Shown piece after piece: positions 1 through 64,000 of a DNA stretch of 64,000 nt. The first letter of the stretch is position 1. Every line of letters starts with the position of its first letter. The translations under genes were made by a program, and so were the position numbers. The notes under the pieces were generated by a model. The model ran no database searches and was not told where the DNA came from. It saw only the letters and a program-made list of their open reading frames with translations. This stretch comes from Sulfurimonas sp. HSL1-2 (GTDB taxonomy: Bacteria > Campylobacterota > Campylobacteria > Campylobacterales > Sulfurimonadaceae): positions 1,547,573 to 1,611,572 of the forward strand of contig NZ_CP147914.1 in assembly GCF_039645565.1 (NCBI RefSeq). Direction: 5' to 3'.

Positions 1-439
1 TTGCCGCTACACGCGCGTCCGAATCCTCTGAGGCGGCTTCCGCCTTCAGTTTCAGCTCTTTGTAGGTCTTGTAGACGAAATAGGGAGCGGTACCACCCGC
101 CAGGACCATGAAGATCAGCGAACCGATGAGCCCGAGCGGCAGGAGCGAAAAGACGACCGCCGCACCGAAATAGCCCAGCGCCGCCAGATAGGATTTGCGG
201 TAGAGCAGGAACCAGAAGGTCACGAAGAAGGCCCACCAGGACCAGCTCCAGGCGAAACTGTCGACACCGTTCTGGTTGAACTTGGCGAAGGTACGCTTGT
301 ACCATGCGAACTTCTCGGGTTTCTGTACGAACGCGTCGAGCATCGCGTCCTCGTATTGTGACGCTACTGCCGTAGTGTGTTCAGCCGTTTCGGACGGCTC
401 TGCCGTTTCTGACGCCGGCGTATTCGGTTGGTTTTCCAT
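1..439 (-). CDS. DUF2628-like membrane protein (partial)
   Basis: The 3' end lies outside the window; 146 codons are visible from an ATG at 439. The N-terminal 25 residues are rich in Glu, Thr and Ala and look disordered. A soluble stretch with FAWYKRTFAKFN follows, then a Trp-rich start of a membrane segment (WSWSWWAFFVTFWFLLYR) and a second hydrophobic hairpin before a charged tail. This layout matches small DUF2628 inner-membrane proteins, whose function is unknown. It sits downstream of the nifHDK unit on the same strand, but a 118-base gap with no clear sigma-54 site separates it, so nif co-regulation is not supported. Confidence 0.75.
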   Translation of the reverse strand, partial: MENQPNTPASETAEPSETAEHTTAVASQYEDAMLDAFVQKPEKFAWYKRTFAKFNQNGVDSFAWSWSWWAFFVTFWFLLYRKSYLAALGYFGAAVVFSLLPLGLIGSLIFMVLAGGTAPYFVYKTYKELKLKAEAASEDSDARVAA

Positions 440-557
440 ACTGGTGGGCTCCTGGATAATCTCTGCTCGTGCAATGCATACGCAACGTTACAAGCGCCCT
501 ATCGTATCGAAAAAGCATTTAAAATCGTGACAATCCGGTACACGAAAGCTGACCGGA

Positions 558-797
558 CTAGTAAAGCTCGCACGCCTCGACGAATCCGCCCTCTTCGACG
601 GAAATGACGAAGTTGTCGTCCACCTCCTTGACGTCAAAACCGTGTTTGCCGCAGAAACTGTTGTTGAGCGTATCGGCCCACTCGTAAGCATGCTCTTCGG
701 CCTCATCACGGCTGTAGAAGGTACGGATCTGCTCCAGTCCCCTTTTTTGTGCGCAGCCGCACAGTTTTTCGACGACGACGTGGTATTGCGACGGCAT
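558..797 (-). CDS. small nif-linked protein, unknown function (79 aa)
   Basis: A 79-residue acidic protein with four Cys (CGC near residue 13, one in the middle, one near the C-terminus) and no membrane segment. It lies 8 bases after the 61-residue gene on the same strand, so both are probably one transcript behind nifK. I do not recognise the family. The Cys pattern (CxC plus single Cys residues) could bind metal, but this is only inference. Coding potential is supported by tight spacing and by the matching orientation with the nif unit. Confidence 0.7.
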   Translation of the reverse strand: MPSQYHVVVEKLCGCAQKRGLEQIRTFYSRDEAEEHAYEWADTLNNSFCGKHGFDVKEVDDNFVISVEEGGFVEACELY

Positions 798-805
798 GGG
801 AAGCC

Positions 806-991
806 TTAGGAGAGTTTGCTGTTGCTGGAGATCAGGTAGAACTGGTCTTTGAGTTTGTTGAGTTCGCGGATAACAAGATCGTGGTGTTCTTCGCTGAGCG
901 CGTAGTGCTGCTCCATAAAATCGTAGAGTTTATCGATGTTGGTGTAGATCTCTTTCATCAGATTTTCCTTGATCTTCTCGGAAACGGCCAT
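806..991 (-). CDS. small helical nif-linked protein, unknown function (61 aa)
   Basis: The start at 991 was chosen over the longer reading frame because an AAAGGA ribosome site lies just upstream and because the upstream extension runs through hairpins and a possible sigma-54 promoter (1019-1034). The 61-residue product is charged and almost wholly helical, with no Cys and a His-rich middle (EQHYALSEEHHDL). It is followed after 14 bases by the 79-residue gene. Family not recognised. It may be a small accessory protein of the nitrogenase unit because it directly follows nifK on the same strand. Confidence 0.7.
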   Translation of the reverse strand: MAVSEKIKENLMKEIYTNIDKLYDFMEQHYALSEEHHDLVIRELNKLKDQFYLISSNSKLS

Positions 992-1018
992 GGGTATAGT
1001 CCTTTTTTCCGCATCTAA

Positions 1019-1034
1019 TGCAAAAACCGTGCTT
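1019..1034 (-). promoter_or_regulatory. possible weak sigma-54 promoter for the 61/79 aa genes
   Basis: On the minus strand the site reads AAGCAC-N5-TTGCA. The -12 half and GCAC match the sigma-54 consensus, but only one of the two -24 G residues is present. The predicted start of transcription is about 17 bases before the ATG at 991. Confidence 0.35.
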
Positions 1035-1052
1035 GAAAGTGGTGGAAGGGAG

Positions 1053-1070
1053 TGTCCCCCGAAGGGGACA
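1053..1070 (-). other. UUCG-capped hairpin downstream of nifK
   Basis: A perfect 7-bp stem TGTCCCC/GGGGACA closes a TTCG loop on the minus strand (the C-TTCG-G form, an unusually stable tetraloop). It lies between nifK and the 61 aa gene. It resembles the hairpin after nifH (4676-4691) and may protect or process the nif transcript. Confidence 0.6.
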
Positions 1071-1165
1071 ACATGAATTGAGGAGAGAGAAAGTCGGGGG
1101 TCCGAAGAAGACGCCCCGGTGCCGCCCCAGCGGTCCGAACCGGCCGTGGGGCCGCGGCGAAACTC

Positions 1166-1200
1166 AAAAAAAACAGGTATCCCTCTCCCCGGGGGAAGAG
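1166..1200 (-). terminator. possible terminator after nifK
   Basis: Two to three bases after the nifK stop, a GC-rich inverted repeat (CTCTTCCC/GGGGAGAG, 1183-1200) is followed nine bases later by eight T residues on the minus strand (1166-1173). The T-run is further from the stem than usual, so termination may be partial. Confidence 0.5.
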
Positions 1201-1202
1201 AT

Positions 1203-2750
1203 TTAGCGGATAAGGTCGAAGAAGTAGTCCGTCGTAGCGATACCCTTCGTCTCTTCGTCGAGCTGATCAAGAACTTTGTTCGTGATCTGAGTGAGCATGT
1301 TGAGCGCACCTTCGTAACCGCTCAGAGAGTAGCGGTGCAGGTGGTGACGGTCAAAGATCGGGAAGCCCATGTAGATGAGCGGAGTACCCGTATCACGCAT
1401 CAGTTCTTTACCGTAAGAGTTACCGATCATGAAATCGACAGGCTCAGTAAAGAGGAATGAACGCATGTGCCACAGGTCTTTGCCTGCCCAGACGTTCAGG
1501 GTGTCTTTTGCCGGTGACGTGTCGAGAAGCGCACGCATCTCTTCTTCCCAGCCGCGCGGTGCATTGTGGCACAGTACGTGTGTCGGTTCCGCACCCATTT
1601 CGAGCAGGAAGGAAACAACACCGATCAGGAAGTCAGGGTCGCCCCAGATCGCGAATTTCTTACCGTGCATGTACGGGTAGGAGTCCTGCATAGCATCGAC
1701 CAGGCGCTGGCGCTCTACTTTCAGCTCTTTCGGGATCTCGTTACCAGTCAGTTCGGCAAGCTTCATGATGAACTCGTCAGTGCCTTTCAGACCGATCGGG
1801 TTACACGTTGTGCTGCCTTTCTGCTTCCAGCGCTTCTCGACCATTTTCATGGTTTTCGGCGTAGCGTATTTCTGCAGAGAGATCGTCGCTTTAGAGTTGA
1901 TACAGTCTTTAGCGTCTTCAAGCTTCGTACCGCCGGCGAACATGTGGTATTCACCTGCAGGCATGTCCCACTGGTCAGAGTGGTCGCCGAGCATGATGTA
2001 GTCTGCACCCATCTTCTCAACGATCGTCTTAACCGCACGGAGTGAACCGATGTAGGTTTCGAAGCCCGGGATGATGTTGATGCGCTCTTTCGTCTCACCT
2101 TTTTGGTCTTCAGTCAGTTGCTGCATCGTACCGTGCATCATGTTGTCGTAACCGGTGATGTGGCTACCGACGAATGACGGAGTGTGTGCATACGGGATCG
2201 GGAAAGATTCCGGAAGGTCAACGCCGCCGTCTTCCTCTTTCGCAGCCGTGATGAATGCAAAGAGGTCGTCACCGATGACTTCTGCCATACATGTCGTGGA
2301 AACCATGATCATGTCCGGCTTGTAAACCGCTGCACAGTTTTTCAGACCGTCTTTCATGTTGGCAAGACCGCCGAATACCGCCGCGTCTTCTGTCATAGAG
2401 TCGGAAACACAAGGTGTCGGCTCTTTGAAGTGGCGCGTAAAGTAAGAACGGAAGTAAGCAACACAACCGTGTGAACCGTGAACGTACGGCATACAGTTCT
2501 CGAAACCGAGAGCGACCATGACAGCACCGAGGGGCTGACATGCTTTTGCCGGGTTGACAGTGATCGCCTGGCGCTGCAGGTTCTTTTCGCGGTAATCCCA
2601 CGTCGTCGTCCACTCAGCGATTTCAGCGACTTTTTCTTTGTCGATGGCGCCCCAGGCACCCTCGAACTGTTTTTTGTTTGCCAGGACATCCCGGTACTCA
2701 GGATGCTGGAAGAGGTTTTTACCGTTGTCGATTTTATCTACGTTCTGCAT
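1203..2750 (-). CDS. nifK: nitrogenase MoFe protein beta subunit NifK
   Basis: The 515-residue protein is the beta chain of the alpha2-beta2 MoFe protein, which holds the P-cluster jointly with NifD and takes part in electron transfer to FeMo-co. P-cluster ligands are visible as C71 (in KACQPLG), C96 (in GSHGCVAYF) and C154 (in STTCMAEVIGDD). The ATG at 2750 was chosen because it overlaps the nifD stop by one base (TAATG), the usual translational coupling of nifDK. A longer frame adds eight unlikely residues. Length is typical of the short (about 515-520) NifK group. Cotranscribed from the nifH promoter. Confidence 0.98.
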   Translation of the reverse strand: MQNVDKIDNGKNLFQHPEYRDVLANKKQFEGAWGAIDKEKVAEIAEWTTTWDYREKNLQRQAITVNPAKACQPLGAVMVALGFENCMPYVHGSHGCVAYFRSYFTRHFKEPTPCVSDSMTEDAAVFGGLANMKDGLKNCAAVYKPDMIMVSTTCMAEVIGDDLFAFITAAKEEDGGVDLPESFPIPYAHTPSFVGSHITGYDNMMHGTMQQLTEDQKGETKERINIIPGFETYIGSLRAVKTIVEKMGADYIMLGDHSDQWDMPAGEYHMFAGGTKLEDAKDCINSKATISLQKYATPKTMKMVEKRWKQKGSTTCNPIGLKGTDEFIMKLAELTGNEIPKELKVERQRLVDAMQDSYPYMHGKKFAIWGDPDFLIGVVSFLLEMGAEPTHVLCHNAPRGWEEEMRALLDTSPAKDTLNVWAGKDLWHMRSFLFTEPVDFMIGNSYGKELMRDTGTPLIYMGFPIFDRHHLHRYSLSGYEGALNMLTQITNKVLDQLDEETKGIATTDYFFDLIR

Positions 2751-4222
2751 TACGCTTCTCCTTCCGTTTCCCAAGGTGCTTTGCTATATCCCCATACCGG
2801 AGAGTTGATCGCGAGGTCCATGTCGGCTGCGAAGATCGCGAAACCGTCGAATCCGTGGTACGGACCGCTGTAGTCCCAAGAGTGCATCTGGCGATACGGC
2901 AGACCCATTTTCTGGAAGACGTATTTCTCTTTGATACCAGAAGCAACGAGGTCCGGCTCAAGTTTCTTGACGAACGCTTCGAGCTCGTATTCGTTGACGT
3001 CATCGTAGATGACAGTAGAACGCATGATCTCGTCTTTCGTACGTTTGTAGTCGTCGTCGTGTGCGAATTCGTAACCCGTACCGATAACTTCCATACCGAG
3101 GTCTTCGTAGGCACCGATAACGTGACGCGGGCGGAGACCACCGACGAACAGCATGACCTGCTTGCCTTCGAGGCGCGGCTTGTATTTGTCGACAACCGCA
3201 TTGATCATCGGCTCGTACTTCGCGATAACCTCTTCACATTTCGCCTGGATCTTCTCGTCGAAGAATGCAGCGATCTTGCGCAGAGATTTGTATGTCTGAG
3301 TCGGTCCGAAGAAGTTGTATTCAACCCAGGGGATACCGAACTCTTTCTCCATGTGACGGGAGATGTAGTTCATAGAACGGTAGCAGTGCAGGAGGTTCAG
3401 TTTAACCTTCGGCGTCTGTGCCATTTCTTTGAGCGTAGCATCGCCTGACCACTGGGCAGTGACACGCAGACCCATCTCTTCGAGAAGGATACGGCTTGAC
3501 CATGCGTCACCACCGATGTTGTAGTCACCGATGATCGCAACGTCATACTCAGTCGGCTCGATAGCCTCACCCAGAGTTTCAACGTTACCGTCAAAGACGT
3601 AGTCACGGACAGTGTCGTTCGCGATGTGGTGACCCAGAGACTGAGAAACACCGCGGAAACCTTCACAGTTAACCGGGACGATCGTGTTACCCGTTTTCTT
3701 CGCGTAAACTTTAGAAGTTGCGTTGATGTCGTCACCGATCAGACCGATCGGACACTCAGACTGGACAGTGATACCGTTGTTCAGCGGGAACAGCGCGTCG
3801 ATCTCTTCGAAACAGACAGCCAGTTTCTTGTCACCGCCGAAGACGATGTCTTTTTCCTGGAAGTCGGAAGAGAAGTTCATCGTAACGAATGTATCGACAC
3901 CGGTTGTACCTATGTAGTAGTTACGACGGCCGGCACGTGAATACTGACCACAGCCGATCGGACCGTGAGAGATATGAACCATATCTTTGACCGGACCCCA
4001 GACGACCCCTTTGGAACCGGCATAGGCACAGCCACGCTGGCTCATGACACCCGGAACAGTTTTCTTATTCGAACGGACGTTACCGCACGTTTTCTGGCTT
4101 TCATCCTCCGGTGAACCTACACCGAGGTGCTTAGCACGGTTTTTCGCAGCTTTTGCCGGGTACGCTTTGAGTACCTCTTCGATCGCTGCTTTTTGTTTTG
4201 CTTCCAATGATTCTGGACCCAT
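2750..4222 (-). CDS. nifD: nitrogenase MoFe protein alpha subunit NifD
   Basis: The 490-residue alpha chain of the MoFe protein binds FeMo-co, the site of N2 reduction. P-cluster ligands are C65 (GCAYAGSKG), C91 ([10 protein letters not shown]) and C157 ([11 protein letters not shown]). FeMo-co ligands are C280 ([11 protein letters not shown]) and H447 ([10 protein letters not shown]), and the substrate-channel His is present in the GHHIAND motif. All expected residues are intact, so this is a Mo-type enzyme (no vnf/anf G subunit between D and K). It lies 46 bases after an uncharacterised gene that separates it from nifH. Confidence 0.98.
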
Positions 4223-4270
4223 AATATCCTCCTCTATGTCTTATTAAAGAATCTATAATTTTTAGTTTGC

Positions 4271-4624
4271 TTACGCTGCCGTAATGCGGAACTGAGCCAT
4301 AGAGTCGAATTTCTTACAAAGGGCCATAGTCTCGTCATCGCCTGCATCGAGACGCTTGGAGAGCTCTGCAATTTGATAGCGGTTTGTATAGATCATGTAG
4401 TCAGACTCAGCCGTCTTGGCATAGTGCACAAGCGCTTTGAACATGAACGTGTCTTTGTTCGTATAAGAAAGCTCTTCTTTTTGGCCTTCGCGGCTTTCCA
4501 TGAGCATTTTAATTTCGCTGACGCTGTCGAAATCGACGCCTGCATTTTCCAGTTTTTCAACAACTTTTTCGTCCGGGATTGAATTCCCCATATCTGCTGG
4601 GAAGTGGAAACCAAGAATAAACAT
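4271..4624 (-). CDS. uncharacterised protein between nifH and nifD (117 aa)
   Basis: A 117-residue soluble acidic protein starts MFILGFHFPADMGNS and has one Cys near the C-terminus (ALCKKFD), no signal peptide and no membrane span. A GGAG ribosome site precedes the ATG. It occupies the nifH-nifD gap, where most bacteria have nothing and methanogens have nifI PII genes. It lacks the PII T-loop and lengths do not agree, so it is not NifI. The alternation of short helices with a YMIYTNRYQIAELSKRL segment suggests a small alpha/beta or helical fold. I cannot assign a family. Placement in the most highly expressed nif operon implies a role tied to nitrogenase. Confidence 0.85.
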   Translation of the reverse strand: MFILGFHFPADMGNSIPDEKVVEKLENAGVDFDSVSEIKMLMESREGQKEELSYTNKDTFMFKALVHYAKTAESDYMIYTNRYQIAELSKRLDAGDDETMALCKKFDSMAQFRITAA

Positions 4625-4675
4625 AATAATTCTCCTTCTTTGTCTGTTTTTTTCTTTTCATTATGAGAATTTTTA

Positions 4676-4691
4676 TTCCCCCGAAGGGGAA
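4676..4691 (-). other. UUCG-capped hairpin between nifH and the 117 aa gene
   Basis: On the minus strand TTCCCC-TTCG-GGGGAA forms a perfect 6-bp stem with a TTCG loop, followed by TAAAAA. It lies 35-50 bases after the nifH stop. A hairpin here could stabilise the nifH 3' end and make NifH exceed NifDK, as known for other nifH transcripts; the effect here is inferred. Confidence 0.65.
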
Positions 4692-4725
4692 AACGCATCT
4701 TTCAACCAAGGGAAAGCAAAGGCAA

Positions 4726-5712
<987 letters not shown>

Positions 5713-5743
5713 TTAAAAAAGTCGTACAACAATCGGAAAAATG

Positions 5744-5755
5744 TACAAATTTGTA
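5744..5755. other. 12-bp perfect palindrome upstream of nifH
   Basis: TACAAATTTGTA is fully self-complementary and lies about 60 bases upstream of the -24 element, between it and the NifA-type sites. It could be an operator or bend site; nothing else supports a binding protein. Confidence 0.35.
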
Positions 5756-5884
5756 AGAATAGGATTTGCAGCAGCCCCGACATTTTGTCGTATAACGCTG
5801 CAAAGCACCTATTCATGGGGCTTTGAAGGGATTCACTACTGAAAGGAATTCTCAAAATCAGGATGGTCAGGCGGGCTTCAAAAT

Positions 5885-5900
5885 TGTCGTAAAGCGGACA
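5885..5900. promoter_or_regulatory. NifA-type upstream activator site 1
   Basis: Exact TGT-N10-ACA match, the consensus for NifA enhancer sites. It lies about 200 bases upstream of the nifH -24 element in a 327-base gene-free stretch (5632-5958) that otherwise holds only promoter elements. Confidence 0.7.
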
Positions 5901-5905
5901 AAAAT

Positions 5906-5921
5906 TGTCGTGGATGCTACA
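5906..5921. promoter_or_regulatory. NifA-type upstream activator site 2
   Basis: Second exact TGT-N10-ACA match, 21 bases centre to centre from site 1, which is two helical turns, so both sites face the same side of the DNA. The two share the TTGTCGT left half. Confidence 0.7.
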
Positions 5922-5958
5922 AAAAGCGGGAAAGGCCCCAAAACTGGGGCTTTGAAGC

Positions 5959-7467
5959 TTAAAAATTATTTTTAAAATGAAAGACGGTGAGATTGGTGCG
6001 GCGGAAGCCGCGGCGGGTGTAGAAGTTATGGGCGTTTTCATTGTCGATATCCGCGGCGAGCTGGATGCGTTTGTAGCCGTACGACTGTGCCATAAAGCGC
6101 ATTTTGTTGATGAGACGACTGCCCACCCCCATCTTCCGGTACTCCTGCAGGACGACCAGGTCTTCGATCTGTCCAACGTAATCGCCTTCGGCACTGGAGA
6201 TGAGGCGCTGCATCGTCAGCATCCCGACCACCTTCCCCTCGTGCCGTGCGACGAGCAGGTCGGTACCCTCGTGGCCGTAGAGTTTCGTAATCCCGGAGAG
6301 CTGCTTGTCGAAATCGATCTCGAAATCCTGTTCGATGGCGAAGAGCACCCCCAGCAACTCGGCCATGTGCGGAAGGTCCTCCTCCGTCGCGGCTTCGATC
6401 GTGATGCCGGTCTTCATATTGATGTCACAGATCTCCGGGTGGAGCACTTCGATCACCAGCTTCGCATGTTCATTAAGCGGGTTGTCTCCTATATAGAGGG
6501 ATTTCAGGCTCTTCATGTTCGCCAGCTCCTCCGGCAGGTCGACGATGGCATTGCCGTCGATATCGAGTTCGTACAGCTCCGTATAACGGCTGATCGTCTC
6601 CGGCACGTCGGAAATGGCGTTGGAAGAGAAGCACAGCGACCCCAGGGTGGTCGACGGCAGCATCGGGAAGGCCGTCAGTCCGCAGCCGTCACAGGAGAAG
6701 GCGCGCAGATAGGGGGCGAAATCATCCGCAATTTGCAGCGAAGAGAGTGCATTGTCGTCCAGCGTCATGACTTCTAGCTCATCCAGCCCGTGCAGTGTCA
6801 CCTCCTTGATCCGGTTCGATGCGAGGTTGACCGATTCGACCCCCAGGGTGAAAAAGGCTTTGTCGATCGTCTCGATGCGGTTGTCCGAGAGCTCCAGCTC
6901 CAGCAGCGAACTGAGGTACGCCGCCTCCGGGGGGATAGAGGTGATCAGGTTTCCCTCGAGGTTCAGACGCTCGACCGAAGTCAGCTGGGCCAGCATGGCG
7001 GCAATATCTTTAATATAGTTGCCCGCGAGGTTGAGGGTGCGCAGTTCATTGGGAACGCTCAGGCAGTTGTCGAAGCGCTCGAGCACGTTGCCGCTGAGAT
7101 CGAGCACACGCAGCATCGTGAAACGGACCAGCTCGCAAACGTCGCTGATACGGTTGCCGCTGAGGTTGAGCGAACGGATCGGCAGCGCCCCCAACAGCGC
7201 CGGGACGGCCGTGAAGGCGTTACGCCGAAGGTCGACGTTGCCCAGTTTCGTCATCGATGCCATGGACTCGGGCAGTGCAGCGAGTTTGTTGTTGCCCAGG
7301 TTGAGCGCAACCAGTTCGCTGAGCAGACCGAAACTCTCGGGCAGGCTCTGCAGCGCGCGGTTGCTCAGATCGAGGCGTTTCACCTCGGCGGGGACTTTGA
7401 CTTCCGGTGCGATGGCCCGCTGCGCCATCAGCCAGGTACGCAGGGTCTCCCATTGCGGTTCGGACAT
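5959..7467 (-). CDS. leucine-rich-repeat protein fused to a GNAT acetyltransferase
   Basis: Residues about 25-345 hold some 13 leucine-rich repeats of the LxxLxLxxNxL type (for example LVALNLGNNKLAALP). Residues about 354-502 form a GNAT N-acetyltransferase domain with the acetyl-CoA loop YRKMGVGSRL and the C-terminal NFYTRRGFRR motif. The protein is cytoplasmic by sequence, with no signal peptide. It is the last gene of the nifB-nifV unit, 2 bases after the small Cys protein. The LRR part may select a protein substrate for acetylation; the substrate is unknown. The fusion is continuous, with no frameshift. Domain calls are sure; the role in nitrogen fixation is inferred from position. Confidence 0.9.
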   Translation of the reverse strand: MSEPQWETLRTWLMAQRAIAPEVKVPAEVKRLDLSNRALQSLPESFGLLSELVALNLGNNKLAALPESMASMTKLGNVDLRRNAFTAVPALLGALPIRSLNLSGNRISDVCELVRFTMLRVLDLSGNVLERFDNCLSVPNELRTLNLAGNYIKDIAAMLAQLTSVERLNLEGNLITSIPPEAAYLSSLLELELSDNRIETIDKAFFTLGVESVNLASNRIKEVTLHGLDELEVMTLDDNALSSLQIADDFAPYLRAFSCDGCGLTAFPMLPSTTLGSLCFSSNAISDVPETISRYTELYELDIDGNAIVDLPEELANMKSLKSLYIGDNPLNEHAKLVIEVLHPEICDINMKTGITIEAATEEDLPHMAELLGVLFAIEQDFEIDFDKQLSGITKLYGHEGTDLLVARHEGKVVGMLTMQRLISSAEGDYVGQIEDLVVLQEYRKMGVGSRLINKMRFMAQSYGYKRIQLAADIDNENAHNFYTRRGFRRTNLTVFHFKNNF

Positions 7468-7469
7468 AG

Positions 7470-7736
7470 TTACTCTCCTTCCGCCAAACGGCGTATCCGC
7501 TCGAGGCGCTGTTCGATCAGGTGCTCGATCTCTTCAAAATCGTACGTACCGAACTGGTTCATGTCGTACAATTTTACCAGTGCCGCACGGCAGCAGCTCT
7601 TATTGCATTCGGTCACCAGTTTTTTCGCTTTTTTAAATGGGAGGGAGGTGTTTTGAAAGATGTCGATAGCCTCGGCGACATTTTTTTCGCCGCATTCGCA
7701 GATCTCCATCCGGAGAATCTCTTCTTTATTTCGCAT
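7470..7736 (-). CDS. small Cys-rich protein, possibly BFD-like [2Fe-2S]
   Basis: The 88-residue protein has the Cys pattern C13-x-C15 then C44-x3-C48-C49, in a helical frame (CECGEKN...TECNKSCC). This is reminiscent of the BFD-type [2Fe-2S] domain found in bacterioferritin-associated ferredoxin and the middle of NifU (CxC-x30ish-CxxC), but the second pair is spaced differently, so the match is tentative. A charged helical tail follows. It sits between the DUF683 gene and the LRR/GNAT gene in the nifB unit, with its stop two bases before the next ATG. Confidence 0.75.
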   Translation of the reverse strand: MRNKEEILRMEICECGEKNVAEAIDIFQNTSLPFKKAKKLVTECNKSCCRAALVKLYDMNQFGTYDFEEIEHLIEQRLERIRRLAEGE

Positions 7737-7775
7737 GATTAGCCTCCGCAGGACGGGCGTCCATGGCGGGGAGGA

Positions 7776-7970
7776 TCAAAGGCCGTTTTCAGTCTTGAAC
7801 GTGTTGGCGTCTTCGACTGCAGCGCGAAGTTTTTCACTCAGTTCCGGCATTTTGACGTAATCGGTCCAGAGTGTGTCTTCGACGATATCGTGGATCTCCG
7901 AAGCGATCTCGACCGCCAGACGTTTACGCTTAGCCAGCTCTTTTTTCAGTTCTTTTGCCTCTTCTGACAT
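7776..7970 (-). CDS. CCE_0567/DUF683-family small metalloprotein
   Basis: A 64-residue two-helix protein. The start at 7970 gives MSEEAKELKKELAKRKR and has a GGAG ribosome site; the longer frame adds residues from an intercistronic hairpin. The conserved EIASEIHDIVEDTLWTDY segment matches the DUF683 family, which is confined to nitrogen-fixing bacteria and lies next to nifX or nifB; the Cyanothece member (CCE_0567) forms a helical assembly and binds metal. It probably helps FeMo-co assembly, but the exact role is not known. Confidence 0.85.
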   Translation of the reverse strand: MSEEAKELKKELAKRKRLAVEIASEIHDIVEDTLWTDYVKMPELSEKLRAAVEDANTFKTENGL

Positions 7971-7996
7971 TCTATCTCCTTGTTCGAGGTGGTTCA

Positions 7997-8040
7997 GGCC
8001 CCTCTGCAAACACGACCGAAATCGTCTTTGCAAAGAGGCC
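7997..8040. other. intercistronic hairpin between feoA-like and DUF683 genes
   Basis: GGCCCCTCTGCAAACACGA pairs with TCGTCTTTGCAAAGAGGCC around a short CCGAAA-type loop, with one two-base bulge and one mismatch. It reaches the feoA-like stop and fills the gap. It may set differential stability within the nifB transcript. No T-run follows, so a terminator is unlikely. Confidence 0.6.
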
Positions 8041-8041
8041 C

Positions 8042-8269
8042 TCAGGCCACTTTATGCACCTCGATAAGGGCAGCTTCCTCTTTGCGGAGGCCGACCAGGG
8101 TACGGTTGATCATCACCTGGACGGTACTTTTGAACCAGCCGAAATGCTTAATGCTGATCTGTGCATTCGGCATCAGGCCCATCGCCAGCAGGCGAGCGCG
8201 AAGCGCACCGTGAACATTGATGGCGTCCACCGCGGCTATTTCACCGACTTTCATCTGCAATAAACACAT
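8042..8269 (-). CDS. FeoA-like protein in the nif operon
   Basis: A 75-residue FeoA domain (SH3-like): KVGEIAAVDAINVHGALRARLLAMGLMPNAQI is the typical glycine/leucine turn region. The ATG at 8269 has AAGGAG seven bases upstream. FeoA normally regulates the FeoB ferrous iron transporter, but no feoB is adjacent. FeoA-like genes are known within nif clusters of several diazotrophs, where their job is not established; iron supply or FeMo-co assembly is likely. Confidence 0.88.
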   Translation of the reverse strand: MCLLQMKVGEIAAVDAINVHGALRARLLAMGLMPNAQISIKHFGWFKSTVQVMINRTLVGLRKEEAALIEVHKVA

Positions 8270-8280
8270 TTCGGGCTCCT

Positions 8281-9105
8281 TTAAAGTGAAAATGCGTAAA
8301 TGTTTTCGAACTTAATCGAATTGCCGCCCTTGCTCATGTGGACGAACTTCTGCTGCTGTTTGAAGTGGTACTTCTCGTAAAGATCAACGACCGGCTTCAC
8401 CCCGAGGGGAACGTCGGCAAAGACCTTTTTGAGCCCCCGGAAATAGAGGACCCCTTTCATCATTTTTTCCGCTTCGTCGTCATGGCCCTGGCGTACCTGC
8501 CAGGGGCCCAGATAGACATGGCGGGCATTGACGACGCTGGAGTGCTGAAAGGCATTCGGCAGCGTGAACTTGAGCGAGCTGGTGCGTTCCATCTCATCGA
8601 GCAGGAAGGCTAGGCGGTCTTCGCCGAACGTTTCATGATCGATGGCATGGATGGCGGATTCGAAGTTTCCGCCGTCAAGCTCTTTGGCATGCGCATTGGT
8701 AAAATTGAACGGCGGCACTTTGCCGACATTGATGAAGCGGCCCACTTCCATATTTGATTCAAAGCCGTGGGCTTCGAAAAACGGTACGAGGTCCGGGTTG
8801 GCATGGAGATAAATTTTGCGGAAATCGTTCTCCAGTACCCCCAGAAGCGTTTGGAAAAGGCGTTTGCCTATTCCCTGCTTCTGGTACTCCGGACGCACCA
8901 TAAAATATTTCATCTGTGCCGTTTCGGTAAAGCCGATCGACATGATCGCCCCCACCAGTTTGCCGTCTTCGTACGCACCGTAGCAGAGGTTGGGCGAGTG
9001 CATCATCATCAGTTTGATATGGTAACCGTCGGCAAGCCAGCCCACCGTATCAGCAATCTTTACCAGTTCAGCGACGTCTGCGAATTTGAGCCATCCTATG
9101 AACAT
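8281..9105 (-). CDS. GNAT-family acetyltransferase in the nif operon
   Basis: The 274-residue protein has an N-terminal GNAT domain (residues about 5-120) with the acetyl-CoA loop RPEYQKQGIGKRLF and LHANPDLVPFFEAHGFE. A second half (about 150-274) resembles the C-terminal GNAT-like domain of the YitH class. Its start overlaps the end of nifV by 10 bases, so it is translated with nifV. It is the second GNAT protein of this operon. The substrate is unknown. Membership in the nifB unit suggests protein or small-molecule acetylation linked to nitrogenase. Confidence 0.87.
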   Translation of the reverse strand: MFIGWLKFADVAELVKIADTVGWLADGYHIKLMMMHSPNLCYGAYEDGKLVGAIMSIGFTETAQMKYFMVRPEYQKQGIGKRLFQTLLGVLENDFRKIYLHANPDLVPFFEAHGFESNMEVGRFINVGKVPPFNFTNAHAKELDGGNFESAIHAIDHETFGEDRLAFLLDEMERTSSLKFTLPNAFQHSSVVNARHVYLGPWQVRQGHDDEAEKMMKGVLYFRGLKKVFADVPLGVKPVVDLYEKYHFKQQQKFVHMSKGGNSIKFENIYAFSL

Positions 9106-10217
9106 AGGCTCTGCCTGTAAAGAGATACGAGCTCCATGTCGTCAAGGACCTGCTTACGCGAGGTCACGATTTCGCGAATGCGCGGCAGCAGAGACTGCAG
9201 TGCACTCTTTTCGGCGCTGATGCCGAGCTGTTTGAGATGGTACATGACCGTCCCGGTACCCGAATGCTTGCCGATAGGGAAAGCACGCAGTCCCCCGACC
9301 TCTTCGGCATCGAAGGGTTCGTATGCACGGCTGTTCTTCATCATACCGTCAGCATGGATACCGCTCTCATGGGCAAAGAGACGCTCCCCGACAATGGGGG
9401 CGTTCGGCGCGATCGTTACGCCCGCCGCCTCAGCGACGATGGCAATGAGCGAACGCATCTGCATCGCATCGATGCGGCGCGTATCGCCGTAGAGGTGTTT
9501 GAGCGCCATGGAGATCTGTTCGAACGAAGCGTTACCCGCCCGTTCGCCCAGACCGATGACCGTCGTATTGACGCTGAGCGCACCTGCATCCAACCCGCTG
9601 AGCGCATTGGCATTGGCAAGACCGAAATCATTGTGCGTGTGCATTTCGATCGGAAGGAGATTGAGGGAAACCAATGCCTTGATGGCTTCGTAGGTTCGTG
9701 TCGGTGTCAGAATCCCGACGGTATCGCAGTAGCGGAAACGGTCAGCGCCGAGCGTATGGCCCAGCTGCATCACGTCGGCAATAAAGCCAAGATCGGCACG
9801 GGAGCTGTCTTCGGCCCCGATACAGACATAGAGTCCTTCGCGTTTCGCGGCCATAATGACTGCCTCGAGCTGCGAAAGCATCCGGCTTTTATCACCGCCG
9901 AATTTAACGTCAATCAGAATATCCGAGACGGGAATGGAAAGGTCAACGGCTTTCACGCCACATTCAAGCGAAGCCTCGAGGTCGCGCATCGTCGCACGGT
10001 TCCAGGTCATCATCCGCGCCTCCAGCCCGAGGGCCAGCAGTTCGCGGATGTCATCCTGTTCGCGCGTTCCCATGGCGGGAATGCCGATCTCGAGTTCATC
10101 GGCACCGCAGGCATCAAGCGCGCGGGCGATCGCTATTTTTTCACCGGTGTTGAACGCCACATAGGGCGCCTGTTCACCGTCACGTAACGTCGTGTCGTTG
10201 ATCAAAGCCATTTCCAT
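9096..10217 (-). CDS. nifV: homocitrate synthase NifV
   Basis: NifV condenses acetyl-CoA with 2-oxoglutarate to homocitrate, the organic ligand of FeMo-co. The 373-residue protein shows the DRE-TIM HMGL family features: INDTTLRDGEQAP at the start, the metal-binding HTHNDFGLANAN motif around 196, and GNASFEQ. It follows nifB on the same strand after a 108-base gap with two small hairpins and no clear sigma-54 site, so it is probably read from the nifB promoter. Start choice between MEM and the MAL two codons later is open. Confidence 0.95.
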   Translation of the reverse strand: MEMALINDTTLRDGEQAPYVAFNTGEKIAIARALDACGADELEIGIPAMGTREQDDIRELLALGLEARMMTWNRATMRDLEASLECGVKAVDLSIPVSDILIDVKFGGDKSRMLSQLEAVIMAAKREGLYVCIGAEDSSRADLGFIADVMQLGHTLGADRFRYCDTVGILTPTRTYEAIKALVSLNLLPIEMHTHNDFGLANANALSGLDAGALSVNTTVIGLGERAGNASFEQISMALKHLYGDTRRIDAMQMRSLIAIVAEAAGVTIAPNAPIVGERLFAHESGIHADGMMKNSRAYEPFDAEEVGGLRAFPIGKHSGTGTVMYHLKQLGISAEKSALQSLLPRIREIVTSRKQVLDDMELVSLYRQSLCS

Positions 10218-10249
10218 CCTTCACCTTCGTCAATTCGTCTCATCTGACG

Positions 10250-10310
10250 CAAAATGCGAAAGCATTTGTCTGCTGTTTAGCGGCCTGCCGGCAGTTCCGG
10301 GAAAACCCGG
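10250..10310. other. two small hairpins between nifB and nifV
   Basis: CAAAATGC-GAAA-GCATTTG (10250-10267) and CCGGG-AAAA-CCCGG (10297-10310) are short stems in the 108-base gap. Neither is followed by a clear T-run on the minus strand, so read-through into nifV is expected. Confidence 0.45.
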
Positions 10311-10325
10311 AGCGCACCGACGCTC

Positions 10326-11741
10326 TTAGTTCGCTTCCATCTCCTCGGGGAGATTGAAGTATTTGCGTGTCGCCTTGAGGACGGAAGCCTCCATCGGCTG
10401 ATACGCATAGCTCATATCCGCAATCAGTCCCGCTTTCGCGAGGTCGTCCTGCGGACAGCCGCCGATCTTCGCTGTCAGGATCAGCTTGCAGTCTTTGAGT
10501 TTCTCAAGGATCGCATCGATCGGGTTCGTGCCATCCGGTCCCGCACAGTACTCGTAGTCGAGTTTACGGTGGTGGATGAAGCGGATACCGCGGTCGCCGG
10601 CTTCATAGATGAGGAACTCTTTGACCGAACCGAAGTGCTGGTTGATCATCCCTTCGCCCGCCGTCGTTACCGCGACAAGGATGGTCTGACCGTCGGAGCT
10701 GAGGTCTGCCTTCTCTTTGCGGACACGCTCGTTCGCACGGTCGAGGAAGAAACGGAACTCTTCGATCTTCGCATGCGCTTCTTTACGGCCTTCAACATTG
10801 TAGTGCGCTTCGAGGGCATCGAAACTCATCTCTTTGAAGCGGTCTTTCGTGAATTCCGCACCGCGGTCCTCACCGATCAGACCTACGGCGTCGGCGCGGC
10901 ACTGGCGGCAGTGCTGCATCAGTTTCATATCCATACCGCACGCTTCCTGGACTTCCATCTGCTGCTGATCCGTCGCAGACGGTACACCGTCAAGGGCGAA
11001 TTTCGTACCGAACTCCGGCTCGGAGATGATCGGCATGATGTTGTGGAGGAAGACACCGATCTCTTTGAGTTTCTTGGAAACTTCCGGCAGGTGCTTGTCG
11101 TTGATGCCCGGGATCAGAACGGAGTTCGCCTTAATCAGGATGCCGTGCTCGACACACTTCTTCATCCCTTCGAGCTGGTTCTCGAGGAGGATACGGGACG
11201 CCTCTTTACCGTAGATGCGTTTGTTGTTGTGGTAGATCCACGGATAGATTTTCGAACCGATCTCGCCTGTTTCGTCTACAGAGTTGATCGTGACCGTAAT
11301 GTGGTCGATGTCGTATTTAACCATCTCATCAACGAAGTTCGGCAGTGCAAGGCCGTTCGTAGAGAGACAGAGTTTCAGGTCTGGCGCTTTTTCGCGGACC
11401 ATTGCAAATGTCTTGAATGTTTTTTCCGGGTTGGCGAGGGCATCTCCCGGTCCGGCAATACCAAGAACACTCATACGCTGAACTTCACCGCCGACGAACA
11501 TGACCTTCTTGACGGACTCTTCCGGTGTCAGGCGTTCGCTTGTAACCCCCGGACGGCTCTCGTTGGAACAGTCGTATTTACGGTTACAGTAGTTACACTG
11601 GATATTACATGCAGGTGCAACCGCAACGTGGATACGTGCGTAGTGGTGGTGGGCTCCTTCAGAGTAACATGGGTGATCGTGGACCTTTTCTGCAATATCA
11701 GCTGGCAATGCTGATTCTGTTGGGCTTGAACCGCAGCTCAT
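10326..11741 (-). CDS. nifB: nitrogenase cofactor biosynthesis protein NifB
   Basis: NifB is the radical-SAM enzyme that makes NifB-co, the 8Fe core of FeMo-co. The SAM-cluster motif is C45-x3-C49-x2-C52 (ACNIQCNYC), with further conserved Cys at C25 and C58. The C-terminal 120 residues form a NifX-like cofactor-binding domain (INQHFGSVKEFLIYE). The start at 11741 (MSCGSSPTES) is chosen over an in-frame ATG 68 codons upstream: AAAGGAG lies just before it, it matches the usual NifB N-terminus, and a sigma-54 promoter (11823-11838) lies inside the longer frame. 471 residues. Confidence 0.96.
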   Translation of the reverse strand: MSCGSSPTESALPADIAEKVHDHPCYSEGAHHHYARIHVAVAPACNIQCNYCNRKYDCSNESRPGVTSERLTPEESVKKVMFVGGEVQRMSVLGIAGPGDALANPEKTFKTFAMVREKAPDLKLCLSTNGLALPNFVDEMVKYDIDHITVTINSVDETGEIGSKIYPWIYHNNKRIYGKEASRILLENQLEGMKKCVEHGILIKANSVLIPGINDKHLPEVSKKLKEIGVFLHNIMPIISEPEFGTKFALDGVPSATDQQQMEVQEACGMDMKLMQHCRQCRADAVGLIGEDRGAEFTKDRFKEMSFDALEAHYNVEGRKEAHAKIEEFRFFLDRANERVRKEKADLSSDGQTILVAVTTAGEGMINQHFGSVKEFLIYEAGDRGIRFIHHRKLDYEYCAGPDGTNPIDAILEKLKDCKLILTAKIGGCPQDDLAKAGLIADMSYAYQPMEASVLKATRKYFNLPEEMEAN

Positions 11742-11822
11742 TTTAGCTCCTTTAATAGATGTATAGGTTTGACGAACCTGACCTTGCATCATGTAGCTAC
11801 AATCATATTCTGCTGCCAATGA

Positions 11823-11838
11823 TGCAAACCCCATTCCA
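11823..11838 (-). promoter_or_regulatory. sigma-54 promoter of nifB
   Basis: The minus strand reads TGGAAT-N5-TTGCA with exact -24/-12 spacing. Transcription would start near 11812, giving a leader of about 71 bases before the nifB ATG. The 315-base stretch 11742-12056 holds this promoter and the divergent one at 11992; no exact NifA-type site was found in it. Confidence 0.75.
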
Positions 11839-11991
11839 GCCATTTTCCGGCCCAACGGGCTACCACCTCCGACAATCCTTACAATTTTGTCCCCCGATGA
11901 TCTCTTTGAGAGCACGGCAACATTATTAATTAGTATCTCATGCAAAACCTCCCATTCTCCGCCAACGCCCGACAGCCGGGGAGCTCTTCAC

Positions 11992-12007
11992 TGGAACGCA
12001 TCTTGCA
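11992..12007 (+). promoter_or_regulatory. sigma-54 promoter of the NifX-like/Tpx-like/SIR2-like operon
   Basis: TGGAAC-GCATC-TTGCA with ideal spacing, the best single match in the window. Predicted start near 12018, leader about 39 bases with an AAAGGA site before the ATG at 12057. Divergent from the nifB promoter, with 150 bases between them. Confidence 0.85.
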
Positions 12008-12056
12008 TTTTAGCCGTCAAGTACGCCTGATTCCGGGCGACGGTAAAGGAAACTCT

Positions 12057-12497
12057 ATGAAGATCGCTGTCCCGTTCAGTCAACAGCTCGAGCTCTATCG
12101 CGATAACCCTTCGACCGCCCCCAAATTCGGCATTTATGAAATTGTTATGGAAAAGAGCCGGGTCGGCATCTCCCTGCTGAGCGTTGAGATGAACCCCTGG
12201 TGCAAAACGGCGTGCGGTCTCTTTGACACCTCTTCAACCACGTGTACCTGCGATGAAGAGCGCCAAAAAGATATCCGTCATATCACCGAACACTATGCGC
12301 TGCTTGAAGTGCTCGCCGGCTGCAGCTACCTGCTGGCCGACCGCTTCTGCGACAACACCAAACGCGCACTGACCAACGGCGGCATCCACCTGTTCAAATT
12401 CCCCTCCGTCATCCGTACGACGGAGAACGCCATCAAAAATTTCATCATAGGAGCTTCACTTGCAAATACAGTTGAACACGTCTACTATGCGTCTTGA
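12057..12497 (+). CDS. NifX/NafY-like FeMo-cofactor-binding domain protein
   Basis: The 146-residue protein starts MKIAVPFSQQLELYRDN and follows the dinitrogenase FeMo-cofactor domain layout (MTH1175/NifX class): beta start, FGIYEIV, then HYALLEVLAGCSYLLADRFCDNTKRAL, which matches the C-terminal part of this fold. It carries an added Cys-rich loop (CKTACGLF...CTCDEE). Such proteins carry NifB-co or FeMo-co between assembly steps. The ATG at 12057 was chosen because the sigma-54 promoter lies within the longer frame. The 3' end overlaps the next gene by 38 bases. Confidence 0.8.
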   Translation: MKIAVPFSQQLELYRDNPSTAPKFGIYEIVMEKSRVGISLLSVEMNPWCKTACGLFDTSSTTCTCDEERQKDIRHITEHYALLEVLAGCSYLLADRFCDNTKRALTNGGIHLFKFPSVIRTTENAIKNFIIGASLANTVEHVYYAS

Positions 12498-12969
12498 AGA
12501 GCTGCCGCTTGATATCGGTTATGCCTCCGAAAAAGTTATGCTCAAGGCCCCCGACGGTACGTCACAGAGCGTCGGCGGACAGGACGGTAAGACCCAGCTG
12601 ATCGTTACGGCCCCTTTTATAGACGATGACTTCATCGCCGAACTGCAAGCCATCGGGAAAGCGCTCCCCGAAGGCGACGGCGTCAATGCCTCGCTGATCG
12701 TCGCGGCGACCACCCACGAGGACCCCAAAGTCGAAGGGTTCCGTTTCCTGCTCGACAGCGACGAAGAGTTCGCCGACTGGTACGGCGTGCGCCTCAGCGG
12801 TGAGCCTCTCGCAGGGGAGCTGACCAAGGCCCTGTTCATCATCTCCAAAGATGGTGCACTCTATTACGACGAATTTGCAAAAAACCTGCATGATCCGTTC
12901 AATGCCGAAACGGCCGTGCGGAAAATTTACGCTGCGCAGGAATGTTATACCGGGAAAGGATGCCACTAA
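12460..12969 (+). CDS. thiol-peroxidase-like protein lacking the peroxidatic Cys
   Basis: The 169-residue protein fits the Tpx/peroxiredoxin fold: VTAPFIDDDFIAELQAI stands where active members have a PSIDTxVC motif, and YGVRLSGEPLAGELTKALFIISKDG matches the Tpx C-terminal half. The catalytic Cys is replaced by Asp/Phe residues, so peroxidase activity is unlikely; the only Cys lie in the tail (ECYTGKGCH). A TTG start at 12460 is supported by AGGAG six bases upstream; an ATG nine codons on is the alternative. It may be a structural or binding protein, or use the tail Cys residues. Confidence 0.75.
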   Translation: MQIQLNTSTMRLEELPLDIGYASEKVMLKAPDGTSQSVGGQDGKTQLIVTAPFIDDDFIAELQAIGKALPEGDGVNASLIVAATTHEDPKVEGFRFLLDSDEEFADWYGVRLSGEPLAGELTKALFIISKDGALYYDEFAKNLHDPFNAETAVRKIYAAQECYTGKGCH

Positions 12970-13835
12970 TGAGTGAAACAATGACGACTACAGAGACCAA
13001 AGACTACAGTGAACTGATCGAAACGATCAAAAAAGAGATCCGCAACCAGACGACCGTCCCCTACTTCGGGCTGGGAATCTTCAAAGGGATCACGACCAAA
13101 GAGGGCGAACAGATGCCCTTTGACTCGGATTCGATGATCCTGATGATGAACAACGGCCGCGCCATGAGCCCGCGCCTGATGTTCGAATATTCCCGGGCCG
13201 CCATGCACCTCGAGCAGCGCCGCGGCGTCGACTACATCCAGCAGATGACCAACTGGATCTACACCAAGGAGTTCGAACCGACACCGCTGCACAAGGCGAT
13301 CCTGAACATGTCGCCGCGCTACATCATCGACACCAACCGCGATGCCAAGCTGCAGGAGATGCTCGCGTTCGAACCGCATACGTTCATCATCGGGAAGTCG
13401 CGTATCCTTGACAACGACTACCGCTACGAGATCTACGAGTGGGATGTCGAGAACAAGAAGTACTTCCAGGTCGACGAAGAGGCCCTCGACGACGCCCAGA
13501 AGATCCTCTTCAAGCCGATGGGTTCCCCGCTGCCGGACCCGAGCTTCGTCATCTCCGACGCCGACTATGTCGACTGGCTGACCGAAGCGATGGGCGGCTA
13601 TGCCGTCCCGTCCGTACTCAAAACCTACCGCAAGACGAAAAAGTACCTCTTCATGGGAACCTATTTCGACCGCGATACCGACCGTATGGTCGCCAACGAA
13701 CTGACGCACGACCTCGAAGGGGGTTACTTCATCACCGACCAGGAACTCGGTAAAAAAGAGAAGAAATTCGTCGAGAAGCACAATCTCGAACTGATCAAGA
13801 TGTCGCTCGAAGCCTTCACCGAGGCGTTTATCTAA
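12969..13835 (+). CDS. SIR2-like domain protein in a nif operon
   Basis: The start codon overlaps the previous stop (TAATG), so the 288-residue protein is translationally coupled. An N-terminal helix is followed by PYFGLGIFKG, then PTPLHKAILNMSPRYIIDTNRD, which resembles the TTNxD segment of SIR2-like NAD-binding domains. The classical GAGxS loop and the catalytic His region of deacylases are not clear, so enzymatic activity is doubtful. SIR2-like proteins hydrolyse or bind NAD; in a nif operon NAD(P) sensing is conceivable. The family call is moderate, the function unknown. Confidence 0.7.
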   Translation: MSETMTTTETKDYSELIETIKKEIRNQTTVPYFGLGIFKGITTKEGEQMPFDSDSMILMMNNGRAMSPRLMFEYSRAAMHLEQRRGVDYIQQMTNWIYTKEFEPTPLHKAILNMSPRYIIDTNRDAKLQEMLAFEPHTFIIGKSRILDNDYRYEIYEWDVENKKYFQVDEEALDDAQKILFKPMGSPLPDPSFVISDADYVDWLTEAMGGYAVPSVLKTYRKTKKYLFMGTYFDRDTDRMVANELTHDLEGGYFITDQELGKKEKKFVEKHNLELIKMSLEAFTEAFI

Positions 13836-13848
13836 AACCCAAAACACC

Positions 13849-13864
13849 TGCCCCAATCGGGGCA
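13849..13864 (+). terminator. hairpin after the SIR2-like gene
   Basis: TGCCCC-AATC-GGGGCA is a perfect 6-bp stem 14 bases after the stop. No T-run follows, so it may only attenuate transcription into clpP. Confidence 0.5.
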
Positions 13865-13929
13865 AACGATACGCAATCTTGAGCGATCGCTTAGCGGGAT
13901 GACGCGGCGAAGCCACACAAAGGAAACTT

Positions 13930-14526
13930 ATGCCATACATACCTACCGTAAAAGACAGAACCCCACGGGGCGAACGCTATTTTGACCTTTTTTCCAAACT
14001 GATGGGTGACCGTGTCATCATGATCACCGAACCGATCGACGACCACATGATGGGGATCATCGTCTCCCAACTGCTTTATCTTGAAGCCGAAGATTCCGAA
14101 GAGCCGATCCATATGTATATCAGTTCTCCGGGCGGTTCGGTGATGGCGGGTCTCGCCATCCTGGACACCATGCAGCTGATCAGTGCCCCGGTCTACACCT
14201 ACGGTCTGGGAATGGTCGCATCGATGGCCGCCGTCCTCTTCACCTGTGGCGAGCCGGGACACCGCTACGTGCTCCCCAACGCCGAAGTGATGATCCACCA
14301 GCCGCTCGGCGGCGCACAGGGCCAGGCCAGTGATATCGAGATCCAGGCCAACCACATTATCAGCCTCAAAAAGCGCCTCTACAGGATCCTCTCCGAAGCC
14401 ACCGGTGCGCCGGTCAAAACCATTGAGAAGGCCAGCGACCGCGACAACTATTTTGTCGCCGAAGACGCCATCAAGTTCGGTCTGGCGGACCAGATCCTCA
14501 ATGCTATTACGAAAAAGGAAGTCTGA
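13930..14526 (+). CDS. clpP: nif-linked ClpP protease subunit
   Basis: The 198-residue serine protease subunit forms the ClpP barrel. Catalytic residues are S98 (MVASMAAVL), H123 (VMIHQPLGG) and an Asp in the ASDRDNYF segment. The usual GQAASMGA motif is diverged to LGMVASMAA, which suggests a paralogue rather than the housekeeping copy. Its stop overlaps the clpX start (TGATG). Being between nif genes, it may turn over nif assembly proteins, as proposed for the nif-linked ClpX2 of Azotobacter. No propeptide is apparent. Whether another clpP exists in the genome cannot be seen here. Confidence 0.93.
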   Translation: MPYIPTVKDRTPRGERYFDLFSKLMGDRVIMITEPIDDHMMGIIVSQLLYLEAEDSEEPIHMYISSPGGSVMAGLAILDTMQLISAPVYTYGLGMVASMAAVLFTCGEPGHRYVLPNAEVMIHQPLGGAQGQASDIEIQANHIISLKKRLYRILSEATGAPVKTIEKASDRDNYFVAEDAIKFGLADQILNAITKKEV

Positions 14527-15755
14527 TGAGTACCAAAGAAGAGAAAACATGTTCGTTCTGCGGGCGTAAGCAGAGCGAAGTGAAAAAAATGTTCTCCTCC
14601 GAGAACACCAATATCTGTAACGAGTGTGTCACGACCTGTTCAAACATCCTCCAGAAGGAGGTCCGTTACGAACAGCAGGAGAAGATGCACCAGGAGCTGC
14701 CGAAGCCCTCGAAGATCGTCGACTTCCTCGACAAGTACATCATTGGGCAGGAGGACGCGAAGAAGGTCCTCGCCGTCGCGCTGTACAACCACTACAAGCG
14801 GATCGAAAACCCGATCTACAATAATGTCGAGCTGGAAAAATCGAACATTATGCTGCTCGGACCGACGGGGAGCGGTAAGACCCTCCTGGCCAAATCCCTG
14901 GCCAAGATCATGAACGTGCCCTTCGCCGTCGCCGATGCGACAGCACTGACCGAAGCGGGCTACGTCGGTGAAGACGTCGAGAGCATCCTCTCCCGCCTCC
15001 TCGCCGCGGCCAACTACGACATCGAAGCGGCTCAGCGCGGGATCATCTACATCGATGAGATCGACAAGATCGCCCGCAAATCCGAGAGCGCCACGATGGG
15101 CCGCGACGTCTCCGGCGAAGGGGTCCAGCAGGGTCTGCTCAAGATCCTGGAGGGCAGCGAAGTCTACGTCCCGGTCAAAGGGAGCCGCAAGAACTCCACG
15201 ACGGAGACCGTCCTCTTCGATACGACGCACGTCCTCTTCGTCTGCGGGGGCGCCTTCGTCGGCCTCGTGCCGGACAAGCACACGAAGCGCACCAACAAGG
15301 TCGGCTTTGCAAAAGTCCAGAAAAGCGAGATGGCTGCCGACTTCAAAGTCGACCAGCGCGCCCTGGTCCACTACGGTATCATTCCCGAGTTCATCGGCCG
15401 TATCCCGGTCATCGCCCAGCTGCGCGAACTGACCAAGGATCAGATGGTCCAGATTCTCCAGGAACCGGACAATGCCCTGATCAAACAGTTCCAGGCGCTC
15501 TTCGATATGGACGGTATCAGCCTGGAATTCGAAGCCAAAGCCCTCGAAGCGATCGCACAGCAGGCGATCGACAAAGGCGTCGGTGCCCGCGGTCTGCGCG
15601 GTATCATCGAAGAGGTGATGCTGCCGCTGCAGTACAGCTGCCCTTCGCGCGAGGACCTCGAAAGCGTCACGATCACCGAGGGGGTCGTCAGCGACCCGAC
15701 GACCGAACCGATCTACACCTTCAAAAAAGAGGAAAAAGAGAGCGCTGAAGCGTAA
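14526..15755 (+). CDS. clpX: nif-linked ClpX unfoldase
   Basis: The 409-residue AAA+ unfoldase has an N-terminal zinc domain (C9, C12, C31, C34), Walker A GPTGSGKT at 112-119, the pore loop GYVGED, Walker B IIYIDEID and a VGF loop (TNKVGFAKV) where ClpX docks to ClpP. All functional parts are present. It directly follows clpP with overlapping stop and start. In Campylobacter, clpX is followed by mreB; here an MreB-like gene also follows, so this block may derive from duplication of that ancestral pair. Substrate specificity for nif proteins is inferred only from location. Confidence 0.94.
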
Positions 15756-15886
15756 GCGCTCCCAACGTTCCCCCGCGCGGGAACATCTCCCAAAACAACC
15801 TTCCGGACACTCCCTCCTCCTCCGACCACGTGGCCAAGCATTTACGGGCATCTTGTAAAATGTCTCCAAACAATGAGGGGGAAAGC

Positions 15887-16882
15887 ATGTTTTCAAGAAG
15901 GCGCTACGCCATCGATCTCGGTACGGACAATACCATCGTCTATGAACCGTCGCGGGGTATCATCTTCAACGAGCCGACCTGCATCACGGTCAACAAAAGC
16001 AGCAAGAAAACCGTCTGTATCGGGCACGAATCCAAACAGATGCTGGGCAAGACACCGCCGCACCTCCCTGTCATCCGTCCCCTTTCGCATGGCGCCATCG
16101 CCGATCTCGATGCGACCGTCCGCTTTCTGAAGCATCTTATCCATACATTGATGCTCAGACGCGGTCTCTTCGCGCCTGCGATCGCCGTCAGCGTCCCCTT
16201 CGACCTCACGGCGTACGAACGCGATGCCGTCCGATCGGCCGGCCTCCAGAGCGGGGCGGGCAGCATCGTGATGATCAAGGACCCCTTTTCGGCTGCCGTC
16301 GGCGCCGGCATCGACTTCCACTCCCCCGACGGCGCCCTGCTGCTCGACATCGGCAGCGGCGTCACCGAGATCTCGCTGCTCAGCTGCGGCGGCATCGTCG
16401 CATCGCACTCCGTACGCTCCGCCGGATGGGATTTCGAACAGGCCATCATCCACCATTTCGACAGCGTCCACCGCGAACGGATTGCTTCGCACGAAGCGGA
16501 AAGCCTGAAACTCCAGCTCTCCCGTCCCGGTGCAGCCGACACGGCGAAGGTCCATGCCCTCAGTCGCGACAATGCCATTCCCCACGCCCTGCAGGTCCCT
16601 CTGAATGAAGTACGCGAAGCCCTGCAGCCCGGCATCCGCCGCCTCGGTCGGTTCGTAAGTACGTTCATGCGCACCCTTCCCGAGGATTTCGCCCCCCGTC
16701 TCCGCGACAACGGCCTCTACATGACCGGCGGCAGCGCACAGCTGGACGGTCTGGGAACACACCTCGAGAAGACGCTCGGGCTTAAAACCGTCCTCAGCCG
16801 TGACCCCCTCCGGGAGATCGCCCTGGGCGCCGGGCGTATCATGGAGGACCGGAAACTGTTTGCGCATCTTAGTGCCAGGTAA
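15887..16882 (+). CDS. MreB-like actin-family protein
   Basis: The 331-residue protein carries MreB features: IDLGTDNTIVYEPSRGIIFNEP at the start (ATP-binding phosphate 1 loop), GHESKQMLGKTP, IRPLSHGAIADLD, LLLDIGSGVTEISLLS (phosphate 2) and MTGGSAQLDGL (adenosine motif). It is diverged from housekeeping MreB, for example in having DNTIV in place of ANTLV and many Cys and His residues. The ATG at 15887 has a GAGGGGG site. It follows clpPX after 131 bases. A cell-shape role is possible, but a filament scaffold specific to nitrogen fixation is an alternative. Confidence 0.85.
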   Translation: MFSRRRYAIDLGTDNTIVYEPSRGIIFNEPTCITVNKSSKKTVCIGHESKQMLGKTPPHLPVIRPLSHGAIADLDATVRFLKHLIHTLMLRRGLFAPAIAVSVPFDLTAYERDAVRSAGLQSGAGSIVMIKDPFSAAVGAGIDFHSPDGALLLDIGSGVTEISLLSCGGIVASHSVRSAGWDFEQAIIHHFDSVHRERIASHEAESLKLQLSRPGAADTAKVHALSRDNAIPHALQVPLNEVREALQPGIRRLGRFVSTFMRTLPEDFAPRLRDNGLYMTGGSAQLDGLGTHLEKTLGLKTVLSRDPLREIALGAGRIMEDRKLFAHLSAR

Positions 16883-16981
16883 ACCTGCCTAAGCCATCCG
16901 GCTGCCGGGGAACAGCCCCTTTGAAGTCGTACCTCTCCGGCGGCTGAGCCGACATGTACTTACAAAAAAAGGGGAAGAGGC

Positions 16982-19030
16982 CTAAGCGGACACGACCCGG
17001 TTACGGCCTGAATGCTTCGCTGCATACATGGCCGTATCGGCCGCTTCGAGCAGTTTGCCCGGACTGTCCGTGCTTTTAGAGAGGCTGGCGACCCCGATGC
17101 TCACCGTCAGGAAAAACTCCCCTTCACCCCCCCTCATATAAGGCTCCGCTGCGATCTCGCTGCACAGACGCTGTGCCAGCTCCATCGCTTCATCATGTGA
17201 GGATTCGGGGAGAATGATCACAAACTCTTCGCCGCCGTAACGGGCAGTAATATCGGTTTTACGCATCGTTTTTTTCAAAATGTCCGCCACCTTGCGCAGC
17301 GCCATATCCCCGACCTGGTGGCCGAACGTATCGTTGATCTTCTTGAAATGATCGATGTCGAGCATAAAAAGCGACAACGGGTGGTTGTAGCGTTCCGCCC
17401 TGACGAGCTCTGCGCTCAGCTGTTTTTCCAGGACGTGGCGGTTGTAAAGCCCGGTCAGGGCATCGTGCCGCGCCGAATATTCCAACGCCCGCTCCATCCG
17501 CCGGTATTCGGTCACGTCACGGACGATCCCCAGCACCCGCTCCTCCTGTCCGATCATGATGGGAGTGGCTGAAATCTCTGCCAAAAAGACGCTGCCGTCT
17601 TTGCGTCGCAGCTGTTTCTCCCGCCGGGACGCCTGGCGTGTCCTGATGATCCCGGGAAACATGTCCGGTTGCTGGCCATGGGGCAGAAGGTCGTACACAT
17701 GCATCCGGCTCAATTCGCTCTTCGAGTACCCGGTAAGTTCCGTATAGGCGTTATTGACCATGACGAAATGCCCACTTCTGTCTACCAGGCTGATCCCGTC
17801 CATGCTCTGTTCCACGACCGCGCTCAGCAGCGCCTCGCGGTCTTTCAAGGTCTGTTCATACCGCTTGCGGTCCGTAATGTCATAGATGGTCCCGATGGAG
17901 CGGACCGGCGTTCCCTTGGTGTCATAAAAGGTCTCACCGCTTTCCAGGACGTATTTAACCCTGCCGTCGCGCAGCAGCAGCCGGTGCTCTATTCTGTAGG
18001 GCGTACGATAACTGACCGAATTCTGGTAGATCCGGTCGACCAATGCCCTGTCATCGGGGTGTATAAAGTGTGAGAACAGCTCATAGGAGACGTCGAAATC
18101 CTCCCGGTCGATTTCGAAAATCCGGTACACTTCATCCGACCAGGTCAGCGCGTTCGTTTCAAGGTTGAGCTCCCAGCTGCCGAAGTGCGCGAGGCTCTGC
18201 GCCTCCTGCAGCTTCCGCTGTGACGCTTCAAGATTCTGCGTGCGTTGTTCCACAAGGTACTCGAGTTCCTGCCGGTCCAGCATATTACGTTTAACGAGAT
18301 AGCGGTAGATAAGAAGGTTGATGAAGATGAAGCCTACAATGACCGCGAACATCAGATATTCGTAAAAAGCGAGATTGCTGTTCAGGGCATAGAAAATCCC
18401 CTCGATCCTTTTGTTGAGCAGGCTCATGAAATCGTCGATGGGGTTCATGATCTTCTGTTTGGCCTCATAATAGGCTTCCGAGTGCAGCAGCGCTATGGCC
18501 CTCTGCTGATCAGGTTCCGTCAGGACGGTGTACTGTCCGTGGGCATCCTTGAATCGCCCTTCCACAGCGTTGATGGCCTCGATCTCCAGATTGACCAGTG
18601 CATTTGAATGGTCTTCCGCCGCTTTCAATCTGGCCTTCTCTTCCGGGGTGAACGGGAGATCCCTGATAATGTCACGCAGGGGTTTCTTCTCCCCCAAAGG
18701 ATGTTTGCGTTCCCTGTCTTCTTTTGACAGATCCCAATACACGTTGGCATACCCCTCCGGCCGGGGGGCTTTGCCGTTGCGGATAGCCAGTGTCGTGAAG
18801 TAGCGCTGTTTGAACTCCGGGTCTTTCGTCACAACGAAGGTGCGCGCAAAATCGGTCAGGTCGTCGGAGCTCTGGCGCAACTCGTCGGCCGTCTCCAACA
18901 TCTGTTTTGCGTCAAGAATCTCCTGCTCCATCTGCATGTGCAGGCTGTCGGCCTTATAGAAGATGACGGTGACAATACCGATCATTACTATTTCACATAA
19001 TATAATAAAAAGATTATTTTTTGTTTTCAT
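16982..19030 (-). CDS. membrane PAS-PAS-GGDEF sensor diguanylate cyclase
   Basis: The 682-residue protein has an N-terminal membrane segment (about 7-26), a periplasmic helical sensor region to about 220, a second membrane segment (about 224-246), a short coiled coil, two PAS domains (about 280-400 and 405-525) and a GGDEF domain (about 530-682) with the intact active motif GGEEF and LDIDHFKKINDTFGH. It should make cyclic-di-GMP in response to an external or redox signal. No EAL domain is present. It lies between nif genes but has a sigma-70 promoter of its own, so a nif role is not implied. Confidence 0.93.
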   Translation of the reverse strand: MKTKNNLFIILCEIVMIGIVTVIFYKADSLHMQMEQEILDAKQMLETADELRQSSDDLTDFARTFVVTKDPEFKQRYFTTLAIRNGKAPRPEGYANVYWDLSKEDRERKHPLGEKKPLRDIIRDLPFTPEEKARLKAAEDHSNALVNLEIEAINAVEGRFKDAHGQYTVLTEPDQQRAIALLHSEAYYEAKQKIMNPIDDFMSLLNKRIEGIFYALNSNLAFYEYLMFAVIVGFIFINLLIYRYLVKRNMLDRQELEYLVEQRTQNLEASQRKLQEAQSLAHFGSWELNLETNALTWSDEVYRIFEIDREDFDVSYELFSHFIHPDDRALVDRIYQNSVSYRTPYRIEHRLLLRDGRVKYVLESGETFYDTKGTPVRSIGTIYDITDRKRYEQTLKDREALLSAVVEQSMDGISLVDRSGHFVMVNNAYTELTGYSKSELSRMHVYDLLPHGQQPDMFPGIIRTRQASRREKQLRRKDGSVFLAEISATPIMIGQEERVLGIVRDVTEYRRMERALEYSARHDALTGLYNRHVLEKQLSAELVRAERYNHPLSLFMLDIDHFKKINDTFGHQVGDMALRKVADILKKTMRKTDITARYGGEEFVIILPESSHDEAMELAQRLCSEIAAEPYMRGGEGEFFLTVSIGVASLSKSTDSPGKLLEAADTAMYAAKHSGRNRVVSA

Positions 19031-19039
19031 TCTATATTT

Positions 19040-19068
19040 ATTATAGCAAAGTGTACAGCCGGCCGCAA
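19040..19068 (-). promoter_or_regulatory. sigma-70-type promoter of the GGDEF gene
   Basis: On the minus strand TTGCGG (-35) and TATAAT (-10) are 17 bases apart, 10 bases before the ATG; translation would begin close to the start of the transcript. Confidence 0.55.
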
Positions 19069-19072
19069 CCAG

Positions 19073-19088
19073 ACCGGTTTAAACCGGT
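19073..19088. other. 16-bp perfect palindrome
   Basis: ACCGGTTTAAACCGGT is fully self-complementary and lies next to the -35 region of the GGDEF gene and 53 bases upstream of the nifS promoter. It looks like an operator for a dimeric repressor. Confidence 0.5.
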
Positions 19089-19093
19089 GGTGA

Positions 19094-20380
<1,287 letters not shown>

Positions 20381-20385
20381 ACCCG

Positions 20386-20589
20386 ATGCGTTACCTCATA
20401 AACGTCCGCGTCGACGGTACGAAAAAACGCACCTACCCCGTCGATGCAAAGGACGAGACACAGGCCAAAGAGCGCCTGCTGCTCCGCCTTCCGCCGCACC
20501 AGCGCGAAACGCTTATTGTCGACGAGATCAAGATCGACCCCGCCTCGCTGGTGAATGCCGATCCCTACGGCATCTTCGGCGAAGAGTGA
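20386..20589 (+). CDS. small protein downstream of nifS (67 aa)
   Basis: The ATG lies 5 bases after the nifS stop, so the two are almost surely cotranscribed. The 67-residue protein (MRYLINVRVDGTKKRTYPVDAKDE) is a small alpha/beta protein with no Cys. I do not recognise the family. Its reading frame is supported by tight spacing and by charged, codon-biased sequence. It may be a nif-regulon accessory protein. Confidence 0.75.
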   Translation: MRYLINVRVDGTKKRTYPVDAKDETQAKERLLLRLPPHQRETLIVDEIKIDPASLVNADPYGIFGEE

Positions 20590-20602
20590 TCATTCACTCT
20601 TC
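20581..20602. terminator. bidirectional hairpin built over two convergent stop codons
   Basis: GAAGAGTGA-TCAT-TCACTCTTC is a perfect 9-bp stem with a 4-base loop that includes the stops of both converging genes. No T-run follows, so it may act on RNA ends rather than as a classical terminator. Confidence 0.55.
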
Positions 20603-20880
20603 AGCATCGCCTTGCGCTGCGGCGTATAGGCCCACCAGACTCTTGCCTCGCCCCCGTTCATAAAATCCGTAATCGACATAAAGACATCCAGTACACAGGG
20701 GTCCTGTTTCATCCCCGTCAGTTCGCACAAAATACCGTACAGTTCCAGCGGATCCTGGCCGCTCAGCTCCTCGGGGTGGTTGATCCCGATACGGCGCAGA
20801 TCGGCAGCCAGCGCAGGACCGATATTGGGCAGATCGGTCAATGTTTTCGTCGTTTCGCGTTTGACTTTATCGGGGTGCAT
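20590..20880 (-). CDS. helix-hairpin-helix (Cdd1/pathogenicity-locus) family protein
   Basis: The 96-residue protein has the TLTDLPNIGPALAADLRRIGI helix-hairpin-helix segment, then DPLELYGILCELTGMKQDPCVLDVF and a C-terminal WWAYTPQRK. This pattern matches the small Cdd1 family (PF11731), thought to be DNA-binding but of unknown function. It is convergent with the gene after nifS, with no bases between the stops. There is no sign of nif control. Confidence 0.85.
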   Translation of the reverse strand: MHPDKVKRETTKTLTDLPNIGPALAADLRRIGINHPEELSGQDPLELYGILCELTGMKQDPCVLDVFMSITDFMNGGEARVWWAYTPQRKAMLKSE

Positions 20881-20901
20881 GGGCGTTCTCCTCTCTGCCG
20901 G

Positions 20902-21345
20902 TCACGGGGCGGCTCGGAACATCATGGTTCCGCCCTCACCGGACAGTTCAAGATAAAGGTTCCCCTCTTCCAGGCGAAAAGAGTGAACCCGCATAAGGTC
21001 ACGTACGAAGCGTCTGTCCTGGGAATCCGGGCCGCATGCCATTTTTGTCGCGAACAGCCGCCCGAGTCTCAGCGTGTCATCCTCGATCGTATAGGAACCG
21101 CCGCCTCTATTGCAGTCAAGTCGGGCCTGTACTCCCCCCACTGCGTCAAAACGGACCGTGTAGCGCTCCGGCACCGCCGAAACGAGTCTGCCGGATATTG
21201 TCTCGGTCGCGATCCACTCCCAGGTCCTGCCTGTGAACAGTCCCCCATCATCGTTGGCATTACGCTTTTTGGTATCGTGATACTGTGAACAGGCCGTCAG
21301 AAAGAACAGTAAAAATACGGAGAGAATACGGCGCAGCATTTTCAT
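20902..21345 (-). CDS. META-domain lipoprotein
   Basis: The start at 21345 gives a lipoprotein signal (MKMLRRILSVFLLFFLTAC) with the lipobox LTAC and Cys at about 19. The mature part is a META/HslJ-type domain (TGRTWEWIATETISGR, YTVRFDAVGGVQARLDCNRGGGSYTIEDDTLRLGRLFATKMAC), with two Cys that may form a disulfide. It is predicted to be membrane-anchored in the periplasm. HslJ-like proteins are stress-related; the function is not known. It is 21 bases upstream of the Cdd1-like gene. Confidence 0.85.
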   Translation of the reverse strand: MKMLRRILSVFLLFFLTACSQYHDTKKRNANDDGGLFTGRTWEWIATETISGRLVSAVPERYTVRFDAVGGVQARLDCNRGGGSYTIEDDTLRLGRLFATKMACGPDSQDRRFVRDLMRVHSFRLEEGNLYLELSGEGGTMMFRAAP

Positions 21346-21528
21346 CACTTGAATTGACACTCTAGTGACAGCGTAGCACACTTTATTTAATATATACCAT
21401 TATTTGTTGATTACGGACGACAGATAAACATCACAAGAATGGATCATAATGCTCATAACTTCTGTCCGTCCGACCCGTTTTGTACGAGATGACCCTCAGC
21501 GGTGCGATACTGACTTTTTTGAAATCCA

Positions 21529-21544
21529 TAGAACGCATATTGCA
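21529..21544 (+). promoter_or_regulatory. sigma-54 promoter of the 187 aa gene
   Basis: TAGAAC-GCATA-TTGCA: exact spacing, perfect -12, and GAACGCAT shared with the nifH and 11992 promoters. Predicted start near 21555, 27 bases before the ATG at 21582. Confidence 0.7.
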
Positions 21545-21581
21545 ATCCGCTTGCAATATCACAACATAAGGATGACACTCT

Positions 21582-22145
21582 ATGTCAACAGTACAGGACT
21601 TCATTTTCGGGAACAACCTGCAGTGGCAGGCCTCTTTCAGCGAGAAAACAGACAAATACGCCTACGGCTACCGCGGCAGCCTCGTCATCACCCCGGGCAA
21701 GGTGCTCTCTGCCGACAAACAGCTCCCGCCGAAGGCCACGGCGACACAGGTTATCCTCGTCAGCAACAGCGACAAAATCGACTTCATCGCCTGCGAACTC
21801 GAAACCCTCGATTTTTTCGAACCGTTCGTCGAACAGTACAAAGAGGTCCTCTCCACCGACGGTCTCTATCTCCTCTTCGTCACCGACCTCGATGCCGACG
21901 GCAAGTTCGAGTATGAGGGTTTCACGTTCTACGCCTTCTCCCTCGATGAAAGCTCTGTCTGGAACGAACTGCTCGACTACGCAGACCTCTCCAAAGGCGA
22001 CCTGAAAAAACTCGATGCCGGCGAAAAGATCGATACGGTCTACGACGAGATCAAAGCGACGACGCTACGTATTTCCGACAAAAGCTATGACGATATCAAA
22101 GCCGCCCAGAGCAGCGAAGGCAAAGTCCTCTTCGGCGCCGTCTGA
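21582..22145 (+). CDS. uncharacterised protein with nif-type promoter (187 aa)
   Basis: A 187-residue acidic soluble protein with a single Cys (FIACELETLDFF). The N-terminal half looks like a beta-rich domain (QWQASFSEKTDKYAYGYRGSLVITPG), the C-terminal half like helices (DLSKGDLKKLDAGEKIDTVYDEIKATTLRI). No membrane span. I do not recognise a family. It is a single gene, flanked by unrelated genes, but its promoter has the same form as the nif promoters, so it is a candidate member of the nif regulon. Confidence 0.8.
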   Translation: MSTVQDFIFGNNLQWQASFSEKTDKYAYGYRGSLVITPGKVLSADKQLPPKATATQVILVSNSDKIDFIACELETLDFFEPFVEQYKEVLSTDGLYLLFVTDLDADGKFEYEGFTFYAFSLDESSVWNELLDYADLSKGDLKKLDAGEKIDTVYDEIKATTLRISDKSYDDIKAAQSSEGKVLFGAV

Positions 22146-22304
22146 TCCTGCCCCGCTGCCCTTTCCCGGGCGGCCCCACCGTACACTCCCACCGTTTTTC
22201 TGTTACAATGCATCCGATACGACAACCATAATGTGCCCCAGGCGTAACACCCCCCGTACAGGCGTACGGAGCTGCAGCGCAAATGCGATGCGTCAGGAAG
22301 AACA

Positions 22305-24989
22305 ATGGGCAGTGCTGGACCCCTGAACGGCAAATCCCTCGTCGAAGCCTTCATAGCGTTTCATAGTGGAGCCGAAGGGCTGCAGAACGCCGATGTCCCC
22401 CTGCGCCAGAAGCGGTATGGGAAAAACAGCATCACCTTTCACCGCAGCCGCTCCGCCGTCTGGATGTTTCTCGCCGAGTTTGCACGCTTTTTCCCCCTTC
22501 TGCTCCTCGCAGCGGCCGGCCTCGCCCTCTTTGCGCATACGCTGAGCCCCGAGGAGGGGTACGGTCTCATCGCCGCCGCGCTGGCGGGCGTCGTGCTGCT
22601 CAATGCCGTCGTCTCCTTTGTCCAGAACTACAAGGTCGAAAAACTGATGATTTCCTTCCTCGACTACATCCCGAAACAGGTGGCGCTGCTGCGCGGCGGG
22701 GAAAAGGTCGTTGCCGACGCCGAGGAGGTCGTCCCCGGCGATATCCTCTTCGTGCAGGAGGGGGACAAAGTCTCCGCCGACGGCATCATCGTCGAGGGGA
22801 CGCTGCTGCTGGACGAATCCATCCTTACCGGCGAATCCGTTCCCGTTGAAAAACGCGGGCCCGACACGATCATCAGTGACTCCAGCGCCGTCTTTTCGGG
22901 AGCGACGGTGATCACGGGGGCGGCGAAGATCCTCGTCACCGGTACGGGCCGCTCCACCGGTATCGGGGCCATCTCACAGCTTTCACAGGCAGTCAAACAG
23001 GACCTCACCCCCATGCAGAAGGAGCTGCGCGATTTCGTGCGAAAGATCACCTGGCTGGCCCTGGGCATCGGCACCCTCTTTTTCGGCATAGGCTTCCTGA
23101 TCGGCAACCCGTTCTGGACCAATCTCATTTTTGCCATCGGGATCATCGTCGCCAACGTCCCCGAAGGGCTTCTGCCCACCGTCACACTCGCCCTGACGCA
23201 GTCATCGGTACGCATGGGACGGCGCAACGCCGTCGTCAAGCAGGTCCTCTCGGTGGAGACCCTCGGGAGCACGACCGTCATCTGCACCGACAAAACCGGA
23301 ACCCTGACCCAAAACCGCCTTGCCCTCGATCGGCTCTACCTCGACTTCACGGAGCTTGAAGCCGACGACACGGAGCCGTTGTCGCGCAACCCCGCCGGCC
23401 GGACCGCCCTCGAGATCATGGGCCTGTGCAACGATGCCATCGCCACCTCGGAAAACGGCGGGCACACCCTCTTGAAGGGGGATCCCACCGATGTCGCCAT
23501 GGGGAATTTCGTCGAACAGCACAGCGGCTACGACGCGCTCCGCAGCCATTTTGAACTCCGGGAGAGCCTCCCCTTCGACGCGGAACAAAAGTATATGGCC
23601 GCAACCTACCAAACCGGCGGCGGCGTGCTCTACATGACGGTCAAAGGGGCGCCGGAAGTCGTTATCGGGCTTTGTACGCAGGTGCATGCGGAGGGGCTCG
23701 TACGCGAGCTGCGCGGCGAAGAGCGCGAAACGCTGCTGCAGCGCGCCGAGAGCTACGCGGCCGACGGTCTGAGGGTCCTCGCCCTCGCCTACCGCGTTAC
23801 CGACACGACGGATACGGCAGCAGAGCAGCTCGTCTTTGTCGGTCTGGTCGCCATGACCGATCCGCCCCGTCCCGAAGTCCCCTCGGCGGTGTCGGCGTGT
23901 AAAAGTGCCGGTATCCGCATCATCGTCATCAGCGGGGACAAGTCCGAAACCGTCAGCTATATCGCGCGCAGGCTCGGTATCGTCACCGCCCCGCGCGTCA
24001 TCACCGGCGAGGAGCTTTCGACGATGCAGAGCAGCGCACTGTGCGATGCGCTGGCCGGAGGCGAGGTCGTTTTCGCCCGCACCGCCCCCGAACAGAAACT
24101 GATGATCGTCGAGGCCCTCAAGCAGATGGACGAAGTCGTCGCCGTCACCGGTGACGGCGTCAACGACGCCCCGGCGCTCAAGCGGGCCGATATCGGCGTT
24201 TCCATGGGGCTGCGCGGAACCGATGTCGCCAAGGAGGCCTCCGACATCATCCTGCTCGATGACAATTTCGCCACCATCATCCATGCCATCGAGGAGGGAC
24301 GGGCCGTCTACGATAACATCAAAAAATTCATCACCTATATCCTCACGAGCAACGTCCCCGAGATCCTGCCCTTCATCGCCTACGTTCTGCTGCCCATTCC
24401 CCTGCCCATCACGGTCGTCCAGATCCTCTCCATCGACCTCGTCACCGATATGCTTCCCGCCATCGGGCTGGGCAACGAAAAACCGGAGTCCGACATCATG
24501 CACCGCCCCCCGCGCCGTCGGGACGAACGGCTCGTAAGCCTCCGGACGTTCCTTCGCAGTTACGGGGTGATCGGCATGGCCGAAGCCCTGCTGGCATTCG
24601 GCGTCTTTTTCGCCGTGCTCTACGGAGGCGGCTGGCAGTGGGGCGGCGAACTCGCCACCGATGCCTCGCTCTACCGACAGGCGGCCGTCGCCTTTCTGGC
24701 GACGATCATCTTCGGCCAGATGGGCAATGTCATGGCCTGCCGCACGAACCGCCAGAGCGCGCTGCGTTCCCTCGCTGTCCCCAACCGCTGGATCGCCCTG
24801 GGACTCGTCGTCGAAGGGCTCTTTATCGCGGGCGTTATCTACCTGCCGCCGTTAGGCAACTTCTTTACGGCCGCACCCTTCCCCGCCGAAGTCTGGGCAC
24901 TGATCTTCACCGCACCCTTCATTATATTCGGCATCGAGGAGCTCCGGAAATATTTTGTTCGAAGAGGGGTCGGATTTCTTGCCGCATGA
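22305..24989 (+). CDS. P2-type cation-transporting ATPase (Na+,K+-ATPase-like)
   Basis: The 894-residue P-type ATPase has the phosphorylation motif CTDKTGTLTQN, the TGES actuator loop, the hinge TGDGVNDAPALK, and about ten membrane spans. The M4 motif NVPEGLLPTVTLALT and the M5-M6 stretch (NVPEILPFIAYVLLP; then ILSIDLVTDMLPAIGLGNE) follow the animal Na+,K+-/H+,K+-ATPase pattern (P2C) more than the SERCA pattern. Likely an exporter of Na+ or K+-exchanging pump; the ion is not proven. Single gene with its own upstream region; no nif signal seen. Confidence 0.9.
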   Translation: MGSAGPLNGKSLVEAFIAFHSGAEGLQNADVPLRQKRYGKNSITFHRSRSAVWMFLAEFARFFPLLLLAAAGLALFAHTLSPEEGYGLIAAALAGVVLLNAVVSFVQNYKVEKLMISFLDYIPKQVALLRGGEKVVADAEEVVPGDILFVQEGDKVSADGIIVEGTLLLDESILTGESVPVEKRGPDTIISDSSAVFSGATVITGAAKILVTGTGRSTGIGAISQLSQAVKQDLTPMQKELRDFVRKITWLALGIGTLFFGIGFLIGNPFWTNLIFAIGIIVANVPEGLLPTVTLALTQSSVRMGRRNAVVKQVLSVETLGSTTVICTDKTGTLTQNRLALDRLYLDFTELEADDTEPLSRNPAGRTALEIMGLCNDAIATSENGGHTLLKGDPTDVAMGNFVEQHSGYDALRSHFELRESLPFDAEQKYMAATYQTGGGVLYMTVKGAPEVVIGLCTQVHAEGLVRELRGEERETLLQRAESYAADGLRVLALAYRVTDTTDTAAEQLVFVGLVAMTDPPRPEVPSAVSACKSAGIRIIVISGDKSETVSYIARRLGIVTAPRVITGEELSTMQSSALCDALAGGEVVFARTAPEQKLMIVEALKQMDEVVAVTGDGVNDAPALKRADIGVSMGLRGTDVAKEASDIILLDDNFATIIHAIEEGRAVYDNIKKFITYILTSNVPEILPFIAYVLLPIPLPITVVQILSIDLVTDMLPAIGLGNEKPESDIMHRPPRRRDERLVSLRTFLRSYGVIGMAEALLAFGVFFAVLYGGGWQWGGELATDASLYRQAAVAFLATIIFGQMGNVMACRTNRQSALRSLAVPNRWIALGLVVEGLFIAGVIYLPPLGNFFTAAPFPAEVWALIFTAPFIIFGIEELRKYFVRRGVGFLAA

Positions 24990-25004
24990 GCCCGGCAGAG
25001 GGCC

Positions 25005-25772
25005 TCAGCCGTTGCGGCTCAGGACGTAGGGGTTGCGCTGCGCCGTCGGCATGATCAGCACGTCCTGGATATTGACATGCGACGGTGCCTGCAGAATGTA
25101 TAGTGCCAGATCGGCGATATCGTCGGCATACAGCGGCTCGTACCCCTCGTAGACCGCGTCGGCCTGAGCCTTGTCACCCGAAAAACGGGTCGTCGAGAAG
25201 TTCGTCTCCACCGCTCCCGGTGCGATGTTGCCGACCCGTACGGCCGTCCCCGTCAGGTCTATATTCATCGCCTCCGTCAAGGCATGGACGGCCGATTTTG
25301 TCGCACAGTAGACATTACCGCCCGGATAGGTCATCTTCCCGGCGATGGAGCCTATGTTGAGGATATGGCCGCAATTGCGCGAACGCATCTGCGGGATGAC
25401 GGCCCGGCTGACATAGAGCAGACCCTTGATATTTGCATCGATCATCTCTTCCCACTGGTCTACACTGCCTGCATCGATGGGAGAAAGTCCCAGCGCCAGG
25501 CCGGCATTGTTGACCAGAATATCGATAACGGTCTCCTCCAACAAAGCGCGCATTGCAGCCTCGGCTGCCTGCCGGTTGCGGACATCGAAAGACAAGGTAT
25601 CAATCACGACGCCGTATTCCGACAGTGCCGACTTGAGCGTCTCCAGCTTTGCCGGATCGCGCCCGTGCAGAACCAGGTCCGCCCCCGCTTCGGCCAGCCG
25701 GCGTGCGCACGCTTCGCCTATGCCCGACGTCGCCCCGCTGACAAAGGCACGTTTTCCTGCTAATGATTTCAC
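25005..25772 (-). CDS. SDR-family oxidoreductase (YdfG-like)
   Basis: The 255-residue short-chain dehydrogenase has the nucleotide-binding GATSGIGEA at about 13-21, LVNNAGLAL, the catalytic Ser in NIGSIAGK and the YCATK active-site motif. The VETNFS/SxxRFSGD region matches NADP-dependent serine/3-hydroxy acid dehydrogenases such as YdfG. It is convergent with the P-type ATPase, stop codons about 15 bases apart. The exact substrate cannot be inferred. Confidence 0.92.
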   Translation of the reverse strand: MKSLAGKRAFVSGATSGIGEACARRLAEAGADLVLHGRDPAKLETLKSALSEYGVVIDTLSFDVRNRQAAEAAMRALLEETVIDILVNNAGLALGLSPIDAGSVDQWEEMIDANIKGLLYVSRAVIPQMRSRNCGHILNIGSIAGKMTYPGGNVYCATKSAVHALTEAMNIDLTGTAVRVGNIAPGAVETNFSTTRFSGDKAQADAVYEGYEPLYADDIADLALYILQAPSHVNIQDVLIMPTAQRNPYVLSRNG

Positions 25773-25897
25773 AACTGACCCCCAAAATAGAATGGAGACA
25801 ATCTATCGGTTTTACGGTGAAAAGGGGCTAAAAAAGAGGAGGTATTTTTGAAAGTGTGGTGGAGAAAAAGAGGCGGGAGAGCCCGCCCATGGAAGGC

Positions 25898-26302
<405 letters not shown>

Positions 26303-27613
26303 TTAGAGGTTGAATCCGCGTTCGCCGTGGATGGACTCATCCAGACCCATTGTTTCTGTCTCTTCGTCAACGCGTGCACCGCCGGTGATCGCAGAGGAGA
26401 TCAGGTAAACAATAACCGTACCGACCAGGGTCCACAGACCGACGATCAGGACAGACTCGAACTGGACGAAGAGCTGACCCATACGGTCGCCGCTTGCTTT
26501 GAGCGGACCGTCCCAGAGGAGGTCCTGATCGTTCAGCGCGAAGATACCCGTAGCAATCGCACCCCACAGACCGGCGAGGAAGTGGATACCGAATGCATCG
26601 AGGCTGTCGTCGTAGCCCAGTTTCTTTTTCAGGATCGCGACACCGAAGAAGCCGATGAGCGCACCGACGATACCGACGATGAAGGCACCGCCGACACCGA
26701 CGAAGCCGGCGGCCGGAGTGATCGCGACGAGACCGGCAACGATACCGGAAGCAACACCGAGCAGGGTCGGTTTCTTGAACATGAACCATTCAACCAGCAT
26801 CCAGGTGACACCCGCAGCTGCCGTAGCGATGGTTGTTGTCAGAACCGCAAGACCTGCAACCGCGTTCGCACCGAATGCGGAACCGCCGTTGAAGCCGTAC
26901 CAGCCGAACCACAGCAGGGCTGCACCGGCAGCAGTCAGAATGATGCTGACCGGTTTCATCGCTGTTTTCGGGTAGCCTGCACGTTTACCGAGCATGATCG
27001 CCAGGACCAGACCGGCCAGACCGCCGTTCATGTGGACAACCGTACCGCCGGCGAAGTCAAGTGCACCTTCGTCGAAGAGGTAGGCACCGTCGCCGCCCCA
27101 TACCATGTGGGTAATCGGTGCGTAAACCACCAGACCCCAGAGGACAACGAAGATCATCCATGTGGAGAACTTCATACGCTCGATCGCGGAACCGGATGCG
27201 ATGGCAACGGTGATCGCTGCGAACGTACCCTGGAAGGCGATGAAGACGAAGGTCGGGTAGCTGCCGGACAGGTCAGACCAGTTGATACCGGAAAGGAAGA
27301 CGTTGCCGAAGCCGCCGAACACGTTCTGCAGTGCTGCGCTCTCGCTCGCACCGAAGGCGATGGAGTAGCCTGCAATGACCCAGACCACGAAGGCAACGAC
27401 AAAGGCACCCATGACCATTGCATAGGTATTCAGTACGTTCTTTGTACGTGTCATCCCGGCATAAAACAGTGCCAGGCCTGCCGGCGTCATCAGCAGTACG
27501 AATGCGGTTGACACCATCATCCAGGCCGTATCACCTGTATCGAGCGTTGGAGCATCCTCTGCCAGCGCAAGCGTCGGCAGAAGCATCATCATGGACAAAA
27601 GCCACTTCTTCAT
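26303..27613 (-). CDS. amtB: ammonium transporter AmtB
   Basis: The 436-residue trimeric ammonium channel begins with a cleavable signal peptide (LLPTLALAEDAP) and has 11 membrane spans. Typical motifs are MVSTAFVLLMTPAGLALFYAG, the substrate-twin-His regions (FAGGTVVHMNGGLAGL, and IHFLAGLWGAIATG), and the C-terminal tail that meets GlnK (DESIHGERGFNL). It recovers ammonium and is regulated by PII. No sigma-54 site was found in the 94-base upstream gap. Confidence 0.96.
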   Translation of the reverse strand: MKKWLLSMMMLLPTLALAEDAPTLDTGDTAWMMVSTAFVLLMTPAGLALFYAGMTRTKNVLNTYAMVMGAFVVAFVVWVIAGYSIAFGASESAALQNVFGGFGNVFLSGINWSDLSGSYPTFVFIAFQGTFAAITVAIASGSAIERMKFSTWMIFVVLWGLVVYAPITHMVWGGDGAYLFDEGALDFAGGTVVHMNGGLAGLVLAIMLGKRAGYPKTAMKPVSIILTAAGAALLWFGWYGFNGGSAFGANAVAGLAVLTTTIATAAAGVTWMLVEWFMFKKPTLLGVASGIVAGLVAITPAAGFVGVGGAFIVGIVGALIGFFGVAILKKKLGYDDSLDAFGIHFLAGLWGAIATGIFALNDQDLLWDGPLKASGDRMGQLFVQFESVLIVGLWTLVGTVIVYLISSAITGGARVDEETETMGLDESIHGERGFNL

Positions 27614-27707
27614 TGGTTAATCCTTTTTTCGCAGCCTTGACTGCGGAAGTTTCATGAAAATAGTATACAATTTTGTCGGCTTTTTACTCGATAGTGGTGG
27701 TTATTTT

Positions 27708-28046
27708 TTAGGCAGCATATCGCTTTCGTATGTCGGCTTTGAACGCTTTCATCTTGGGCCGGGTGATTTTATCCATCGCGAACTCCCGCAGAGGCGTGAT
27801 TTTTGCAACGATTGCTTCGGTCCGTTCTTCACGCGCAGATGCGATCAGATCCGAAACGTCATCCTCGAAAAGATCGCAGCTTTTTTCAGGCAGTGCATCA
27901 TACAGGGCCATGAAAAGCGCCCGCTGCTCCCCGCCCATCTTGCAGGTATCATCGGAGATCTTCAGGGCGACGGTCACGGCACATCCGGTTTCAAAAGGAT
28001 CCAGTGCCGCGGCGATGTCGCGCAGTTTTTCGGTATTAAAGTTCAT
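27708..28046 (-). CDS. uncharacterised nif-linked protein (112 aa)
   Basis: The start MNFNTEKLRDIAAAL at 28046 was chosen because it lies 19 bases after the preceding gene; the longer frame overlaps it. The product is helical and charged, with three Cys (TGCAV, DTCKMG, KSCDLF), which may bind metal. No family was recognised. It is the last gene of the operon that starts at 31154. Confidence 0.7.
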   Translation of the reverse strand: MNFNTEKLRDIAAALDPFETGCAVTVALKISDDTCKMGGEQRALFMALYDALPEKSCDLFEDDVSDLIASAREERTEAIVAKITPLREFAMDKITRPKMKAFKADIRKRYAA

Positions 28047-28065
28047 AAGGCATCCGGACTTTCCT

Positions 28066-28341
28066 TTAACAGCTTTCGCATCTGTCGATACCGAGGCGCT
28101 CAAGCAGTTCCGTGAAGAACTCGCCGCCGTCACGGTCATAGTCGTCGTGAAACTCGATATAGATGGAAGCGTTGCCGTAGTGGTTTAGAATAGGAGAGAG
28201 ACCGCGCTGATTGGAGACCGACGCAATCGTCTCGAGGATACGCGACTTCAGAGCGGCCGTGCCGTCGAAATCAAGCTGTAATCCCTGGTACCGCTCTTCG
28301 CGCTGATGATAGGCACGGATAGTTGCGGCCGTATCAGCCAT
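28066..28341 (-). CDS. uncharacterised nif-linked protein (91 aa)
   Basis: A 91-residue protein with a helical start and a beta-like middle (GNASIYIEFHDDYDRDGGEFF). It ends with RCESC, a possible metal-binding CxxC tail. The ATG lies 9 bases after the ferredoxin stop on the same strand. No family recognised. Coexpression with nifX and two ferredoxins is implied. Confidence 0.72.
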   Translation of the reverse strand: MADTAATIRAYHQREERYQGLQLDFDGTAALKSRILETIASVSNQRGLSPILNHYGNASIYIEFHDDYDRDGGEFFTELLERLGIDRCESC

Positions 28342-28350
28342 AGAGGGCCT

Positions 28351-28746
28351 TTACCCCGCCTCGTTGAGTTCTTCGGGCTCTTCCTCGACAAGTTTGCCGA
28401 CGCCGCGGTCTTCAACCGGGATATCTTCGCGGAATTTCTTTTTGCGGAACGACGGTGTTTTGAGCTTGCCGTTCTTTTCGCCGAGCTTGTAGATCTCTTC
28501 GTTCAGGAAATGCTCTTCGAACTCCGGGGTGAACGGCATGTCCCACGTGATCGTACCGATGCTCGGGCAGATCGCGGCGCATTGCGGGTCATCATAGATC
28601 CCGACGCACTCGACACACTTTTCAGGCTGGACATAGTAGCGGCTCTCACCGGTAGGGTTGTCCGAATCGTCTACGATAGCGTTGACCGGACAGACTTGCA
28701 GACAGGCGTCGCAGGTGATACATTTGTCATCAATAATTACAGCCAT
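28351..28746 (-). CDS. 2[4Fe-4S] ferredoxin, nif type
   Basis: The 131-residue ferredoxin has two cluster motifs: C9-x2-C12-x2-C15-x3-C19 and C44-x2-C47-x8-C56-x3-C60. The eight-residue spacing in the second motif and the long C-terminal helix extension are typical of the Allochromatium/FdxN class in nif clusters. It probably carries electrons to nitrogenase or to NifB. It follows nifX after 81 bases. A second, related ferredoxin lies on the other side of nifX. Confidence 0.93.
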   Translation of the reverse strand: MAVIIDDKCITCDACLQVCPVNAIVDDSDNPTGESRYYVQPEKCVECVGIYDDPQCAAICPSIGTITWDMPFTPEFEEHFLNEEIYKLGEKNGKLKTPSFRKKKFREDIPVEDRGVGKLVEEEPEELNEAG

Positions 28747-28827
28747 AATTTTTCCTTTTGGGTTTGTTGCGGATTTGATCCTTGTGAAACCTCCGTCATC
28801 CCGGGGGTTTTAGAAGAATCAACTTCC

Positions 28828-29205
28828 TCAGGCGCTGCGCTGGGCACCTTTGTGGAAAGCGCGCAGCAGCCAGATCGGCGGCTGCGTGTTCAGCATCTCG
28901 TGGATCTGGTCGATCGCGCCTTTGAGGTCCTCCCCTTCGGCGACCTTGACGGGGTGGATCCCCGCGGCCTGGACCATCTTCGAAGCCTTCGGTCCGATCT
29001 GGGTGCAGTACATGATGTCTGCTTCCTCGATCGTCCCGATCTTGTAGTTGAGTTTCGCCACTTCCTCTTCAGGCTCATCAGAACTGTCGATGACTTTGAG
29101 CAGCGTCGCGCTCTCTTTATCGATTTCGTAAAGATGGAACGTCTTGGACCAGCCGAAGTGCTGATCGATCTTCTCGCCCGTTGATGAAGCAAATGCAATT
29201 CTCAT
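28828..29205 (-). CDS. nifX: FeMo-cofactor carrier NifX
   Basis: NifX binds NifB-co and VK-cluster during FeMo-co assembly. The 125-residue protein starts MRIAFASSTGEKIDQHFGWSK, the conserved His-containing loop, and has FHLYEID and EEADIMYCTQIGPKASKMVQ of the family. The ATG at 29205 was chosen as the family start; the longer frame reads through two hairpins. It lies between two ferredoxin genes. NifE and NifN, its usual neighbours, are not in this window. Confidence 0.92.
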   Translation of the reverse strand: MRIAFASSTGEKIDQHFGWSKTFHLYEIDKESATLLKVIDSSDEPEEEVAKLNYKIGTIEEADIMYCTQIGPKASKMVQAAGIHPVKVAEGEDLKGAIDQIHEMLNTQPPIWLLRAFHKGAQRSA

Positions 29206-29264
29206 CTGTAAGTCCTTTTTGGAGTTTGTATGCGTACATGCACCCGGGGGCACTTCCTGCACAG

Positions 29265-29285
29265 TACCTTCACCCAGTGAAGGTA
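29265..29285. other. hairpin in the ferredoxin-nifX gap
   Basis: TACCTTCAC-CCA-GTGAAGGTA is a perfect 9-bp stem with a 3-base loop. It lies next to the larger hairpin at 29296-29337 in the 168-base intercistronic space. Confidence 0.65.
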
Positions 29286-29295
29286 GAGCGTTGAA

Positions 29296-29337
29296 GAGCG
29301 TTAGCAGAGGCAAACGGCTTTGCATCTGCCAACGCTC
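29296..29337. other. large hairpin in the ferredoxin-nifX gap
   Basis: A 19-base arm pairs with its complement at 17 of 19 positions around a 4-base loop (CGGC). No clear T-run follows on the minus strand, so it looks like an RNA-stability or processing element within the operon. Confidence 0.65.
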
Positions 29338-29373
29338 CGAAACCGGGAAGGCTGACGCGCCCCCGGGCATTAC

Positions 29374-29766
29374 TTAAAATGAATCGGCGACGTTGGCATG
29401 GGCTTCGCGTGCATCCATACCGATCTCGTCCATGAACTTCTGCTCCTTGACGGAAGGAAGCATCAGCCCTTTTTTCTTGTGTTCGCGGATCTTGTAGGTA
29501 CCGTCCTCGTTTCCTTTGGCGTAGTACTCTTCGAAGTCAACCGTGAACGGCATATCCCATACGATGGAACCCTCTGTCGGGCACGCTTCCGCACAACGCG
29601 GTGTATCCGCATGACCGACACACTCGACACAGGTCTCCGGCTTCACATAGAAGCGCTCGTCGTCATAAGGGTTCTTTTCGTCACCGTTGCTCAGAATTGC
29701 CGCGACCGGACACTCCGGTGCACATGCGTCACAGTTGATGCACTCATCCGTAATCATTACTGCCAT
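29374..29766 (-). CDS. 2[4Fe-4S] ferredoxin, nif type
   Basis: The 130-residue ferredoxin has C9-x2-C12-x2-C15-x3-C19 and C46-x2-C49-x8-C58-x3-C62, the same class as the protein at 28351. It starts MAVMITDECINCDAC, with a GGAG site nearby. A sigma-54 promoter (29800-29815) within the end of the upstream gene gives it a separate transcript. It probably donates electrons to nitrogenase or to cofactor assembly. Confidence 0.93.
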   Translation of the reverse strand: MAVMITDECINCDACAPECPVAAILSNGDEKNPYDDERFYVKPETCVECVGHADTPRCAEACPTEGSIVWDMPFTVDFEEYYAKGNEDGTYKIREHKKKGLMLPSVKEQKFMDEIGMDAREAHANVADSF

Positions 29767-29793
29767 TTGTTTCTCCTGTAAAAAGTATGCTTA

Positions 29794-30243
29794 TCAGTTT
29801 GCAACTTTCGTTCCCGAACGCTTCTTGAAACTCTCCACTGTCATCGGAACCACATCGGGCTCCAGGTGGATATCCACGCCGCGCAGCAGCATCGTTGCCC
29901 TGCAGCCCACTTCCAGACCGAGCTCCCGGCAGGCGTTTTCCGTGATCAGCGACACGACCGTCCCGATATCGCTCTCAAACGTCAGTTCGCAGAGCGAGTC
30001 TTTGCTGCGGATCTTCAGGAGCGTACCCGGAATACGGTTTTCGATGGAGACCTTGCCCGGGCACTCCTTGCTGATACAGACCGAAGCCTCCTGGAAACTG
30101 AAGAGGACCTTTTCACCCACCCCGGCCCAAAGCGGTGTCTTTGTTTTGATAAGACGGACCTGCGTGTCATTGCACTGCAGGGTGATATAGGTGACGATGT
30201 CCGTCTGTTCGATCTCGGTAACGACTGCGGCGATCCTGTTCAT
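29794..30243 (-). CDS. TOBE-domain (molbindin-like) protein
   Basis: The 149-residue protein appears to hold two TOBE/Mop-like units: the second is clearer (NRIPGTLLKIRSKDSLCELTFESD...VVSLITENACRELGLEVGCRATMLLRGVDIHL). Proteins of this type bind molybdate and store or hand on molybdenum. No ModE HTH domain is present. It is 11 bases after the HicB/Sel1/NifU fusion gene. Its role as molybdenum-handling partner of FeMo-co assembly is inferred. Confidence 0.82.
   Translation of the reverse strand: MNRIAAVVTEIEQTDIVTYITLQCNDTQVRLIKTKTPLWAGVGEKVLFSFQEASVCISKECPGKVSIENRIPGTLLKIRSKDSLCELTFESDIGTVVSLITENACRELGLEVGCRATMLLRGVDIHLEPDVVPMTVESFKKRSGTKVAN
29800..29815 (-). promoter_or_regulatory. internal sigma-54 promoter of the ferredoxin-nifX genes
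   Basis: The minus strand reads GGGAAC-N5-TTGCA with exact spacing, lying within the last 8 codons of the TOBE gene. Predicted start near 29789, 23 bases before the ferredoxin ATG. Confidence 0.7.
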
Positions 30244-30254
30244 CCTCTTCCCCC

Positions 30255-31154
30255 TTACATCAGGTAAAGGACGACATTTTTGTCGATCAGCTCCTCGAAA
30301 GCGTCGAGCAGCATGTCCGCTGTCGACGTTGAACCGAGGTGACAGCCCGAACAGGCACCAAGGTAGTTCAACCAGATCTGCGGGGTCTCGCCCGGAACGT
30401 AATTGAGCAGCTCGATCCCGCCGCTGTCGGCTTCGAGGGTCGGGCGGATCTTCTGGTCGATCACCTGCATCACCAGCGTGATCTGCTTTTCCACCGGCAG
30501 GCTGCGGAACGGTTCGTTACGCAGGGTTGCCAGCTCTTTGTTGCTGACATAGGTGACGACCTCCTGTGCCCGTACATTGTTATTGTGCGCAGCGGTGATC
30601 AGGTAGCGCATCGCTTCGGCCTTCTGCCCCGCTTCTTTGAGGAGCATGCCCGCTTTGAACTGGGCGTCGACATGGCCGATATCGGCGGCCGCTCTGTAGT
30701 ACTGCAGCGCCCCTTTGGCATCGGGCATACCGTCGATCCCTTTCTCATGGATCTGCGCCAGGCTCATCATCGCATGCATATTGCCGCGCTCCGCCGCCTT
30801 GGCAAACCACGATTTTGCCGCTTCGATATCGCGGCCGCACCCTTTGCCCTGCATCGCCATGACCCCCAGGTTCACCATGGCGTTGGCATCCGCATTTGCC
30901 GCCGAATCGACAAAGAGGTCATAGGCCTCTTTATACTGTTTGGCCTCGTAGGCGCTGACGCCCGCTTCGAATGTAGTCATTTTCTGCTCCTCCTGATTTT
31001 GAAAATAGGCTTCGAGCCGTTCATATGCATCTTCTTCGGCCTCCTCAAAGGAGTCGCCGATCCCTTTGATCTCCGGAAAATCGACGAACTGGGCGACGCA
31101 GCCGTCCCCCTCCTCGTTGGAAAAACCGAAATAATCGAGTGCATACTTTTTCAT
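30255..31154 (-). CDS. HicB-like / Sel1-repeat / NifU-C-terminal fusion protein
   Basis: The 299-residue protein has three parts. Residues 1-55 match the HicB-like partial RNase-H fold (CVAQFVDFPEIKGIGDSFEEAEEDA). Residues about 60-215 are Sel1-like repeats (AMVNLGVMAMQGKG, AKSWFAKAAERGN). Residues about 220-299 are the NifU/Nfu C-terminal domain with CxxC (GACSGCHLGSTS). NifU domains carry Fe-S clusters. The start at 31154 is only 1 base from the predicted sigma-54 transcription start, so translation may be leaderless. An in-frame ATG at 30980 with AGGAGG upstream could make a shorter Sel1-NifU form. Confidence 0.85.
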   Translation of the reverse strand: MKKYALDYFGFSNEEGDGCVAQFVDFPEIKGIGDSFEEAEEDAYERLEAYFQNQEEQKMTTFEAGVSAYEAKQYKEAYDLFVDSAANADANAMVNLGVMAMQGKGCGRDIEAAKSWFAKAAERGNMHAMMSLAQIHEKGIDGMPDAKGALQYYRAAADIGHVDAQFKAGMLLKEAGQKAEAMRYLITAAHNNNVRAQEVVTYVSNKELATLRNEPFRSLPVEKQITLVMQVIDQKIRPTLEADSGGIELLNYVPGETPQIWLNYLGACSGCHLGSTSTADMLLDAFEELIDKNVVLYLM

Positions 31155-31165
31155 ACCCGGCCTTA

Positions 31166-31181
31166 TGCAAAGAACGTTCCA
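31166..31181 (-). promoter_or_regulatory. sigma-54 promoter of the NifU-fusion operon
   Basis: The minus strand reads TGGAAC-N5-TTGCA, a near-perfect match. Predicted start near 31155. It faces away from the plus-strand promoter at 31188, the two -24 hexamers being separated by 6 bases. Confidence 0.8.
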
Positions 31182-31187
31182 GAACCG

Positions 31188-31203
31188 TGGAACACTTTTT
31201 GCA
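31188..31203 (+). promoter_or_regulatory. sigma-54 promoter of the NifX-like/131 aa operon
   Basis: TGGAAC-N5-TTGCA, near-perfect. Predicted start near 31214, 21 bases before the ATG at 31235, which has AAGGAGG four bases upstream. Confidence 0.82.
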
Positions 31204-31234
31204 AAGATAAGCAAAATTCATCTAAGGAGGCGAC

Positions 31235-31630
31235 ATGATCGCTATACCGGTGGACAAGGCGTCTATGGATGTCAAGTCATCGAAACTCTTCGGAAACGTC
31301 CAGGCGTTCGCCCTTTACAGTAATGATGAAAAGGCGTTCCACTTCGTTCCGAACAACGGCAAGGGGGACGGTGTCAAAACCGCCAAACTGCTTGCCGATC
31401 TCTCCGTGACGTCCGTCGTCTACTCTTTCATGGGTGACGGCCCCTACGGCATCCTGGAAGAGGAAGGCATCGGTGTTTACTACCTCGGGAAGGAGCCTCT
31501 GGCGCTTTCCACTATTATCGAGGGGATGGAAACGGAAAATTTCGTCAAAGTGATTTCGGCGAACGCGCAGACCTACCTCGATCCGGGCACGGCATCGGGA
31601 GAGTGCGGATGTGGATGCAGCCATGACTGA
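31235..31630 (+). CDS. NifX-like cofactor-binding protein with Cys-rich tail
   Basis: The 131-residue protein fits the NifX/MTH1175 dinitrogenase-cofactor domain (MIAIPVDKASMDVKSSKLFGNVQAFALYSNDE, then LLADLSVTSVVYSFMGDGPYG). The C-terminal GECGCGCSHD tail adds four Cys and a His, a likely metal-binding site not found in normal NifX. It has its own sigma-54 promoter and leads a plus-strand operon of four. It is the third free NifX-like protein here, beside the NifB domain. Confidence 0.85.
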   Translation: MIAIPVDKASMDVKSSKLFGNVQAFALYSNDEKAFHFVPNNGKGDGVKTAKLLADLSVTSVVYSFMGDGPYGILEEEGIGVYYLGKEPLALSTIIEGMETENFVKVISANAQTYLDPGTASGECGCGCSHD

Positions 31631-31868
31631 GATTATCACCAAAGAAATGCATGAGATCCGCGGCCTGATCGCGCAGACCGTCGCCAAGCGCAATGCGCTC
31701 AAGGCGGAGATGCAGGAGTGGTACGACCGCTTCCCCAACGAACGCTTCGGCAAGTTCAAGGACCTGATCGCCGTTGACGGCGTGCTCTCGCAGCTTGATA
31801 CGCACTACAAACAGCTCTGGGACTTCCACAACGCCCGCACGGAAACCGTGCAGAAAAAGGCAATGTAA
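31623..31868 (+). CDS. small helical nif-linked protein (81-85 aa)
   Basis: The frame overlaps the previous stop (ATGACTGA at 31623), a translational coupling; another in-frame ATG lies at 31611. The product is almost wholly helical (MTEIITKEMHEIRGLIAQTVAKRNALKAEMQEWYDRFPNERFGKFKDL is the pattern, with a Trp/Tyr centre) and has no Cys. No family recognised. Second gene of the operon from 31235. Confidence 0.75.
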   Translation: MTEIITKEMHEIRGLIAQTVAKRNALKAEMQEWYDRFPNERFGKFKDLIAVDGVLSQLDTHYKQLWDFHNARTETVQKKAM

Positions 31869-31871
31869 GGG

Positions 31872-32516
31872 ATGCCGGAGTACAGCAAGGCCAGTAAGGC
31901 CCGCGTGCCTGATGAGACCTCTGAGTACAGTGAAAAAGGGCGGCTGACAGCCGCCGGTGCGCAGATCGACCGCTACCGGATCATCCTGGACAAGGACAAT
32001 TTCCAGCCCGAAGAACCCCACTGGCGGCGTATCAGCAAGAATACCGTCAGTCTTTTCCAGGTCCTGATCGACCAGGACCTCAAAGAGCTTGTCATGGTGC
32101 TGGAACACTACCCCCGCTACATCGAGTGGGTCTGTGAACATTTCCGCTACGCCTACAGTTACAGCGAGAACGAAGCGAGTATCGACGCCGCTTCCCGGCT
32201 GCTGGAGCTTGGGGAGCCCTTTTTCACGAAGCAGTTTGTCCGCAACCTCGTCCGCAAGCTCCCGCGCCTCGATGCCATGGAGCTCGAAGCGCTCAAAACG
32301 TTTGCCGAAGCACTTGCGGCGCACCACGGGCAGTGGCACCCCATCATTACGAACCACTACTGCGACGCTATCGGAGAGAGCGTCGAATCCCGGAAACTGC
32401 ATCCGCTGCAGCGCCTCGCCATCACCGGCAAGATCGCAAACATTGCACGGATCGAAACCTTCGAGTACGACGCCGAAGACCGCGACGCCGTCCTCGATAT
32501 CCCCTACATGAATTGA
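31872..32516 (+). CDS. uncharacterised nif-linked protein (214 aa)
   Basis: A 214-residue protein. A basic/polar start (MPEYSKASKARVPDETSEYS) precedes a helical core with many Tyr, Trp and His (EHFRYAYSYSENEAS, EALAAHHGQWHPI). Two Cys are present (WVCEHF, HYCDAI). It may be an alpha-helical scaffold protein. It lies 3 bases after the preceding gene. No family recognised; membership of a sigma-54 operon is the only functional clue. Confidence 0.78.
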   Translation: MPEYSKASKARVPDETSEYSEKGRLTAAGAQIDRYRIILDKDNFQPEEPHWRRISKNTVSLFQVLIDQDLKELVMVLEHYPRYIEWVCEHFRYAYSYSENEASIDAASRLLELGEPFFTKQFVRNLVRKLPRLDAMELEALKTFAEALAAHHGQWHPIITNHYCDAIGESVESRKLHPLQRLAITGKIANIARIETFEYDAEDRDAVLDIPYMN

Positions 32517-32536
32517 ATTGAACAGAAAGGTTACCT

Positions 32537-33040
32537 ATGGATAAAGAAACCCTCAAAGAAGAACTTCTCAAACACGCGCGCAACGCTTTTGAAACCGCTT
32601 CGACCCTGCACGAGAACGAACGTATCGAAGTCTACCTGCACGACGGTGTCGCCAAGACCTCGGATGTCCTTGATGACAGCGACGAGATCCTCTACGGCGA
32701 CAACCGGGTGCTGTGCTACCAGATCCAGGGGTACGACTACCTCGAAGGCGAGATCAAAACCTGGATCGACTATGCCCGGGTCATCCAGGAACCCACCGAT
32801 GAGATGCCGCTGCCCGAACCCACCGACATCGAAAAATCGATCCGCGAACTTATCGACACGCTGGCGAAATCCAAAGGGGTGAGCCGCGACGACATCAGCT
32901 CCTTCGAAGTCTTCGCCAACCTGCCGATGGACCTGCTGGGCTCTATCGAACAGCAGATCATCGAGTACTGGTGGAGCGCGGAAGAGGAAGAGAACGGCAA
33001 GAAACTCGCCCTGGCTCAGATCGAAGAGGCATTGGCCTAA
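32537..33040 (+). CDS. uncharacterised nif-linked protein (167 aa)
   Basis: A 167-residue acidic protein with a beta-like middle (RIEVYLHDGVAKTSDVLDDSD, VLCYQIQGYDYLEGEIKTW) and a helical C-terminal half (RDDISSFEVFANLPMDLLGSIEQQIIEYWWS). One Cys. No membrane span. The AAAGG site precedes the ATG. It is the last gene of the operon that starts at 31235 and is followed by two hairpins. Family not recognised. Confidence 0.78.
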   Translation: MDKETLKEELLKHARNAFETASTLHENERIEVYLHDGVAKTSDVLDDSDEILYGDNRVLCYQIQGYDYLEGEIKTWIDYARVIQEPTDEMPLPEPTDIEKSIRELIDTLAKSKGVSRDDISSFEVFANLPMDLLGSIEQQIIEYWWSAEEEENGKKLALAQIEEALA

Positions 33041-33053
33041 CTCGTGCTTTACG

Positions 33054-33115
33054 CCATCCGGACACAGTCCGGACGGCCCAACCACATCTTCTTTCACTAC
33101 TTGCTTCAGTGAAAG
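33054..33115. terminator. two hairpins at the convergent end of the nif island
   Basis: CCATCCGGAC-ACA-GTCCGGACGG (33054-33076, one mismatch) and CTTTCACT-N9-AGTGAAAG (33091-33115, perfect) lie between the plus-strand nif operon and the convergent aminopeptidase gene. They probably end transcription from both sides. Confidence 0.6.
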
Positions 33116-33145
33116 TGTCCCCACCCTTTCTTTGGCATTGACGCT

Positions 33146-34405
33146 TTAAAGCGCCAGCAGCATCTCGTAGAGCTCGAAAGCATCCTTCGTGCCCGCCAGT
33201 TCGCGGATGGAGTGCATGGCGAAAGTAGGCAGCCCGACGTCGAGGGTCTCTATGCCCAGCCGCGTCGCGGTGATGGGGCCTATGGTGGAGCCGCAACCCA
33301 TGTCGCTGCGGGTGACGAACTCCTGCAGCGGGTGTCCGGCACGTTCCGAGGCGAGCACGAACCGCGAGACGGTGCGGGAGTTCGACGCATAGCGCTGGTT
33401 GGCGTTGAGTTTCAGCACCAGCCCCTTATTGATATAGGGGGCGTGCTCCGGGTCGTGCTTGTGGGCGTAGTTGGGGTGCTGCGCATGGGCATTGTCACAC
33501 GAGACCATCAGCGAGCGCTGGCAGAGCTGCACGAAGGCTTCGTAGCTCCCCGTCATGCGCTGCAGCGTATTTTCCAGGAAAGGCCCTGCCGCCCCGCTGG
33601 TGCTCTCGCTGCCGACCTCTTCGTGGTCGGAGAGGATCATCAGGTAGGGACGGTCATTTCCGACGCTGCAGATGGCGAGCAGTGCCACATAGCAGCTCAA
33701 CAGGTTATCCAGGCGTGCCGAAGCGATAAACTCTTTTGCCACACCGACGTAGGAGGCCTTCTGCGTATCGTATAGGCTCAGCTCGTGCGACAGCAGCCGC
33801 TCGAAGTCGCTCACGCCGGAAGCTTCCAGCTGCGTCGCCACCCACGCTTCGAAGTCGAAACTTTCATCACAGCCGATGAGCGCGGGCAGGTCCGTCTGGG
33901 GATTGACCGAACGGCTCTGGTTCGCCTCGCGGTCGAGGTGGATCGCCAGCGAGGGGATCACCGCCACCGCGCCGCCCGTGTCGATGTTCGTCTCTTTGAG
34001 CTCCCCTGTTTTCGTCCGGTAGGCGACCCGCCCGGCAATGCCGAGGTCGCGGTCAAACCAGGGGTTCATCAGCAGCCCGCCGTAGGGCTCCACGCCCAGG
34101 CGAACGGTGCCGCTGCCTTTGAGGACCGGGGAAGGTTTCAGTTTGAGGTTGGGAGAATCGGTGTGCGCACCGAACATGACATAGTCGCTCCCGCCCGTAT
34201 AGGTGAAAGCGATCACCGAGGAGGCGTTGCGCGTCGTGTAGTAGCGTTTGCCCGCTTCCAGCGACCATTCGCTGCGCTCGTCCAGGTAGATGAACCCGGC
34301 GTTCTCAAGCATTCCCGTCACATTGGCAACGGCATGAAACGGCGTCGGCGACGCGTCCAGAAAGCCCAAAAGTCCGTCGTTGAAATCTTCTCTTGTCATT
34401 GTCAT
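33146..34405 (-). CDS. M18-family aminopeptidase
   Basis: The protein (about 419 residues) is a metallo-aminopeptidase of the M18 family. Metal and active-site motifs are visible: FGAHTDSPNLKLKP, GCDESFDFEAW, ILSDHEEVGSEST, SCDNAHAQHPNY. The start is not sure: several in-frame ATG codons lie between 34441 and 34399, and 34405 is used here. It cleaves N-terminal acidic residues in the family; here it is a general peptidase in the cytoplasm. Confidence 0.93.
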   Translation of the reverse strand: MTMTREDFNDGLLGFLDASPTPFHAVANVTGMLENAGFIYLDERSEWSLEAGKRYYTTRNASSVIAFTYTGGSDYVMFGAHTDSPNLKLKPSPVLKGSGTVRLGVEPYGGLLMNPWFDRDLGIAGRVAYRTKTGELKETNIDTGGAVAVIPSLAIHLDREANQSRSVNPQTDLPALIGCDESFDFEAWVATQLEASGVSDFERLLSHELSLYDTQKASYVGVAKEFIASARLDNLLSCYVALLAICSVGNDRPYLMILSDHEEVGSESTSGAAGPFLENTLQRMTGSYEAFVQLCQRSLMVSCDNAHAQHPNYAHKHDPEHAPYINKGLVLKLNANQRYASNSRTVSRFVLASERAGHPLQEFVTRSDMGCGSTIGPITATRLGIETLDVGLPTFAMHSIRELAGTKDAFELYEMLLAL

Positions 34406-34483
34406 CCCATTCATTATAGTGGTGCTGTTTCTTGGGCCCATTATAACGTCTGGGACGCCGACGGGAACTTAGATCACCCGTTT

Positions 34484-34927
34484 TTACAGTGTCATCTGGA
34501 TCAGGCTCTCGGCCCACATGCTGAGCTGGTCTTTGGAGAGCTTGCTCGTGAAACGGTTCATCTCCATCCCACGGCTGAAGGCGATGGTGGTCGGCAGTTC
34601 GTTGACGCCGTACTGCAGTGCCAGCGGGGCGTCATTAAGAGTATTGACCTTCAAAAATCGCACTTCGAGGGCGCACGAAGCCGCCGCTTTTTCGAAATCC
34701 GGCGCCATCTCCATGCAGGGACCGCAGTCGGGGGAGTAGAAATCGACGATGACGGGAATATCGTTTTCGGCAAGGTGGAGCTTGAACGTCTCCGCATCAC
34801 AGGTGACGGGGGTCGTATCGGTCAGGGGTTCGCCGCAGCTGCTGCAGAGCACCTCTTTTTTTTCGACTTCGTTGACAACGTTATTGACGGCTTTGCAGTG
34901 GGGGCATACGATCTTGAGAGTGTCCAT
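34484..34927 (-). CDS. trxC: thioredoxin-2 like protein
   Basis: The 147-residue protein has an N-terminal zinc-ribbon (CPHCKAV and CSSCGE) and a thioredoxin domain with active site DCGPC (SPDCGPCMEM). The start MDTLKIVCPHC at 34927 puts the zinc motif in the usual place of TrxC. It reduces protein disulfides and is often induced by oxidative stress. The Trp before the active-site Cys is replaced by Asp, which is unusual. Single gene, divergent from the dehydrogenase at 35044. Confidence 0.93.
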   Translation of the reverse strand: MDTLKIVCPHCKAVNNVVNEVEKKEVLCSSCGEPLTDTTPVTCDAETFKLHLAENDIPVIVDFYSPDCGPCMEMAPDFEKAAASCALEVRFLKVNTLNDAPLALQYGVNELPTTIAFSRGMEMNRFTSKLSKDQLSMWAESLIQMTL

Positions 34928-35043
34928 TTTTCGGCTCCGGGAGTGTAGTTGCCGGAGGGCATGCAAAATCCGTACCCGTCGGCCGTTTACCCATTCCCCC
35001 GGCGCTTTGGCATAATAACGGCAAAGCAATACAAGGAGTCACC

Positions 35044-35904
35044 ATGCATCTGGGATTTATCGGGCTCGGACACCTCGGCCGCGCCGTCGCCGAAAGACTG
35101 CTGGCGTGCGGGCATACGCTGAGCGTCTACAACCGCACGCCGCAGCGGGCGGAGGGGCTGGATGCCGAACTTTGCGAACATCCGCGCGACGTTATCGAGA
35201 AATGCGACGTCGTGCTGCTCTGCCTCTTTGACAGTGCCGCGGTCGACGCGGTGCTCTCGGGCGAAAACGGCCTGCTCGGCGCCAACGCCTCCGGCAAGAC
35301 TATCATCGACCTGACCACCAACCATTTCGACGCCGTTGCGGGTTTCCACGAACGCTGCCGCCTTGCGGGGGCCTCCTACCTGGAGTGCCCGGTCCTCGGC
35401 AGCGTCGTCCCGGCCGCCAACGGGGCACTGACGGTGCTGGTCAGCGGGGAGGAGGAGGTTTTTGAAGCCTCCAGCGGCGTCCTGGGGTCCATCGGTGTAC
35501 ACCTCTTCTACCTGCGCGAACCGGGGCGGGCGACAAAGATGAAACTCGTCAACAACCTTGCCCTGGGCGGCATCATGGCCGTCCTGGCCGAAACGGTCGG
35601 CATCGGCGAGGCGGCCGGGATCGAACGCGAAACGCTCCTGGAGATCCTCGCCGCGGGCGGCGGCAAATCGCTGGTACTCGACGCCAAGCGCCAGAAACTG
35701 CTTGACGACGATTACACGCCCCACTTCTCCAACGCCCTGATCTACAAGGACCTGCACTGCCTGCAGGACCTTGCCTACGGCCTCAAACAGCCCCTGTACA
35801 CGGCCGGGATGGTCAAAGAGCTCTATGCCCGCACCTTCGCCGAAGGGTTCGAGCGGGAGGATTTCGCCTCCGTTGCCAAGCTCTTCCGGAAGCGTGAACA
35901 GTGA
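35044..35904 (+). CDS. NAD(P)-dependent beta-hydroxyacid dehydrogenase family protein
   Basis: The 286-residue protein has the N-terminal Rossmann motif LGFIGLGHLGRAVAERL, a conserved ATKMKLVNNLALGG helix with the catalytic Lys (K near residue 169), and an all-helical C-terminal half. This is the 3-hydroxyisobutyrate dehydrogenase/6-PGDH-like family. The substrate is unknown; glyoxylate/succinic semialdehyde-like reductases are the closest type. It overlaps the SDR gene at its end by 4 bases. Confidence 0.9.
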   Translation: MHLGFIGLGHLGRAVAERLLACGHTLSVYNRTPQRAEGLDAELCEHPRDVIEKCDVVLLCLFDSAAVDAVLSGENGLLGANASGKTIIDLTTNHFDAVAGFHERCRLAGASYLECPVLGSVVPAANGALTVLVSGEEEVFEASSGVLGSIGVHLFYLREPGRATKMKLVNNLALGGIMAVLAETVGIGEAAGIERETLLEILAAGGGKSLVLDAKRQKLLDDDYTPHFSNALIYKDLHCLQDLAYGLKQPLYTAGMVKELYARTFAEGFEREDFASVAKLFRKREQ

Positions 35905-36599
35905 AAACGCTCCTCATTACCGGCGCCGCGCAGGGGATCGGGCTGGGCACGGCCACCCTCTTTGCCGACCGCGGCTGGAACGTCTACGGCCTCGATGTCC
36001 AGAGCGACCGTCTCGCTGCCGCCGCCCTCAAGGGGGGATTCGAACCGCTCGTCTGCAACCTCACCGACCCCGAAAGCATTGCGGAGGCGATGGCGTCACT
36101 GACGCAGCTCGATGCCCTCGTCAACAACGCCGCAACAAATGCCAACGGCGATCCGCTTACCCTCTCTGTTGCGGAGTGGAAACGGGTGCTCGACGTCAAC
36201 CTGACCGCCCCCTTTCTCCTCAGCCGGGCTGCGGCGCCCCTGTTGGCAGCGAGCGGCGGCAGCATCGTCAATATCGCCTCGACCCGGGCGCTGATGAGCG
36301 AACCGCATACCGAAGCCTACAGCGCCAGCAAAGGGGGGCTGCTGAGCCTCACCCACGCCCTGGCCATGAGCCTCGCGCCCGTGCGGGTCAACGCCGTCAG
36401 CCCCGGCTGGATCGAACACGCCGTACCCGAAGCGCTGCGCAGTTTTGATCACGCTTTCCACCCCGCCGGACGGGTCGGAACGGTGGAGGATATTGCGGAG
36501 ATGGTCTGGTACCTGACAAGCGAGGCGGCCCGCTTCATCACGGGCCAGAATTTCGTCATCGACGGCGGCGTGACGAAAAAGATGATCTACCCGGAGTAG
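35901..36599 (+). CDS. SDR-family oxidoreductase
   Basis: The 232-residue short-chain dehydrogenase has TGAAQGIGLGTATLF, NNAATNANG, the Ser of NIASTRAL, the YSASKGG active-site motif, and the C-terminal FITGQNFVIDGG. It overlaps the previous gene by 4 bases (ATGA-type), so the two dehydrogenases are co-translated and may act in one pathway. Substrate unknown. Confidence 0.91.
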   Translation: MKTLLITGAAQGIGLGTATLFADRGWNVYGLDVQSDRLAAAALKGGFEPLVCNLTDPESIAEAMASLTQLDALVNNAATNANGDPLTLSVAEWKRVLDVNLTAPFLLSRAAAPLLAASGGSIVNIASTRALMSEPHTEAYSASKGGLLSLTHALAMSLAPVRVNAVSPGWIEHAVPEALRSFDHAFHPAGRVGTVEDIAEMVWYLTSEAARFITGQNFVIDGGVTKKMIYPE

Positions 36600-36620
36600 A
36601 AGTCCGCTCCGGCAGCAGCG

Positions 36621-40241
<3,621 letters not shown>

Positions 40242-40258
40242 GGGGTTCCTCGTGCATA

Positions 40259-40528
40259 AGGGCACCTCTGAATACCTTGAACGGTCTCAGCGCTGCAGAG
40301 AAAGTCATAATCAAGACGACGCTTTGAAGACCTAGCCGTAGCTAAGTCGAAAAGCGGCAACGCCGAGTATGGCTTTTCTCTGCAACGCCCTTCGGGAGGG
40401 ATTTTGAAGCACGATCTTTCCTCCGTTTTCTTCTTGACTTAGCCACAGCTAGGCCTGCGCAGAAAACAAAAAAAATCTCACGCTTCAAAAACCCTCTGAG
40501 ATCCGTACAGGGTTTTTAGAGGTGCCCT
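40259..40528. repeat. 270-bp palindromic element (MITE-like)
   Basis: Perfect 11-bp terminal inverted repeats (AGGGCACCTCT and AGAGGTGCCCT) bound the element. Inside, 20-base arms (40329-40348 and 40436-40455) pair with three mismatches, and a GCTGCAGAGAAA / TTTTCTCTGCAA pair lies closer in. It has no open frame and lies in a 395-base gap (40242-40636). A 53-bp relative occurs at 55433-55485. Confidence 0.7.
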
Positions 40529-40636
40529 ATAAATCAAAAAACGATTATAGGGGTTGGGGGATAAAATGCGGCTGTGCCCGGCAGGTTAGCGCAACATGCT
40601 ATGATGAGAGTTCCCGTAGACTGCAAGGGGAGGACG

Positions 40637-40858
40637 ATGGACGCTTTCAGAGACTTTTTACTGCGGCAGGGTCGGCGTTTCGGCCGGGCCGCCTGGATGT
40701 TCTATGCGCTGGTTTTCCTGCTTGCCGCGACCCTGCTGCTCGGTCTGGTCTACTTCCTTTTCGGCTGGCTGATCTACGTCAGCCCCAATGCCGTCCTCGT
40801 ATTGACCGGTATCCTCGTCGTTCTCATTCTCTATACCCAGCGCCGCCGCAGCCGGTAG
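40637..40858 (+). CDS. small two-span membrane protein (73 aa)
   Basis: A GGGGAGG ribosome site precedes the ATG at 40637. The 73-residue protein has a short cytoplasmic basic head (FRDFLLRQGRRFGRAA) and two hydrophobic spans (WMFYALVFLLAATLLLGLVYF and a second near residue 50), ending RRRSR. No family recognised. It directly precedes the pseudouridine synthase gene by 4 bases. Confidence 0.7.
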   Translation: MDAFRDFLLRQGRRFGRAAWMFYALVFLLAATLLLGLVYFLFGWLIYVSPNAVLVLTGILVVLILYTQRRRSR

Positions 40859-40862
40859 TATA

Positions 40863-41549
40863 ATGGCAGGCATGATCCTCGTTTTTGACCACCATGATTT
40901 TGCCGTTGTCGCCAAACCCGCCGGGATGAGCTTTCACAGCGAAACCGGGCCAGGGTTCGTCGTACAGGCCGCCGAGCTCACGGGCTGTCCCCTCTACCCG
41001 GTCCACCGCCTCGACAAGATGACCTCCGGGCTTGTCATCCTCGCCAAAAGCAGCGAAGCGGCTGCTGCCTTTACGGCACTGTTCGAAAAGCGCTCAGTCG
41101 AAAAGTACTACCTCGCCCTCAGCCTGCGCAAACCGAAAAAGAAGCAGGGGTGGATCAAGGGGGACATGGGCAAAGCGCGCCGCGGCGACTGGAAGCTGCT
41201 CAAGACAATGGAGAACCCGGCGGTGACCCGTTTCATCTCCGCGCCCCTGCGCGAGGGGGAGCGCGCTTTCCTCGTCAAGCCCTATACCGGTAAGACCCAC
41301 CAGATCCGCGTGGCGCTGAAAAGCCTGGGCTCACCCATTGCCGGGGATGGCCGCTACGCCGACAAGGCGGAGGCGGACAAAGAGGAGCGCGGCTACCTGC
41401 ACGCCTACGCCCTGCGTTTCACCTACAACGGCGAGCTTTTCAGTTTCACCCTTCCCCCCGACGAGGGGGAGCGTTTTCTCTCACCCCTGTTCAGCGATCT
41501 GCTGCAGACATGGCAGGCCCCCTGGGAGCACTTTCCCGAAAAGAAATAG
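40863..41549 (+). CDS. RluA-family pseudouridine synthase
   Basis: The 228-residue protein has the RluA active-site motif HRLDKMTSGLVILAKS with the catalytic Asp, FEKRSVEKYYLAL, and the C-terminal KTHQIRVALKSLGSPIAGDGRY. No S4 domain is present. It modifies rRNA or tRNA uridines; the exact site is not known. The start may instead be the ATG three codons on (MILVFDHHD). Confidence 0.94.
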   Translation: MAGMILVFDHHDFAVVAKPAGMSFHSETGPGFVVQAAELTGCPLYPVHRLDKMTSGLVILAKSSEAAAAFTALFEKRSVEKYYLALSLRKPKKKQGWIKGDMGKARRGDWKLLKTMENPAVTRFISAPLREGERAFLVKPYTGKTHQIRVALKSLGSPIAGDGRYADKAEADKEERGYLHAYALRFTYNGELFSFTLPPDEGERFLSPLFSDLLQTWQAPWEHFPEKK

Positions 41550-41631
41550 ACATCCCCGTTACCGCGCGAGGTATTTTTTTGCGTTATACTTGAAGCACCA
41601 CGACCCTAACGGGTCCGAGCGGAGTGACAAC

Positions 41632-42981
41632 GTGAACCCCTCAACCTACGACGTCCTTATTATCGGCGGCGGTGTCTCCGGTTCGGCGCTGCTCTATGCC
41701 CTCGAGCGTTATACCGACCTGGGGACCCTCTGCCTCCTGGAAAAATACGGTGCCCTGGCCACGCTCAATTCCAGCGCCACCTCCAACTCCCAGACCCTGC
41801 ACTGCGGCGACATCGAGACGAACTATACGCTGGAGAAAGCGGCGAAGGTCAAACGGACCGCCAAGATGGTCGAGAAGTACTGCCTGCAGCACGGCTACGA
41901 GAACGACATCATCCATGCCCACCAGAAGATGGCCCTGGGCGTCGGGTACGACGAAGTCAACTTTATGACGAAGCGCCACGAGGAGTTCAGCACCCTCTAC
42001 CCCTACCTGCGTATCTTTGACCGTGACACGCTTAAACGGATCGAACCCGCCGTCGTGTACGACGCCGACGGCAAGGAGCGCCTCGAACCCATCGTCGGTG
42101 TCGGCGTCCAGGGGGAGTACACCACCGTCGACTTCAAACGCCTCAGCGACTCCTTCGTCGAAAACGCCATGCAGGGCAGCAACAAGCACACCGACGTTTT
42201 TTTCAACCAGCACGTCATGAAGATCACCAAACGCGGGGAGCTGTACGAGGTCCGTACCGGCAGCCGCACCTACTACGCCCGCTTCGTCGTCGTCGACGCC
42301 GGTGCCCACAGCCTCTTTCTCGCCCACCGCATGGGGTACGGGCTCGATTTCGGCATTCTGCCGATGGCCGGCAGCTTCTACCGTTCGACCAGACATATCC
42401 TGAGCGGCAAGGTTTACATGGTCCAGAACCCCAAACTCCCCTTTGCCGCCCTGCACGGCGACCCGGACCTGCTGCTGGGCGGCCTCACCCGTTTCGGCCC
42501 CACGGCCCTGATGCTGCCCAAACTCGAACGCTACAAGCGGGGGACCTACCTCGATTTTCTCCGTACCCTCCGTTTCGACCACACTATCGCCAGCATCTTC
42601 TACGACCTGCTCAAAGACCCGGATATCCGCAACTACGTCCTGCGCAACTTCCTCTTCGAAGTACCGTGGCTGAACAAACGCCTCTTTGTGAAGGATGCGC
42701 GCAAGATCGTCCCCTCGCTGCAGCTCTCCGACATCGAGTACGCCTCAGGTTTCGGCGGGGTCCGCCCGCAGGTACTCGATAAAAAACAGCGCAAACTGCT
42801 GCTGGGCGAGGCGAGCATCGATACCGGGGAGGGGATCGTCTTCAACATGACGCCCTCCCCGGGGGCGACGAGCTGCCTGGGCAACGCCCGGCGCGACGTG
42901 GAGACGGTCTGCGCCTACCTCGGCCGCCGCTTCGACCACGCCCGCTTTGACGCGGAACTTACCGAAGGAGACCGGACATGA
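41632..42981 (+). CDS. FAD-dependent malate:quinone oxidoreductase-like protein
   Basis: The 449-residue protein begins YDVLIIGGGVSGSALLYALE, a Rossmann FAD motif. It then has NSSATSNSQTLHCGDIE, a stretch typical of Mqo, and FNMTPSPGATSCLGNA near the end. The GTG start at 41632 is supported by GGAG seven bases upstream; the longer frame reads through the neighbour. Mqo oxidises malate to oxaloacetate and passes electrons to quinone at the membrane. It overlaps the next gene by 4 bases. Confidence 0.87.
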   Translation: MNPSTYDVLIIGGGVSGSALLYALERYTDLGTLCLLEKYGALATLNSSATSNSQTLHCGDIETNYTLEKAAKVKRTAKMVEKYCLQHGYENDIIHAHQKMALGVGYDEVNFMTKRHEEFSTLYPYLRIFDRDTLKRIEPAVVYDADGKERLEPIVGVGVQGEYTTVDFKRLSDSFVENAMQGSNKHTDVFFNQHVMKITKRGELYEVRTGSRTYYARFVVVDAGAHSLFLAHRMGYGLDFGILPMAGSFYRSTRHILSGKVYMVQNPKLPFAALHGDPDLLLGGLTRFGPTALMLPKLERYKRGTYLDFLRTLRFDHTIASIFYDLLKDPDIRNYVLRNFLFEVPWLNKRLFVKDARKIVPSLQLSDIEYASGFGGVRPQVLDKKQRKLLLGEASIDTGEGIVFNMTPSPGATSCLGNARRDVETVCAYLGRRFDHARFDAELTEGDRT

Positions 42982-44090
42982 AAAAGCTGCTCTACATCAC
43001 GGACCAGCAGGAGTACGCCGACCACGGTACCATCGCCCCGCTGTTCGGGCACTACCTCAAAAAACACCTGCAGGTCACGATCGTCTACTACACCCGCTAC
43101 AAGGACAGCTTCCAGTACAAAGGCGACGACTGCATCGTTCCCGAGAGCGAGCTGGAAAACATTGTCGGCTACCTCGACAAAGAGGGGATCGACCTCGGCA
43201 GCTTCCACTTCATCCTTGTGCGCAACCGCTTCGACATTCTCCGCACGGTACTCGCCCACCGTGTCCGCTACGGCTACAGGGTCGGTTTCCGCCTCTCCTT
43301 CCCCAAGACCGAAACGGCCTACGCCGCGATGATGGCCAAATACAAACGCGCCTTTTTCCCCGCACTGGCCCTGAAGTACAAACGCAGCCGGGAGCGGCGC
43401 CTCATCGAAGCGTGCGACCTCTTCCTCCCCTCATCGGCGATGCTGGCCGCAGGGCTCTACCCCGGCCTCGACCTGCCGACGCTTCCCCTGCCCGCCGGGA
43501 TCGACCCGGCACGCATCGCGGCGCCGAAAAGCGGTTTCACGACGCCGCGCCGCTTCGTCTACGTCGGATCGCTCGACCCGCTCCGCCGTTTCGAAACGCT
43601 GCTCGACGCCTTCGCTACGCTTACGCGCCTGGAATGGAGCCTGGATATCTCTACCTTCGACCCGACCTATCTCAAAACAATCCTCAAAGGCTACCCGCAG
43701 CTCGCCGGGCGCATCCGGATCCTGCAGGCCACCAACCTCACGGAGCTCGGACGGCAGATCCGCGCCTGCGACGTCGGCCTGGCCCTGATGCCCGCCCTCC
43801 CCATCTTTGCCATGACCCTCCCGGCCAAGGTGATGGACTACTACGCCGCGGGCGTCCCGGCCCTGCTCACCGACACGCCCAAGAACCGCGACCGACTGCG
43901 CGACGGGGATGAAGCCTTCTTCTGTGCCTTTGACACCGCCGCCATCGCCGCGACGCTCGAAACCCTGATCCGCTGTGACAGCGATGAGCTTTCCAAGGTC
44001 CGCGAACAGGGCCTTAACCGGCTGCTCGGGGCGGGAAGAAGCTACGATATCATGGCCGAACAGCTCCACCGCCGGCTCATCACGTTGTAA
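42978..44090 (+). CDS. GT4-like glycosyltransferase
   Basis: The 370-residue protein has a diverged N-terminal half (KLLYITDQQEYADHGTIAPLFGHYLKK) and a GT-B C-terminal half (RRFVYVGSLDPLRRFETLLDAF, VGLALMPALPIFAMTLPAKVMDYYAAGVPALLTDTP) that matches the nucleotide-sugar binding fold. The start overlaps the oxidoreductase stop (ATGA). The product is not known; transfer of a sugar to an envelope or soluble acceptor is likely. Confidence 0.85.
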   Translation: MKKLLYITDQQEYADHGTIAPLFGHYLKKHLQVTIVYYTRYKDSFQYKGDDCIVPESELENIVGYLDKEGIDLGSFHFILVRNRFDILRTVLAHRVRYGYRVGFRLSFPKTETAYAAMMAKYKRAFFPALALKYKRSRERRLIEACDLFLPSSAMLAAGLYPGLDLPTLPLPAGIDPARIAAPKSGFTTPRRFVYVGSLDPLRRFETLLDAFATLTRLEWSLDISTFDPTYLKTILKGYPQLAGRIRILQATNLTELGRQIRACDVGLALMPALPIFAMTLPAKVMDYYAAGVPALLTDTPKNRDRLRDGDEAFFCAFDTAAIAATLETLIRCDSDELSKVREQGLNRLLGAGRSYDIMAEQLHRRLITL

Positions 44091-44147
44091 ACGCAGAATT
44101 TGCATAGGAATTCTTGGCTACAATGACGCAAAAATGAAGGAGTATTC

Positions 44148-44465
44148 ATGTCTACATTTGAAAATGTCAGTGTTCAGAAAGAAGCAAATGTCTATTTCGG
44201 AGGGAACGTCACGAGCCGTACGCTCACCCTGCCCGACGGCAGCGTCTTAACCCTCGGCATCATGCTGCCGGGCGAATACGAGTTCGGTACCGGCAAACCG
44301 GAACTGATGGAGATCTACGACGGAGAGCTGGAGATCCTGCTGCCGGGCGAAAGCGCATGGCAGAAGATTCACGGCGGCCAGAGTTTCAATGTCGAAGGCA
44401 ACGCCAAGTTCCAGGTCCGCGTCAAAAGCATCACGGACTACTGCTGCACCTACCTCGACGCGTAA
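44148..44465 (+). CDS. ppnP: pyrimidine/purine nucleoside phosphorylase PpnP
   Basis: The 105-residue cupin-fold protein matches the DUF1255/PpnP family: FENVSVQKEANVYFGGNVTSRTL, LGIMLPGEYEFGTGKPELMEIYDGE and the HGGQSFNVEGNAKFQVRV segment. It cleaves diverse nucleosides with phosphate. Single gene; length is that of the family. Confidence 0.93.
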   Translation: MSTFENVSVQKEANVYFGGNVTSRTLTLPDGSVLTLGIMLPGEYEFGTGKPELMEIYDGELEILLPGESAWQKIHGGQSFNVEGNAKFQVRVKSITDYCCTYLDA

Positions 44466-44471
44466 CGGCGC

Positions 44472-45035
44472 TCAGGCGCAGTAATCGGCGAGCAGCCCGC
44501 GCTTCACACTCTCATAGGCGGATTCCCCCGCCAGTTTTTTCACGATTTCAAGCCCGAAACAGATCGCCGTCCCGGGCCCGCGTGACGTCATGACGTTCGC
44601 GTCTTCCACGACTGCGGCGCGATCGCCCTGGAACCCCTCCGTACGGATCTCTTTCTCCACGCCGGGATAGGCCGTATAGTTCGGTTTGAGCACACCGGCG
44701 GCATTGAGCGCGATCGGGGCGGCACAGATAGCGCCGATCGGTTTACCCTTGGCATCCATCGCCGCCAGCAGCGACTGGACGCCGGCATGTTCTGCCAGAC
44801 GCTTCGTCCCGCCGCCTCCACCGGGCAGCACGATCATATCGATATCGTCCGCACCCAGCTCCCCGATCGCCGTCTCCGCCTTGATGACCAGACCATGCGC
44901 CCCTTCCACTTCCAGCGCATCATCCAGCGAACGGACCAGGACGTCAAGCCCTCCGCGGCGCAGGACATCGATCACGGCAACGGCCTCGATCTCTTCAAAC
45001 CCTTCGGCCAGCGGGACCAATACTTTTTTCGGCAT
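44472..45035 (-). CDS. DJ-1/PfpI-family protein
   Basis: The 187-residue protein has VLVPLAEGFEEIEAV at the start, the nucleophile elbow IGAICAAPIAL with the reactive Cys (about residue 104), and SRGPGTAICFGLEIVKKL at the end, which is the DJ-1 (ThiJ/YajL) form. It may be a glyoxalase-type or protein deglycase/chaperone protein; activities in this family are debated. Convergent with ppnP, with 6 bases between the stops. Confidence 0.92.
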   Translation of the reverse strand: MPKKVLVPLAEGFEEIEAVAVIDVLRRGGLDVLVRSLDDALEVEGAHGLVIKAETAIGELGADDIDMIVLPGGGGGTKRLAEHAGVQSLLAAMDAKGKPIGAICAAPIALNAAGVLKPNYTAYPGVEKEIRTEGFQGDRAAVVEDANVMTSRGPGTAICFGLEIVKKLAGESAYESVKRGLLADYCA

Positions 45036-45129
45036 AGAAAACTCCTCTGTCTACGTTAATAGGATAATTGTAGCACGGAAGAAAAAAAGAGGGGAGAAAA
45101 CCCCGGGCGGGAGTGCCGGGGAAGCGGGA

Positions 45130-45696
45130 TTATTTTACTTTTTCGATGTACTCGCCGTCAACGGTGTTGACCTTGATCGTATCGCCTTCGAGCACATGAT
45201 AGGGGACCTGTACGACGGCACCGGTCTCAAGGGTTGCCGGTTTTTTCGAACCGCTTGACGTGTCGCCTTTGAAGTTCGGCGGCGTTTCGGCAACGACCAG
45301 TTCCATCGTATCCGGCGCATCGACGGAGATCGCCTGGCCGTTGTGGAAAACGATCTCCACGTTGGTACCGTCTTTGAGCCACTTCATCGCCTCTTCGCAC
45401 TGCTCATACAGCAGGCCGAGCTGCTCGTAACTTTCGTTGTCCATGAACTGGAGCATTTCGCCGTCATCGTAAAGGTACTGCATCGTTTTGTGTGCCATGT
45501 TCGGCACTTCGAACTTGTCACCGGCGTGGACCGTTTTCTCGATCACTTTCCCGTTGAGGAAACTCTTCACTTTCATACGGACGAACGCCGCGCCCTTACC
45601 CGGTTTGACGTGTTGGAATTCCACCACTTTGTAAGGAACGCCCGCGATTTCGAGGCGCACGTTTTTCTTGATGTCACCCATTCCGATTGTTGCCAT
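45130..45696 (-). CDS. efp: elongation factor P
   Basis: The 188-residue protein begins [19 protein letters not shown], the N-terminus seen in Campylobacterota EF-P. The KOW domain carries the tip lysine in KPGKGAAF, and the two OB domains follow. It aids translation of polyproline. ATG at 45696 chosen, one codon after an ATG that has no better site. Confidence 0.95.
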
Positions 45697-45758
45697 CATA
45701 TACCCTTAGATTATAATTTTCGGGATTTTACACTATTTTCGCTAAAAAGCGGCGCGAG

Positions 45759-46307
45759 TCACTTGTACCAGTGACGGCGGATACGCTGTCCCGCCTCATA
45801 CTCATCCACCAAAACACGCGGCGGGGTTCCGCGGGAGAGGGAGACGATGATATTGCGCTGTCCGTCGACAATGAGCATCTCGCCGTGTTCCATCGTCGTA
45901 TAGTCGCCGCGGCTGACGTGGTCGTAGACGATGCTGAGGATATGATCGTACTTGGGGAGGGTAAAGCCTTTGATTTCAAGGCCGTCCACGAAGTGCTGGT
46001 AGAGCAACCGTTTTGCGAGCTGCAGCGTCGCGAAGAAGGTTGCCGTGCTGCGCAGTGACGGGGTTGTTACCAGGGGGCGCTGCAGATCGCCCAGGGGGTT
46101 GATCATGTCGCTTTTGGCGCAGGCCATGCCGACCATCGCGGCGAAGTGGGCTTCGCGGCTGCCGGCATAGTAGGCCGACAGTCCCGATTTACATGCCTGC
46201 AGGTAGTCACCGTCGCGGTAGAGGGCGAGCACCTGCTTCGTATCGGCGCCATAGCCTGAGAGCGTCAGGAGCGCCAGGAGTGTCATTAAGGGGATAATTC
46301 GCTTCAT
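45759..46307 (-). CDS. exported protein of unknown function (182 aa)
   Basis: The start at 46307 gives a signal peptide (MKRIIPLMTLLALLTLSGYGA). The mature part has a TPR-like helical start (KQVLALYRDGDYLQACKSGLSAYYAGSREAHFAAMVGMACAKSD) and a beta-like end (GEMLIVDGQRNIIVSLS). It carries two Cys. It is likely periplasmic. The gene is divergent from that at 46404. Confidence 0.8.
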   Translation of the reverse strand: MKRIIPLMTLLALLTLSGYGADTKQVLALYRDGDYLQACKSGLSAYYAGSREAHFAAMVGMACAKSDMINPLGDLQRPLVTTPSLRSTATFFATLQLAKRLLYQHFVDGLEIKGFTLPKYDHILSIVYDHVSRGDYTTMEHGEMLIVDGQRNIIVSLSRGTPPRVLVDEYEAGQRIRRHWYK

Positions 46308-46403
46308 GGGGGGAATTATAGCACTTCTCCCAGCCGTGCAAAAAACAGCGATCTCCCCGCCGCAGGGCGCACCTTCAAGCAAGTTTTGCTAAAATCGTTC
46401 CCC

Positions 46404-47054
46404 ATGCAGATAACGATCGATGAATACGCCAACCGCTTCAAAATGTCCAAAGAGATGATCCGCGCCAAACTGCGTGCGGGCAGACTGCCGCACACCGTCG
46501 TCGACGGCACGACCTACATCTCCGTCGAGGCTGCCGCCTCGGCTGCCCCGGCAGCGGCCGCACCCCAGCGCACAACCGCCGGTGCCGTCATTATGATGTA
46601 CCAGAAGGAGAATGCGGAGCTCAAGCGTAAAATCGGCGAACTCGAAGCGAAGATCGACCGCCTTATCGGCGACAAGGAGCAGATGCTGCGCGAAGAGCGC
46701 GACCGTATCGAAGGGATCTACGTCTCCCGGGACGAACAGCTCAAATCCTTTCTCGAGCTGGTCAATGCCAAACTTGTCCAGGAAGGGTTTAAACTCGCCG
46801 CACAGAGCAGTGCACCCGATACGGTCGACACCCCCTCCTACGCCGACCACACGGCAGAACCACCGGCACCGCTCCCGGAGCAGATCGAGCTTTTCAGTTA
46901 CCTCGAGGCCAAGCACTTCTCCTCTTCGGAAAAAAAGACGGTCAGGAAACGCTTCGCCAAAGCGTACGGGAATGACGTCCGCGTCATCCAGCAAAACGGC
47001 GAATTCATCCTCGACTTCTCCAAGTACGACTACAGTGACCTTCTGGCGCGCTGA
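46404..47054 (+). CDS. HTH/coiled-coil protein, unknown function (216 aa)
   Basis: The start at 46404 is used as it gives MQITIDEYANRFKMSKEMIRAKLRAGRLPHTVVDGTTYI, a MerR/excisionase-like HTH of about 35 residues. A long coiled coil follows (about 75-125: ENAELKRKIGELEAKIDRLIGDKEQMLREE), then a Pro/Ala linker, and a C-terminal basic domain (SSEKKTVRKRFAKAYGNDVRVIQQNGEF). It could be a DNA-binding protein. No family recognised. Confidence 0.75.
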   Translation: MQITIDEYANRFKMSKEMIRAKLRAGRLPHTVVDGTTYISVEAAASAAPAAAAPQRTTAGAVIMMYQKENAELKRKIGELEAKIDRLIGDKEQMLREERDRIEGIYVSRDEQLKSFLELVNAKLVQEGFKLAAQSSAPDTVDTPSYADHTAEPPAPLPEQIELFSYLEAKHFSSSEKKTVRKRFAKAYGNDVRVIQQNGEFILDFSKYDYSDLLAR

Positions 47055-47140
47055 GCGCGCCACCTAGACCCCCTCCCCCCCAAACCAGCGCTTCATCGCT
47101 ATATAATCAACCCGCCGAAGCCCTCTGCTCAAAGAGAATT

Positions 47141-47162
47141 TATATACAGTATACCGTATATA
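47141..47162. promoter_or_regulatory. 22-bp near-perfect palindrome in an AT-rich gap
   Basis: TATATACAGTATACCGTATATA is self-complementary at 20 of 22 positions. It lies in the AT-rich gap 47055-47293, upstream of a small HTH gene. The half-site TATATACAGT recurs at 47650-47659. A plausible operator for that regulator. Confidence 0.45.
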
Positions 47163-47293
47163 ATATCAATTATTTTTCATTTAAAATACTATTTTTGTAT
47201 AATGAATACTGTTTTATTCTATAAATACACTATAAATGTATTTTATATACGGTTTTTTGCTTTGTTTAAGAATCCTTCTTCTACAATGGAGCA

Positions 47294-47539
47294 ATGGAAC
47301 TCTCCGATCTTTTCAATATTCTGCACAACGCGGTGGAAGCCCAGAGCAACGGCAAGAAGATCACCCAGAAAGAGATGGCGTCGCTGCTCGGGGTTTCCAT
47401 GCGAACCTATCAGGACTGGCGCCTGGGAAACGCGAAGCCGCAGGCGGCCAAAGCGGTCATGCAGATGCTGGGGAGGCTCGAAGACGACGACATCATCAGG
47501 GTCGTCCGGAAAATCAACCGAATGGAGGAAGCGTCATGA
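47294..47539 (+). CDS. XRE-type HTH regulator (81 aa)
   Basis: The 81-residue protein carries a helix-turn-helix typical of XRE proteins (KKITQKEMASLLGVSMRTYQDWRLGNAKPQ) followed by a short helix. Its stop overlaps the next start (ATGA). The upstream AT-rich gap with a palindrome suggests self-regulation. It looks like an acquired small regulatory unit, perhaps a toxin-antitoxin or phage remnant; no toxin is obvious. Confidence 0.8.
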   Translation: MELSDLFNILHNAVEAQSNGKKITQKEMASLLGVSMRTYQDWRLGNAKPQAAKAVMQMLGRLEDDDIIRVVRKINRMEEAS

Positions 47540-47709
47540 CGACATTGACACAAAAAGAACGCGAAGATCTGCAGTCCGTTTTCAATTCGATCTCCGAACA
47601 GGAACCGTCCCGGGCCGCCAAAGTGCTCCATATGAAGAATATTATTTTTCTTTATATACAGTCCCGCCTCCATCTTCTGCTAAAAAAACGGGTTTCCTAC
47701 CAGAAATAG
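47536..47709 (+). CDS. small protein coupled to the XRE regulator (57 aa)
   Basis: The ATG overlaps the XRE stop (ATGA), which supports translation. The product starts MTTLTQKEREDLQSVFNSIS and has a hydrophobic segment (IIFLYIQSRLHLLL) at the end. It may be a truncated or short membrane-linked partner. The last 15 codons lie in an AT-rich stretch. No family recognised. Confidence 0.5.
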   Translation: MTTLTQKEREDLQSVFNSISEQEPSRAAKVLHMKNIIFLYIQSRLHLLLKKRVSYQK

Positions 47710-47874
47710 GCACTTTCGGGGTGCAAATCCCCCCAATTCCCCCCAAAATCAATCACTTGAAGATAAATTTAAGCAAACAGACTATAAAGTAACCGTCAGA
47801 ACAGCTTTGAGAGCGCCAATCCCCTAAATTGCGTGCTCCAAGAGGTGTTATATTTCAATGACTTGGAGCGTTTT

Positions 47875-48159
47875 ATGAACAAAGCACAGTTTGTCGAACT
47901 GGTTCAGAAGCACGGTGACTACAAAACAAAAGCAGAAGCAGAAGCTGCAATCAAAGCCTTTACAGATGCGGTAACAGATGCACTCGTAGCGAAAGAAGAT
48001 GTCACACTTGTTGGCTTCGGTAGCTTTACATCTGCCCTGCAAAAAGGCAAAAGCGGTACAGTACCGGGTACGGACAAGAGCTATACTACAGCGGACAAAA
48101 TGGTTCCGAAGTTCAAAGCAGGAAAAGGTCTCAAAGACCGCGTTGCCGAAGGCAAATAA
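47875..48159 (+). CDS. hup: HU-family DNA-binding protein
   Basis: The 94-residue protein begins MNKAQFVELVQKHGDY and has the GFGSFTSALQKGKSG segment and PKFKAGKGLKDRV end of HU. The arm region is GTVPGTDKSYTTADK, which differs from the usual RxGRNPxTG arm. It bends and compacts DNA. ATG at 47875 chosen; the longer frame is not plausible. Confidence 0.92.
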   Translation: MNKAQFVELVQKHGDYKTKAEAEAAIKAFTDAVTDALVAKEDVTLVGFGSFTSALQKGKSGTVPGTDKSYTTADKMVPKFKAGKGLKDRVAEGK

Positions 48160-48297
48160 CTCCTCACCCTGGCCGCCGTCCGCGGCCGCTTTTCCCCACA
48201 CCACCATTAACTTCTGCGTCTAATCCTTCCATGCCTGATTTCAGACAGGATTCTTCTGGCACACTCATGCCTATAAACATTTATGCAAAGGCATCTA

Positions 48298-48690
48298 ATG
48301 GAAAAAGTGACCAAAACCGAACAGGAGTGGCGTGCGCAGCTCTCGCCCGAAGCCTACCACGTCTGCCGCGAGCACGGTACGGAAGCCCCCTTCAGCGGGA
48401 AGTTCTATCAGCACAAGGGCGACGGGGTCTACCGCTGCGTCTGCTGTGATGCGCCGCTGTTTACGTCGGACACGAAGTTCGATTCTGGGACAGGGTGGCC
48501 GAGCTACTTCGAGCCCTACAGTGATGAGGCGCTGGTGGAGATCAAAGATACGAGTTTCGGGATGGTGAGAATAGAAGTACGGTGTGCGCGCTGCGACGCC
48601 CACCTGGGGCATGTCTTTCCCGACGGTCCGGAACCGACGGGGCTGCGCTACTGCATCAACTCCGTCTGCCTGACCTTCGACGAAGCATAA
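48298..48690 (+). CDS. msrB: methionine-R-sulfoxide reductase MsrB
   Basis: The 130-residue protein repairs methionine-R-sulfoxide. Zinc-type CxxC pairs are visible (CVCCDAPL and [10 protein letters not shown]), and the active-site region is [21 protein letters not shown], with the catalytic Cys near residue 119. The [11 protein letters not shown] motif is typical. ATG at 48298 gives [11 protein letters not shown]. Convergent with the next gene. Confidence 0.94.
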
Positions 48691-48692
48691 AT

Positions 48693-49199
48693 TTAGAAGT
48701 TGACCGCCAGGCCGATCATGTAGTTGTTCATGGCTTCGGACGTGTTGACGTATTCAACATAGAGGTCCAGCTGGTTGTTCAGCTCGTACATTCCGGCAAT
48801 ACCGCCCGAGATCGCCACATCACCGCGTGAATGGAGCTCGTCCGCCAGGTTCGGAAGGATGAGACCGAATTTCGGACGGACTTTGAACGCAGAGCCCGGG
48901 ATATCGATCGTGTAGGTCGCGTAGACGCCGAAGGTCGTGATGTCGATCTTGTTGTTGCTGTTGCTGATCTCCGGTGAAATCAGAGACGTACTCAGTTCCG
49001 CCTCAACGCCGAGATTGTTCAGAACGCTGTCAAGCTCAAGCCCGCCTTTGATCGCCAGGCCGACGCCGTCGTCCACATGTTTCGGCATCGCTTCGAGGCC
49101 GATACCCGCACCTACATAAAAGCCGTTGCTTCCCTGCTGCTGGGCATATGCCGAAGATGTCAGCAGCACTGCCGCCGCAATCGATACAATTTTTTTCAT
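48693..49199 (-). CDS. outer-membrane beta-barrel protein
   Basis: The start at 49199 (ATG; the codon before is TTG) gives a 168-residue protein. A signal peptide (KKIVSIAAAVLLTSSAYA) precedes alternating strands (GFYVGAGIGLEAMP, GLAIKGGLELDSVL, ITTFGVYATYTIDI) and a final Phe (MIGLAVNF), typical of an 8-strand porin-like barrel. Function unknown. Confidence 0.82.
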   Translation of the reverse strand: MKKIVSIAAAVLLTSSAYAQQQGSNGFYVGAGIGLEAMPKHVDDGVGLAIKGGLELDSVLNNLGVEAELSTSLISPEISNSNNKIDITTFGVYATYTIDIPGSAFKVRPKFGLILPNLADELHSRGDVAISGGIAGMYELNNQLDLYVEYVNTSEAMNNYMIGLAVNF

Positions 49200-49273
49200 C
49201 AATTTATCCTTTCCGGTGTGATGGGCGGCATTATAGCACCATGAGATATAATGGCGGAAAAAAAGGAGAGCCC

Positions 49274-49813
49274 ATGCGTAAGTTTTTCGGCTTTTTCATC
49301 CTCTTTGTTGCGGCAGCCGCCCTCTTCGGTGCGGCGAACAAGCACCCCCACGTGCTGCTTAAAACCACCCAGGGGACGATCGAACTCGAGATCCGCGAAG
49401 ACCTCGCCCCCCTGGCGGCGGAGAACTTCCTGACCCATGTCAAAGAAGGCTACTACGACGGGATCATCTTTCACCGTATCATCAAAGGCTTTATGATCCA
49501 GGGCGGCGATCCGACCGGTACCGGCCGCGGCGGCGAATCCATCTGGCACAGACCGTTCAAAAACGAGTACGCCCCCAATGTCGTCTTCGACAAACCGGGG
49601 ATCCTCGCCATGGCCAATGCCGGGCGCAATACCAACGGCAGCCAGTTCTTCATCACAACAGCGGCGGCCCCCTGGCTCAACGGCGGCTATACAATCTTCG
49701 GCTATGTTGTCAAAGGGATGGATGTCGTTTATAAACTGGAAGGGGTTCGGACAGGCAGACAGGACCGTCCGCTGGAGTCGCAGACGATCCTTAAGGCAAG
49801 TGTCGCCGAGTAG
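49274..49813 (+). CDS. peptidylprolyl isomerase, cyclophilin type, exported
   Basis: The 179-residue protein begins with a signal peptide (MRKFFGFFILFVAAAALFGAA) and has the cyclophilin core: GTIELEIREDLAPLAAENFL, FHRIIKGFMIQGGDPTGTGRGG, and SQFFITTAAAPWLNGGYTIFG. It helps protein folding outside the cytoplasm. The ATG at 49274 has AAGGAG upstream. Confidence 0.93.
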   Translation: MRKFFGFFILFVAAAALFGAANKHPHVLLKTTQGTIELEIREDLAPLAAENFLTHVKEGYYDGIIFHRIIKGFMIQGGDPTGTGRGGESIWHRPFKNEYAPNVVFDKPGILAMANAGRNTNGSQFFITTAAAPWLNGGYTIFGYVVKGMDVVYKLEGVRTGRQDRPLESQTILKASVAE

Positions 49814-49819
49814 CGGCGC

Positions 49820-51406
49820 TTAGAGCATCATGCCGCGGATCGTATAGAAGATTGCGGCGGACAGAACGGCGGCAGCGGGAACCGTGATCACCCACGCCGC
49901 GATAATCTTCTTGATCGCATCGCGTTTGACATACTTGATCTTCTGGGCACGCTTAAGCTGTTTTTTGTCGAGACGGATCTTCTCCTCTTCATCCTCAATC
50001 ATCCGGTACAGTTGAACGATACGTTCATAATCCTCCTGGCTTTTGCCCTGTCTTGCTTCCAGGGTCTCTTTTTCGGCATTGAGCGCATGCAGCAGCTTCT
50101 CGTCCTCGATGAGCTGGCGGCGCTCGACGCGGATCAGTTCCTCCTCCTTCGTATGGTAGAGGAACTCGCGCAGGAAGCCGACGCCAAAGACACCGCCGAT
50201 GGCGATATGCGTGGAGCTGACCGGAAGACCGAGCTGTGAGGCGACGATGACGGTAATGGCCGCCGCCATCGCAATACTGTAGGCACGGACCTGGTCAAGC
50301 TCGGTGATCTCGCTGCCGACGGTGCGGATCAGTTTCGGGCCGTACAGGGCCAGCCCCAGTGCGATCCCGATGGCACCGACGAGCATGACCCACATCGGGA
50401 TGCTCGCCTTGGTACTGATGACGCTGTGCTGCACGGCATCAGCGATCCCAGCGAGCGGACCGACGGCGTTGGCAACGTCGTTGGCCCCGTGGGCAAAACT
50501 GAGCAGCGCCGCGGCGAAGATCAGGGGGATCGTAAAGAGTTTGTTGACGTCATCACGGTGGTTGCGCAGGGAAACGGCCGCCTTGGCGACCATCGGCTTG
50601 ACCACGAGGTAGATGACAACGGCGGCAATAAAACCGATCCCGAGTGCCGTCGGGAAGTCGACTTTGACGATGTGCTTGACCCCTTTGAGCATCAGGTAGG
50701 TGACAAAGGCCCACCCCATCACGGAGACATAGAGCGGGACCATCTTTTTCATCGCACTCAGTTTATCCTCTTTGTAGATCATCGTCTTTTTGATCGTAAA
50801 GAGAAAGAGTGCGGCGATCACCCCGCCGAGCAGCGGAGAGATGACCCAGCTGGCGGCGATGGTTCCCATTGTCCCCCACGCCACCGCACCGAAACCGGAC
50901 GCGGCGATCCCCGCACCCATAACGCCCCCGACAATGGAGTGCGTCGTTGAGACCGGTGCGCCCATCGACGTCGCCAGGTTCAGCCAGAGCCCGCCCGCCA
51001 GCAGTGCCGCGGTCATCGCCCAGATGAACTGGGAAGCATCCACGAAGGCCGAAGGGTCGATAATCCCCTTCTTGATCGTGCCCACGACATCGCCGCCGGC
51101 AATAAGGGCCCCGCTCGCTTCAAAGATGGCCGCGATAATGATCGCACCGCCCATCGTCAGTGCCCGCGAGCCTACCGCGGGACCGACATTGTTCGCAACG
51201 TCGTTCGCACCGATGTTGAGTGCCATATAGGCCCCGAACAGTGCGGCGATCGCCAGGAAAAGGCTGTTGGTAACGCCCGAATGCGTTACGGAACTGTAAA
51301 AGAGAACGCCGACCATGAAAAAGAGGGCAAGCCCCAATTTCGTGAAATCGTTTTTCGAGCTTTTGACAGCCTTCTTCTCCATTTTTTTGACGGTTCTAAT
51401 ATCCAT
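49820..51406 (-). CDS. PiT-family phosphate transporter
   Basis: The 528-residue membrane protein has two inverted-repeat copies of the PiT signature (GANDVANNVGPAVGS near residue 66 and GANDVANAVGPLAG near 310), about 12 spans, and a long cytosolic coiled-coil region before the last span (about 430-495). It is a low-affinity phosphate:cation symporter. The charged loop is longer than in E. coli PitA. Convergent with the cyclophilin gene, 6 bases apart. Confidence 0.95.
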   Translation of the reverse strand: MDIRTVKKMEKKAVKSSKNDFTKLGLALFFMVGVLFYSSVTHSGVTNSLFLAIAALFGAYMALNIGANDVANNVGPAVGSRALTMGGAIIIAAIFEASGALIAGGDVVGTIKKGIIDPSAFVDASQFIWAMTAALLAGGLWLNLATSMGAPVSTTHSIVGGVMGAGIAASGFGAVAWGTMGTIAASWVISPLLGGVIAALFLFTIKKTMIYKEDKLSAMKKMVPLYVSVMGWAFVTYLMLKGVKHIVKVDFPTALGIGFIAAVVIYLVVKPMVAKAAVSLRNHRDDVNKLFTIPLIFAAALLSFAHGANDVANAVGPLAGIADAVQHSVISTKASIPMWVMLVGAIGIALGLALYGPKLIRTVGSEITELDQVRAYSIAMAAAITVIVASQLGLPVSSTHIAIGGVFGVGFLREFLYHTKEEELIRVERRQLIEDEKLLHALNAEKETLEARQGKSQEDYERIVQLYRMIEDEEEKIRLDKKQLKRAQKIKYVKRDAIKKIIAAWVITVPAAAVLSAAIFYTIRGMML

Positions 51407-51426
51407 CGTTTCTCCCCAATTGATAT

Positions 51427-52569
51427 TTATGCGTGATAAAGTGCCTCGTAAACCTTCAGCGCCTGTGTATGCGCCTTGACGTCGTGCGCCCGGATGATCT
51501 CGGCACCGTTGCGCACGGCTTCGAGATGCAGGGCCAGCGTTCCCGGTAACCGTTCAGACGGTTCGGAGGGAACAATTTTAGCAATCATCGACTTACGGCT
51601 GGCCCCGACGAGCAGCGGGTACCCGAAGCGTCTGAAATGCGCCAGGTCGCGGATGAGTTTGAGGTTGTGTTCAAGGCTCTTTCCAAAGCCGATGCCGACG
51701 TCGAGGACGATCTGCTCAACCCCGAACGCTTTCGCCTTGGCGATCCGTGCTTCGAAAAAGTCGGTCAGCTCCCCGAAAAGATCACTGTACTCCGGCTGCG
51801 CCTGCATGGTCTGCGGGGTCCCCTGCATGTGCATGATGACGGCCGTGGCCCCGTATTCACCGCAGAGCTTTGCCACAGCGTCGTCGGCCAGTCCCGTGAT
51901 GTCGTTGACAATGCTGAAACCGCGTTCGAGCGCATAGGAGATGACCCTCGGGGCATAGCTGTCGAGGCTGAACGCCGCGCGCTCGTAGAGGCGGTGGGCA
52001 TAGGCCGCATCGATGACGGGCTTCACCCGCTCGAGCTCTTCGTGCTCGGACACCGCCGCCGAGCCCGGCCGGGAGGAGACTCCGCCGAGATCGATGATCT
52101 CCGCCCCCTCCTCTATCATCGTTTCGATGTGCGCCACCGCGGCGCTGTCTTTAAAACGGCTCCCCGCGAAAAAGCTGTCCTCGTTGGTATTGACGACCCC
52201 CATGACCTTTGCCGGTCCGGGCTTTTGCATGCCGGCGAAACGCTTGAGCTCCGCGGCCAGCTCTTTGAGGCCGAAGGGCTGTGCCAGCTCCTTGCGGGAG
52301 AGCTCCTGCAGCTGCCGTGTCGTAGCCAGCAGCAGGGCGTCGACCCGCGGGGTCTTTGCGACGATGGTGCCTTTGGGCACGGCCAGGTCCGCGCCGACGG
52401 AGAGGGCATCCTGCTTGAGGATATTCGCCGCACCGACGTGAAGGTCACGGATATAGAGGAAGTGCAGAGCCGCCTTGGCGGCAAGGATCTTCCGCCCGCC
52501 GGCATCGACGTCGAGGTTTTCCAGAAGCGCCGCGATATCGCTCCGGGGTGAAAGCATCTCAACCCGCAC
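51427..52569 (-). CDS. folP: dihydropteroate synthase FolP
   Basis: The 380-residue protein has a long N-terminal region (about 1-110), as in the Campylobacterota form, and a TIM barrel: VMGVVNTNEDSFF, IDLGGVSSRPGSA, YSLDSYAPRV, and IVLDVGIGFGKSLEHN. It makes dihydropteroate from pABA. The GTG at 52569 has GGAG seven bases upstream; an ATG at 52557 is the alternative. It overlaps the delta-prime gene. Confidence 0.94.
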   Translation of the reverse strand: MRVEMLSPRSDIAALLENLDVDAGGRKILAAKAALHFLYIRDLHVGAANILKQDALSVGADLAVPKGTIVAKTPRVDALLLATTRQLQELSRKELAQPFGLKELAAELKRFAGMQKPGPAKVMGVVNTNEDSFFAGSRFKDSAAVAHIETMIEEGAEIIDLGGVSSRPGSAAVSEHEELERVKPVIDAAYAHRLYERAAFSLDSYAPRVISYALERGFSIVNDITGLADDAVAKLCGEYGATAVIMHMQGTPQTMQAQPEYSDLFGELTDFFEARIAKAKAFGVEQIVLDVGIGFGKSLEHNLKLIRDLAHFRRFGYPLLVGASRKSMIAKIVPSEPSERLPGTLALHLEAVRNGAEIIRAHDVKAHTQALKVYEALYHA

Positions 52570-53182
52570 GCCGCTGCTCCGGTAAAAAGGACATCAATAC
52601 GCTCAAAAGGACGTTCTGCAGCCGTGCGTTCACTTCAAGCAGCCGGAATGCCCGGTCAAAGGCATCGAGCTGCTCTTCGCTCAGCGGCAGCTTCTCGACG
52701 ACGCTCGCCTGGTAGAAGAGCCGCTCGATCAGCGCCTTGGACTCGTGACGGTCCATCCGTCCCACCGAGGTGACAAAACCGTACAGCGCCCCCAGGTCAA
52801 GCGCTCCGAGGGTCAGTTCGACCCCCTGCGGCGCTTCACCGGAGAGCTCATTGAGGATCGGCAGGCGCGAACGGACCGTCGGCAGCAGAACCGACTTGCT
52901 CGACGCGATGATGACGAGGGCGATGTTGGCGGGGGGTTCTTCGAGCAGTTTGAGCAGGGCGTTCTGTGAGTAGATATTGAACTGTTTCGCCGCCAGTACG
53001 ACGTACTTCAGCGACGCCTCGCTGATGTAGGCTTCGGCGATGACCGCCTTGGCGTCTTCGATGAGAAAGTCGTCGCGGACGAACCCGACGACGCGGCTTG
53101 GATGGACCGCCTGCCTGAAAGCCTCGAAACGCTCCTCGATCTCTTCGGCGAGAATGATGTGGCTGCGTTCGAAACTACTCAT
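52559..53182 (-). CDS. holB: DNA polymerase III delta-prime subunit (HolB)
   Basis: The 207-residue protein is a short delta-prime clamp-loader subunit: ASLKYVVLAAKQFNIYSQNALLKLLEEPPANIALVIIASSKSVLLPTVRSR covers the SRC and sensor 1 region. The ATP-binding P-loop is missing, as usual for delta-prime in this phylum. The start MSSFERSHIILA at 53182 overlaps the hobA end by 8 bases. Confidence 0.9.
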   Translation of the reverse strand: MSSFERSHIILAEEIEERFEAFRQAVHPSRVVGFVRDDFLIEDAKAVIAEAYISEASLKYVVLAAKQFNIYSQNALLKLLEEPPANIALVIIASSKSVLLPTVRSRLPILNELSGEAPQGVELTLGALDLGALYGFVTSVGRMDRHESKALIERLFYQASVVEKLPLSEEQLDAFDRAFRLLEVNARLQNVLLSVLMSFLPEQRRAG

Positions 53183-53723
53183 CCGTGTCGATTTCCCCGA
53201 AGAGCACGGCATTGAGCGAAAGATCGAAAAGCCGGTAGAGCTGGATCAGTTTGATATCCAGGTAGGGGTCGAAGGAGCGCAGTTTCATCGCATGCCCGAA
53301 CTCTTCGTCAAGAAGCCAGAGGCAGCTGTTGTCCGCCCGCTTGGCGATCTCGGAGCGCGGGTCGCTCCCCTTGCCGACGTACCAGAAGAAGTAGTTGCTG
53401 TCGAAGGAGAGGTCGAGCATATCGGCCAGCATGTCCATCGCGTCCCCGCTCGTCATCTCGTCGAACTCCGGGTAGATCCGGTCCAGGCTGATCAGCGGGA
53501 CCATCGGCCGGTCGTTGGAGAGCTGGTTGATCGTCGTCGAGATGTAGTGCTGGAACCATTTGCGTTTGCGGTCGGTCACCAGGACGATCGTCTTGCCCGA
53601 GACGATCTGCGACACGGCCAGCATCGTGGAAGCCGTCCACTCGAAACGGTTCTCTTCGACCCAGTTGAACGACGCCCCTTCGGCGCGTATGGTCTCGAGC
53701 ATCCATTTCATGAACGACTGCAT
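53175..53723 (-). CDS. hobA: DnaA initiator-associating protein HobA
   Basis: The 182-residue protein matches HobA, the Campylobacterota-specific partner that oligomerises with DnaA at oriC. Conserved pieces include FMKWMLETIRAEGASFNWVEENR, KTIVLVTDRKRKWFQHYI and NYFFWYVGKGSD. It lies between lysC and holB', as in Helicobacter and Campylobacter. This gene is the best lineage marker of the window. Confidence 0.95.
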   Translation of the reverse strand: MQSFMKWMLETIRAEGASFNWVEENRFEWTASTMLAVSQIVSGKTIVLVTDRKRKWFQHYISTTINQLSNDRPMVPLISLDRIYPEFDEMTSGDAMDMLADMLDLSFDSNYFFWYVGKGSDPRSEIAKRADNSCLWLLDEEFGHAMKLRSFDPYLDIKLIQLYRLFDLSLNAVLFGEIDTDE

Positions 53724-53729
53724 GGGGGG

Positions 53730-54941
53730 TTACTTCTCCAGTTCGTAAACGCTGTGAAGCGCGCGTACCGCCAGTTCGGCGTATTTTTCGTCGATGACCA
53801 TCGAGACTTTGATCTCGGAGGTGGAGATCATCATGATGTTGATGTTCTCCTGCGCCATCGACTTGAACGCCTTCGCCGCAACGCCCGTGTGCGATTTCAT
53901 GCCGACGCCGACGATGGAAACCTTGCAGATCTTCTCGTCGTAGCTTGCCTCTTTGATCTCGCCCTTTTCAATGAAGGTCTCGACGACCTTTTTCGCGTCG
54001 CCCAGTTCGTTCATCGGGACGGTGAAGTCCATGTTGGTCGAATCGTCATGCCCCAGGGTCTGGATGATCATGTCGATGTTGACGTTGCTGGCTGCCAGCT
54101 TGCCGAAAATATCGGAAGCGATGCCCGGACGGTCGACAACGCCTCCCAGTGAGATACGCGCCTGATTACGGTCGAGCGCCACACCGCTAACCAATGGTTT
54201 TTCCATAATGTTCTCTTCCTTTGTGATCAATGTCCCTTCGGCATCCGAAAAGCTCGAACGGGTCACGAGATTGACGTTAAGTTTTTTGGCCAGTTCGACC
54301 GAACGGTTCTGCAGGACTTTCGCCCCGAGCGAGGCCAGTTCGAGCATCTCGTCGTAGGAGATCCGCTCCAGTTTCTTCGCTTTGGGTTCGATGCGGGGGT
54401 CCGTCGTGTAGATCCCGTCGACGTCGGTGTAGATCTCGCAGAGATCCGCTTCAAGCGCCCCGGCGATCGCCACGGCGGAGAGGTCGCTGCCCCCGCGCCC
54501 GAGGGTCGTGACACGCCCCTCTTCGTTGACGCCCTGGAATCCGGCGACGACCACGACTTTGCCCTCGCCGAGTGCACGGCGCATCGGTGCCGGGTCGATA
54601 TGCTCGATCCGCGCTTTCGTATGGACCGTATCGGTCACGATTCCCGCGCGGCGGCCGCTCATGGACTCTGCCGGGAGGCCCATTTCATTGAGCGCGATGG
54701 AGAGCAGCGCCGCCGTCACCCGTTCGCCGGAGCTCAGCAGCATATCCACCTCTTCGCGCTTGGGGTTGTCGCTGTAGTGTTCGGCGTAGGCGACCAGTTT
54801 GTTGGTCTCGCCGCTCATCGCCGAAACGACGACCACGACGTCATTCCCCTCTTTGACCGTTTTGGCAACGCGGTCGGCAACGTTCTGGATACGCTCCAGG
54901 TCGCCGACGCTCGTACCACCGTATTTTTGAACAATCAGCAT
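53730..54941 (-). CDS. lysC: aspartate kinase LysC
   Basis: The 403-residue enzyme phosphorylates aspartate, the first step to lysine, threonine and methionine. It has the [13 protein letters not shown] start, [22 protein letters not shown] nucleotide-binding segment, and two ACT domains at the C-terminus (about 265-400). Single-function class. It lies 1 base after rppH and 6 bases before hobA. Confidence 0.96.
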
Positions 54942-54942
54942 C

Positions 54943-55413
54943 TTACAGATACCCCTTTGCTTGAAAATAGCCGATCACCTTCTCATAGATCGGTTTTTTG
55001 AAGTGTGCAACGTAGTCGTACAGTGCATCGATCTCGATGAACTTGTAATCGATAAACTCCGGATGTTTCGTCTCCAGGTTGATCTTCGCCTTGTGTTTGA
55101 GACGGACCAGGAAATAGCGCTGCGTCTGCCCGCAGTAGGGGCGCATGCGCTCCGCAACGTGCGCCGGAAAATCGTAGGCCAGCCACTCGGGGTATTCGGC
55201 AACGACTTCCACCTTTTTCGTTCCGATCTCCTCTTCGATCTCGCGCAGAAGCGCCTCTTCGGGAGACTCCCCCCTGTCGATCCCTCCCTGCGGGAACTGC
55301 CAGATGCCGCTGATATCACTGCGCTCGGCAATGAAGATCTGTTTGACATCGGGGTATTCCGGCGGCACGATGATGGCCGCGACGTTCGGACGATAGGGTT
55401 TGACGGATTCCAT
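54943..55413 (-). CDS. rppH: RNA pyrophosphohydrolase RppH
   Basis: The 156-residue Nudix hydrolase removes pyrophosphate from RNA 5' ends. The Nudix box is visible: GGIDRGESPEEALLREIEEEIG at residues about 42-63. PYRPNVAAIIV at the start and GQTQRYFLVRL fit RppH/NudH. It is first of the lysC-hobA-holB'-folP operon. Confidence 0.94.
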   Translation of the reverse strand: MESVKPYRPNVAAIIVPPEYPDVKQIFIAERSDISGIWQFPQGGIDRGESPEEALLREIEEEIGTKKVEVVAEYPEWLAYDFPAHVAERMRPYCGQTQRYFLVRLKHKAKINLETKHPEFIDYKFIEIDALYDYVAHFKKPIYEKVIGYFQAKGYL

Positions 55414-55432
55414 GGGCCTCTTTACTCGTTTT

Positions 55433-55485
55433 GGAGCACCTCTAATAACCCCAGCACAATCCGGGTAGGGTTATGAGAAGTGCCC
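55433..55485. repeat. 53-bp palindromic element, relative of the 270-bp repeat
   Basis: GCACCTCTAATAACCC pairs with GGGTTATGAGAAGTGC at 14 of 16 positions around a short spacer. The GCACCTCT core and the following A-rich/ACC stretch agree with both ends of the element at 40259-40528. It lies in the divergent gap between rppH and hemW. Confidence 0.65.
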
Positions 55486-55585
55486 GCTGTTTTCAATGCG
55501 CGTATTATAGGGCAAGCGCGGTTAAATCGTGCTTGTTTTTCGCACATCTCAACGACGCCTAACGTCCGAACGATTACAATGCCGT

Positions 55586-56641
55586 ATGCTTTTATACGTC
55601 CATATCCCGTTTTGCGACAGCAAGTGCCACTACTGCAGCTTCAACTCCTACGTCGACAAGTTCGGACTGCGCCGCGATTACATGGCTGCGCTCGTCCGGC
55701 AGCTGGAGGGCGAGCTTGCACGCCTGGACCCGGCGCCGCAGAGCATCGAGACCCTTTTTTTCGGCGGCGGCACCCCTTCGACGGTCGCGCCGGAACTGTA
55801 CGCCCCGCTTTTTGAACGCCTGCGCCCCTATCTCAAACCCGGTGCCGAGATCACCAGCGAAGCCAACCCCAACAGCGCTACTCCCGAGTGGCTCACGGGT
55901 ATGAAAGCGCTGGGGGTGAACCGTATCAGTTTCGGCGTACAGAGTTTCGATCCCGATAAGCTGAGGCGCCTGGGGCGCGCCCACACACCCCAGCAGGCGC
56001 TGGATGCCGTTACCGCGGCGCACAGCGCCGGGTACGAGCACCTCTCCATCGACCTCATTTACGGCGTCGCCGGAGACACGAAAGCACTGCTGGAGCACGA
56101 CCTGGAACAGGCGTTCACCCTCCCCATCGACCACCTCAGCGCCTACGCCCTCACCATCGAAGAGGGGACCCCCTTTTCCGCCACACCGGAGGTCGCCGAG
56201 GAAAAACTGCCGCTGACTTCATGGCTCTTCGAGCGTATCAGGGCCCACGGCTTCACCCAATACGAGATCTCCAATTTCGGCCGCTACCGTTCCCGCCATA
56301 ATCTCGGCTACTGGGAGTACAAGCCCTACATCGGGCTGGGTGCCGGCGCCGTGGGCTGCATCGGAAATGTCCGCTACTACCCCCACCGCGACGTTGAAGC
56401 CTACATTGCCGATCCCCTCTTCCGCACGACGGAACCCCTCGATGCGGACGCGGTCAAAACCGAACGCCTCTTTCTCGGCCTGCGCTCCGTCGTGGGCGTC
56501 CCCGAAACGCTGCTCGACCCGGAGGAGCTGCAGCGCGCCCGATGGCTTGAAGAGGAGGGGAAACTTCGCTGTGAAGAGGGCCGCTTTTACAATACGGACT
56601 ACCTGCTCAGCGACGAGATCGTTCTCTATCTTCAGGGCTGA
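55586..56641 (+). CDS. hemW: radical-SAM heme chaperone HemW
   Basis: The 351-residue protein has the radical-SAM motif C-x3-C-x2-C (FCDSKCHYC) and continues as GGGTPST, ISFGVQSFDPDKLRRLGR, and IDLIYGV, like HemW/HemN. Of the HemN type it lacks the N-terminal Cys-rich extension. It inserts heme into respiratory enzymes. ATG at 55586 gives MLLYVHIPFCDS, the usual start. Confidence 0.93.
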   Translation: MLLYVHIPFCDSKCHYCSFNSYVDKFGLRRDYMAALVRQLEGELARLDPAPQSIETLFFGGGTPSTVAPELYAPLFERLRPYLKPGAEITSEANPNSATPEWLTGMKALGVNRISFGVQSFDPDKLRRLGRAHTPQQALDAVTAAHSAGYEHLSIDLIYGVAGDTKALLEHDLEQAFTLPIDHLSAYALTIEEGTPFSATPEVAEEKLPLTSWLFERIRAHGFTQYEISNFGRYRSRHNLGYWEYKPYIGLGAGAVGCIGNVRYYPHRDVEAYIADPLFRTTEPLDADAVKTERLFLGLRSVVGVPETLLDPEELQRARWLEEEGKLRCEEGRFYNTDYLLSDEIVLYLQG

Positions 56642-56751
56642 GTAGGCCCGTTCGCCTCCCCTTAAACCTCCTATGCTATAATCCCGGATCATAAATTTAA
56701 CTAAGGGGAGAACCGCCGCGTAACCGCGGCGGCGCCCTGACGGGAAACGCC

Positions 56752-57180
56752 ATGTTCGGAATGGGATTTTCGGAGATCCTTATCATCGCTATTATCGCCA
56801 TCTTGTTCCTGGGACCGGACAAACTGCCCCAGACCATGGTCGATATCGCCCGTTTCTTCCGCAGTGCCAAGCGGACACTGGCTTCGGCCAAAGCTTCCAT
56901 CGAGGAGGAGCTGCACGTTGATGACATCAAACGCGAAGTCAACAGCTACAAGGACAACCTGCTCGAAGAGAAAGAGAAGCTGAGCAAGGCCAGCGCCTTC
57001 ACCGAACTCACCGACGAATTCGACGCCGTCATCGATATGGCGGACACGACGACCGTGCAGACCTCCGCTCCGCAAAAGCCGAAAGCCGAAGCCGCCCCGG
57101 ATGCCAAGAAGCCGGAAGTCGTCACCTTCAGCAAAAAGAAAAAAAGTGCCGATAACGGCAACGATACCGAGGAAGCCTAA
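56752..57180 (+). CDS. tatB: Sec-independent translocase subunit TatB
   Basis: The 142-residue protein begins MFGMGFSEILIIAIIAILFLGPDKLPQ, the TatB membrane helix and hinge, then a long amphipathic helix and a Pro/Lys-rich tail. TatA is not here. It works with TatC in twin-arginine export. The stop is 3 bases before tatC. Confidence 0.94.
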   Translation: MFGMGFSEILIIAIIAILFLGPDKLPQTMVDIARFFRSAKRTLASAKASIEEELHVDDIKREVNSYKDNLLEEKEKLSKASAFTELTDEFDAVIDMADTTTVQTSAPQKPKAEAAPDAKKPEVVTFSKKKKSADNGNDTEEA

Positions 57181-57183
57181 CCT

Positions 57184-57987
57184 ATGTTCGACGAACTGCG
57201 TCCCCACCTTGTAGAACTGCGTAAACGCCTGGGCATCTCCGTCCTGACACTGATCGGCATGTTCTTCGTCATGTTCTATTTCCACGAGCCGATCCTCGAA
57301 TGGATGATCCAGCCGCTTAACGATGCCCTGATCGAAGTCGGCAAAAAGTCCGTCAACGCCGCCAACGGGATGGTGACGACCAACCAGGTCGGCGGGGCCT
57401 TCTTCGTTGCCCTGAAAGTCGCCTTCTTCGCGGCACTCCTCGGCGCGCTGCCGGTTATCCTGTGGCAAATCTGGCTCTTCATCGCGCCGGGACTCTACGA
57501 GAACGAAAAGAAGATGATCCTCCCCTTCGTTTTCGGGGGAACGACGATGTTCGTCGTCGGCGTCGCCTTCGCCTACTATATCGTCACCCCCTTCGGATTC
57601 GACTTCCTCATCACCTTCGGCAGCTTCAAGTTCACCCCGCTGATCAACATCGAGGATTACGTCGGCTTCTTTACGAAGATCATGTTCGGATTCGGCCTGG
57701 CGTTCGAACTCCCCGTCTTTGCCTACTTCCTCGCCCTGCTCGGCCTCGTCGACGACCGGCAGATGACGGCGTTCTTCAAGTACGCCATCGTTCTGATCTT
57801 TATCGTCGCGGCCCTGCTGACCCCGCCGGACGTCCTGACACAGCTGCTGATGGCCGGTCCGCTCATCGTGCTCTACGGCTTCTCCATCCTCATCGTCAAA
57901 ATGGTCAACCCGGCGCCGAAAGAGGAAGAAGATGAGGAGGAGGATGACGAAGACGAGGACGAGGCCGTTGCCCCTCAGAACGTCTAG
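57184..57987 (+). CDS. tatC: Sec-independent translocase subunit TatC
   Basis: The 267-residue protein has six membrane spans and the TatC motifs HLVELRKRLGISV, FIAPGLYENEKK and LTPPDVLTQLLMAGPLIVLYG. The C-terminal acidic tail (about 240-267) is longer than in E. coli. It recognises twin-arginine signal peptides. The end overlaps queA. Confidence 0.96.
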   Translation: MFDELRPHLVELRKRLGISVLTLIGMFFVMFYFHEPILEWMIQPLNDALIEVGKKSVNAANGMVTTNQVGGAFFVALKVAFFAALLGALPVILWQIWLFIAPGLYENEKKMILPFVFGGTTMFVVGVAFAYYIVTPFGFDFLITFGSFKFTPLINIEDYVGFFTKIMFGFGLAFELPVFAYFLALLGLVDDRQMTAFFKYAIVLIFIVAALLTPPDVLTQLLMAGPLIVLYGFSILIVKMVNPAPKEEEDEEEDDEDEDEAVAPQNV

Positions 57988-58984
57988 TTACGACTTCACC
58001 CTCCCCGAAGCGCTGATCGCCGTCCACCCGGCCCAGCCCCGTGATCACGCCCGCCTGCTCGTCTATGACCGCGCAACCGATACCGTCACCCACACGCGCT
58101 TCGACAAGATCGAGACCTTCCTTCCCGAAGGGTGCGGGATCATCTTCAACGACACCAAGGTCATCAAAGCCCGCCTTTTCGGCAAAAAAGAGAGCGGCGG
58201 CAAGGTCGAACTCCTTATCAACCGCCCCCTCGACGCCTACCGGGTCAGCGTCTATATCCGCGGTAAAATGAAAGCGGGCTCCCGTCTGCACTTCGGACAG
58301 GAGCTCCAAGCCGTCGTCGAGACGCTCCATGACGACGGCAGCCGCACGGTCACCTTCGAACGCGGCGGTGAAAAACTGCGTTTCGAAGCCCTGCTGCCGA
58401 TCATCGATATCATCGGGCATATGCCGCTTCCCCCCTACATCCAGCGTGAGGACAACGAAGAGGACGCCGTGGAGTACCAGACGGTCTTTGCGAAACATGA
58501 AGGTGCCGTCGCCGCCCCGACGGCCTCCCTGCACTTTACCGACGCCCTCTTCGCCTCGGTCTGCGCACACCACCCCCACGCCTACGTCACCCTGCACGTC
58601 GGTGCCGGTACCTTCAAACCCGTCGAGGCGGAGATCATCACCGACCACCCGATGCACTCCGAGTACTACGAGATCCCGGACGACGCCAAGGCCCTCATCG
58701 ACGGCGACCTTCCCCTGCTCTGCGTCGGTACGACCTCGACCCGGACCGTCGAGTACTATGTCCGTACCCGTGAGACCGGGGGCGAAGCGAACCTCTTCCT
58801 GCACCCCGGCAACCCGCCGCAGCGCGTCAACCACCTACTGACCAATTTCCACCTGCCCAAATCGACCCTGCTGATGCTCGTCGCCTCCTTCGTCGGACTG
58901 GAAAAGACCCATGAACTCTACGCCGAGGCGATCCGGGAGCAGTACCGTTTCTACAGCTACGGCGACGCGATGCTGATCCTCTAA
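57968..58984 (+). CDS. queA: S-adenosylmethionine:tRNA ribosyltransferase-isomerase QueA
   Basis: The enzyme makes epoxyqueuosine in tRNA. It shows SSYDFTLPEALIAVHPAQPRDHARLLV, FNDTKVIKARLFG, the PAAPTASLHFT-like AAPTASLHFTD, HVGAGTFKPVEAE and LTNFHLPKSTLLMLV. A TTG start at 57968 gives a normal N-terminus and is preferred; an ATG at 57932 or 57944 would add 8-12 basic residues. It overlaps tatC by 20 bases. Confidence 0.93.
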   Translation: MPLRTSSYDFTLPEALIAVHPAQPRDHARLLVYDRATDTVTHTRFDKIETFLPEGCGIIFNDTKVIKARLFGKKESGGKVELLINRPLDAYRVSVYIRGKMKAGSRLHFGQELQAVVETLHDDGSRTVTFERGGEKLRFEALLPIIDIIGHMPLPPYIQREDNEEDAVEYQTVFAKHEGAVAAPTASLHFTDALFASVCAHHPHAYVTLHVGAGTFKPVEAEIITDHPMHSEYYEIPDDAKALIDGDLPLLCVGTTSTRTVEYYVRTRETGGEANLFLHPGNPPQRVNHLLTNFHLPKSTLLMLVASFVGLEKTHELYAEAIREQYRFYSYGDAMLIL

Positions 58985-59141
58985 GCCCCGTCCTACTCCT
59001 CGTCGTCCTCCATCAGGGCGATGGCCAGCCGCTCTTTGAGCGATGCGAGCGCCTTCGCCGCGTATCCAGTTTGCCCCGGGGTCACGGCGGGAAAGCGAAA
59101 ATGGTACAATGGCGCAGACTCCACTATCAAACGGCGCGACT

Positions 59142-59681
59142 ATGACGAAACTTCCGACACTTTTCACCCTTATACTGCTCATCATCCTTCTGGACGGCTG
59201 CCAGCAAAAAGCCCAGGTGCCCCTCCCCACCGTTAAGTATGTCGACCTGGAACGTTACGGGGGGCTTTGGCATGAGATCGCCCGCTATGAAAACCGTTTT
59301 GAGGAGGGGTGCGTGGGGGCGACGGCACGCTATCGCCTTCAAGACGGCGACGTCCGTGTCGTCAACAGCTGTTATGACGATGCCGGAAGGCTCAAAGATC
59401 AGGCAGAGGGGACAGCCCATGTCGTCGCAGGCAGCGGCAATGCAAAGCTCCGGGTCACTTTCTTCTGGCCCTTCTACGGGGATTACTGGATTATCATGCT
59501 TGCCGACGACTACCGCTACGCCGTCATCGGCGATCCGGATAGGAAGTACCTCTGGATCCTGGCGCGCAGCACGGTGCTCAGTGACGAAGACCGCGGCTTC
59601 ATCCTCTCAAAACTGCCCGCGTTGGGATATGACCCCTTCAAGCTCTACTGGACGGGGTTCAAGGCGATGTGCAACCACTAA
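59142..59681 (+). CDS. lipocalin-family lipoprotein (Blc-like)
   Basis: The start at 59142 gives a lipoprotein signal (MTKLPTLFTLILLIILLDGC) with the lipobox LDGC. The mature part is a lipocalin: VKYVDLERYGGLWHEIARYENRFEEG, then VVNSCYDDAG and YWIIMLADDYRYAVIGDPDRKYLWILAR. Blc-like proteins bind lipids at the outer membrane. A TACAAT -10-like box lies at about 59104. The gap 58985-59141 holds only this. Confidence 0.92.
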   Translation: MTKLPTLFTLILLIILLDGCQQKAQVPLPTVKYVDLERYGGLWHEIARYENRFEEGCVGATARYRLQDGDVRVVNSCYDDAGRLKDQAEGTAHVVAGSGNAKLRVTFFWPFYGDYWIIMLADDYRYAVIGDPDRKYLWILARSTVLSDEDRGFILSKLPALGYDPFKLYWTGFKAMCNH

Positions 59682-59683
59682 GC

Positions 59684-60202
59684 TCAGGTATCCCGCCGGT
59701 CAATAACGATCTCGTCAAGTCCCAGACGCGACGTCATTGTGTGGCCTTCTTCCGTATAGCCCAGGGCGAGGACGGCATGAGGTTCAAGCCCCATGAGCCC
59801 GAAATGTTCTTTGGCCCGCTCCGTACTGAACCCACCCATCGGGTGCACCGCGATACCGCGTTTGAACGCTTCAAAGATCAGAAATGCCATGGCCGTACCG
59901 CTGTCGAAAGCATGCCAGCGGTTCGGTTTCCGGTTGTACGCAAAGGTCTGGGTCGAACAGAGCAGCATCAGCATCGAGGCGGATTTGGCCCACTCCGCGT
60001 TCTTTGTCGAAAGGATCTCCAGGAAATCATCTTTTTCCCCCAGCACGAAACGCCACGGCTGCTCGTTAAAACAGGAAGGCGCCGTCATCGCAGCTTCCAG
60101 TACGGCGCAGAGGTCCTTCTCTCCCAGAGGTTTTTTTACAAACTGTTTGGGGGAGAACCGTTTCAAAAAGAGGTCGTCGATACCGTATTCCGTGCTGCGC
60201 AT
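59684..60202 (-). CDS. nitroreductase-family protein
   Basis: The 172-residue FMN protein has KRFSPKQFVKKPLGEKDLCAVLEAAMTAPSCFNEQPWRFV at the start and IAVHPMGGFSTERAKEHFGL. AAAGGA lies 6 bases upstream of the ATG at 60202. It reduces nitro or quinone compounds. It is convergent with the lipocalin gene. Confidence 0.9.
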   Translation of the reverse strand: MRSTEYGIDDLFLKRFSPKQFVKKPLGEKDLCAVLEAAMTAPSCFNEQPWRFVLGEKDDFLEILSTKNAEWAKSASMLMLLCSTQTFAYNRKPNRWHAFDSGTAMAFLIFEAFKRGIAVHPMGGFSTERAKEHFGLMGLEPHAVLALGYTEEGHTMTSRLGLDEIVIDRRDT

Positions 60203-60305
60203 CTGCCATCCTTTGGAGAGAAACATCTACACATCATACGCTTATCGCGGTTAAATTTTTCCTTAATACATCAAAAAAATGAGATCCGGTTCACCGGTCG
60301 GAGGC

Positions 60306-61079
60306 TTAGACGAGGACGCTGATTTTTCCCGCGACCACCGCGATCTTCCCTTCGAGTTCGTAACGGAATACCTCCTGCGGATAATCCCGGACGGCATCTT
60401 CGTAGCTCGGGGCGGTACGGCAGTAGTCCAGGAAAGCATCGCCGACGCAGCGGGCGGCTTCGCCGTAGCGGCTGACAAAGGCGTCGATATCGTAAATCGC
60501 TTCGGCTTTCCCCTCTTTGAGGAGCCGGTTCGTTCCTTCGCTTTCACCGATGCGGTGCGGCAATACGTAAATCTTCTTTCCCATACGCAAGGCATGTTCC
60601 ACGCTGCGCATACTGCCGCTGTTTTCATCGGCCTGGGTCACGATCAGCGCGTCGCCGAGCGCCACGACGATCTCGTTGCGGACGACAAAACTCCACGGTG
60701 TCGCCTGGAAACCGTCTGCAAAGGGGCTCAACAGCAGACCGTCATGGCCAATCGCATCGAGCAGCGCCCGGTTGGTCGCCGGGTAGCGGATGTCGATTCC
60801 GCTTCCGAGCACGGCGATCGTATTGGAGGCACCGGCGGCCGCATGGGCAGTCGCATCGATGCCCATGGCACCACCGCTGACGATACAGACGCCCGCTCTG
60901 GAGAGTTTGGCCGACAGTTCCGAGGTCATAAAGCGGGAGTAGCCGTCGGCGCGGCGGGAACCGACAATGGAGAGCTTGACGCGCGACAGCAGTGCCGTGT
61001 TGCCGCAATAATGGAGCTCGTCGGGATACTTGCGCATTGCCTCGAGGGCGGGGACTTTCTCTAGAAGGAGCTCACTCAT
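60306..61079 (-). CDS. dprA: DNA-processing protein DprA
   Basis: The 257-residue protein loads RecA on incoming ssDNA in transformation. The Rossmann-like domain is clear: LSIVGSRRADGYSR, VSGGAMGIDATAHAAA, TIAVLGSGIDIRYPATN and ENSGSMRSVEHALRMGKKIYVLP. The C-terminal part is short. The ATG at 61079 overlaps the upstream gene by 8 bases. Confidence 0.94.
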   Translation of the reverse strand: MSELLLEKVPALEAMRKYPDELHYCGNTALLSRVKLSIVGSRRADGYSRFMTSELSAKLSRAGVCIVSGGAMGIDATAHAAAGASNTIAVLGSGIDIRYPATNRALLDAIGHDGLLLSPFADGFQATPWSFVVRNEIVVALGDALIVTQADENSGSMRSVEHALRMGKKIYVLPHRIGESEGTNRLLKEGKAEAIYDIDAFVSRYGEAARCVGDAFLDYCRTAPSYEDAVRDYPQEVFRYELEGKIAVVAGKISVLV

Positions 61080-62061
61080 GGTTTTCATACGCTGCGAGCG
61101 TGTCGATACGCACCAGTTTGACCGACTCCAGCACATCCTTCGATTCGGCAAGGCCCTGGAGCGTCTGCTTGTGCGGGTGGCCGATGACCACGACCGATCC
61201 GTACTTCTTGGCGATCTTCACCGCACGGCGCACCTGTTTTTTCACCGACTCGACATCCGGATCGTGATCCAGAAAAACATCGCGGCTTATGTAGGGACGG
61301 TGCAGTGTTTTCATCAGGGCCGGTACCGCCGTCTTGCCGGTGGTACGGCTGTCGACAAAAGTGATCCCCTCCCGGTCGAGGGCATAAAGCAACTTCTCCA
61401 TCGCATCACGGTCCGCGGTGAATTTGCTGCCCGTATGGTTGTTGACAAAAGCGACTTTCGGGAAAAGGTTCTTGATCTGGCGGATACGCTCCTCGATCAC
61501 CGCCTCGTCATCCCCGACATGCAGTGTCAAAGGCTCTTCGGCCGAAAAAGAGACCGCCTCCATGGGGAGGTGGACCATGTAGTAGGATTGCTTGGCCGCC
61601 AGCGCAGCCGAATCGGGGTGGCGTTTTGACGGGGGAAGGAAAGACATCGTCACCGGCAGCTTGAGCGCTTTGATGTTGCGGACATCATGGGCAAAAGAGA
61701 CATCATCGAAAATGATGGCCATCATCGGTTTCGCCCCCGCGTCCGGCTCGACTTTTTCGGCCCGTACCACCGGTTTCGGCGGTGCTTTTTCATACTCATG
61801 GCTGGCCGTTCTCGCTTTCGCCTTTTTAAGCGCCTTTTGCAGTTCGGCAGTGTGTTGGCGCTCTGTCAACAGCGCACCGCGATGCTCCTGCTTCCCTTTC
61901 TGGTAACCGAAAAAATAGCCCCCTGCCGCCAGAATAAATGCAATAAGCAGGAAAATGAGCCCCTTGAGCACCGCATTGAGAAAAGCGCTTTTCTTCCGCC
62001 TCGTCTTTGCCCTGCCCGTTGTGCCTTTCCTGGGTGCACTTTTTTTCCGCTGCTGCGCCAT
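61072..62061 (-). CDS. divergent polysaccharide deacetylase family protein
   Basis: The 329-residue protein has a basic cytosolic head, one membrane span (about 29-52), a short coiled coil and a DUF610 domain (about 112-329): MMAIIFDDVSFAHDV, FVNNHTGSKFTADRDAM, and VVVIGHPHKQTL. These are catalytic-site motifs of the polysaccharide-deacetylase fold. It is anchored in the membrane with the domain outside and may act on cell-wall sugars. dprA follows. Confidence 0.9.
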   Translation of the reverse strand: MAQQRKKSAPRKGTTGRAKTRRKKSAFLNAVLKGLIFLLIAFILAAGGYFFGYQKGKQEHRGALLTERQHTAELQKALKKAKARTASHEYEKAPPKPVVRAEKVEPDAGAKPMMAIIFDDVSFAHDVRNIKALKLPVTMSFLPPSKRHPDSAALAAKQSYYMVHLPMEAVSFSAEEPLTLHVGDDEAVIEERIRQIKNLFPKVAFVNNHTGSKFTADRDAMEKLLYALDREGITFVDSRTTGKTAVPALMKTLHRPYISRDVFLDHDPDVESVKKQVRRAVKIAKKYGSVVVIGHPHKQTLQGLAESKDVLESVKLVRIDTLAAYENHE

Positions 62062-62153
62062 TCCGATCCCTCATGATTCTAATCGGCACATTGTAATAAG
62101 AATCGGATAACAGGGCGGTTAACAGGGCATCATGCCATCTGTCCGGGCTTCGT

Positions 62154-62366
62154 TCACTCCTCTTTGCGGCCGATCTGGATATCCTGACCGTCCCACTTCG
62201 TGTGCAGCCGGTATTCGTCAGCCAACTCCCTGATGCGCATCACCTCCAGTACCCCCTGGGGGTCCATGGAAATCGCTTTGAGCACTATCGTTCCTTCGCT
62301 TGGTTCTTGAAGCGCATGATAATGCCAGTTTATCGCCGACAGTTTTGTATACAGTTCCTGTATCAT
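62154..62366 (-). CDS. small protein of unknown function (70 aa)
   Basis: The ATG at 62366 has AGGGG upstream; a GTG two codons earlier is the alternative. The 70-residue protein (MIQELYTKLSAINWHYHALQ) is small, with alpha/beta pattern and no Cys. No family recognised. It lies 93 bases from the deacetylase-like gene. The gap 62367-62581 is AT-rich, with no clear feature. Confidence 0.65.
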   Translation of the reverse strand: MIQELYTKLSAINWHYHALQEPSEGTIVLKAISMDPQGVLEVMRIRELADEYRLHTKWDGQDIQIGRKEE

Positions 62367-62581
62367 CAGCACCCCTTTCTCATTTCATATCTATAGTGCA
62401 TTATAGTTTGATTTGATTAATACATCAAATTATTTTGCAACTAATACTAACCAATCACATCCCTCTCTTCAGGAAGTGTTCCTTTTTTTTACATCTCATT
62501 ACGCTCCATCATACATATTAGTGCTCCATTTTTATGCATCAGCACCGGAGATTTAAAACAAATCCGGCCTATACTTTCAGC

Positions 62582-64000
62582 ATGGATCAATTACTTTTAG
62601 CTATTTTTCTGACCCTCGCCATCGCCGCGGTGCTGAGTATTCTGCTCAAACGTCTGGGGATCTCGCACCTCATCGGCTATATCCTAACCGGGACGATTAT
62701 CAGCTATCTGTTCGGTTTCAACGGCCTGAGTATTCTCACCCTCGACGTCATCGGCGAATTCGGGATCGTCTTTTTGATGTTCACCATCGGTCTGGAGCTG
62801 AGCCTGGGGCGAATCAGGAGTATGAAAGAGATTCTGCTGACCAACGGACTGCTGCAGGTGGGCCTCAGCGTCATCGTCATATTTGCCCTCGCCTACTTTA
62901 TCTTTGCCCTTGACTTTAATACGGCGCTCATCGTCGCTCTGGCCTTTTCGCTCTCGTCGACGGCCATCGTACTCACCTACCTGAAACAGTCCAAGGACAT
63001 CCTGACCCCTTACGGGCAGATCTCGATGGGAATCCTCGTCTTCCAGGATCTCGCCGTGATCCCGATCCTGCTGCTGATCAGTTTTCTCTCCAACCATGAC
63101 CTCTCCATCGGTGAAGTGCTTCTCAAAACTGCCTTTTCGGCGGCCATCGTCATCGCCGTTATGTTCACGGTCGGCGCGAAGAGCGTCAACGCCCTCCTGA
63201 AGTTTTCGGCGCGGACGGAACTGGACGAACTGTTTCTCGGCGCTGTCTTCGCCATCGTCATCGGGACCTCCCTGCTCGCCCACGGCATGGGCTTTACCTA
63301 CTCGCTGGGGGCCTTCATCGCCGGGATGATCATCGCCGACACCGACTACAGCGTCAAAGTCGAATCGGACATCGCCAGTTACCGTGACCTGCTGCTGGGG
63401 ATCTTTTTTTTCGGGGTCGGGACGAAAATAGACCTGCTCTATTTCCTGCAGCATATCCATCTCATCCTTTTCGTCTTTGTCCTGGCGATGCTTTTCAAAG
63501 CCGTTGTCATCTATGCCATCATCCGACGCAACAACGACAAGAACACCTCCGCCAAGAGTGCCCTGGCCCTGGCCCAGATCGGCGAATTCTCCTTCGCCGT
63601 CTTCGCCCTGGCCGGCAGCGAAGGGCTGATCAGCAGCGAAGCCGCCAGCTTTCTCATCCTCGTGAGCGTCATCTCCATGATCCTCACCCCCCTCGTCGTC
63701 AACAACATCTACAAACTCTCCTCCTACTTTGAAAAAGAGTTTTACGAATCCGACGTCATCACCCCTATCGGGCGCAGCGGTCACATCGTCGTCGCCGGGT
63801 TTTCGACCCTGGGCAAGATCGTCTGCGCGGACCTCCAGGCCAGAGAGGTCTCTTTCATCGTGATCACCGACAACCTCAAACAGGTCCTGCATGCACGCAA
63901 ACTCGGTTACATGGCCTACTTCGGCCACCTCAACAAACGCCCCGTACTTGAATCGCTGAATGTGGACAGCGCCAAAGCCGTCATCCTGACGGTCAACAGC
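62582..64000 (+). CDS. CPA2 cation:proton antiporter with TrkA-N domain (partial)
   Basis: The frame is open to the window end; 473 codons are seen. The first 390 residues form 12 membrane spans with FGIVFLMFTIGLELSLGRI, LSSTAIVLTYLKQS and GAFIAGMIIADTDYSVKVES, which are KefB/CPA2 motifs. From about 395 a TrkA-N (RCK) domain starts (GHIVVAGFSTLGKIVC), which binds NAD(H). It likely exchanges K+ or Na+ for H+. The 3' end is outside the window. Confidence 0.94.
   Translation, partial: MDQLLLAIFLTLAIAAVLSILLKRLGISHLIGYILTGTIISYLFGFNGLSILTLDVIGEFGIVFLMFTIGLELSLGRIRSMKEILLTNGLLQVGLSVIVIFALAYFIFALDFNTALIVALAFSLSSTAIVLTYLKQSKDILTPYGQISMGILVFQDLAVIPILLLISFLSNHDLSIGEVLLKTAFSAAIVIAVMFTVGAKSVNALLKFSARTELDELFLGAVFAIVIGTSLLAHGMGFTYSLGAFIAGMIIADTDYSVKVESDIASYRDLLLGIFFFGVGTKIDLLYFLQHIHLILFVFVLAMLFKAVVIYAIIRRNNDKNTSAKSALALAQIGEFSFAVFALAGSEGLISSEAASFLILVSVISMILTPLVVNNIYKLSSYFEKEFYESDVITPIGRSGHIVVAGFSTLGKIVCADLQAREVSFIVITDNLKQVLHARKLGYMAYFGHLNKRPVLESLNVDSAKAVILTVNS

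Follow-up and report, generated by a model that had tools for sequence, protein, structure and literature searches.

The closest described systems pair a MoxR AAA+ ATPase with a VWA protein. NorQ and NorD insert iron (Fe_B) into cNOR (PMC13036017, PMC9976466). CoxD, a MoxR ATPase, and CoxE, a VWA protein, are maturation factors for the Mo/Cu site of CO dehydrogenase (PMC4240915). CbbQ and CbbO form a Rubisco activase, and a carboxylate of the target docks on the MIDAS of the VWA protein (PMC4660213).

How FeMo-co is inserted and how nitrogenase matures have long been open problems, and they are an obstacle to the transfer of nitrogenase into new hosts. A literature search for MoxR or AAA+/VWA proteins together with nitrogenase or nifQ, by title and abstract and mostly outside the subscription journals, turned up no MoxR/VWA machine linked to nitrogenase. 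Here we describe four genes, P1 to P4, from a diazotrophic member of the Campylobacterota. We consider it about an even call that they form an accessory nif operon for cofactor handling, in which P3 serves a nitrogenase-dedicated MoxR-VWA machine that resembles NorQD and CbbQO.

Results

Four tightly packed genes opposite a second operon

The window (the whole stretch of DNA that we analysed, 64,000 nucleotides) contains four tightly packed open reading frames on the plus strand at 31235-33040, exactly the positions given in a preliminary description of this DNA (Table 1). The reading frames of P1 and P2 share 8 bases, P2 and P3 are 3 bases apart, and P3 and P4 are 20 bases apart, which bears out the close spacing of the four genes noted there. 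P2 could also be read from an upstream in-frame GTG, which would give 85 amino acids instead of 81. The order P1-P2-P3-P4, or a subset of it, divergent from genes for Sel1NifU, Mop, ferredoxin, NifX, and a second ferredoxin, is conserved in many genera, and the window genome also carries nifA, nifHDK, and nifEN. An M18 aminopeptidase gene follows P4 in the window. The Sel1NifU protein of the window's genus has an N-terminal extension (MKKYALDYFGF..., HicB-like by eye only) that is missing in many relatives.

Table 1. Features of the P1-P4 region, in window coordinates
Feature	Position	Strand	Description
P1	31235..31630	+	131 aa; PF02579 (dinitrogenase iron-molybdenum cofactor family), hmmscan E 3.2e-8
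P1 Cys/His C-terminal tail GECGCGCSHD	31598..31627	+	conserved as YLDPGTAxGxCxCGCSH
P2	31623..31868	+	81 aa; no family match
P3	31872..32516	+	214 aa, predicted all-helical; paralogue of par (nifQ-MoxR-VWA operon)
P3 C-terminal motif DRDAVLDIPYM	32478..32510	+	predicted disordered, nearly invariant
P4	32537..33040	+	167 aa, predicted alpha/beta; no family match, no convincing fold match
Sigma-54-type promoter of P1-P4, TGGAACACTTTTTGCA	31188..31203	+	exact GG-N10-GC spacing
Sigma-54-type promoter of the nif operon opposite, divergent, TGGAACGTTCTTTGCA	31181-31166	-	back to back with the P1-P4 promoter
Facing gene 1, Sel1 repeats and NifU C-terminal-like (PF01106) domain	30255..31154	-	adjoins P1-P4 in nearly all loci
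Facing gene 2, TOBE/Mop molybdenum-binding-like protein	29794..30243	-	Pfam/NCBIfam search
Facing gene 3, 2[4Fe-4S]-type ferredoxin	29374..29766	-	Pfam/NCBIfam search
Facing gene 4, NifX-like protein	28828..29205	-	TIGR02663 102 bits, slightly under the cut-off of 112
Facing gene 5, second ferredoxin	28351..28746	-	Pfam/NCBIfam search

P1 had been described as NifX-like with a GECGCGCSHD tail, and this is right at the level of the family only: P1 passes the gathering score of PF02579 (34.2 bits against 26.3), but it had no match at E ≤ 1 to the NifX equivalog model TIGR02663, so the idea that it is a canonical NifX is unsupported. The nearest solved relatives of the P1 profile are MTH1175 and ORP. 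The tail is indeed conserved, and C124 and C126 are invariant in an alignment of 13 homologues (A4). P1 is probably a carrier of FeMo-co, of a precursor, or of some other metal cluster.

P2, P3, and P4 did not score above the cut-off for any Pfam or NCBIfam model, so they are still the three unrecognised proteins (of 81-85, 214, and 167 amino acids) that they were said to be. We also rejected the idea that P2 is DUF683/Rop-like (PF05082): there was no Pfam match, hhalign against six DUF683 proteins gave a probability of 1%, and the genome's DUF683 gene lies elsewhere. PDB sequence searches with P2 and with P3 gave chance-level matches only. P2 was found only where P4 is, and the two are a nearly obligate pair; they may form a complex with P1.

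Structure models of P3 and P4 were built from shallow alignments (13 and 21 sequences). The prediction for P3 is an all-helical protein (mean pLDDT 78) whose N-terminus and C-terminal tail are disordered, and that for P4 is an alpha/beta protein (pLDDT 90). We rejected the best fold relatives from Foldseek and VIA-align, because their scores are within the tool's stated background range: for P3, these were MIF4G, retromer, and designed repeats (best Z 5.8, rmsd 3.4, 71 aligned), and for P4, where the best match had Z 5.0 (rmsd 4.3, 93 aligned), the C-terminal domain of Fe-superoxide dismutases.

A paralogue of P3 is encoded with nifQ, MoxR, and VWA genes

P3 is homologous to a protein that we call par, whose gene stands downstream of a DUF2201/VWA gene and is 142 kb away from P3 in the window genome. 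The recurring order in relatives is nifQ, a MoxR AAA+ ATPase, DUF2201/VWA, par, sometimes a small gene, and an ArsC-like gene. NifQ is involved in the supply of molybdenum to FeMo-co. The ArsC-like protein passes the model for "nitrogenase-associated protein," TIGR01616 (129.2 versus 109 bits). In the window genome, roughly 5 kb of extra DNA has been inserted between MoxR and nifQ on one side and VWA and par on the other. This insertion (L045:9786 to L086:599) is also present in near relatives, and it contains unknown genes, of which one looks HNH-like, as well as a DNA-alkylation-repair-like gene.

The MoxR protein scores above the cut-offs for AAA_5/AAA_3, and both its Walker A (GSPGIGKS) and Walker B (ILFLDE) motifs are intact. 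The VWA protein belongs to DUF2201 and has a complete MIDAS, DxSxS-T-D (DxSxS, GGT, and SDG in all of the nif-type copies shown). These nif-type VWA proteins are a class apart: they score 480-703 bits in 15 genomes, all of which contain nifD, while other VWA proteins score at most 155 bits. There is also a second type of MoxR/VWA pair, with about 40% and 22% identity to the first type, which is found in several genomes beside nif-type genes or P2/P4 (L132, L133, L136, L094, L099, and L141). The window genome's own pair of this second type (L141:3585-5762) lies about 16 kb before the window.

What might such a machine do for nitrogenase? MoxR/VWA pairs can be reactivases (PMC4660213), and in the window genome there is a redoxin gene less than 3 kb from nifQ. 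So the operon and the MoxR/VWA proteins might protect or repair nitrogenase, by dealing with oxidative damage or by removing inhibitors (compare CbbQO on Rubisco), and have no part in cofactor assembly. We think that this is quite unlikely, as the nearest neighbours are nifQ and the nitrogenase-associated ArsC-like protein, and the redoxin gene is outside of the conserved run. The preliminary description had left the choice open by suggesting a unit for FeMo-co assembly or nitrogenase protection. A role in assembly or cofactor handling fits the context of nifQ, Mop, NifX, NifU-like, ferredoxin, and MoxR/VWA genes, but nothing points specifically to protection, and "unit" is too strong a word for two modules joined in one operon (see below).

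P3 has a highly conserved C-terminal tail. Among 17 homologues, 10 of the last 14 columns are invariant (A.DRDA..DIPYM) and an L is present at 94%, which gives the consensus DRDAx[LM]DIPYM; mean conservation is 0.89 in the tail versus 0.44 in the preceding linker. A tail of this type is absent from par, which has a conserved N-terminal stretch of its own (WAFxRPSGSH...IMAFNHSRL).

The genes for P3 and for the MoxR-VWA system are neighbours at several loci. P3 is part of a single run, MoxR-VWA-par-P3, in L056, L128, and L133; two extra genes separate par from P3 in L057; and MoxR/VWA/par genes are close to P1-P4 in L073, L079, and L081. At another locus (L131:8070-8636, in genome G183), P3 is away from P1, P2, and P4 and adjoins an M18 aminopeptidase gene.

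P2, P3, and P4 are confined to diazotrophs

Among 298 Campylobacterota genomes, some of which are incomplete MAGs, nifD was present in 48. P4 was found in 12 genomes (split in one of them, G034) and as a remnant in G260, and all of these are among the 48 (Fisher p = 8.5e-11, ignoring shared ancestry). Intact P3 was found in 12 of the 298 genomes and P2 in 11, again always with nifD. Similarly, 14 of 60 relatives have P4, and every one of the 14 has nifD. Within the window's genus, the four genomes with nifD have both P4 and P3, and the three without nifD (two of them incomplete) have neither. We discounted matches to the P3 profile in three genomes that lack nifD (G207, G229, and G252) as chance, because they are fragments that score 20-23 bits and contain 3-7 stops, and neither P3 nor par gave a tblastn match in the regions of G207 and G229 that were searched. 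Occurrence in non-diazotrophs had been named beforehand as what should sink the proposed link to nitrogen fixation. As P2, P3, and P4 were confined to genomes with nifD, the link came through this test.

Beyond the Campylobacterota, we searched public contigs with patterns derived from P4, and we searched plasmids with P3 and par. P4 was found in 25 public contigs, nearly all of them labelled as Campylobacterota or as a member genus; one was labelled Cloacimonadota and two just "bacterium." The contig labelled Candidatus Cloacimonadota (L069) has P1-P4, with a P4 that is 71% identical to the window's, and is probably mis-binned. No relatives of P3 or par were found on 72,556 plasmids.

P3 is absent from many genomes with P2/P4, and P2/P4 are absent from most diazotrophs. 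So neither P3 nor P2/P4 is a core gene set or is needed for nitrogenase in general. Among the genomes with nifD, P3 is present in 12 of the 15 with the nif-type VWA protein and in none of the 33 without it (Fisher p = 6.5e-9, ignoring shared ancestry). P4 is tied to the nif-type VWA only loosely (8 of 15 versus 4 of 33). Because P3 tracks the nif-type VWA and P4 does so only loosely, the operon joins two modules, P1/P2/P4 and P3.

Another account is that P1-P4 are a stand-alone unit for cluster trafficking, with P1 as the carrier and P2, P3, and P4 as its chaperones, and that the homology of P3 and par reflects an old duplication with no present link to MoxR/VWA. The conserved Cys tail of P1 and the facing operon, which is rich in Fe-S and Mo-binding-like proteins, would suit this idea, and P4 (mostly with P2) is retained in G020, G035, and G253, where P3 and the nif-type VWA are both missing. 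But it does not explain why P3 always co-occurs with the nif-type VWA (12 of 12 genomes) or why several families place P3 in a MoxR-VWA-par run, away from P1/P2/P4. We therefore consider it unlikely, and the linkage of P3 to the MoxR-VWA system is well supported.

Two genomes have broken copies. In G260 (1.6 Mb; L126 and L127), nifH, nifD, nifK, nifE, nifN, and RpoN are fragmented, with many frameshifts and stops, and the damage extends to MoxR, VWA, par, P4, and the Sel1NifU/ferredoxin operon. The decay of P4 along with nif, the restriction of P2-P4 to genomes with nifD, and the sigma-54-type promoter all argue for the nif specificity that had been proposed. In G034, P2 and P4 contain a stop or are split but nifD is intact, so either a diazotroph can lose P2/P4 or there are assembly errors there. 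We also note a leucine-rich-repeat-like protein of 502 amino acids and an 88 amino acid protein that are encoded upstream of nifH in the window's nif cluster (5959-7736, minus strand); both are broken in G260 (L127) too.

Promoters

The preliminary description had called P1-P4 a sigma-54 operon. A scan of the 64 kb window for T[GA]G[ACG]A[CT]N5[TA]TGC[AT] gave just 5 matches, counting both strands, and this -24/-12 pattern lies 44-66 bases 5' of P1-P4 at 14 of the 15 loci examined (counting the window), which supports that view. The site is often TAGAAC-N5-TTGCA. A strict GG-N10-GC scan missed most of the relatives' promoters because their -24 element is TAGAAC. Sigma-54-type sites are also present 5' of Sel1NifU in many loci and, in the window's genus, 5' of nifQ. 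The remaining three sites in the window are a divergent pair at 11838 (minus strand) and 11992 (plus strand) and one at 21529 (plus strand), 5' of an unknown ORF of 187 amino acids (21582-22145).

The genome encodes a NifA protein that scores over the cut-off (G000:1449016-1450590), and near it, from our reading of the sequence, an RpoN-like protein. At the loci that we scanned, no NifA upstream site (TGT-N10-ACA) was found within 220 bases of P1, and the nearest in the window is at 29839. We infer that P1-P4 are transcribed as an operon and that NifA controls the promoter.

Since P1-P4 share a divergent promoter region with ferredoxin genes, one could imagine that P3/par and P2/P4 adjust either the expression of nif or the supply of ferredoxin encoded in the facing operon. 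This strikes us as very improbable: P2-P4 do not match any known DNA-binding or redox domain, and the link to MoxR/VWA would be left unexplained.

Discussion

We return to the idea of cofactor handling with the help of a MoxR-VWA machine. In the first module, P1 would be a metal-cluster carrier, with P2 and P4 as its partners. In the second, P3 would be a helical protein that works with a MoxR AAA+/VWA machine dedicated to nif and encoded with nifQ, par, and the ArsC-like protein. We propose that this machine is dedicated to nitrogenase because of the MoxR/VWA analogues and because nifQ is its neighbour; the biochemical roles that we assign to P1-P4, MoxR, VWA, and par are drawn by analogy.

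More specifically, diazotrophic Campylobacterota may have an insertase or activase of the MoxR AAA+/VWA type that is dedicated to nitrogenase. Its helical adaptors would be the paralogues par and P3, the latter with a conserved acidic tail for docking, and ATP would drive the loading of Mo or FeMo-co into a nitrogenase-assembly protein or the remodelling of that protein. We would put this detailed version somewhat short of an even bet. A hexamer of MoxR, together with the VWA protein and its MIDAS, would do to the assembly protein what NorQD does to NO reductase and CbbQO to Rubisco. The adaptor would be P3 (and par), with the invariant acidic C-terminal tail of P3, DRDAx[LM]DIPYM, docking on the MIDAS of the VWA protein or on the ring. 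ATP-driven remodelling might then open up the target (e.g., apo-NifDK or the NifEN scaffold), so that Mo or FeMo-co could be loaded or a stuck intermediate released. Docking of the tail on the MIDAS is our guess, and par lacks the tail. Alternatively, P3 could be a substrate of the machine instead of an adaptor.

Our results suggest that some bacteria use an ATP-driven MoxR machine to build or activate nitrogenase. MoxR/VWA pairs are known for metal insertion (for NO reductase) and for the reactivation of Rubisco; none tied to nitrogenase came up in the papers searched. A gene set with its own promoter, a candidate docking motif, and natural presence and absence make the idea directly testable.

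How similar is this locus to known systems? P1 shares PF02579 with NifX, ORP, and MTH1175, and its profile matches the latter two. It differs from NifX by its Cys-rich tail and by failing to match TIGR02663, and the genome's NifX-like proteins are encoded elsewhere. As with NorQ/NorD, a MoxR ATPase and a MIDAS-bearing VWA protein are encoded beside metalloenzyme genes. Unlike NorQ/NorD, for which metal insertion has been shown, the putative nif machine is tied to nifQ, its VWA protein is of the DUF2201 type, and par and P3 accompany it as additional helical proteins. CoxD/CoxE also combine a MoxR ATPase with a VWA protein, and the site that they mature contains Mo (PMC4240915). They serve another enzyme and have other neighbours, and we liken them to the nif pair by the types of genes rather than by sequence. 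Finally, CbbQ/CbbO are a MoxR/VWA pair as well, and they dock on a carboxylate of their target through the MIDAS (PMC4660213). In the nif system, the proposed target would be a nitrogenase-assembly protein, and P3 would be an adaptor with a conserved acidic tail, for which the passages of PMC4660213 that we consulted describe no CbbQO counterpart.
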